Under the pieces are notes generated by a model, which was given only the letters and a program-made list of their open reading frames with translations, did not search any database and was not told the origin of the DNA. Both the position numbers and the translations under genes were made by a program. From the NCBI GenBank assembly GCA_007130695.1, contig SLRZ01000260.1, positions 1-32,951 of the forward strand: a DNA stretch of 32,951 bases. Reading direction: 5' to 3'. Origin of the DNA: Nitriliruptoraceae bacterium (GTDB lineage Bacteria; Actinomycetota; Nitriliruptoria; Nitriliruptorales; Nitriliruptoraceae). This document shows positions 1-32,951 of this stretch, one piece after another. The first letter of the stretch is position 1, and the number at the start of each line of letters is the position of its first letter.

Positions 1-771
1 GCCGGTGACCAGCTCTTCTGCCTCCACCAGCCGGAGATCGACCTGACCACCGGGGGGATCTTCGGGTTCGAATCACTCGTGCGATGGCGGCATCCCGATC
101 GGGGGCTGCTGTCCCCCGACCGCTTCGTCCCGCTCGCCGAGGCCTCCGGGCTGACGGGCCAACTGTTCTCCCACGTGCTCGAGAACACCCTGGCCGCCCT
201 TCGTCACTGGGCGACGGTCCTCGGCAGCCGCCCCGCCGTCAGCGTCAACCTCTCCGCACGCGACCTGGACGACAACTCGCTTCCCGCTCGGGTCGCCATG
301 GCGCTGACCCGGACGGAGACCCCGGCGGATCTCCTCTGGCTCGAGGTCACCGAGACCGCCGTCGCCAACGCCGGTTCCTTCGGCCCCCTCCAGGAGCTCC
401 ACGACCTCGGTGTCCACCTGGCGATCGACGACTTCGGCACCGGGTGGTCGTCGTTGCACCGCCTCGCCGACTTCCCCTTCGACATGCTCAAGATCGACCG
501 CAGCTTCACCGCCAAGCTCACCCCGGGCAGCAAGACCCACCACATGGTGCGCGCCACGATCGTGATGGCCCACGCGCTGGGCATGCTCACCGTCGCCGAG
601 GGCATCGAGACCCCACAACAGCTCGAACTGCTCACCGAGATGGGTTGCGACATCGGCCAGGGCTACCACTTCGCCCGACCGCTGCCGGCGCGCGACGCGA
701 TCGCGCGAGTGGGGTCGGGCGGCATCTGGCATCCGGAGCCGGTGGCGGCCGCGGCGCCCCGGCCCAAGTGA
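1..771 (+). CDS. EAL-domain cyclic-di-GMP phosphodiesterase, 5' end truncated by window
   Basis: Frame 1 is open from base 1 (AGDQLFCLHQPEIDLTTGGIFGFESLVRW...). Motifs present: ESLVRW (EAL variant), NLSARDL, LEVTETAV, AIDDFGTGWSSL, LKIDRSF, TVAEGIET, GQGYHFARPL. Confidence 0.95.
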   Translation, partial: AGDQLFCLHQPEIDLTTGGIFGFESLVRWRHPDRGLLSPDRFVPLAEASGLTGQLFSHVLENTLAALRHWATVLGSRPAVSVNLSARDLDDNSLPARVAMALTRTETPADLLWLEVTETAVANAGSFGPLQELHDLGVHLAIDDFGTGWSSLHRLADFPFDMLKIDRSFTAKLTPGSKTHHMVRATIVMAHALGMLTVAEGIETPQQLELLTEMGCDIGQGYHFARPLPARDAIARVGSGGIWHPEPVAAAAPRPK

Positions 772-795
772 CGGGCGGGGGCGTCCCCCGCCCGT
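771..795 (+). terminator. Strong GC-rich hairpin just after the EAL stop codon, between convergent genes
   Basis: ACGGGCGGGGG-CGT-CCCCCGCCCGT: perfect 11-bp arms, 3-nt loop, overlapping the last base of the TGA stop. No clear U-tract. Confidence 0.7.
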
Positions 796-865
796 GACTT
801 CCCGACCGAGGTGGCTGCGGTGGGCTGGAGCGAGGACGTGCCCGGCCGAGCAGGTCTGAGGGTCG

Positions 866-1381
866 TCAGCCACCGGGGGCCGCACGGGGCCCGCCCGCCG
901 ACGCCCCGCGGCCCATCTCGGGAAGGAGCGGCGCGGACTCCTGCGGCACCATCCGTCCCGAGAAGTCCCAGCTGGTGACCCGAAGGTCCTCGATGCGTAG
1001 CGCCACCTCATCGTCTGCGCGCCGGCGCAGCCAGTCGGCCAGCCCCGCGTTGGGCGCGTCGAGGTAGCGAGCGAGGAGATCGTCGAGCACCGCCGGTCCG
1101 GCCTCGGGTACCACCACGGCCCGACCGGTTCCCCGCACGCCCCGGTAGGGCGGGATGTCGGGGCCGATCTCGAAGCCCACCCGGTCGTCACGGCCCAGAT
1201 GCGCCACCACGTCGGCGTCGGCGCTGGTGGCACACCACAGTGCCCCGTGCTGATACCGGTACCACAACGACACCACCAACGGCCCGTTCGCGCCGAGCAC
1301 GCCCAGGCGCACGGGGATGCGCGCACCGGTCAGCCACCGTTCGACCCGGCCCTCGTCCCAGGGACCACCGGCGATCTGCAT
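866..1381 (-). CDS. Pyridoxamine 5'-phosphate oxidase-family (FMN-binding split barrel) protein
   Basis: MQIAGGPWDEGRVERWLTGARIPVRLGVLGANGPLVVSLWYRYQHGALWCATSADADVVAHLGRDDRVGFEIGPDIPPYRGVRGTGRA is typical of PPOX-class proteins. The ORF extends to 1423; the start at 1381 is chosen. Confidence 0.75.
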   Translation of the reverse strand: MQIAGGPWDEGRVERWLTGARIPVRLGVLGANGPLVVSLWYRYQHGALWCATSADADVVAHLGRDDRVGFEIGPDIPPYRGVRGTGRAVVVPEAGPAVLDDLLARYLDAPNAGLADWLRRRADDEVALRIEDLRVTSWDFSGRMVPQESAPLLPEMGRGASAGGPRAAPGG

Positions 1382-1588
1382 CCAAGGCTCCTCGTTCCCC
1401 TGCCGCGGGCGCGTCCGCGGCACTCATGGGGCGTTCGTCGTCGTCGACGTGGCAGATGGGTGGGTCACGAACCTGGTCGAACCGGTGCGGGAGCCATGCG
1501 CACCGCACCGCACCGCGCAACGGCCGTTGGACTCTTCCTCCATGGTGACACCCGACGCAAGATCACACGAGGAGCCAGCGAAGGGCGG

Positions 1589-2986
1589 ATGTCGGTGGAC
1601 CGGATGAGCGCCCTGGATGCGTGGTTCCTCCATGTCGAGGACGACGTCAACCACATGCACATCGGCTCGGTGGGGATCTTCGAGGGCCCCCCGCCCGATC
1701 TCGCGCACCTGCAGGGCGCCATCGGAGAAGCCCTCGACGACATCCCCCGCTACCGGCAGCGCTACCGCGACCTCGCCGGTGGGATCGCGCGGCCCGTGTG
1801 GGTCCCCGACGCCCGGTTCCGACTGGACTACCACGTGCGCCACACGGCGCTGCCCCGCCCCGGCGACCAGGCGCAGCTGCACCGTCTCGTGGGTCGGGTC
1901 ATGAGCCAGCCACTGGACCGCCACCGCCCACTTTGGGAGACCTGGTTCGTCGAGGGCCTGGGCGACGACCGGTGGGCGATGATCAGCAAGGTCCACCACT
2001 GCGTCGTCGACGGCATCGCCGGAACCGATCTGCTCGCACGGGTCCTGCGGGCCGACCCCGAGCCGGGACCTGACCGGGACCGCCCGTCGGGCGTCGGCGC
2101 CGGACCGGCCGACACCGCGGAACCGGGCGTGCTGGATACCGCGCGCGCGGTGGCAGACGGCACCCGCGACCGTCTGAGCGCGACCATGGCGACGCTGCGC
2201 CACCCGGTGACCACCGCCTCCCGGACGGCCACCGCCCTGCGCGGCGCCGGCGAGCTGGTGGACGTGTTGCAGCCGATGCCGCCGTCGAGCCTGACCGGGC
2301 CCATCGGCCCCCACCGGCGCTACGGCACCGCACGTGCGGACCTCGCCGACGCCAAGGCGGTGAAGCGGGCCCTCGGCGGCACCGTCAACGACGTCGTGCT
2401 GGCGGCGATCACCGCCGGCTTCCGCGACCTGCTGGAGCACCGCGGCGAGCTGAGCGCCCACAGCGTGGTCCGCACACTGGTGCCGGTCTCCCTGCGCCGC
2501 GAGGACGAGCGCGGGCAGCTGCACAACCTCGTCTCGGCGCTGTTCGTCGCCCTGCCCGTCGCCGCCGACGAGCCCGCCGAGCGCTACCGGGTGGTGCGCG
2601 ACGCGATGGCGGAGGCCAAACACTCCGGCGAGCAGCACGCGACGGCCGGGATCGTCGCCGCCTCGGGGCTGGCCCCCGACATGCTCGTGGGGCTGACGCT
2701 GCGGACCCTGACACGGCTCCTCCAGCGCCACCAGCGATTCATCACGACGGTCACCACCAACGTGCCCGGGCCGCAGCAGCCGCTGTACCTGGCGGGGCGG
2801 CGCATGGTGGAGGCCTACCCCTACGTGCCCATCGCGGAGGGGTTGCGCACCGGCGTGGCGATCTTCTCCTACGACGGGCAGCTGACCTTCGGCGTGACCG
2901 CCGACGCCGACGAGGTCACCGACCTCGGCGTGCTCACCGCGGGCATCGAGAACGGCATGGACGAGCTGGTCGCGCTGTCGCGCTGA
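1589..2986 (+). CDS. WS/DGAT family wax ester synthase/diacylglycerol acyltransferase
   Basis: MSVDRMSALDAWFLHVEDDVNHMHIG start; catalytic HHxxxDG as KVHHCVVDGIAG; C-terminal TNVPGPQQPLYLAGRRM. Start chosen at 1589 within the longer ORF 1199..2986. Confidence 0.93.
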   Translation: MSVDRMSALDAWFLHVEDDVNHMHIGSVGIFEGPPPDLAHLQGAIGEALDDIPRYRQRYRDLAGGIARPVWVPDARFRLDYHVRHTALPRPGDQAQLHRLVGRVMSQPLDRHRPLWETWFVEGLGDDRWAMISKVHHCVVDGIAGTDLLARVLRADPEPGPDRDRPSGVGAGPADTAEPGVLDTARAVADGTRDRLSATMATLRHPVTTASRTATALRGAGELVDVLQPMPPSSLTGPIGPHRRYGTARADLADAKAVKRALGGTVNDVVLAAITAGFRDLLEHRGELSAHSVVRTLVPVSLRREDERGQLHNLVSALFVALPVAADEPAERYRVVRDAMAEAKHSGEQHATAGIVAASGLAPDMLVGLTLRTLTRLLQRHQRFITTVTTNVPGPQQPLYLAGRRMVEAYPYVPIAEGLRTGVAIFSYDGQLTFGVTADADEVTDLGVLTAGIENGMDELVALSR

Positions 2987-3008
2987 CCACGGAGACGAGG
3001 AGTCGACC

Positions 3009-4352
3009 ATGAGCCGCCGGATGTCCCCGGGCGACGCCGTGTGGATCCGGGGCGACACGCCCCAGAACCAGGTCCTCATCTCCGCGGTGCTGTGGTTCGA
3101 CGAGCCACTGGGCCCCTCGGCGCTCGAACGCATCCTCGTGGAGCGGCTGCTCGAGCGGCACCCGGTGTTCTCGCAGCGGATCATCAGCCTGCCCGTGCCG
3201 GGGCTCATGCCCCGGTGGGTCGATGACGAGGACTTCGACCTCGCCGACCACCTCCACACCGTGGATCTGCCACCTCCGGGCGACCACGAGCTGTTGCAGC
3301 AGCTGTGCAGCGAGGAACGCAGCACCCCGCTGGACCCCACCAAGCCACTGTGGTCGGTGACGCTGTACCGCGGCTACCGGGGTGACGGCAGTGCGCTGCA
3401 CGTACGGATCCACCACAGCTTCGGGGACGGCTTGGCACTGATGCAGCTGCTGTTGTCCCTGGTCGACGAGTTCGACCCGGCGACGGTCCCGGTGATCGAC
3501 CCCCTGCCCGCCGCCGCGCACGCCCGCATGCTCACCCAGCGGACGCTGCGTGGGGTCACGGGGCTGGCGCGTGCCCCCAGCCACGGCGTCGACCTCGCGC
3601 GCGAACTGGCCGACGTCGCCGGATGGAGCGCGCGGCTGCTGCGGCCCGTACCGGCACCTCCCTCGCTCCTGCAGGGTCTCCCTTCGGGACACAAGCGCAT
3701 GGTCTGGTCACCCGACGGGCTGCCCGTGAGTGCGCTCCTCGACGCCGCCCACGAACACGGGGTCAAGGCGAACGACCTCCTGCTCACGGTGATGACGGGC
3801 GGGCTGCGCCGGTACCTCGACGAGCGCGACGCCGTGGTCGAGGACGTCCTGGTGATGGTGCCGATCAACCTGCGGCCGCCCGGCCTGGCGCTGCCTCGGC
3901 ATCTGGGCAACCTCATCGGCCTCATGCCGGTCCTGCTCCCCGTCGGGCGCGACGACCCCGAGGAGCGCCTCGTCCGTATCCGCGAGCAGACCGCGCAGCT
4001 GAAGTCCTCGCGGGCACCCGCCGTCTCCCGCGGGCTGCTGATCGCCACGACCCTGCTGACACCCGGGATCGAGCGGGCGATCCACCGGCTCAACCAGCGG
4101 TTCTCGACCGGGGTGGTCACCAACGTCATCGGGCCGGACCTGCGCCTGCACCTCGCCGGTGCCCGGATGGTCGGTGCGATCGGCTGGGGTGGGGCCACCG
4201 GGAACCTCAACCTGAGCGCCGGGTTCATCAGCGTCGGCGGACGCGTCTTCGGTGGGCTGGTGACCGATGCGGCCATCACGCCCGACCCGGAGCGCGTGCT
4301 CTCCCACGTCGAGGCCGAGTGGGCGGACCTGATCGGCACCGCGGCCGGATGA
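3009..4352 (+). CDS. WS/DGAT family O-acyltransferase (second copy)
   Basis: MSRRMSPGDAVWIRGDTPQNQVLISAVLWFDE; HHxxxDG as RIHHSFGDGLALM; TNVIGPDLRLHLAGARMVG. Confidence 0.9.
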   Translation: MSRRMSPGDAVWIRGDTPQNQVLISAVLWFDEPLGPSALERILVERLLERHPVFSQRIISLPVPGLMPRWVDDEDFDLADHLHTVDLPPPGDHELLQQLCSEERSTPLDPTKPLWSVTLYRGYRGDGSALHVRIHHSFGDGLALMQLLLSLVDEFDPATVPVIDPLPAAAHARMLTQRTLRGVTGLARAPSHGVDLARELADVAGWSARLLRPVPAPPSLLQGLPSGHKRMVWSPDGLPVSALLDAAHEHGVKANDLLLTVMTGGLRRYLDERDAVVEDVLVMVPINLRPPGLALPRHLGNLIGLMPVLLPVGRDDPEERLVRIREQTAQLKSSRAPAVSRGLLIATTLLTPGIERAIHRLNQRFSTGVVTNVIGPDLRLHLAGARMVGAIGWGGATGNLNLSAGFISVGGRVFGGLVTDAAITPDPERVLSHVEAEWADLIGTAAG

Positions 4353-4388
4353 GCCACGCGGGCAGCGCCGGCGGCGGTCCCGGTGGCT

Positions 4389-5183
4389 TCAGGTGCGGAT
4401 CGTCGGCGGCGGTCGTACCTCGGCCTCGCCGTCAGCCCCCTCGAGGTCGATGACCCCCACCTCGGGTTCCCGCTCGGGCTCGTCCAGGAACATCCACGCG
4501 AGCGCGCCCAAGGCGGCCCCCACCAGCGGGAAGACGACGAACGCCCAGAGTTGGACCAGCGCATCGCCTCCGGCGAAGACCGCCACCCCGAGCGACCGCA
4601 CGGGGTTCACCGAGGTGTTGCTGATCGGGATGCTGATCAGGTGGATCAGCGTGAGGGTCAGCCCCACCGCCAGACCGCCGGCCACCGGCACGAACCGACG
4701 GTGCGTCGTGCTCAGCACCACGAAGACGAGCAGGGCGGTGAGCAGGATCTCGGTGATGGCGACGGATGCCAGGCTGAAGCCGCCGGGTGAGAGTTCACCC
4801 CAACCGTTGACGGCGAAGTTGGCGGGACCAGGGTCGAACCCGCCGGCGGCGCCGGCGGCGATCGCCCAGATCGCGAGTCCGCCGGCGATCCCGCCGACCA
4901 CCTGCCCGGCGAGGTAGGTCGGCAGCTCCCGGGGGGAGAGCTTGCGAGCCAGCACGAGGCCGACGGTGACCGCCGGGTTGATGTGACAGCCGGAGATGTT
5001 GCCGATCGCGTAGGCCATTACCAGCAGCGAGAGACCGAACGCCAGGGCGACGCCCAGCACTCCGACCGACCCCTCACCGAAGAAGCCTCCGGTGGCCAGC
5101 ACGGCGGTCCCGGCGCCACCGAGGACGAGCACGAACGTGCCGATCGCCTCGGCGACGGCGATGCGACTGCGGGACACGGGCAT
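4389..5183 (-). CDS. MIP-family aquaporin / glycerol facilitator
   Basis: AEAIGTFVLVLGGAGTAVLA; first NPA box ISGCHINPAVTVGL; second box NTSVNPVRSLG (NPV). Confidence 0.93.
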   Translation of the reverse strand: MPVSRSRIAVAEAIGTFVLVLGGAGTAVLATGGFFGEGSVGVLGVALAFGLSLLVMAYAIGNISGCHINPAVTVGLVLARKLSPRELPTYLAGQVVGGIAGGLAIWAIAAGAAGGFDPGPANFAVNGWGELSPGGFSLASVAITEILLTALLVFVVLSTTHRRFVPVAGGLAVGLTLTLIHLISIPISNTSVNPVRSLGVAVFAGGDALVQLWAFVVFPLVGAALGALAWMFLDEPEREPEVGVIDLEGADGEAEVRPPPTIRT

Positions 5184-5248
5184 GGCGTCAACCTCTTGGA
5201 CGGGGCCTGGGCGACCCGCATCATTTGCCACCCACCGTGCCCCCGCCT

Positions 5249-5263
5249 CACCCCGACGGGGTG
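5249..5263. promoter_or_regulatory. Short perfect inverted repeat upstream of the aquaporin gene
   Basis: CACCCCG-A-CGGGGTG, about 66 bp upstream of the predicted aquaporin start. Confidence 0.25.
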
Positions 5264-5342
5264 GTATGCCCCGTGTCGGTCCGCGCGAGCGAGACGCTCC
5301 GACTGCGGTGAGCCGGGGCAGCCCGATCCAGCGACCGTCGGG

Positions 5343-5996
5343 TCAGCGGTCAGCGACCCGTGCGGCGGTCAGGGACCGCATCCGCCGCAACGCTCGTGCG
5401 TAGAACCGCTCCTGGGTGGCCTGCCCGAAGAGCGCGAAGCCGGCGCGCACGATCGGGTTCTGGATCGGCCCGCGCTGCGAGTACGCCGAGATGCGGAACT
5501 CCACCCGTCCGTCCACCCGGTACTTGACCACCTCGTAGTCCATCTGCCCTCGCTCGAGATGGCCCTCCAACGTGCGGTAGTGCCACGCGAAGCGGTGCAC
5601 GGGATCGCCGTCCAGTTCATCAGGGCCGTCGAACACCCCTCCGATGCGTACACCCATCGGAAAGCGCAGCCCGAGGAAGCGACCGACGAGCAGCATGTCG
5701 CGTCCGTCGAACGGTGCCGCCGCGTCGTAGACCGCCCGTACCAGCGCAGGGTCGGCCACCTCATAGCTCCGCAGCAGGTCGCACGCCACCTCGAACGGGC
5801 CACCGGGCTGTGGCGGGCCGGGGGCCTCCGCCGGCAGTTCGGTGTGTCGCCGGTCGGCCCGCCACGTCGGATCGGCAAGGGCATCCTCCCACCCGATCGG
5901 CTCGAAGTTCACGTCTCGACCGTCGAGGTCGTCGTACGCGCGGAGCGCCCACGCAGGAACGGCCGCGGTCCGGACGATCCGCCGTGCGCCACTCAC
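5343..5996 (-). CDS. DUF1990-family protein
   Basis: MSGARRIVRTAAVPAWALRAYDDLDGRDVNFEPIGWEDAL...GRVEFRISAYSQRGPIQNPIVRAGFALFGQATQERFYARALRRMRSL matches the DUF1990 pattern from memory. Confidence 0.75.
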   Translation of the reverse strand: MSGARRIVRTAAVPAWALRAYDDLDGRDVNFEPIGWEDALADPTWRADRRHTELPAEAPGPPQPGGPFEVACDLLRSYEVADPALVRAVYDAAAPFDGRDMLLVGRFLGLRFPMGVRIGGVFDGPDELDGDPVHRFAWHYRTLEGHLERGQMDYEVVKYRVDGRVEFRISAYSQRGPIQNPIVRAGFALFGQATQERFYARALRRMRSLTAARVADR

Positions 5997-6715
5997 TGGT
6001 CCGGGTCAAGGCGATGAGTGGTCGAGGCCGTGTTGCTCATCCGCACGCCACCACTGACCGCAGCCACGCGCCGACAGAACTGCGCCCACATGTGCTGCTG
6101 CAGTTCGCGTCCGATCACGAACCGCCCGTACAGCAGGTGGAAGAGCGGGTCCCCGCTCCGTGCCCACGACTCGATACGGAACTCGAGGAAACCGCGAGCA
6201 TCCGTGCTGGTTCGGAACTCGATCTCCCCCGCCTCCATGTGTCCCCGCAACGTGGCGAACCGGAACGATGTCGGGGTTCGTTCGATCACGCGTACCGGGC
6301 CGTTCCATGGGCCGGGCAGCCGAACGATCAGCTCGTCGCCGACGTTCAGATCCCGTGCTGGTTCTCCGCTGAGGGTCTCGAAACTCGCCATCTCGGTGGG
6401 TGTGACCTGGTTGGGTTCCTTCAGGATGTAGCTGATCAGCTCTTCGCCGTTCAGCGATTCGTCGGTGACGAAGACCCAGTAGCTGCGGTGGTACAGCGGG
6501 CCGATGCCCTCATTGGGGCGCTGCAACGTGGCCGGATCGCCGGGCAGGTCGCGTTCGAAGTCGGGCGGTTCTGCCGGACCCTGCTGCCGATGGCGGCGGT
6601 AGGTCGGGATCCGTTGCACGGCGTAGCGCAGGACGGTGACCACCATGTCCAGACACCAGAGGACGACACGACGTATTGTGCTGCGGGTCTGGATCGGGCG
6701 GCCGGCCGCAACCAT
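5993..6715 (-). CDS. DUF1990-like protein
   Basis: LYHRSYWVFVTDESLNGEELISYI...GDELIVRLPGPWNGPVRVIERTPTSFRFATLRGHMEAGEIEFR...SWARSGDPLFHLLYGRFVIGRELQQHMWAQFC; 4-bp overlap with the preceding DUF1990 gene. Confidence 0.65.
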   Translation of the reverse strand: MVAAGRPIQTRSTIRRVVLWCLDMVVTVLRYAVQRIPTYRRHRQQGPAEPPDFERDLPGDPATLQRPNEGIGPLYHRSYWVFVTDESLNGEELISYILKEPNQVTPTEMASFETLSGEPARDLNVGDELIVRLPGPWNGPVRVIERTPTSFRFATLRGHMEAGEIEFRTSTDARGFLEFRIESWARSGDPLFHLLYGRFVIGRELQQHMWAQFCRRVAAVSGGVRMSNTASTTHRLDPDQ

Positions 6716-6746
6716 GCGATGCCTCGATCGGTGAGAGGATCGAACA

Positions 6747-7280
6747 ATGGTGAACCGTACAACCACGCTGGCCGTGATCCACGACGTCGGGCTGGCCGCA
6801 TGGTTCGGTGGCGCGTGGATGGGTGCCATCGGACTCAACGGCGCCACGATCGAGGTCGACGACCACACACAGCGCACCCGGGTAGCCAACGCCGGATGGT
6901 TCCGCTGGGCGCCGATAGCCGGCGCAGCGCTGGTCGCGCATGTGTCGAGCGCCTACGCGCTCGGTCGGCTCCTCCCCACCCCGGCTGGCCGCGACCAGGG
7001 ATCCTCCGGCGTCCGCCGGTTACGCACGGCCATGACACTCGCGGCGATGCTCTCGACCGTGGAGACCGGCATCTCCGGACAACGTGTCGTGCGGGGCGGT
7101 GACGTCCCCGTCGCGACCGCCATCACCCCGATCGCCGCCACGCCTCCCGACGTGGCGGCCGCCCAACGGCGCCTGCGCGTCGCGCAGTGGTTGGTACCTG
7201 CCTTCACTGGTGCGATCTTCGTGCTGGAGGCGATCCAGCGTCAACAGGGGCCGCGCAGTGCGGTCAGGGACGACGGGTGA
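6747..7280 (+). CDS. Hypothetical membrane protein
   Basis: MVNRTTTLAVIHDVGLAAWFGGAWMGAIGLNGATIEV...; hydrophobic segments; divergent from the DUF1990 pair. Confidence 0.6.
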   Translation: MVNRTTTLAVIHDVGLAAWFGGAWMGAIGLNGATIEVDDHTQRTRVANAGWFRWAPIAGAALVAHVSSAYALGRLLPTPAGRDQGSSGVRRLRTAMTLAAMLSTVETGISGQRVVRGGDVPVATAITPIAATPPDVAAAQRRLRVAQWLVPAFTGAIFVLEAIQRQQGPRSAVRDDG

Positions 7281-7391
7281 GACGAGACCACCGCAACGAC
7301 GCGTCACCGAAGCGGTCGCTGACCACCGTCCCGTCGCGGGTCACCACCGGCTGGCCGAACCACGTCGACCATGACTCGGCGTGATCGGCGC

Positions 7392-8141
7392 TCAATCCAC
7401 CCGGCGCGGAGGGCCCACCCGCACCTCGACGTCCCCGCCGTAGCGCACGTGGGAGGGCTCCGCGAGGGGCGAGGGGTAGCCGGCCGCAGCGACCAGGTCG
7501 TCGGCGAGGTGCACCAGCCGAGCGGCACGCAGCGGCCACGGGTCGTGCTCGACCCGCGCCCGGACGATCGCCCCGCCCGGCAGCGCCTCGTACAGCGACC
7601 ATCGCGCAGAGAGAAAGTCGTCCAGGGCAGTGCGCTCGGTGGCAGCCAGTGGATCACCCACCTCGACGATGACGTGGCTCTGGGCGCGGCTCGGACCCGG
7701 CCACCGTCGCCAGGCACGGTAGGCGACCTGTGCCCCGCGCTGCCCGATGCCCATTCGCGACCAGCAGTAGGGCAATCGGTAGGTGGTCCGGGCCACGAAC
7801 GTCGGTGCCAGACGGGTGACGTCGAGGGAGTGGAAGAACACGCCCCGGCCCCCGTCGGGACCGATCACGTAGGTGCGCACGTTGGTCTCGGGAAAGCGAC
7901 CATGCGGTAACGGCACCCCGGCAGGTCCGACACCGATGCGCGCCATGCGGAACGGGACCAACCCCACGTAGGCACGCCCACCGTGGAGGTCAGGTTCCAA
8001 GCCCAACGGCAGTCGCTCGGCGACCACGTCGGGATCGAGCTCCCAATGCAGGTAGGTGACCGCCTCCCAGCGCATGCGCAGGACCGGCCGCGGCACCGCG
8101 ACGGGACAGGTGGCGGTGCTCGCTTCCGTGCCTGGCATCAC
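7392..8141 (-). CDS. DUF2071 (YqjF-like) protein
   Basis: RMRWEAVTYLHWELDPDVVAERLPLGLEPDLHGGRAYVGLVPFRM...FPETNVRTYVIGPDGGRGVFFHSLDVTRL is characteristic of this family. Confidence 0.85.
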   Translation of the reverse strand: MMPGTEASTATCPVAVPRPVLRMRWEAVTYLHWELDPDVVAERLPLGLEPDLHGGRAYVGLVPFRMARIGVGPAGVPLPHGRFPETNVRTYVIGPDGGRGVFFHSLDVTRLAPTFVARTTYRLPYCWSRMGIGQRGAQVAYRAWRRWPGPSRAQSHVIVEVGDPLAATERTALDDFLSARWSLYEALPGGAIVRARVEHDPWPLRAARLVHLADDLVAAAGYPSPLAEPSHVRYGGDVEVRVGPPRRVD

Positions 8142-8305
8142 GCGGGGGGCTCCAGTCAGACGCCGACGCGGTGGACAACGACCCCCGCACGGGACGTTCG
8201 GAGCCAGCTTCGGTCGGGATGACTACCGGGGTCCAGCACGAGCCAGGTCGTACCGGTCCCGCGCGCCCAGAGCACCGTGGCCCGGATACATCGTGTGCTG
8301 TACCC

Positions 8306-8557
8306 GACAGATTGCTCGCCCGCGCGAAGAAACGGCTCGGGCCGACGCTCGGATCGCAGGCCGTGGTCTCCGAGTCCCGACAGACCGAGCTGTGCGCCTG
8401 GCTGTCCGCCGTGGTCCTCATCGGGCTGGGGCTCAACGCCGCGCTCGGCTGGTGGTGGGCCGACCCGGTCGCCGCACTCGTGCTGGCCGGTTTCGCCAGC
8501 TTCGAAGCGGTTCGCACGTGGCGAGCAGACAGCCTCGCCGACACCTGCTGCACCTGA
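8306..8557 (+). pseudogene. Apparent 3' remnant of a cation diffusion facilitator-like transporter
   Basis: RLLARAKKRLGPTLGSQAVVSESRQTELCAWLSAVVLIGLGLNAALGWWWADPVAALVLAGFASFEAVRTWRAD resembles the last TM helices of CDF-like transporters (WWWADPVAAL). No upstream TM1-4 coding seen in the same frame. Confidence 0.55.
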
Positions 8558-8754
8558 ACACGACCCCGTCACCCATCGGAAGATGCCACGACCGGCAGGA
8601 CGGATTAGGTGAACCACCGACACCACCGACGGGAAAGTCCCGCTCCACGGCGCCTGGCCGGATGCTCGAGGAGGAGCCACCGGCGTCAGAGGTCGACGAG
8701 CGCACGGCCTGCTGTCCCATCGGAGAGCGTGCCACCGGGGCGCGACATACCAGA

Positions 8755-9177
8755 TCAGGATTCCCCGGCGTCCTTCCAGAAGCCAAGGACGAATACCGAT
8801 CCACCGAGGGCGACCGCGCCCAGCAGCACCGAGGGCCAGACGGGCTCACCGGGGCTCAGGCCGCCCAGGAGGTCGTAGGCAACCAGTACCGCCGGGACCG
8901 CGAGCAGCCACAGCTTCGAATCGACACCGCGGCGATCGAGAACCCCCGCCGCCACTCTGGTGGCGAGCGCCATCGCCGCGCCGCCCCAAACCGCCACGAT
9001 CCCGTACCGCAAGGCCGGAGCCGTCTCGACGATCTGGTCGATTCCGAGGACGACGACGAACGTGAGCGTCAGGCTCAAAGCGACGTAGACCCCGAGCCAG
9101 CCGAGTAGGGAGAGAGCGCCAGCGAACACCAGGTTGGTGGCCTGATGCTCTGAGCGGCGCGACACGCTGCCACTCAT
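8755..9177 (-). CDS. Hypothetical membrane protein (multi-TM)
   Basis: MSGSVSRRSEHQATNLVFAGALSLLGWLGVYVALSLTLTFVVVLG...; overlaps the upstream lipoprotein gene by 4 bp. Confidence 0.65.
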   Translation of the reverse strand: MSGSVSRRSEHQATNLVFAGALSLLGWLGVYVALSLTLTFVVVLGIDQIVETAPALRYGIVAVWGGAAMALATRVAAGVLDRRGVDSKLWLLAVPAVLVAYDLLGGLSPGEPVWPSVLLGAVALGGSVFVLGFWKDAGES

Positions 9178-9674
9178 GGCTTCACCGCCACGCGAGCGGT
9201 CAGGTCCGCGTCGTCCTCGGAGCTGGCCACATGGCACAACCCGCCGTATCCGTAGCCGATCCTCAGCACGCCCGAGCGGCCATCGTCGAAGGTGATCTCG
9301 GCCTGCGGCCACGATGTCGAGGTGCCACGACCCGCGCCGACGGAGCCGGCGGTGCGGCCACGGCTCGATGCCTCCGAGACCGTCCATGACACCGGGCGGG
9401 GCAGCGTGGCGGCATGGTGATCGGTGAAGGCCTCGCGATCCGCGGCCAGCACACCCTCGTCGCACACTTGCGTCCAGGCGGCGTCGAGATCTCCGGTGCT
9501 GAGCGCCTCGAGATAGGCCTCCACCATGGCCACCTGGTCCTCGCTGGTCACCGTGTTCTCCGCCCCACTCTCGGGCTCACTCCGTCCGGCCGGCCCGAGG
9601 CAGCCGGCGACCAGGAGTGTGAGCGCCAGTGCGCCCGAACGTCGTCGCAGGCGTCCCGACGGGTCAGCCACCAT
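9174..9674 (-). CDS. Putative lipoprotein
   Basis: N-terminal signal with lipobox LLVAGC; MVEAYLEALSTGDLDAAWTQVCDEG region (DUF4878/NTF2-like appearance). Confidence 0.7.
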   Translation of the reverse strand: MVADPSGRLRRRSGALALTLLVAGCLGPAGRSEPESGAENTVTSEDQVAMVEAYLEALSTGDLDAAWTQVCDEGVLAADREAFTDHHAATLPRPVSWTVSEASSRGRTAGSVGAGRGTSTSWPQAEITFDDGRSGVLRIGYGYGGLCHVASSEDDADLTARVAVKP

Positions 9675-10227
9675 CGACCCGCAACGTCTCCAGGGCCACC
9701 TCGACCATCTGCTCGGTGATGAGATCCTCGGGCCCCACCAGCCGCATCAGCACCGCGTGTTCGTTGTCGTACATGGCACCCGCGTAGGTGAAGAAGACGG
9801 TCTGACCGTCCAGAGCCGGAGCCTCGATGCTCAACTGGATCAGGAAGGCGTCGTCGCTGCCGGCGACCTCGAGGCTGCGCCGTTCGTGTTGCTCGTGCCC
9901 AGGCGCCACCGAGAGCTGACCGGCCATGACGGAGACGGCCTCCTCGGCCGTGGAGACCGGTTCGCTGTAGCGCCACAGCGAAGCCCCCACGTGGAGTTCC
10001 TCCGCATCGGGGTGCTCGGCTACCACCGCGTCGGGATCGGCTTCGAGGAGGGTTTCGTCGTCACCGTCGTCCCAGTCGTCGGGGACGCCCACCGCGGCGA
10101 CCTGATGCTCGAGGAGCCGGTAGTCATCGGGTGGGGCCACGGCCTCCGGGGCGTCGTCGCATCCAGCGGCGGTCAAGAGCAGGACGGCGCCGAGTGCCGC
10201 ACGTTCGCTAAGTCGACGGCGAGGCAT
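9664..10227 (-). CDS. Putative lipoprotein
   Basis: MPRRRLSERAALGAVLLLTAAGCDDAPEA lipobox (TAAGC); short overlap with the next gene. Confidence 0.7.
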   Translation of the reverse strand: MPRRRLSERAALGAVLLLTAAGCDDAPEAVAPPDDYRLLEHQVAAVGVPDDWDDGDDETLLEADPDAVVAEHPDAEELHVGASLWRYSEPVSTAEEAVSVMAGQLSVAPGHEQHERRSLEVAGSDDAFLIQLSIEAPALDGQTVFFTYAGAMYDNEHAVLMRLVGPEDLITEQMVEVALETLRVDGG

Positions 10228-10254
10228 GAGGACTCCTGAGTCAAACGCAGTCGG

Positions 10255-11595
10255 CTAGCCGACGCAGTCGGTGAAGGTCACGAGGTCGCGGTCGCCCGAC
10301 GGGGTGGGAGCTCCGAGATAGTAGGCCTCGACCGCGGTGCTCGTCGACGTGCTGAAGCCTCCGCGTGCACCGAGCTTCGCCCCCAGAGCCGCTTTCGCTC
10401 CAACCGACAGGCCCGATTCCGTGCCTTCGTAGCCCACCAGGCTGACTCGTGCCTCGTCCGCGACGAGTTGGTGGAACGCGTCTGGGTCCGGACTCGTGCC
10501 GCTCAGCCAAAGCCGAGCCTCCTCTCGTGCTGCGGCGTCATCGAGTGGCACCGTGACCTTCTCCACGAGGCTCGCTGTCCCGGCACCGCTCAACAGGGCG
10601 GTGGTCTCGGGAAGGTTCGATCCGATGGCGGCCAGCTGCGTTCCACTGACGCTGTTGACCAGCTCGATCTCGACCAGATTCCCTTGGGCGTCCTGGGTGA
10701 GTCGCGCCACCGAGGTCATGCCCACCTCGCCACCGACTTCGCCAGCGACCCAACTCACGTCACCGCTGGCGGTCATCGACACCTCGAAGTAGTCCGTGTA
10801 GGTCCAGTTCTCGGGGTCCGGATCACCGAGGTTCTGTTCCTGCCCGAGATACATCGTGGACTCGACCCCGGTGGAGGCCCCGGCGACCTGCTGGCCGAGG
10901 TATTCGAGTTCCACACCGGCGGTGAGCTCTGCCTCCACGCCGGCAGCGATGAACACCTTGTCGGGGCCCGCGAGTTCCCCGAAGAGCAGGTCTCCGGCCC
11001 AGCTCGCCAGCGGGTCGCCGACCAACGGCAGCCTTCCGACGGTCTGCTGGAGGCCTTCACCCTTGATCAGGCGGTCCTGGAGCGCGTCCGCATCGCTGCT
11101 ACCCACCACCCAGCTGGCGCCCTCCTCGGCCACGAGTCCCGCGGAGGCGTCCGCGGTGGCACCGAGAGTGCCCGGCCCGTACTCGACCTCCGCGCCGACG
11201 CCTGCGGTCAGTCCCACCCCGCCGTCGTCGACGAGCGTGAACTCCGTGGTGCCGTCACTTCTCTCGGTGCGGGCGAAGGTCATGCCCGCCTGCGCCGTGA
11301 AGAAGGCGACGGAGACGTCGACATCCCCCTGATAGGAGCGCTCCGAGACGTCACAGGCATCGGGGCGGAAGTCCTCGTCGGTGAGGGCGCGCTGATCCCC
11401 GACATCGCAGGCCACGTCGCCGACGAGGCAGAAGGCACTGCGGATCGTCTCGCCGATCGTCTCGGCGACGGTTGTGGGCGCGACGAAGATGATCAGTGCG
11501 ACCGCCAGCGCGCTCACGGCGATGTACTCGCCGGTGCTCGCCCCGCCCTCGTCCCGCCAGTCCACGTTCGTCCCCGAAGTCGCCGTCACGCGCAC
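10255..11595 (-). CDS. Large Flp-pilin-leader secreted protein (candidate minor pilin/adhesin)
   Basis: Type IVb prepilin-like N-terminus DEGG|ASTGEYIAVSALAVALIIFVAP (E5-Y6 after G) followed by ~380 aa of acidic, Gly/Val-rich sequence ending TFTDCVG. GTG start. Confidence 0.7.
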   Translation of the reverse strand: MRVTATSGTNVDWRDEGGASTGEYIAVSALAVALIIFVAPTTVAETIGETIRSAFCLVGDVACDVGDQRALTDEDFRPDACDVSERSYQGDVDVSVAFFTAQAGMTFARTERSDGTTEFTLVDDGGVGLTAGVGAEVEYGPGTLGATADASAGLVAEEGASWVVGSSDADALQDRLIKGEGLQQTVGRLPLVGDPLASWAGDLLFGELAGPDKVFIAAGVEAELTAGVELEYLGQQVAGASTGVESTMYLGQEQNLGDPDPENWTYTDYFEVSMTASGDVSWVAGEVGGEVGMTSVARLTQDAQGNLVEIELVNSVSGTQLAAIGSNLPETTALLSGAGTASLVEKVTVPLDDAAAREEARLWLSGTSPDPDAFHQLVADEARVSLVGYEGTESGLSVGAKAALGAKLGARGGFSTSTSTAVEAYYLGAPTPSGDRDLVTFTDCVG

Positions 11596-11673
11596 GGCTG
11601 CGTGTGACCTCGAACCCTACGTTGAGCCACGTGCGAAACCCTGGGCTCCACGGTCCACGACGGCGCGTTCCTT

Positions 11674-11693
11674 GGGCCCATTCACGTGGGCCC
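11674..11693 (-). promoter_or_regulatory. 20-bp palindromic element, copy 2
   Basis: Minus strand GGGCCCA-CGTGAA-TGGGCCC, 18/20 identical to the element at 14635-14654. Confidence 0.5.
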
Positions 11694-12041
11694 CGGCGAC
11701 GCGCCGGTGTGGGTCGCGGCGACGGTGACCTGCACTCCGGGCGTCACACCCCAGAGGTGGAAGCCTCCCGCTTCCGCCTCCAGAACCGCACGTGCGCGCA
11801 GCAGCGGACGTCCAAGCCGGCCGGGAGGCATCGTCGTGCACCTCAAGACCACACCCCGGCGATCGAGGTGGGCAACGTCGATCGGGAAGCGCATCCCCGC
11901 CGAATGCACCTGCCGGGTGCGTGGAAGCCACAGCGCGCCGTCGAGGCCCTCGCGCCCGAGCAGCCCTCGTCGTCGGGTGCGCCGACTGTCGGCCACCTCG
12001 ACGGCGCAGACGTCGCGACCGTCGACGTGGAGCCGCATCAC
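11682..12041 (-). CDS. DUF192-family protein
   Basis: VADSRRTRRRGLLGREGLDGALWLPRTRQVHSAGMRFPIDVAHLDRRGVVLRCTTMPPGRLG is characteristic of DUF192. Confidence 0.85.
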   Translation of the reverse strand: MMRLHVDGRDVCAVEVADSRRTRRRGLLGREGLDGALWLPRTRQVHSAGMRFPIDVAHLDRRGVVLRCTTMPPGRLGRPLLRARAVLEAEAGGFHLWGVTPGVQVTVAATHTGASPGPT

Positions 12042-12643
12042 CGTTCGGCCTCGGGGTCCACGTCCCGCAGGAGGATCTCGACCCGTCGGTTCTGCTGGCG
12101 TCCTTCGGACGAGTCGTTGTCGGCGACCGGTTCCACCTCGCCTCGGCCTTCGACGTGCAGGCGCGCCCGCTCGACACCAGCGGTCACCAGGTGGTCGGCC
12201 ACTGCCTCCGCGCGTCGCTCCGAGAGGCCGAGGTTGTAGTCAGCGGCGCCCTGGGCGTCCGTGTGGCCGACGATCTCCACCGGCGCCGTGTCGTAGTGCT
12301 CGAGCACCTCGAGGATCTCGTCCAACGCCGCATGGGCGTCGCGACGGAGTGTGGCTTCGTCGAAGTCGAAGAGCACCTCGGCGGGGACCGTCATCAGCGT
12401 GCCTTCGTCGGTCCGTCGGCCGTCGTAGTCGCTGATGATCTCCCGGATACGGACTTCAGCCTCGGACGTGACGTCGTCGCCACCGGTGGTCGTGGCCGTG
12501 GACGCGACGTCATCCGCAGCCACCTCCTCGTCCGTGGCGCTGGACGTCTCGGTGTCGGTCGTCTGCTCATCGGCGTCCTGGCACGCCCAGAGCAGGCACG
12601 CCAGGGCCGCGAACGAAAGGAGCGTTCGGACCGGACCGGTCAT
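12038..12643 (-). CDS. OmpA-family (peptidoglycan-binding) lipoprotein
   Basis: Signal with LLWAC lipobox; LFDFDEATLRRDAHAALDEILEVL...VEIVGHTDAQGAADYNLGLSERRAEAVADHLVTAGV...VEGRGEVEPVADNDSSEGRQQNRRVEI. Confidence 0.92.
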   Translation of the reverse strand: MTGPVRTLLSFAALACLLWACQDADEQTTDTETSSATDEEVAADDVASTATTTGGDDVTSEAEVRIREIISDYDGRRTDEGTLMTVPAEVLFDFDEATLRRDAHAALDEILEVLEHYDTAPVEIVGHTDAQGAADYNLGLSERRAEAVADHLVTAGVERARLHVEGRGEVEPVADNDSSEGRQQNRRVEILLRDVDPEAER

Positions 12644-13260
12644 GATGACGTGTCCCCGGCGACGGGTAGGTCTCGGAACTCGAAGGAGGGGAACCGCGCG
12701 TGCTCACGATCGACGTTGAGCGCCCCTTGGCTACCCCAGTTGAGCAGCAGATCGAGGGTGACGTCGTCGTCCGAGAGCTGCCCGACGAAGCCCAGGGTCG
12801 CGGTCAACTCCCCACCGGAGGGCACCGACAGATCGGGGTTGTCCTCCGGTGGGCGGAAGTCGAAGGTGCGCCCTTGGGGGGCCTCGAGCCGGATGTAGCG
12901 GCCCGACTCCGCAAGGCGGATGTCTTCCTGCGACGGGTTGAACGCTTCCAGGTCGACGTACACGGCGCGGTCGTCGATGGTGAGGCCGGTGACCGTCACC
13001 GTTGCGCCCGAGGGGTGCGTTTCGGTTTCCTCCAGGTCGACCGAGCGAGGCGATGGCGACTCCTCGGTCTCGCTTGCGGAGTCCTCCGCCGACCCTTCTT
13101 CGCCGTCGATGGCCTCCTCGGACGCCTCCGGATCCGCATCGTCCTGCGACTCGACCGCGACCTCGTCCGTGTCATCGGCCTCGTCGTCACCGCGGTCGGT
13201 GCAAGCCGCAAGGAGCGAACAGGCAAGCAGTAGCGCGGTCGCACGGGACCAGGACCTCAT
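12640..13260 (-). CDS. Putative lipoprotein with DUF4352-like beta-sandwich domain
   Basis: MRSWSRATALLLACSLLAACTDRGDDEADD lipobox; acidic linker; HPSGATVTVTGLTIDDRAVYVDLEAFNPSQEDIRL... Confidence 0.7.
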   Translation of the reverse strand: MRSWSRATALLLACSLLAACTDRGDDEADDTDEVAVESQDDADPEASEEAIDGEEGSAEDSASETEESPSPRSVDLEETETHPSGATVTVTGLTIDDRAVYVDLEAFNPSQEDIRLAESGRYIRLEAPQGRTFDFRPPEDNPDLSVPSGGELTATLGFVGQLSDDDVTLDLLLNWGSQGALNVDREHARFPSFEFRDLPVAGDTSS

Positions 13261-13318
13261 CGTCGACTCCTGGGTCGGTTTCGAAAGCGTAGGCCAACCG
13301 GCCGTCCGGGCATTCAAC

Positions 13319-14263
13319 CTAGTCAAGTCTGGCCGGGTCGATCAGGTACGGGTCGGTGGCCTCGATACCGATGTGGCCGGGAGCAGGCCGCGGACTGAGC
13401 CCCCCGCACTCGTCGTGGTCCGCGTGGGACGCGTACGCCGGCAGAGTGGCCGGGTGGGGGCGACACAGCGGTGGGTCCGCCATGGCCGAGAGAGCACCCT
13501 GCAGAGCAGCGTGGTCGCTGGTCTCGAGCGCGAGGCCCCAGTTGAGAAGCGTCGCGCCAGGCGGGAGCGGGTGCCCGCCCCGCCAGCGATCCAGTTGCTC
13601 TCCGAAGCTGACGAACCCGTGGGTGATGGACAGGTCGGCACCCATTTCGTCCTCGACCCGCAGCACCGCCTCCTGCATCGCGGTGCGAAGATTGCGGGTG
13701 TCGGCGCTGCCACAGCTGACAAGGCCAGAAGAATCGGGTGGGTCGAGGCCCGCGTCCTCAGCGACGGCCTGGGCCTCTGCGAGGGTCAGACAACCCGGTG
13801 ACGGGGCGCCGTGCAAGGTCAACTCCACGACCGCAGCGGCCTCGGCTCGACCACGGGTGTCCGCCATCTCCTCGTCGATCGACGGTTCCCCGATGCCCCC
13901 CGCGGTGCGGGTGGTGACCCTCACGACGACGGTTCGGCGATCGACCGACACCACACTGAACTCATCCAGCTCGCTGTCGTTGGCTTCGGCATACTGCTCC
14001 GCACGCTGCCTGGCGGGCCCGGCGATGTCGCCGGCCACCGCGCCGGATGCGAGGTAGGCGATCCCGCCGGGGCCTTCGAGTGCGTCGGCGAGCGCGTCTG
14101 CGCCCGCCAGTGCGGCCGCGTCGGCGGCCGTGACCGCGGTGGCCCGAAGCTCAGTGAGGCGGCCGCCCTGCGTCAGGGCGACCGCCGTGATCATGAGTCC
14201 GACGATGGCGATGAGTACCAGTGGCAGCGCCTGGCCGGCCTCGTCCTGCCATCGACCAGGCAT
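13319..14263 (-). CDS. TadG-like pilus assembly protein
   Basis: MPGRWQDEAGQALPLVLIAIVGLMITAVALTQGGRLTELRATAVTAADAAALAGADALADAL: N-terminal TadE/TadG-like hydrophobic segment and DAAALAGA motif. Confidence 0.8.
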   Translation of the reverse strand: MPGRWQDEAGQALPLVLIAIVGLMITAVALTQGGRLTELRATAVTAADAAALAGADALADALEGPGGIAYLASGAVAGDIAGPARQRAEQYAEANDSELDEFSVVSVDRRTVVVRVTTRTAGGIGEPSIDEEMADTRGRAEAAAVVELTLHGAPSPGCLTLAEAQAVAEDAGLDPPDSSGLVSCGSADTRNLRTAMQEAVLRVEDEMGADLSITHGFVSFGEQLDRWRGGHPLPPGATLLNWGLALETSDHAALQGALSAMADPPLCRPHPATLPAYASHADHDECGGLSPRPAPGHIGIEATDPYLIDPARLD

Positions 14264-14268
14264 CTGGG

Positions 14269-14523
14269 TCAGCTCACCACCAACTCGCGCACCTGGTCGA
14301 AGGCGGCAACGACCGCATCCCGGATCGCCCCGCCGATGTCGTCGCCGAAGTTGATCACGATTCCGATGACGGCGGCGATCAGCACGATCACGGCCACGTA
14401 CTCGGCGGTCGCCTGGCCGTCCTCGTCCCGGTCGGCGTCGGCCAGCGTCGTCACCAGACGGTTGCGCAGCGCGACGTAGCTGCGGAGGCTCGCGGTGTCC
14501 AGCTGCTCGGCGAGGTGCTTCAT
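14269..14523 (-). CDS. flp: Flp-type pilin
   Basis: 84 aa; DRDEDG|QATAEYVAVIVLIAAVIGIVINFGDDIGGAIRDAV: canonical Flp leader G|XXXXEY. Confidence 0.88.
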   Translation of the reverse strand: MKHLAEQLDTASLRSYVALRNRLVTTLADADRDEDGQATAEYVAVIVLIAAVIGIVINFGDDIGGAIRDAVVAAFDQVRELVVS

Positions 14524-14560
14524 GGGATGCTCTCCTGGGGTGTCCCTGCGGGGGTCGGTC

Positions 14561-14578
14561 AGCGTCGTCTTCGACGCT
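14561..14578 (-). promoter_or_regulatory. Perfect hairpin in the flp leader
   Basis: AGCGTCG-TCTT-CGACGCT (7-bp arms, 4-nt loop), about 40 nt upstream of the flp start codon. Confidence 0.4.
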
Positions 14579-14633
14579 ACGCGGGTGCACCTGGGTCGCG
14601 GCAGGGCCTGCGGCACCAACAGCTTCCCGGTAT

Positions 14634-14655
14634 GGGGCCCATTCTCCTGGGCCCC
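14634..14655 (-). promoter_or_regulatory. Palindromic element, copy 1
   Basis: Minus strand GGGGCCCA-GGAGAA-TGGGCCCC; near-identical core to 11674-11693. Confidence 0.5.
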
Positions 14656-14709
14656 CGACGGAGGTGAGGCCCCCGGCACCAACGGTGGGCCGTCTCCGTT
14701 GCGACGCCG

Positions 14710-15345
14710 TCACGACGGGCCCTCCTCAGCGAGCCCCAACCACACGGCGACGGCCTGCGCCCGCTGGTCGACGGCGAGTTTCGCGTAGATGTGGTTGATG
14801 TGGTTCTTGACGGTCTTGTCCGACACGAAGAGCCGCTCGGCGATCTCGCCATTGGACAGACCCCGGGCAACCAGGTCCATGACTTCGCGCTCGCGCTCGG
14901 TCAGGCCGTGGCGGTCGTCCGCGCGGCTCGGTGCGCTGCGCAGTGCCTCGAAGACCGCGGGCGTCGCCTGCTGCGAGAGCAGCGAGCCCCCGCAATGCAC
15001 GGTGCGGATCGCTTGCCCGAGGTCGATGGGGTCGAAGGTTCCGTGGACGAGATAGCCCGACGCGCCCGCCCGGATCGCGCTGGTGACGATGTCGGGATCG
15101 TCGGAGTAGGTGAGCATGAGGATCCGGGTGTCGGCCGAAAGCCTGCTTGCCGCCGAGACACCGTCCAGCACCGGCATGCGCACATCCAGTAGCACCACGT
15201 CCGGTCGCAGGACTCTTGCGCGATCGATGGCTTCCTGCCCGGTCGCAGCTTCACCCACGACCTCGACGTCGTCGATGGTGAGCAGGAGTGCGCGCAGTCC
15301 GCCTCGAATGACGGGGTTGTCGTCGGCGAGGAGCACACGGATCAC
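14710..15345 (-). CDS. NarL/LuxR-family response regulator
   Basis: MIRVLLADDNPVIRGGLRALL receiver; C-terminal LTEREREVMDLVARGLSNGEIAERLFVSDKTVKNHINHIYAKL HTH. Confidence 0.96.
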   Translation of the reverse strand: MIRVLLADDNPVIRGGLRALLLTIDDVEVVGEAATGQEAIDRARVLRPDVVLLDVRMPVLDGVSAASRLSADTRILMLTYSDDPDIVTSAIRAGASGYLVHGTFDPIDLGQAIRTVHCGGSLLSQQATPAVFEALRSAPSRADDRHGLTEREREVMDLVARGLSNGEIAERLFVSDKTVKNHINHIYAKLAVDQRAQAVAVWLGLAEEGPS

Positions 15346-16529
15346 GCGGGCACCTCCTCGACGTCGTGACCGGGACAGCGCAGTTCCAGGTGTGTGCCCT
15401 GGCCGGGGGCGGAACGCAGCGTCAGTTCACCGCCGAGGAGTTGCGCCCGTTCCCGCAGGCCGACCAGGCCGTGATGGCCTTCCCGTCCGAACACGGTGAG
15501 GTCCGCTGGTAGCTCGAAGCCCTCCCCGTCATCGCGGACGTGCAGCCGGATCCCGCTGCACCCCAGTTCCAGCTCCACCTCGACGCGTTGCGCGCGGGCG
15601 TGGCGCGAGACGTTGCACAGCGCTTCGCGCAGGATCTGCAGCAACTCGTGGCGAGCACGCGGTGCGAGCTCTCCGTCGCCGACGACGTGCAGCGCCGTCT
15701 CCAGGCCCTCGGTCTCGCCGACCAGCGCGAGCTCTTCGCGGACGACCTCGTGCAGTGAGCGTCGCGGGTCGTCGGCCCGCAGATCGCTCAGTAGCGCCCG
15801 GGTTTCGGAAGCAGCGATCTCGGCGGCGTGACGGATCCGGACGGCTTCGTGACGCGCGCGCTCGGGGTCGCTGCGGGTGAGGGCGTCGAGGCTCACCGCC
15901 GAGAGCACGATCCCGTGGAGGGTCTTCGCAACCGAGTCGTGCATCTCGCGAGCGAGACGGGCACGTTCTTCGGCAGTGACCGCTCGAACGAGGCCGCTCC
16001 GTGCGGCGCGTAGCGCGACGTCGCGGTCGATGAGCAGCCGGCGCAGTTCGGCGCCCAGCAGCGCTCCGCCCGGCAGCAGCGCCGGGACGACCAAAGTGGC
16101 CGCCACGGGTGCGCCGGGCAGGTACACGGTGGCCGCCATCCCGTAGCCGGCGAGCAGGAGGATGGCGAGCACGACACCACCGGCGCGTGCGTAGAGGATG
16201 CCGGCGAGCACGGCCGTGGTGACCACGTACAGGGTGAACGGCGTGTCGACGCCGGCCGTGCCGAGGACGATGACGGAGACGGCGAGATCGAGTGCCATCG
16301 CACTGGGGTGGCGAAGCACCCAGTCACCGATGCGTGTCCACAGCAGCAGCGGCAGCACCGAGGTGCCGGCCATGAGCACGACCACGCCGAGTGCATCGAG
16401 CGTGCTCGGCGCGGCGGCCAGCGACACCAGCAGCAGCACGACCACCCGGACGTTGAGCAGCAGCCGTACCAGGGGTGCGAGCACTGTGGCCGCGTGTCGG
16501 TCCGGAGCGGGGAGGGCCAGCCCGGTCAT
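15342..16529 (-). CDS. Membrane sensor histidine kinase (HisKA_3 type)
   Basis: N-terminal TM segments; H-box LAREMHDSVAKTLHGI; HATPase region LLQILREALCNVSRHARAQRVEVEL...VRDDGEGFELP; 4-bp overlap with the RR gene. Confidence 0.95.
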   Translation of the reverse strand: MTGLALPAPDRHAATVLAPLVRLLLNVRVVVLLLVSLAAAPSTLDALGVVVLMAGTSVLPLLLWTRIGDWVLRHPSAMALDLAVSVIVLGTAGVDTPFTLYVVTTAVLAGILYARAGGVVLAILLLAGYGMAATVYLPGAPVAATLVVPALLPGGALLGAELRRLLIDRDVALRAARSGLVRAVTAEERARLAREMHDSVAKTLHGIVLSAVSLDALTRSDPERARHEAVRIRHAAEIAASETRALLSDLRADDPRRSLHEVVREELALVGETEGLETALHVVGDGELAPRARHELLQILREALCNVSRHARAQRVEVELELGCSGIRLHVRDDGEGFELPADLTVFGREGHHGLVGLRERAQLLGGELTLRSAPGQGTHLELRCPGHDVEEVPA

Positions 16530-17401
16530 GGCACGATCTCTGGCTGGCCGGTTGCGGCCAGCATCGCCGCAACGATCATGATGATGGAGGCGGGGACGAG
16601 CGTGAAGGCCACGATCAGGCTCACCCGCGGGACGGCCTGCGCCGCCTTCCGCCGTGCGCGCTGGTTCCACTGCTCTCGTAGATCGTCGGCCATCGACCGG
16701 AGGGTGTCGCTCAGGGGGGCGCCCAACTCCTCGGCCTGGCGCAGCGCGACCACGAAGGAGTCGAGGACCTCCGACTCGTTACGGGTCCGCAGCGCTTCGA
16801 AGGCCTCCCGGCGCGACATGCCGAACGACATCTGCCGCAACGCGGTCTCCACCTCCTCGGCGAGTGGGCCCTCGAAGGCATCAGCGATCCGCCGCAGCGC
16901 GGACTGGAAGCCGAGGCCGGCCTCGACGGTCACCGACAGCACGTCGAGGAAGTCGGGGAGGTCCCGCTCGAGGCGGTCCTGGCGACGACGCACGGCCGCA
17001 CGAAGCCACAGATCCTGCAGGAGCCCACCGGTGACGGCCACCAGCAGACCCGTGACCGTTTGCCCGATCAGCAGGAGCAGGAGCCCGGCGCCGCCCAACG
17101 AGAGCGCGTAGGCCGTGCGGCGGGCAAGGAACGATTCCGCGGTGAGACCCTCCGGGCTTCCGGCCGCCTCGAGCCGTCGCTGATAGCGACGGAAGCTCGC
17201 ATCGGGCACCATCGAACGTGTCAGAGGCAGCAGGGAGACCGCGAACCGGTCCACCAGGGACCGGCGCGGCTTGGGCGCCTCCTCGCGGACCCTGGCCGTC
17301 GGCTCGAAGCGCTCCCAGGCCACGGGAGAGCGAAGCAAGCGCACGCCGGCGCCAGCTGTGGCCAGACAGGCCAGCAGCGCGACGACCAGGACGGGCACCA
17401 C
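16526..17401 (-). CDS. tadC: Type II secretion F-family protein, TadC-like
   Basis: RDLPDFLDVLSVTVEAGLGFQSALRRIADAFEGPLAEEVETALRQMSFGMSRREAFEALRTR...LRSMADDLREQWNQRARRKAAQ. Confidence 0.9.
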   Translation of the reverse strand: MVPVLVVALLACLATAGAGVRLLRSPVAWERFEPTARVREEAPKPRRSLVDRFAVSLLPLTRSMVPDASFRRYQRRLEAAGSPEGLTAESFLARRTAYALSLGGAGLLLLLIGQTVTGLLVAVTGGLLQDLWLRAAVRRRQDRLERDLPDFLDVLSVTVEAGLGFQSALRRIADAFEGPLAEEVETALRQMSFGMSRREAFEALRTRNESEVLDSFVVALRQAEELGAPLSDTLRSMADDLREQWNQRARRKAAQAVPRVSLIVAFTLVPASIIMIVAAMLAATGQPEIVP

Positions 17402-17410
17402 GATTCGCTC

Positions 17411-18337
17411 CTAGATGTCGATGGTCTGATGACGACGGATGAGTACGACACCGACTGCGTACAGCCCGACCGCGACGGTCGTCGCCACGATGCCCATTGC
17501 GCTGGACAGGATCGTGTCCAGGGCGCCGGGGGTGATGGCGTTCATGAGCAGGACGGCGCCGACGCCAAGCCCCATGACCACATAGCCGGTGTAGACCGCG
17601 CCAGCCATCAGGGAGCGAAGTTCGCTGCGAAGGTCCTTTCGCTGATCCAGCGTGCGGGCCATTTCACGGAGCGCCTGCACGAGGTCACCGCCGGCACGCT
17701 GCTGGATGAGCAGCGTGGTCACCATCACCTCGACCTCGCGGCTGGGTAGTCGCTGGGAGAGGTTCTGCAGGGCGCGGTCAAGCGACTGCCCGATCCGCAG
17801 CTCTTCGGCGACGGCCGCAAGTTCAGTGCCAGCCGGGTCCTCGAGTTCGCGTGCCGCCAGGCGCATCGCTGAAGGCAGTGACCGGCCTGCGGACGCGGCA
17901 TTGGAGATCGTGCGCGCGAGTTCGGGAAGTTGCGTGACGAACTCGTCCCGGCGGCGCTGTCGCTGACGTTCGAGCTGGAAGCGGACCAGTCTCCAGGCGC
18001 CGTAAGCACCGAGCGGCGCCAACCAGGTGGGCACGAAGCGGTCGAGGACGACGAAGCCGAGCACGACGGCGGAGACCACGATGGTCATGGCGGCCAGCAC
18101 GCTGAGGGGCAGCCCGACAGCTCGCAACTCCGACGCGACCCGCTCACCGAGTCGGGTACGGCGCAGCGCGGCGTCGATCCGGTAGCGAAGCGTCGACGCA
18201 CGAGCCTCGACTCGGGTCAGCGCTGAGCGGCGGATCAGCGCGCGGCGCTCTTCGAAGTCGATCCACACCTGGCGCACGCCAAGACCGGCCACCCCGAGCA
18301 CCAGGAGGCACAACAGCATGATGACGGCCGGACTCAC
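17411..18337 (-). CDS. tadB: Type II secretion F-family protein, TadB-like
   Basis: TQLPELARTISNAASAGRSLPSAMRLAARELEDPAGTELAAVAEELRIGQSLDRALQNLSQRLPSREVEVMVTTLLIQQRAGGDLVQALREMARTLDQR. Confidence 0.92.
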   Translation of the reverse strand: MSPAVIMLLCLLVLGVAGLGVRQVWIDFEERRALIRRSALTRVEARASTLRYRIDAALRRTRLGERVASELRAVGLPLSVLAAMTIVVSAVVLGFVVLDRFVPTWLAPLGAYGAWRLVRFQLERQRQRRRDEFVTQLPELARTISNAASAGRSLPSAMRLAARELEDPAGTELAAVAEELRIGQSLDRALQNLSQRLPSREVEVMVTTLLIQQRAGGDLVQALREMARTLDQRKDLRSELRSLMAGAVYTGYVVMGLGVGAVLLMNAITPGALDTILSSAMGIVATTVAVGLYAVGVVLIRRHQTIDI

Positions 18338-19692
18338 GGGCGCATGTCCTCCACGACGGTGACGTGCTCCTCGGGGTCGAGTGAGACGTCAAAGGCCTCG
18401 GGAAGATCCACACCGGCGCGCGCGAGCCGGTCTCGGACCGGGGCAGGCAGCCCGTAGTGGATGAACCTCCCGGTGACGGTGCGGTCCGGGCGGCCACGGT
18501 CGGGCACGTATTCGGCAATCGTTGCGAGCTTGATCTGCTCCCAGTGCTCGGAGACGGTGGCCGAAATCTCGGCGACCTTCCGGGAACCGTCGGGGAAGCG
18601 TTCGAGATGGACGAGAACCTCGACGGCGCCGTTGATCTGGTCGCGCAGTGCTTCGAAGCTCATGTTCAGATCGGTCATCGACGCGAGCGTCTCGAGCCGC
18701 ATGACGGCATGCCGAACCGAGTTCGCGTGCACGGTCACCAGCGAACCTTCGTGGCCGGTGTTCATCGCCTGGAGCATGTCGACGGTCTCTTCGCCGCGGA
18801 CCTCACCGACGATGATGCGGTCGGGGCGCATGCGCAGGCTGTTGCGTACCAGCTCTCTGATGGTGACCTCGCCCTTGCCCTCCACGTTCTCCGGCCGGGC
18901 TTCGAGCGCCACCACGTGGGGCTGCTGCAGCTGGAGCTCCGCGGCGTCCTCGATGGTGACGATCCGCTCGTCTTCGGGAATCGAGCTCGACAGGGCGTTG
19001 AGGAAGGTGGTCTTCCCGGTGCCGGTTCCCCCGGAGACGACGATGTTGAGCCGCGCGCGCACCAGTGCGTCGAGCAGTTCGACCATCGCCTCGGAAACCG
19101 TCCCGTTGTCGATCAGCTCCGACAGGTCGAATGGACGCGGGAAGCGACGGATGGTGATCGAGGGACCCTTGAGTGCCAGCGGGGGGATGATGACGTTGAC
19201 GCGCTCTCCGGTGGGCAGCCGCGCGTCGACCATGGGGCTGGACTCGTCGACACGCCGGTTGACCCCGGCCACGATCCGCTCGATCGTCTGGTAAAGCTGT
19301 GCCTCCGAGGTGAAGCGCCGATCCTCCACCCGAGTGAGGCGCCCACTTCGCTCGACCCAGATGTCGTCGATCCCATTGACCATGATCTCGGTGACCTCAT
19401 CGTCGGCGAGCAGCGGCTCGAGGACGCCGAGACCGAGCATCTCGTCGACGACGGACCGGATCAGGCTGCTGCGCTCCTCACTGGTGATCACCGGCCCTTC
19501 GCGGGTCAACAGGCTCCCGGCGATCCGCTCGAGGCGGATCCGGAGCTGGTGCGCGTCCAACTGTGAGAGCTGGGCGAGGTCGGCTTCCTCGAGCAGTTGA
19601 CGTCGGAACTGGGCCACCGCGTCGGGCGCCGCCTCGCTCTCCACATCCGAGAGGCGGCTACCCCGCTCCTGTCGACGGGACTTGAGGCTCAC
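18334..19692 (-). CDS. cpaF: CpaF/TadA-type secretion ATPase
   Basis: Walker A VSGGTGTGKTTFLNAL; RPDRIIVGEVRGEETVDMLQAMNTGHEGSLVTVHANS. Confidence 0.97.
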   Translation of the reverse strand: MSLKSRRQERGSRLSDVESEAAPDAVAQFRRQLLEEADLAQLSQLDAHQLRIRLERIAGSLLTREGPVITSEERSSLIRSVVDEMLGLGVLEPLLADDEVTEIMVNGIDDIWVERSGRLTRVEDRRFTSEAQLYQTIERIVAGVNRRVDESSPMVDARLPTGERVNVIIPPLALKGPSITIRRFPRPFDLSELIDNGTVSEAMVELLDALVRARLNIVVSGGTGTGKTTFLNALSSSIPEDERIVTIEDAAELQLQQPHVVALEARPENVEGKGEVTIRELVRNSLRMRPDRIIVGEVRGEETVDMLQAMNTGHEGSLVTVHANSVRHAVMRLETLASMTDLNMSFEALRDQINGAVEVLVHLERFPDGSRKVAEISATVSEHWEQIKLATIAEYVPDRGRPDRTVTGRFIHYGLPAPVRDRLARAGVDLPEAFDVSLDPEEHVTVVEDMRP

Positions 19693-20066
19693 GAGGACTC
19701 CTCACTCGATGCGCGCTGGGGAATCGTGGCACTGCGCTCGACGGTCCATTCCGGCAACGAAACGGCTCCGAGGACGCTTGGCACCGTCAGAGTGACGGTG
19801 ACCCGCTCGCTCTCGACCACCACCGGCCCCAAGCGCGCAACCTCCGCCGAGGAGAGGGAATGGGTAGCTGCCGCGTGCGGGTCACCGCCGTCGCGCATCG
19901 CACGGCTGGCGTTGCGTGCGGCGTTCTCCGACGCGACCGCAGTCGAGACGAACAGCTGCATCTGCACCGCAACCAGTGCGGCGATTACCAAGACCGGCAG
20001 GATGGCGACGATCTCGACCAAGGCCGATCCCTCGTCGCGATCCCACCACCTGTGTCGTCCGCTCAT
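19689..20066 (-). CDS. TadE-like pseudopilin
   Basis: DRDEGSALVEIVAILPVLVIAALVAVQMQLFVSTAVASENAARNASRAM. Confidence 0.85.
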   Translation of the reverse strand: MSGRHRWWDRDEGSALVEIVAILPVLVIAALVAVQMQLFVSTAVASENAARNASRAMRDGGDPHAAATHSLSSAEVARLGPVVVESERVTVTLTVPSVLGAVSLPEWTVERSATIPQRASSEESS

Positions 20067-21649
20067 GGCTCCCGAGCCTCCTCGAGCACGGCCCCGGAGC
20101 GCGACTCCATGGTGCCCACGGTGTTGAAGCCAGGCATCAGTACCGGAATCCCGACCTCGACCTGCACCCAGTCGCCGCCCTGACGAATCTCGACCGTCGA
20201 GCGCCAGCCTTCGGGTAGACGGTGGATGACGGCAGTGCCGACGTCGTCATAGACACCGTCGCCGGTGGCGTCGACCTGCTCGGAGACCGCCAGTTGGCGG
20301 GCACCCTCCCGTGCCGCGTTCTGCACCATCACCTGGGTCCAGCCGGCGAGGGCCAACTGCCACATGAGGAGCAGAGCCATCATGAGCAGCGGCAACGCCG
20401 CGATGAAGTCCACAGCCGCTTGACCACGCTCGCCGTCGAGCACCCGGGCCTCGAGCGACGTCGCCTCCGGCGCCGGCGTGGCGCTCGTCTCGGCGTCGCC
20501 GGTCAACCCGAGTTCGTCGATGAGGTCATCCACGGCGCGCAGGACCGGCCCCTGCACGCGCAGGGGCTGGCCGGTATTCGCGCCCACCTCGAGGTCGCGG
20601 AAGCGGGCAGGCACGGTGGTCTGCAGCAGTGGCGCCTTGACGACGCGCCCGCAGAGGTCCGGTTGGATCTCGGTGTCGCGGTCGACACGGTTGACGAGTG
20701 CCCGCACGTTGTCGCGGGGGATGGCGACGCGCTCCCACATGGCGAGGAGCCGGTTGGCCCCGCGCAGCGAGGGCACATCGGTCTGGGTGACGACGATCGG
20801 GGCGTCCGCCATCTCGGCGACTGTTGCCGTGGCTTCGGTCATCACCGAGCCCAGGTCGACCACCACGACGTCGAAACGGGCGCGCAACCGTGCCAGTACC
20901 CGGCGCACCACAAGCCCGTCCACATCCTCGGCCAGCTCCCCCTCGACGGGCGGCAGCAGCACCTGGAACCCATCGGCGTGGGGGAAGAGCGCTTCGTCGA
21001 GATGACGGGTGCTGAGCTCATCGACCACGGCGGTGAGGTCGAGGATCGAGCGACGGTGGCTGATGTCGAGCAGCGAACGCACGTCTCCGGACTGCAGATC
21101 GAGGTCGACCAGGCAGACCGCGCGGTCGGGCCTGGCGGCGGCGAGGCGTTCCGCGAGGAGCACGGACAACGTCGTGGTTCCCACGCCGCCCTTGGCCCCA
21201 GCGAGGCAGACGACCTTGCCGAACCTGCGGCTTCGCCCGGCGCCGTCGTCACCAAGCCGGTCACGGACCGCCGTGGCCCACTCTCCCGCCGAAGCCACGG
21301 CGCCGGTGAGATCCTCGACTCCCAGAGGCAGCGTCACGACCCCGCGGACGCCGGAGAACATGGCCGAGCGCATCAGCTCCGGCGTATTCTCCTCGGCGAT
21401 CAGCACCAACCCGACGTCGGGGTGGCGGCGGTTGAGTTCGGCGCCGAGCTCGAGGACGGGCACGGGGCCGAGGTGCTCGTGGAGGACCACGATGTCGATG
21501 TGGGCCTCTGAGATCGCTGCGGTCACCTCACTGCTGGTGCCTGCGACCTCGACGGCGACGACCCCGTCGGTTCCCTCGAGCACTGCGCGCGCCTGCTCGA
21601 TGACCTCGTGCTCGCTGGGCGGAATGGCAAGCAGGATCCGGTGGCTCAT
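20063..21649 (-). CDS. CpaE/TadZ-type MinD-like ATPase fused to a C-terminal TadE-like pseudopilin
   Basis: N-terminal receiver-like region; KVVCLAGAKGGVGTTTLSVLLAERL deviant Walker A; FDVVVVDLGSVM; then RG|QAAVDFIAALPLLMMALLLMWQLALAGWTQVMVQNAAREGAR in the same frame (Q codon at 20420-20422). Confidence 0.92.
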   Translation of the reverse strand: MSHRILLAIPPSEHEVIEQARAVLEGTDGVVAVEVAGTSSEVTAAISEAHIDIVVLHEHLGPVPVLELGAELNRRHPDVGLVLIAEENTPELMRSAMFSGVRGVVTLPLGVEDLTGAVASAGEWATAVRDRLGDDGAGRSRRFGKVVCLAGAKGGVGTTTLSVLLAERLAAARPDRAVCLVDLDLQSGDVRSLLDISHRRSILDLTAVVDELSTRHLDEALFPHADGFQVLLPPVEGELAEDVDGLVVRRVLARLRARFDVVVVDLGSVMTEATATVAEMADAPIVVTQTDVPSLRGANRLLAMWERVAIPRDNVRALVNRVDRDTEIQPDLCGRVVKAPLLQTTVPARFRDLEVGANTGQPLRVQGPVLRAVDDLIDELGLTGDAETSATPAPEATSLEARVLDGERGQAAVDFIAALPLLMMALLLMWQLALAGWTQVMVQNAAREGARQLAVSEQVDATGDGVYDDVGTAVIHRLPEGWRSTVEIRQGGDWVQVEVGIPVLMPGFNTVGTMESRSGAVLEEAREP

Positions 21650-22347
21650 CGCAGGCCCTCCTCGAGCACGTACCGACGGCGGGCATCGGGGATGTCCTCG
21701 GTGTCGGCGGCGGTACGCAGACCGAGTCGGACTTCGCTGGCGAAGCTCTCCGCATAGGCGAGCACCAGCGCATCGTCAGCGTTCAGCGCAAAGGTGACGG
21801 GCACGGCCGTGTTGCTCGCGAACCCGGCGTCCGGATCGGCTTGTTCGACAGCGGGAGCGATGTCCACGATCCGCACTGCCTGCAGGACCAGCTCCGAACG
21901 GGGCGGCTCATCGCCCTGTCCCGCAAATGTCGCGTAGACGTCGACGACATCGCCAGCTTGGATCTTGCCGCCGACCCCGGTCTCTGGGCTGACCAGGATC
22001 GCGAACTCGCGTTCCCGCGGGGCGATCTCTGGCGGCTCGGTCAGTACACCCCGCTGGATGACGGTGCCTGCTGGCAGGTCGCTGGCTGCCACGAGCGTCC
22101 CGAGGTCGTCGGCGGCGCCAAGCGCACCGTCTGGGGCCCACCGCTGGGGGATCTCGACCTCCTCGAGATCCCGGGGCCGGATCGGCTCGTAGCGGTCGAG
22201 GTCACGATCCAGCTGCAGCACGGTCTGCATCGGACCCAGCTGCGACTGGACATCGGAGACGTAGCTGACGACAGCCCCGAGGACGGCGAGCGCCCCGACG
22301 ATGGACGCGGCCAGCAGCAGGGCGCCGCGGCGCTGGCGAGGGTTCAC
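21646..22347 (-). CDS. cpaB: CpaB/RcpC-type pilus assembly protein
   Basis: GTG start at 22347 (VNPRQRRGALLLAASIVGALAVLGAVVSYVSD); SAF-like YEPIRPRDLEEVEIPQRWAPDG...LVAASDLPAGTVIQRGVL...AILVSPETGVGGKIQAGDVVDVYATFAG. Confidence 0.88.
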   Translation of the reverse strand: MNPRQRRGALLLAASIVGALAVLGAVVSYVSDVQSQLGPMQTVLQLDRDLDRYEPIRPRDLEEVEIPQRWAPDGALGAADDLGTLVAASDLPAGTVIQRGVLTEPPEIAPREREFAILVSPETGVGGKIQAGDVVDVYATFAGQGDEPPRSELVLQAVRIVDIAPAVEQADPDAGFASNTAVPVTFALNADDALVLAYAESFASEVRLGLRTAADTEDIPDARRRYVLEEGLR

Positions 22348-23285
22348 GAGAAGGTTTCCTTGGGAGAGAGATGGCCACAGAACACACAGGGCTCGGTAGG
22401 GGTCGCACGACTGCACCACCGACAGTTGTGCAGCGTCGGCAACTCCGCGACCAGGGCCCGGCACGCGGCCGCGGAGGGGTACAGCACGACCTCGACGTAC
22501 CGGTCAGTGCCCCACCAGTCGACTGCCGCCGGCGAAGCGGGCACCGTCTGGGGCTTCGGCCACCCTGCGGACGTCAGCGCGCGCTCCACGGTGGCGACAT
22601 CGCCTCGCTCGCCGCGGGCCAGCACGGCTTCCCAATCCCCGTTGTGCGGTGGCAGGGACAGTTGCGGGTCCCGTCGGTCCGCGGCTGCGACCGACGCTTG
22701 CTGGGCGCTGAGCGACACCGCGAACGCGGAGCCAGGCAGCAGCGACCGCGTGTGCAGTCGCATCGGAACCTCGACGTGGGCCAGGCGGGTCACCGTCTCC
22801 AACCAGGCGACGGTGCGTACGCACTCGAGAAGTCGATCGAGGATCACCACCGAGTGCGCAGCACCTTCCTGCGCCACGAGGCGTGCGAGCAGCCCGGCCG
22901 CCGTCATCAATGCGAGCGGGGGAAGGTCAACCGGCAGAATCACCAGGTCGAGGGTCTCCCGGGAGGAGCGAACGACCCGCAGGGCATCCACCACGGCTTG
23001 ATCTCCCCAAGAGGGGTGGAGAGCGAGGACGACCTCCCCCGCGTCGAGGGGCGTTCCGAGCACGTCATGGAGCTCGACCACATCCGCAGTTCCGCGCAGG
23101 AACTCCTCGTTCTGGCTCGGCGGAGTGGCGCCCACCGGGTCCAGCCCAGCCAGCAGCACGTGCGCGGTCCGTCCGGCGGGGTTCGACGCCGACGTGGCTG
23201 CTGGCGTCGAGGGGCGCGGCCCGGTTGGAGGAGGCCCGTGGGCATGCCAAGTCCACGGGAGTGCGGCCCCGTCCCCTGATGACAT
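22344..23285 (-). CDS. Uncharacterised protein heading the tad operon, C-terminal CxxC-x8-CxxC zinc-ribbon-like motif
   Basis: ATG with GGGGGG upstream; 313 aa; C-terminus LHNCRWCSRATPTEPCVFCGHLSPKETFS; GTGA overlap with cpaB. Confidence 0.75.
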   Translation of the reverse strand: MSSGDGAALPWTWHAHGPPPTGPRPSTPAATSASNPAGRTAHVLLAGLDPVGATPPSQNEEFLRGTADVVELHDVLGTPLDAGEVVLALHPSWGDQAVVDALRVVRSSRETLDLVILPVDLPPLALMTAAGLLARLVAQEGAAHSVVILDRLLECVRTVAWLETVTRLAHVEVPMRLHTRSLLPGSAFAVSLSAQQASVAAADRRDPQLSLPPHNGDWEAVLARGERGDVATVERALTSAGWPKPQTVPASPAAVDWWGTDRYVEVVLYPSAAACRALVAELPTLHNCRWCSRATPTEPCVFCGHLSPKETFS

Positions 23286-23387
23286 ACTGCCCCCCGAACC
23301 TGCCTCTACACCGCCCCGCTCCGGCTATCGGTGTTCCACCCTCGGCCCACCGACGTCTCCGAAGACTCGAAGATCGCGGCGAGGGCG

Positions 23388-23431
23388 AATCTATGTGATC
23401 GACTTCTTCTCGCCCAACTAGTTCTGACTAG
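23388..23431 (-). promoter_or_regulatory. Candidate promoter of the tad operon with overlapping palindrome
   Basis: Minus strand TTGGGC (23417-23412), 18-bp spacer, TAGATT (23393-23388); adjacent CTAGT-TCTG-ACTAG inverted repeat at 23418-23431. Confidence 0.3.
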
Positions 23432-23784
23432 GACGAGATACGCTGGACGGCCCGGCTGCGCGCACTTCGCTCGCCGACGTCCTCTCGGACGTGATCTCGC
23501 GCTCTGTACGCACAGCACCGCGCAGAGCGACGGTGATCTACCCGCTCCTGGCACTGGCCAGACCGGTGAGGCAGACCTGCACCGGGTCACGCACCGCGAC
23601 CACAGGGCCAACGCCAGCAGCGAGCGGATATCCGACTGGGCCACCAGACGTCCGTCTCTGGCGTCAGCGGCGCCAACGCGGTTCGACGCGGCGGCTGTCG
23701 AACTCACCCCTCGAACGGCTGATCGCAGGCCCTCGCCCGCCAACCTGCGAACAATGGCACGAGAAACCTGCGATCAGCCCACGG

Positions 23785-23857
23785 AGCTGGAGAGGGGACT
23801 CGAACCCCTGGCCTGCCGCTTACGAGGCGGCTGCTCTGCCATCTGAGCTACTCCAGC
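23785..23857 (-). tRNA. tRNA-Thr (anticodon CGT)
   Basis: GCTGGAG TA GCTCAGATGGCAGAGC A GCCGC CTCGTAA GCGGC AGGCC AGGGG TTCGAGT CCCCT CTCCAGC T: full cloverleaf; anticodon loop CTCGTAA. Confidence 0.95.
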
Positions 23858-23924
23858 GAGGCCGCGCGAGGATATCCACGTGCGGGGACCCCGCCCAACC
23901 GTGCGCGGGCCGCGGTGCGGAAGG

Positions 23925-25082
23925 TCACGCGGCGCGGTACAGCGGCAGCGCCAGCGTGTAGAGGAGCCGCTCGAGCTGCAGCTCCGGGTTGCCGTTGCGG
24001 TCGAGTGCCTCCCGGCACCGCACGACCGCCTGCAGTCCGACCACCGCGTCGGCCGCCGGTAGCCGATCGGCATCGCGACGCAGGGCGGCCTCGTGGTCGA
24101 GGTTCACCAGCTCAGCGCCCCCGGCCCCCGCCTGGACCGCCAGCAGGTCGCGGAGATAGCTGGCCAGGTCGTCGAGCAGCAGGTCGAGGCAGCGGCGCTG
24201 CTCCTGGCGCTCGAGCCGTTCGAAGCGGCGGGTCAGACGCGCCTTGACGCCGGGCGGCCACCCCTGGCTGCCCTCGACCCCGAAGGCCTCGCCGAGTTGG
24301 CGCAGTTCCTCGGCATTTCGTTCCTTGACGGGGGCCACCCGCGAGCGCGCCCACTGGACCCGCTCCTTCGCTGCGGGGATCACCTCGCCCGGCCCTCCCG
24401 TGGCCAGCCGGTCCAGTAACGAGAGGTGGTCCCAGCGGGCCTTGGCGATGTCGGGGTCGGCGAGGTCGGCCAGCCGCTCCGGCGAGCCGAGCGCGGCGCG
24501 GACCATCGCCGGACGCTGTTCCTCGGGGACCCCCAGCGTCGCCGCGCGGCCGGTCAGTTCCGCGGGGCCCCACGGCACGAAGTCCAGTCGCCGGCAGCGG
24601 CTGACCACGGTCTCCAGCAGCGCACCCTCGTCCTCGACGTCCAGAACCCACACCACCGAGGGTGGCGGCTCCTCCAGGATCTTCAGGAAGGCGTTCTGGG
24701 CGGCCTCGTTCATGCGTTCGGCCGCGCTGATGCGCAGCACCCGGCGGCGCCCCTCGGTCAGCGTCCGGGTCGCCAGCGGCATCCACTCCTCCCGGACATC
24801 GTCGACGAGATAGTTGGCGCCCTTGGGTTCCAGATCGGCGACCGCCGGGTGGGCGCCGCGGGAGATGCGCCGGCAGGTCGAGCAGGTTCCACACCCCTGG
24901 TCCGTGGTGGTCTCCGGACAGTTCAACGCGGCGGCGAACGCCCGGGTCGCCTCCTGCTGCCCCACCCCCCGTGGCCCCACCAGCAGCCAGGCGTGCGCGA
25001 CCTCGTCCGCGACCAGCGCGGTACGAAGGGTCTGCACGGCCGCGGGCTGACCGAGCACCTCGTCCCAGGTGGCAGCCGTCAT
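23925..25082 (-). CDS. holB: DNA polymerase III subunit delta'
   Basis: WDEVLGQPAAVQTLRTALVADEVAHAWLLVGPRGVGQQEATRAFAAALNC...GCGTCSTCRRISRGAHPAVADLEP...RVLRISAAERMNEAAQNAFLKILEEPP. Confidence 0.95.
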   Translation of the reverse strand: MTAATWDEVLGQPAAVQTLRTALVADEVAHAWLLVGPRGVGQQEATRAFAAALNCPETTTDQGCGTCSTCRRISRGAHPAVADLEPKGANYLVDDVREEWMPLATRTLTEGRRRVLRISAAERMNEAAQNAFLKILEEPPPSVVWVLDVEDEGALLETVVSRCRRLDFVPWGPAELTGRAATLGVPEEQRPAMVRAALGSPERLADLADPDIAKARWDHLSLLDRLATGGPGEVIPAAKERVQWARSRVAPVKERNAEELRQLGEAFGVEGSQGWPPGVKARLTRRFERLERQEQRRCLDLLLDDLASYLRDLLAVQAGAGGAELVNLDHEAALRRDADRLPAADAVVGLQAVVRCREALDRNGNPELQLERLLYTLALPLYRAA

Positions 25083-27391
25083 CGCCGCTCCCGCCCCGGG
25101 TCATTCGCGGGCTCGGAGGCCAGTTCGGTGGTGGGCGCGTCGTCGGTCGTGGAAGCGTGTCGGGTGGTGGGGTCGTCCTGCCCGGGGTCCGGGTTGGCGT
25201 CCCGACCGACCACGTCTCCGCGCAACTCCTCGGTCCGTGGCAGTCTCGGGGCCGGGACGTCGTCCCGGACGGGTGCGCCCACGGGGACCCCGCCGGCCGC
25301 GGCGCTGCCCGCTTCGCCGGGCCCGTCCGACTCCGGCTGTCCGTCCGGGGACAGGCCCAGCAGCGGCAGCACGACCTGGCGGACCTGCTGCTGGATCTCC
25401 TCCACGGGCTCGGTGGCGTCGATGACGAGGTAACGGTCGGGGTCGCGCCCGGCGAGGTGCCGGAATGCGTCGTTGACCTGCTCGTGGAACGCGATCCCCG
25501 CCGCTTCCAGGCGGTCGCCCTGCCCCTCGAGCCGGTCCAGGCCGACACGTGCGTCGACGTCGAGCAGCACCACCAGGTCGGGTCGAAGGTGGCCGGTCGC
25601 CCACCGGTTGAGCTCCGCGACCTGCGCCGCACCGAGCCCGCGCGCCACGCCCTGGTAGACCACCGAGGAGTCCACGTACCGGTCGCAGAGGACCACCCTG
25701 CCCGACTCGAGGGCCGGGGCGATCACCTCCTCGACGTGCTGGGCCCGGTCGGCCGCGTACAGCAATGCCTCGGCACGGTCGCTGAAGACCTCTTCGCGGG
25801 CGGCAAGGAGCACCTCACGAAGGTTCTCCCCGAGCCCGGTCCCGCCCGGCTCCCTCGTGACCAGTACGTCGTGGCCGGCGCGCTCGACCGCGGCCTGCAG
25901 GAGCCGGATCTGGGTCGACTTGCCCGCCCCGTCGCCACCTTCGAAGACGATCAGGCGACCCCGCCGGCGTTCCACGGCACTGGCGGTCACACCGAGGTCC
26001 AGCTCCTCCGAGGCGTCGAGCGACTGTCGCAGCCACCGCCCGGCCAGCACGGCTCCGGTCAGTGCGAGCAGCCCGGCGAACACCAGCGTCAGGCGCACCC
26101 CGCCGAGCTGGTACGGGTAGATACCGACGGTGCCGGCGGGCGGCTCCTCGATGCGCTGCTCGATCCCGAGGATCCCCACCAGCAGCGGTGCGGCGACCGT
26201 GGCCCCGAGGATCGCGACCCGCACCCCACTGTGGAACGCCGCGAAGGTGCGACCGCGCAGGGAGTCGATGGTGCGTTCCTGCAGCACCGTGTAGCCCACG
26301 ATGAACGAGATCCCGGCACCCATCCCCATCACCGCACCGGTGAGGCAGGCGAGGTCGAGTCGTGGCATCAGCGCCGTGGCGACCAGGCCGACCCCGGCCA
26401 GGCCGATCCCCGGCGCGAACAGACGCTCCTTGTCGATCCGTGCGGTGAGCGGCCCGGTCAGCACCAGGCCGACCAGTAGCCCGCCGCCCACCGCCGCCAC
26501 GAGCATCCCGAAGCCGGACGGGCCGGCGTTGAGGATGCGGGCGAACAGTTCGCCGAGCGACATCACCACGCCGGCCGCCACGAACGCGATCATCACCCCG
26601 ACGATCAGCGCCCGGATGATCGGGTGGGAGGCCACGAAGGCCAGCCCCTCCTTGAGCTGGGCCCACGCTCCCGCCGGTTCCGCCGGTTCGAGGGTGGGAC
26701 GCTGCGGGTCGACCGGGATGACCAGGCGCGCCAGCAGCGGTGCGGAGATCAGGAACGACGCGGCGTTGAACCAGATCGGCAGGGCGATCGGCCGGTCGGC
26801 GAAGAAGCTTCCCTCCGGGGCGACCGAGAGCGCGAACCCCACCATCGCCGCGTACAGCACCCCGCCCAATGGCAGCGTCCCGTAGGTGACGATGAGGTTC
26901 ACCTGGTTGGCGGCGACCAACTGGTCACGGCGGACGAGGCGGGGAAACACCGCGTCCTTCGCCGGCGCGAACAACGCCGAGAGCACCTCGATCATCAGCG
27001 TCGCGAGCAGCAGCGTCAGCAGCTCGTTGGTGAACGGGATCAGCGCCATCACGATCCCGCGCCCGATGTCGGCACCGATCAGCACCCGCTTGCGGTTCCA
27101 CCGGTCGACGAACACACCGGCAATGGGCCCGAGCAGCATCGCCGGGATCACGCGCGCCGCCATGACCGCGCCCAGGGCGAAGGGGGCCGCGCGGGTCGGG
27201 CCCATGATCTCGACCGTCAGCGCCAGGATCGCCAGGACGCCGATCCAGTCACCCAGCGCGGACGTCACGGTGGCCAGCGACAGGTTGCGGAAATCCCGGT
27301 TCTTCAGCAGCGCCTTGTAGTCCGCCGCGGAGACCCCGCCGGACACCGTGTCGGCCCCGCGTTCGGGGCTCGGTGGAGAACCGTCACTCAT
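25079..27391 (-). CDS. tmk: Fusion of an MFS transporter-like domain and thymidylate (dTMP) kinase
   Basis: N-terminal MFS (LLKNRDFRNLSLATVTSALGDWIGVLAILALTVEI...GPIAGVFVDRWNRKRVLIGADIGRG), then RGRLIVFEGGDGAGKSTQIRLL, LVTREPGGTGLGENLR, VLCDRYVDSSVVYQGVARGLG in the same frame. Confidence 0.95.
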   Translation of the reverse strand: MSDGSPPSPERGADTVSGGVSAADYKALLKNRDFRNLSLATVTSALGDWIGVLAILALTVEIMGPTRAAPFALGAVMAARVIPAMLLGPIAGVFVDRWNRKRVLIGADIGRGIVMALIPFTNELLTLLLATLMIEVLSALFAPAKDAVFPRLVRRDQLVAANQVNLIVTYGTLPLGGVLYAAMVGFALSVAPEGSFFADRPIALPIWFNAASFLISAPLLARLVIPVDPQRPTLEPAEPAGAWAQLKEGLAFVASHPIIRALIVGVMIAFVAAGVVMSLGELFARILNAGPSGFGMLVAAVGGGLLVGLVLTGPLTARIDKERLFAPGIGLAGVGLVATALMPRLDLACLTGAVMGMGAGISFIVGYTVLQERTIDSLRGRTFAAFHSGVRVAILGATVAAPLLVGILGIEQRIEEPPAGTVGIYPYQLGGVRLTLVFAGLLALTGAVLAGRWLRQSLDASEELDLGVTASAVERRRGRLIVFEGGDGAGKSTQIRLLQAAVERAGHDVLVTREPGGTGLGENLREVLLAAREEVFSDRAEALLYAADRAQHVEEVIAPALESGRVVLCDRYVDSSVVYQGVARGLGAAQVAELNRWATGHLRPDLVVLLDVDARVGLDRLEGQGDRLEAAGIAFHEQVNDAFRHLAGRDPDRYLVIDATEPVEEIQQQVRQVVLPLLGLSPDGQPESDGPGEAGSAAAGGVPVGAPVRDDVPAPRLPRTEELRGDVVGRDANPDPGQDDPTTRHASTTDDAPTTELASEPANDPGRERR

Positions 27392-27526
27392 CCAGCGCAG
27401 CCTAACCCCCGTCCGTGCCCGGGTCGTGGGCGCTGCTCTGCATCATGCACCGGTCGGCCGCCGCCTGCGATGGGAGGCCTACCGGGTTCGGCGCCGCGGT
27501 TTCCTGCCTCACCGCATCTGCCGGAG

Positions 27527-29482
27527 CTAGTCGTCGAAGGCGATCGGGGCGGCGAGCAACTCGTCGGGGATACCGAAGGCGTCGACGAGGTCGACCGCGT
27601 GGGGCCGCAACTCGTCGCACAGGCGGTTGACGGTGGAGATCACGGCCTTCGAGCGCTCGCCCGAGAGCCGGCCGTGCTCCTGGAACCAGCCGCGGTCGCG
27701 TTCGACCTCGGCCAGCGCATGCAGTGAGCACAGCCGGTCGAGCACCTCGCGCAGGTCGGGGTCCCCGCAGCGCTGCACCAACCCGTCGAACGCCTCGAGC
27801 AGCAGGCGCTCGATGTGCACCCACGCCGCGGTCAGGACGTGGTCCTGGACGTCGGCGAACACCTCGAACGGGTCCTGGCCCGCGTCGATGCCACGCTTGA
27901 GTCGGCGGGCGACACCGGCGACGACGTGGTCCTCCCGCCACCGGAACAACTCCAGCTGGTATTCACGGTCGAGCAGGCCGGCGTCGTCGTCGCGGGTGGG
28001 GACGGCGTCGACCAGCCGCTCGACCAGCTGCCGGGCCGAGGTCTTCTCGATGACGGTCTCGAAGACCTGGTCGGCGACGAAACGCGCCATGCCGAGCGGG
28101 TCGAGGTCGCCGAACTCGTCGCGGTAGTCGGTGAGCAGGCCCTTGGCCACCAGCTGCAGCAGGACGGTGTTGTCACCCTCGAAGGTGCTGAACACGTCGG
28201 TGTCGGCCTTGAGCGCCGCGAAACGGTTCTCGGCGAGGTAGCCCGCCCCGCCGCAGGCCTCCCGGCAGCCCTGCACCGTGTCGGTGGTGTGCCAGGTCGA
28301 CGAGGCCTTGATGCCGGCCGCGGCGGCCTCGAGCTCCCGCCGGTCCCGGCCGGGGTCCTCCGATTCGGCGAAGTCGCCGAAGGCCTCGTGGAGCCCGTCG
28401 ATGAGCCCCTGCTGCGCGGCGTGCAGCGCGTAGGTCCGGGCGAGGCGGGGCAGCAGGCGACGGCGGTGGGCTCGGAAGTCGAACAGGACCGCCTCGGCGT
28501 CCTCGCCGGGCGGCCCGAACTGCCGACGCCGCTCGCCGTAGCGCACGGCGATGGACAGGGCGAGCTTGCTGGCGCTGATCCCGGCACCGGCGATGCTGAT
28601 CCGGCCCTGGACCAGGGTCCCGAGCATGGTGAAGAAGCGCTTGTCGGGGTTCTCGATGCGGCTGAAATACTCGCCGTCGTCGGTGATCTCGGCGAAACGG
28701 TCCAGCAGGGCCTCACGCGGCACGCGGACCTGGTCGAAGGAGAGGCGGCCGTTGTCGACCCCGTTGAGGCCGGTCTTGGGCCCACAGTCCTCGATGGTGA
28801 CCCCGGGCCTGGACCGCCCCGCCACGTCGCGTATCGGCACCAGCACCGCGTGCACACCCCGCGACTCGCCGCCCACGACCAGCTGGGTGAACACGACCGC
28901 CATGCGACCGTCGCGGGCCGCGTTGCCGATGTAGTCCTTGCGGCCGCTGACGGTCGGCGTGTGAACCACCAGCTGGTCGGCATCGGGGTCGTAGGTGGTG
29001 GTGGTCTCGAGCTGTTGGACGTTGGAACCGTGCCCGGTCTCGGTCATCGCGAAGCAGCCCGGCAGCTCCATCGTGAGGATGTCGGCCAGGTACTTGTCGT
29101 GGTGGTGACGGGTCCCCAGGTGCAGGACCGCGCCGCCGAAGAGACCGAACTGCACCCCGCACTTGACCAGCAGGGACAGGTCGCCGATCCCGAGGGTCTC
29201 GAAGGCCGCGATGGAGCCACCGACGTCGCCGCCACCGCCGTACTCGGTGGGGAAACCCAGCCCGGTCCCGCCGTCGGCCGCGAGCTGCTGCGCCCACGTC
29301 AGGACGAGCTCCCGGTACTCCTCGTGGGGCAGCACCGAGAGCGTCTCGGGCGGCAGGACACCGAGGCGGACGAGACGCTCACGCGTCTCGTCGCGGACCT
29401 CCTCGTAGGGCTCGTCGAGCAGCCGGCGCAGGCCGACGACGTCGATGCGGGCAGCGGCGAGATCGCTCGTGGGTGCGCTCAT
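27527..29482 (-). CDS. Acyl-CoA dehydrogenase / acyl-CoA oxidase family protein
   Basis: GGTGLGFPTEYGGGGDVGGSIAAFETLGIGDLSLLVKCGVQFGLFGGAVLHLG...LPGCFAMTETGHGSNVQQLETTTTYD...TVQGCREACGGAGYLAENRFAALKADTDVFSTFEGDNTVLLQLVAKGLL. Confidence 0.93.
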   Translation of the reverse strand: MSAPTSDLAAARIDVVGLRRLLDEPYEEVRDETRERLVRLGVLPPETLSVLPHEEYRELVLTWAQQLAADGGTGLGFPTEYGGGGDVGGSIAAFETLGIGDLSLLVKCGVQFGLFGGAVLHLGTRHHHDKYLADILTMELPGCFAMTETGHGSNVQQLETTTTYDPDADQLVVHTPTVSGRKDYIGNAARDGRMAVVFTQLVVGGESRGVHAVLVPIRDVAGRSRPGVTIEDCGPKTGLNGVDNGRLSFDQVRVPREALLDRFAEITDDGEYFSRIENPDKRFFTMLGTLVQGRISIAGAGISASKLALSIAVRYGERRRQFGPPGEDAEAVLFDFRAHRRRLLPRLARTYALHAAQQGLIDGLHEAFGDFAESEDPGRDRRELEAAAAGIKASSTWHTTDTVQGCREACGGAGYLAENRFAALKADTDVFSTFEGDNTVLLQLVAKGLLTDYRDEFGDLDPLGMARFVADQVFETVIEKTSARQLVERLVDAVPTRDDDAGLLDREYQLELFRWREDHVVAGVARRLKRGIDAGQDPFEVFADVQDHVLTAAWVHIERLLLEAFDGLVQRCGDPDLREVLDRLCSLHALAEVERDRGWFQEHGRLSGERSKAVISTVNRLCDELRPHAVDLVDAFGIPDELLAAPIAFDD

Positions 29483-29552
29483 GGGCGCCACTATGCCACC
29501 TGCGGCGCCGCCGCGCGGGCGACACCCGGCCCGGTCGGACAGCGAACGCGAC

Positions 29553-32204
29553 TCAGTCCGAGCGCTTGGCGGCCTTCTTCGTGGCCTTCTTCGCCGTCGA
29601 CTTCTTGGCCGTCTTCTTCTTCGTCGCCTTCTTGCCGGCCTTCTTGGTCGCGCCCTTCTTGGTCGCCTTCTTCGCGCCCTTCTTGGTGGCCTTCTTCTTC
29701 GGCGGCGGGGCCTGCGCACCCCGGTAGGTCATCGGGACGGGGTCGGGGACCTCCTCGCCCCACAGCGCCTCACCGCCGAGTTCCGGATCGAAGGCCTCGA
29801 CACCCTCGACGACCGCGAGCACGGCGACCTCGGGGACCTCGAATTCGTTGAGGTCGAAGAGGTGGTTGACCTCCGGGTGGGTGCAGATCGCCACCGGTTC
29901 CTTGCGGTTGCGTGGCGGCGGGCGCAGCGGTGCGCCGCACTCCGGGCACGGTGAGGCGATCGGCAGCGACCACACCGCGAAGGCGTCGTCGGGGTAGCCG
30001 GTCGAGCCCACGAACGGCTTGCCGTACCGCGAGATCCGCCGCTCCATGAAGCTGTGCTCGGGGTCGGTCGGCGAACGGAACCAGCGGATCGCCCCGTCGT
30101 CGTCCTTGTAGGCCAGCCGCTGCTGGACGTTGCGGATCCCCTTGCACTTGGGGTAGTCGATGCAGCCGAAGAACGTGCCGAAACGCCCTTCGCGCTTGAG
30201 CATCGCCTTGCCGCACTCCTTGCAGCGCACCCGCTCGTCGGGTTCGGGTTCCGGCTCGGGTTCACCGACGGTGCCGTCGTCGTTGAGCGGCAGCGTGCCC
30301 TGGCAGTCGGGCCAGCGGCTGCACGAGGCGAACCACTGCTTGGACTTGCCGGAGAACACCCGCTCCATGTCGGCGCCGCACTCGGGACAGTCGGCCGGGT
30401 GCAGCAGCGGCAGGCGGGGCCGTTCGGGCTTGCGTTCACGCACCCAGGTGTCGACCTCGTCGAGGAAGCGGGTGACGGTCGAACACCATTCCTCGTCGCC
30501 GGCGGCGATCTCGTCGAGGGTCGACTCCATGCGGGCCGTGAAGCCGACGTCCACGACCTCGGCGAAGTGCAGCTTGAGGAACGAGACGACCACCTCGCCG
30601 AGCGGAGTCGGGAAGAACCGGCGGGACTCCTTGAGCACGTACTGGCGCTGCTCGAGGGTCGAGATGATCGCGGCGTAGGTCGACGGCCGGCCGATGCCCT
30701 CCTCCTCGAGGGCCTCGACGAGCGTGCGTTCGGAGAACCGCGGCGGCGGGGTGGTGGCGTGCTCCTCGCCGAGCAGTTCCGACAGGTGCAGGCGCTGTCC
30801 CTCCTCGAGCTGGGGCAGGCGGTCGGTGACGTCCTCGTCCTCGGTGCGCTCGTCCTCGTCGCGCACGGCCCGGTAGGCGGCGAGGAAGCCGTCGAACTTC
30901 TCGACCTGGCCGGTCACCCGGAAGGTGACCGGGCCCTGCTCGTCTTCGCCCGTGACGTCCGCCGAAACCCGGTCGAAGACCGCCGGGGCCATCTGCGTGG
31001 CCATCGTGCGCTTCCAGATCAGCTCGTAGAGGCGGGCCTGTTCGGGCTTGAGGTGACGGCGGACCGACTCCGGGGTGCGCCGCACCGAGGTCGGGCGCAC
31101 CGCCTCGTGGGCCTCCTGCGCGCCCTTGGTCTTGCCGGTGAAGCGGCGGGGCTTGTCGAGCGTGTACCGCGACCCGTAACGCTCCCCGACCAGCGAGTTG
31201 ATCTCGCCGAGCGCCTGATCGGAGAGGTTGATCGAGTCGGTCCGCATGTAGGTGATCAGCCCGACCTGCTCGCCGCCGAGGTTGATGCCCTCGTAGAGCT
31301 GCTGGGCGACGGCCATGGTCTGGCGGGCGGAGAAGCCGTACTTGGAGGCCTCGCCCTGCAGCGTGGAGGTCTTGAACGGCGGCTTGGGGTTGCGCCGGGC
31401 CTCGGTGCGGCGCACCTCGGTGACCGAGTAGTCCAACACCCGGGCCCGGGAGACCAGTGCGTCGGCGTCCTCCTGCGAGCGCACCACCAGCAGCTGTTCG
31501 CGCTTGGCGTCGCTCTTGCCCTCGAGATCCTTCGGTGTGGCCAGGCGCCGCTCACCGACGGCGTGCAGCGAGGCCTCCACGCTGGGAGCGGCGTCGGGCT
31601 CGGTCGCGAAGTCCGCCCCGAAGGTCCAGTACTCCTCCGGCACGAACGCGCGGATCTCGTCCTCGCGGTCGGCGATCAGCCGCAGCGCCACCGACTGCAC
31701 CCGCCCGGCGGAGATGCCCGAGGCGACCGTGCGCCACAGCACCGGTGAGAGCCGGTAGCCCACGATGCGATCGACGGCGCGACGGGCCTGCTGCGCGTCC
31801 ACCAGGTCGGTGTTGAGTCGGCGTGGCGACTCGAATGCGGCCCGGATGGCGGGTTCGGTGATCTCGTCGAACGTCACCCGGTTGGTCTCGGCGACGTCGA
31901 GGTTCAGCGCCTCGGCCACGTGCCAGGCGATGGCCTCGCCCTCACGGTCGAGGTCGGGGGCGAGCCAGACCGTCTGCGCCTCCTTGGCGGCCTTGCGCAG
32001 GGCGGCGACGTGCTTCTTGGAGTTCTCCGGGATCTCGTAGACCAGGTGGCAGCCCCCGCCGTCCTCGACCTCGATGGCGAAGTCCGAGCGCGGCAGGTCA
32101 CGGATGTGGCCGTAGGAGGCCAGCACCTTGAAGCTGCTCCCCAGGTACCGCTCGATCGTCTTCGCCTTCGCGGGCGACTCGACGATGACGAGGTTGTCCG
32201 CCAC
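29553..32204 (-). CDS. topA: DNA topoisomerase I with C-terminal Lys/Ala-rich tail
   Basis: GTG start VADNLVIVESPAKAKTIERYLGSSFKVLASYGHIRDLP; DREGEAIAWHVAEAL; GLITYMRTDSINLS; GRPSTYAAIISTL; C-terminal zinc-ribbon repeats. Confidence 0.97.
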   Translation of the reverse strand: MADNLVIVESPAKAKTIERYLGSSFKVLASYGHIRDLPRSDFAIEVEDGGGCHLVYEIPENSKKHVAALRKAAKEAQTVWLAPDLDREGEAIAWHVAEALNLDVAETNRVTFDEITEPAIRAAFESPRRLNTDLVDAQQARRAVDRIVGYRLSPVLWRTVASGISAGRVQSVALRLIADREDEIRAFVPEEYWTFGADFATEPDAAPSVEASLHAVGERRLATPKDLEGKSDAKREQLLVVRSQEDADALVSRARVLDYSVTEVRRTEARRNPKPPFKTSTLQGEASKYGFSARQTMAVAQQLYEGINLGGEQVGLITYMRTDSINLSDQALGEINSLVGERYGSRYTLDKPRRFTGKTKGAQEAHEAVRPTSVRRTPESVRRHLKPEQARLYELIWKRTMATQMAPAVFDRVSADVTGEDEQGPVTFRVTGQVEKFDGFLAAYRAVRDEDERTEDEDVTDRLPQLEEGQRLHLSELLGEEHATTPPPRFSERTLVEALEEEGIGRPSTYAAIISTLEQRQYVLKESRRFFPTPLGEVVVSFLKLHFAEVVDVGFTARMESTLDEIAAGDEEWCSTVTRFLDEVDTWVRERKPERPRLPLLHPADCPECGADMERVFSGKSKQWFASCSRWPDCQGTLPLNDDGTVGEPEPEPEPDERVRCKECGKAMLKREGRFGTFFGCIDYPKCKGIRNVQQRLAYKDDDGAIRWFRSPTDPEHSFMERRISRYGKPFVGSTGYPDDAFAVWSLPIASPCPECGAPLRPPPRNRKEPVAICTHPEVNHLFDLNEFEVPEVAVLAVVEGVEAFDPELGGEALWGEEVPDPVPMTYRGAQAPPPKKKATKKGAKKATKKGATKKAGKKATKKKTAKKSTAKKATKKAAKRSD
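29556..29705 (-). repeat. Low-complexity Lys/Ala-rich tail repeats of TopA
   Basis: Encodes KKKATKKGAKKATKKGATKKAGKKATKKKTAKKSTAKKATKKAAKRSD. Confidence 0.9.
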
Positions 32205-32280
32205 GCTCGACTCCTGCTCATGCTGCGCCAACCCACGGAGGATCCGCAGGTCGGAGCGGGGAAGGTGGGCGGGAAACGTC

Positions 32281-32304
32281 CCGGTGTCAACTACGCGACA
32301 CCGG
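32281..32304. promoter_or_regulatory. Perfect inverted repeat in the topA / lipoprotein divergent intergenic region
   Basis: CCGGTGTC-AACTACGC-GACACCGG. Confidence 0.4.
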
Positions 32305-32326
32305 CTCTCCGCCCCGGGAAGGCCGC

Positions 32327-32346
32327 GGGGTCCCCTACGGGACCCC
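32327..32346. promoter_or_regulatory. Second perfect inverted repeat in the topA / lipoprotein divergent intergenic region
   Basis: GGGGTCCC-CTAC-GGGACCCC. Confidence 0.4.
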
Positions 32347-32438
32347 GGCCACGGACACCCTACCGAGCGAGCTCCGCACGCCGCTGATCGGTCCACAACG
32401 GGAGGTAGCCTCACCGCGGTGCCGGACGAGGAGTGCAC

Positions 32439-32951
32439 GTGCACCGGTATCCGGCACGTCGAGGACCCATCGCAGCGCTACTTCTCTGCGGGCTGGCGCT
32501 GAGCGCCTGCGGCGATACCGACGCGGACGCCGACGAGTCGGTCGTGACGATCGAGGTGCCCGACGACTGGCAGCGCAGCGACCCCGAGGTCACCGCCGAG
32601 GTCCTGGAGTCCCTGCGGTGGACCCCGTCGGGCGACGACGGCTCCTCACTGCAGGTGGTGGTCGGCTGCGGCACCGACACCACGGTCGACGAACTGCTGG
32701 CGGGCGCAGCCTCGGGCGAGCGTCCGATGCCGGTGGTGGGGGCCACCGACGAACCCGAGGAGGTGGAGGTCGACGGCCTCGAGGAGGCCCGCCGGATCAC
32801 CTTCGCGATGGGTTCGTCGCAGGACGACATCCGCGCCTGGCAGGCCGGCCTCTACGGCGTCACCGGCGACGCGCTCGTACTGATCGAACTGTTCCGACCC
32901 CACGCGCAGTTCAGCGAGAGCCAGGCCGCCGAGGTACTCGATTCCGTCAGC
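32439..32951 (+). CDS. Putative lipoprotein, 3' end truncated by window
   Basis: GTG start with GAGGAG upstream; VHRYPARRGPIAALLLCGLALSACGDTDADADESVVTIEVPDDWQRSDPEV...; LSAC lipobox; open to window end. Not in the supplied ORF track. Confidence 0.75.
   Translation, partial: MHRYPARRGPIAALLLCGLALSACGDTDADADESVVTIEVPDDWQRSDPEVTAEVLESLRWTPSGDDGSSLQVVVGCGTDTTVDELLAGAASGERPMPVVGATDEPEEVEVDGLEEARRITFAMGSSQDDIRAWQAGLYGVTGDALVLIELFRPHAQFSESQAAEVLDSVS

What the first reader, a model, noticed from the sequence alone, without database searches (positions are those of the whole stretch)
20063..21649. CpaE/TadZ ATPase fused to a TadE pseudopilin: an ATPase as a prepilin 'leader'
One ORF carries a complete CpaE/TadZ-type ATPase (KGGVGTTT deviant Walker A) and, after a ~30-residue linker (TGDAETSATPAPEATSLEARVLDGERG), a TadE-like segment with a type IVb processing-like site RG|QAAVDFIAALPLLMMALLLM. 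Position 5 is D rather than E. Prepilin leaders stay in the cytoplasm, so cleavage at G|Q would release a ~409-residue ATPase and a ~119-residue pseudopilin in fixed 1:1 ratio. If it is not cleaved, the localisation ATPase would be tethered to the membrane platform. A stand-alone TadE gene follows immediately. The fusion is seen directly; cleavage is inference.
Basis: partly seen in the sequence, partly recalled or inferred. Interest (0 to 1): 0.75.

Follow-up and report, generated by a model that had tools for sequence, protein, structure and literature searches.

The report
Pilus ATPase doubling as pseudopilin leader
In many actinomycete bacteria a minor pilus subunit is made as the tail end of a pilus-positioning ATPase, joined by a perfectly conserved cut site, so the whole ATPase probably serves as an enormous leader that is cut off; this appears undescribed and can be tested directly.

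Summary
ORF 20063..21649 (-) is one 528-aa frame: a TadZ/CpaE protein (REC-like domain plus deviant Walker A MinD/ParA ATPase), a disordered linker, then a TadE pseudopilin whose processing site is ERG|QAAVDF. It is neither an assembly error nor a one-off. In 96 distinct orthologous loci (Nitriliruptoria, Thermoleophilia, many Actinomycetes) 74 are fused, 21 are split and one is cut by a contig end, at the same operon place (znr-cpaB-cpaE~tadE-tadE2-tadA-tadB-tadC). Fusion is inferred to be ancestral. Splits are nested in Streptomyces plus one Actinomadura and mostly have strong ribosome-binding sites; most fused genes have no usable internal start. G(-1) is invariant in the fused proteins, in an otherwise unconserved linker, and +5 is always E or D. 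Every tested genome of the clade that is at least 90% complete and at most 5% contaminated has a prepilin peptidase; the window's own 89.75%-complete MAG shows none. Best reading: a prepilin with a 409-aa leader, cut after G409 into free CpaE and a 119-aa pseudopilin. Cleavage is inferred, not shown. No description of the fusion was found in the open literature searched. Rated a new variant of a known kind.

The parts
20063..21649 (-). cpaE~tadE fusion gene, 528 aa; 4-nt overlaps with cpaB upstream and tadE2 downstream
   Evidence: conserved in 73 other distinct loci
20510..21649 (-). CpaE/TadZ part, residues 1-380: REC-like domain (1-133) and MinD/ParA-like ATPase (145-380)
   Evidence: Pfam PF13614; AlphaFold2 pLDDT above 90 in most of it; Foldseek 3ea0 and 3fkq, E. 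rectale two-domain protein
21170..21193 (-). deviant Walker A motif KGGVGTTT (residues 153-160)
   Evidence: sequence; K153 G154 G155 G157 invariant in 35 sequences
20423..20509 (-). linker, residues 381-409, disordered, ending in ERG|
   Evidence: pLDDT below 50 at 387-402 and 404-408; variable in length and sequence in relatives
20423..20425 (-). codon of G409, position -1 of the inferred prepilin peptidase site
   Evidence: invariant in the fused proteins; G in 94 of 95 fused and split sequences
20066..20422 (-). TadE pseudopilin part, residues 410-528 (inferred mature chain, 119 aa)
   Evidence: PF07811; long helix 399-456 followed by an alpha/beta head
20441..20443 (-). possible internal GTG start (codon 403), GAGG at 20449-20452; would give a 7-aa leader
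   Evidence: duplex energy -5.9 kcal/mol; not conserved among relatives
19689..20066 (-). stand-alone second TadE-like pseudopilin (DEG|SALVEI)
18334..19692 (-). tadA/cpaF assembly ATPase
   Evidence: PF00437, TIGR03819 just under cut-off
16526..18337 (-). tadB and tadC platform genes (17411..18337 and 16526..17401)
   Evidence: PF00482 in both
14710..16670 (-). histidine kinase (15342..16670) and response regulator (14710..15345) embedded in the operon
   Evidence: ORFs; same order in many relatives
14269..14523 (-). flp pilin candidate (EDG|QATAEYV)
   Evidence: sequence; weak PF16982 match, below cut-off
13319..14263 (-). tadG-like gene
   Evidence: PF13400
21646..22464 (-). cpaB/rcpC (a GTG near 22347 is a likelier start)
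   Evidence: TIGR03177 over cut-off
22344..23285 (-). conserved uncharacterised gene with a C-terminal CxxC...CxxC element, first gene of the conserved block (called znr here)
   Evidence: no Pfam or NCBIfam family; next to cpaB in most relatives

Best explanation
The gene encodes a prepseudopilin whose leader peptide is a complete TadZ/CpaE ATPase. SHOWN: both domains lie in one frame, in the same operon place in most members of an actinobacterial TadZ clade, with an invariant Gly at -1, Glu or Asp at +5 and a flexible linker before it. INFERRED: the ribosome makes the ATPase first; the hydrophobic N-terminal helix of TadE then acts as an internal signal anchor, leaving the ATPase in the cytoplasm and the TadE head outside. 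A PilD-type GxGD prepilin peptidase cuts after G409. This yields CpaE of 409 aa (linker as tail) and a 119-aa mature pseudopilin, equal in amount and delivered to the same membrane spot. Before the cut, CpaE is tethered beside the platform, so the fusion could seed the CpaE ring around the CpaF motor together with the minor pilins that prime the filament. After the cut TadE is free to join the priming or tip complex.
For: Domains in one ORF. 74 of 96 distinct loci fused. Clade monophyletic with all deep branches fused; splits nested, about 5 changes, 2-3 forced by starred branches. G409 is the only invariant column in the TadE half of 35 fused sequences; by alignment not guided by the motif G(-1) occurs in 94 of 95 and E or D(+5) in 95 of 95, while linker entropy is about 3 bits and linker length runs from 18 to 188 aa. 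Leader mostly basic, median net charge +4. Start codon with SD of -5 or better at short-leader distance in 10 of 73 fused against 17 of 20 split; 36 of 73 fused have no start codon there. Split orthologues encode free CpaE plus short-leader TadE, the products that cleavage would give. Peptidase present in 10 of 10 tested genomes of the clade that are at least 90% complete and at most 5% contaminated, with a cysteine-rich N-terminal element and GMGMGDVK motif. Junction predicted disordered. Prepilin leaders stay cytoplasmic and vary in length (review PMC10191384).
Against: No cleavage data. No prepilin peptidase found in the window's own MAG, 89.75% complete, nor in two still less complete relatives. 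A folded ~400-aa leader is, as far as I know, without precedent for a prepilin peptidase. The window's linker is acidic (net -2), as in its family, which weakens the positive-inside argument there. G and E could be kept partly because they are typical of TadE sequences in general.
Confidence: 0.68

Rival explanations
1. The fusion is not cut, or only a fraction is: the TadE helix replaces a membrane-targeting helix and permanently tethers the CpaE ring around the motor, TadE acting as a membrane anchor and not as a filament subunit.
For: CpaE of Caulobacter is modelled as six dimers ringing CpaF and held at the membrane by a C-terminal amphipathic helix (PMC13170226); no amphipathic segment was found in nearly all linkers here (present in 3 of 74); own MAG lacks a detectable peptidase.
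Against: G(-1) is invariant in the fused proteins although cleavage would be dispensable; splits without a covalent tether occurred several times, and those CpaE tails gained no amphipathic helix either.
Confidence: 0.18
2. Internal translation initiation makes a normal short-leader TadE from the same gene (in the window from GTG 20443 with GAGG upstream), so the fused chain is only part of the output.
For: GTG codon 403 with SD energy -5.9 would give leader MLDGERG; 10 of 73 fused genes have such a site.
Against: 36 of 73 fused genes have no ATG, GTG or TTG at that distance; SD strength is far weaker than in split genes (median 0 against -9.7, p 4e-7); the site is not shared with the closest relative L007.
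Confidence: 0.1
3. Artefact: assembly or sequencing error, or loss of a stop codon in one genome, of no biological consequence.
For: The window is from a 288-contig MAG.
Against: Same architecture in 73 other distinct loci, isolates included, with conserved synteny.
Confidence: 0.01

Closest known systems
TadZ/CpaE of Tad (type IVc) pili, e.g. Eubacterium rectale TadZ (PDB 3fkq) and Caulobacter CpaE
   Same: REC-like plus deviant Walker A ATPase domains, tad-type operon, fold match
   Different: Known TadZ/CpaE proteins end after the ATPase or an amphipathic helix; here a pseudopilin follows in the same chain
TadE/TadF pseudopilins (PF07811), processed by TadV in Aggregatibacter (PMC4322843 citing Tomich 2006)
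   Same: G|xxxxE-type site, hydrophobic N-terminal helix, Tad operon
   Different: Leader of about 400 residues that is a folded enzyme, instead of a short peptide
Modular type IV pilins such as Streptococcus sanguinis PilB (PMC8179133; review PMC10191384)
   Same: An unrelated domain is joined to a pilin module
   Different: Those domains sit on the extracellular side; here the extra module is on the cytoplasmic, cleaved side
PilM-PilN fusion of Clostridioides difficile type IVa pili (PMC6916266)
   Same: A cytoplasmic assembly protein fused to a membrane-embedded partner of the machine
   Different: PilN is not a pilin and has no prepilin peptidase site (general knowledge)
Split cpaE + tadE pair of some Streptomyces (e.g. 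L019, L053, L060)
   Same: Orthologous domains, same operon place, same G|QVxVEF site
   Different: A stop codon in the linker region and a separate start with strong SD

Membership tests
TadZ/CpaE | MinD/ParA-type ATPase with deviant Walker A (KGGxGxxT) | tested here: met
   KGGVGTTT, residues 153-160; PF13614 45.8 bits; K153, G154, G155, G157 invariant
TadZ/CpaE | N-terminal receiver-like domain | tested here: met
   Response_reg PF00072 at 14-118, E 1.8e-5 though below gathering score; alternating beta/alpha fold in the model; 3fkq aligned over 398 columns
TadZ/CpaE | encoded in a tad operon with tadA, tadB, tadC | tested here: met
TadZ/CpaE | localises at the assembly site and recruits Tad components | not testable with these tools
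   needs microscopy
TadE pseudopilin | PF07811 over its cut-off | tested here: met
   37.7 bits, cut-off 22.9; NCBIfam TadE_Rv3655c only 24.6 of 40 bits
TadE pseudopilin | prepilin site: G at -1, acidic residue at +5, hydrophobic helix | tested here: met
   G409, D414 (E in 68 of the 73 fused proteins scored), helix 399-456
TadE pseudopilin | short, mostly basic leader | tested here: not met
   leader is 409 residues; last 20 residues net -2
TadE pseudopilin | actually cleaved by a prepilin peptidase | not testable with these tools
   peptidase gene present in well-assembled genomes of the clade, none found in own MAG
Gene-fusion artefact | relatives show the two parts apart, or a frameshift at the junction | tested here: not met
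   74 fused of 96 distinct loci

The most novel reading that the evidence does not exclude
The uncut fusion is a working intermediate: a ring of CpaE subunits, each carrying a TadE anchor, assembles around the motor and platform, and prepilin peptidase cleavage then releases the ATPase ring and arms the minor-pilin priming complex. Processing would then be an assembly checkpoint, not mere maturation, with a folded ATPase as the leader.
Probability: 0.2. Interest if true: 0.85.

Novelty: new variant of a known kind. Interest (0 to 1): 0.62.

Why it matters
If the fusion is cut, a prepilin peptidase accepts a ~400-residue folded enzyme as leader, far beyond the leaders of known prepilins, and the cell makes a positioning ATPase and a minor pilin in strict 1:1 ratio. 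If it is not cut, it is a direct covalent link between TadZ and the pilin complex. Either way the conserved fusion is genetic evidence that TadZ/CpaE and the TadE minor pilin act at the same place, which bears on a question left open in a review (PMC6916266): what holds the Tad assembly complex together in monoderm bacteria. It also means that searches for pilin signals near protein N-termini would be expected to miss these pilins; a survey notes actinobacterial Tad systems that lack identifiable minor pilins (PMC6668835). Culturable fused species (Streptomyces, Cellulomonas, Actinomadura, Kineosporia, Solirubrobacter) make it directly testable.

Tried and rejected
Frameshift or assembly artefact: rejected by the census. 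Internal start as the general source of TadE: rejected as a conserved mechanism, kept as a minor possibility for the window. The '1 TGA' flags looked like split genes but are only the normal stop at the end of the match. That split genes lie in the same frame as recent fission products: 11 of 21 in frame against about 7 expected, not telling. Own-genome peptidase search with a relative's protein found nothing. Amphipathic-helix test of linkers and tails did not separate the models. Flp family PF16982 search rang nowhere, not even in controls, so it says nothing. Plasmid search gave only partial ATPase matches, at most 71% of the query.

Full report
Observation. The ORF 20063..21649 on the minus strand is 528 aa without interruption. 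Pfam places AAA_31 at residues 145-308 and TadE (PF07811) at 409-451, both over their cut-offs. The sequence at the junction is ...SLEARVLDGERG|QAAVDFIAALPLLMM. The gene's stop overlaps the start of the next TadE-like gene by four bases, and its own start overlaps cpaB in the same way, so the operon looks translationally coupled.

Not an artefact, and common. A search of 151 related genomes gave 12 further full-length relatives with both domains in one frame. ORF and HMM classification of all loci gave 96 distinct members of this TadZ clade: 74 fused, 21 split, 1 cut by a contig end. In a sample of 397 genomes of the phylum I count about 21 with this clade, 13 of them fused, while 127 have some CpaE-like match at E up to 1e-30; a clear score gap (365 against 184 bits) separates the clade from other CpaE proteins.

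Evolution. In a tree of the ATPase part alone the fused state fills all deep branches (Nitriliruptoria, Thermoleophilia, Actinomadura, Cellulomonas, Nesterenkonia, Kineosporia and others), and the 21 splits lie within Streptomyces (20) and Actinomadura (1), needing about five changes, of which starred branches force two or three. With other CpaE proteins as outgroup the clade is monophyletic (100). The simplest reading is one old fusion followed by several fissions; the trees are quick ones with long branches, so the exact count is soft. Gene order cpaB-cpaE(~tadE)-tadA-tadB-tadC, mostly with znr before it and often with HK and RR after it, is conserved in both states. The tails of split CpaE proteins resemble fused linkers (e.g. 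DRGALALRRR in split L088 and fused L137), as expected if the stop arose inside the linker.

Is the junction a processing site? By alignment not guided by the motif, of fused and split sequences together, G(-1) occurs in 94 of 95 (exception: the split L076) and the +5 residue is E in 90 and D in 5. In 35 fused sequences G409 is the only invariant column of the TadE half. The linker itself is variable: entropy near 3 bits per column, length 18 to 188 aa. Between close relatives linkers differ by whole codons, with a nonsynonymous to synonymous codon ratio of 1.25 against 0.34 in the ATPase: the linker looks like a relaxed but translated spacer. Such conservation of one Gly is what a prepilin peptidase site demands.

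How would TadE be made otherwise? Split genes restart with strong Shine-Dalgarno sites (17 of 20 at -5 kcal/mol or better at short-leader distance). Among 73 fused genes only 10 have such a site and 36 have no start codon there at all (Mann-Whitney p 4e-7). The window has one candidate (GTG, -5.9), not shared by its nearest relative. So in most species TadE can come only from the long chain.

Peptidase. PF01478 was found once in each of the 10 tested genomes of the clade that are at least 90% complete and at most 5% contaminated, nine fused and one split, G087. It lies away from the operon, as reported for actinobacteria (PMC4322843). The proteins show a cysteine-rich N-terminal element and GMGMGDVK. 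The window's own MAG (89.75% complete) gave none by family or by protein search; with about 10% missing this is inconclusive but should be said.

Structure. AlphaFold2 (35 sequences, mean pLDDT 89) gives a REC-like domain, a MinD/ParA-like ATPase, a low-confidence stretch 387-408 (pLDDT mostly under 50) and a long helix 399-456 with a small alpha/beta head. Foldseek finds ParA-family 3ea0 and the E. rectale two-domain protein 3fkq, which I take to be the TadZ structure cited in PMC6668835.

Mechanism. The best account is cleavage after G409 into CpaE and a mature pseudopilin, with a transient tether that would deliver both to the same spot. Shown: architecture, conservation, lack of alternative starts in most members, low-confidence (probably disordered) junction, peptidase gene in complete genomes. 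Inferred: topology, cleavage, order of events. The permanent-tether model remains possible, especially given the CpaE ring around CpaF proposed for Caulobacter (PMC13170226), but it does not explain why Gly is invariant nor why untethered splits arose repeatedly.

Novelty. None of the nine literature searches, nor the papers read, describes a TadZ-TadE fusion. The library is open-access only, and protein-family databases may list the domain pair without comment. Known parallels are modular pilins with extracellular additions and the PilM-PilN fusion. I rate it a new variant of a known kind.

Noticed in passing
22344..23285 (-): Uncharacterised gene with a C-terminal CxxC...CxxC element, no Pfam or NCBIfam match, found next to cpaB in most of the 80 relatives: a likely unrecognised component of actinobacterial Tad operons.
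   Followed up: partly
25079..27391 (-): One 770-aa ORF joins an MFS-type transporter (TIGR00900, below cut-off) and a dTMP kinase (TIGR00041).
   Followed up: no
14710..16670 (-): A histidine kinase and response regulator lie between tadC and flp, and the same pair follows tadC in many relatives, suggesting dedicated control of the pilus.
   Followed up: partly
L157 (G050:C15:143000-153000): A third CpaE copy in genome G050 has no TadE part; a gene resembling znr lies just upstream.
   Followed up: partly
L089, L106, L107: Some Streptomyces have greatly lengthened Gly/Pro/Ser-rich linkers or tails after CpaE (388 aa in the split L089).
   Followed up: no
L046:2746-4773: Fused protein of 675 aa in a Solirubrobacterales MAG carries a further C-terminal extension after TadE.
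   Followed up: no
L137, L138, L088, L105, L142, L145: A short motif like DRG(A/S)LxLRR recurs in Streptomyces linkers and in the tails of split CpaE proteins.
   Followed up: no
whole genome G000: No prepilin peptidase was found although the window carries a Tad operon; probably MAG incompleteness.
   Followed up: partly
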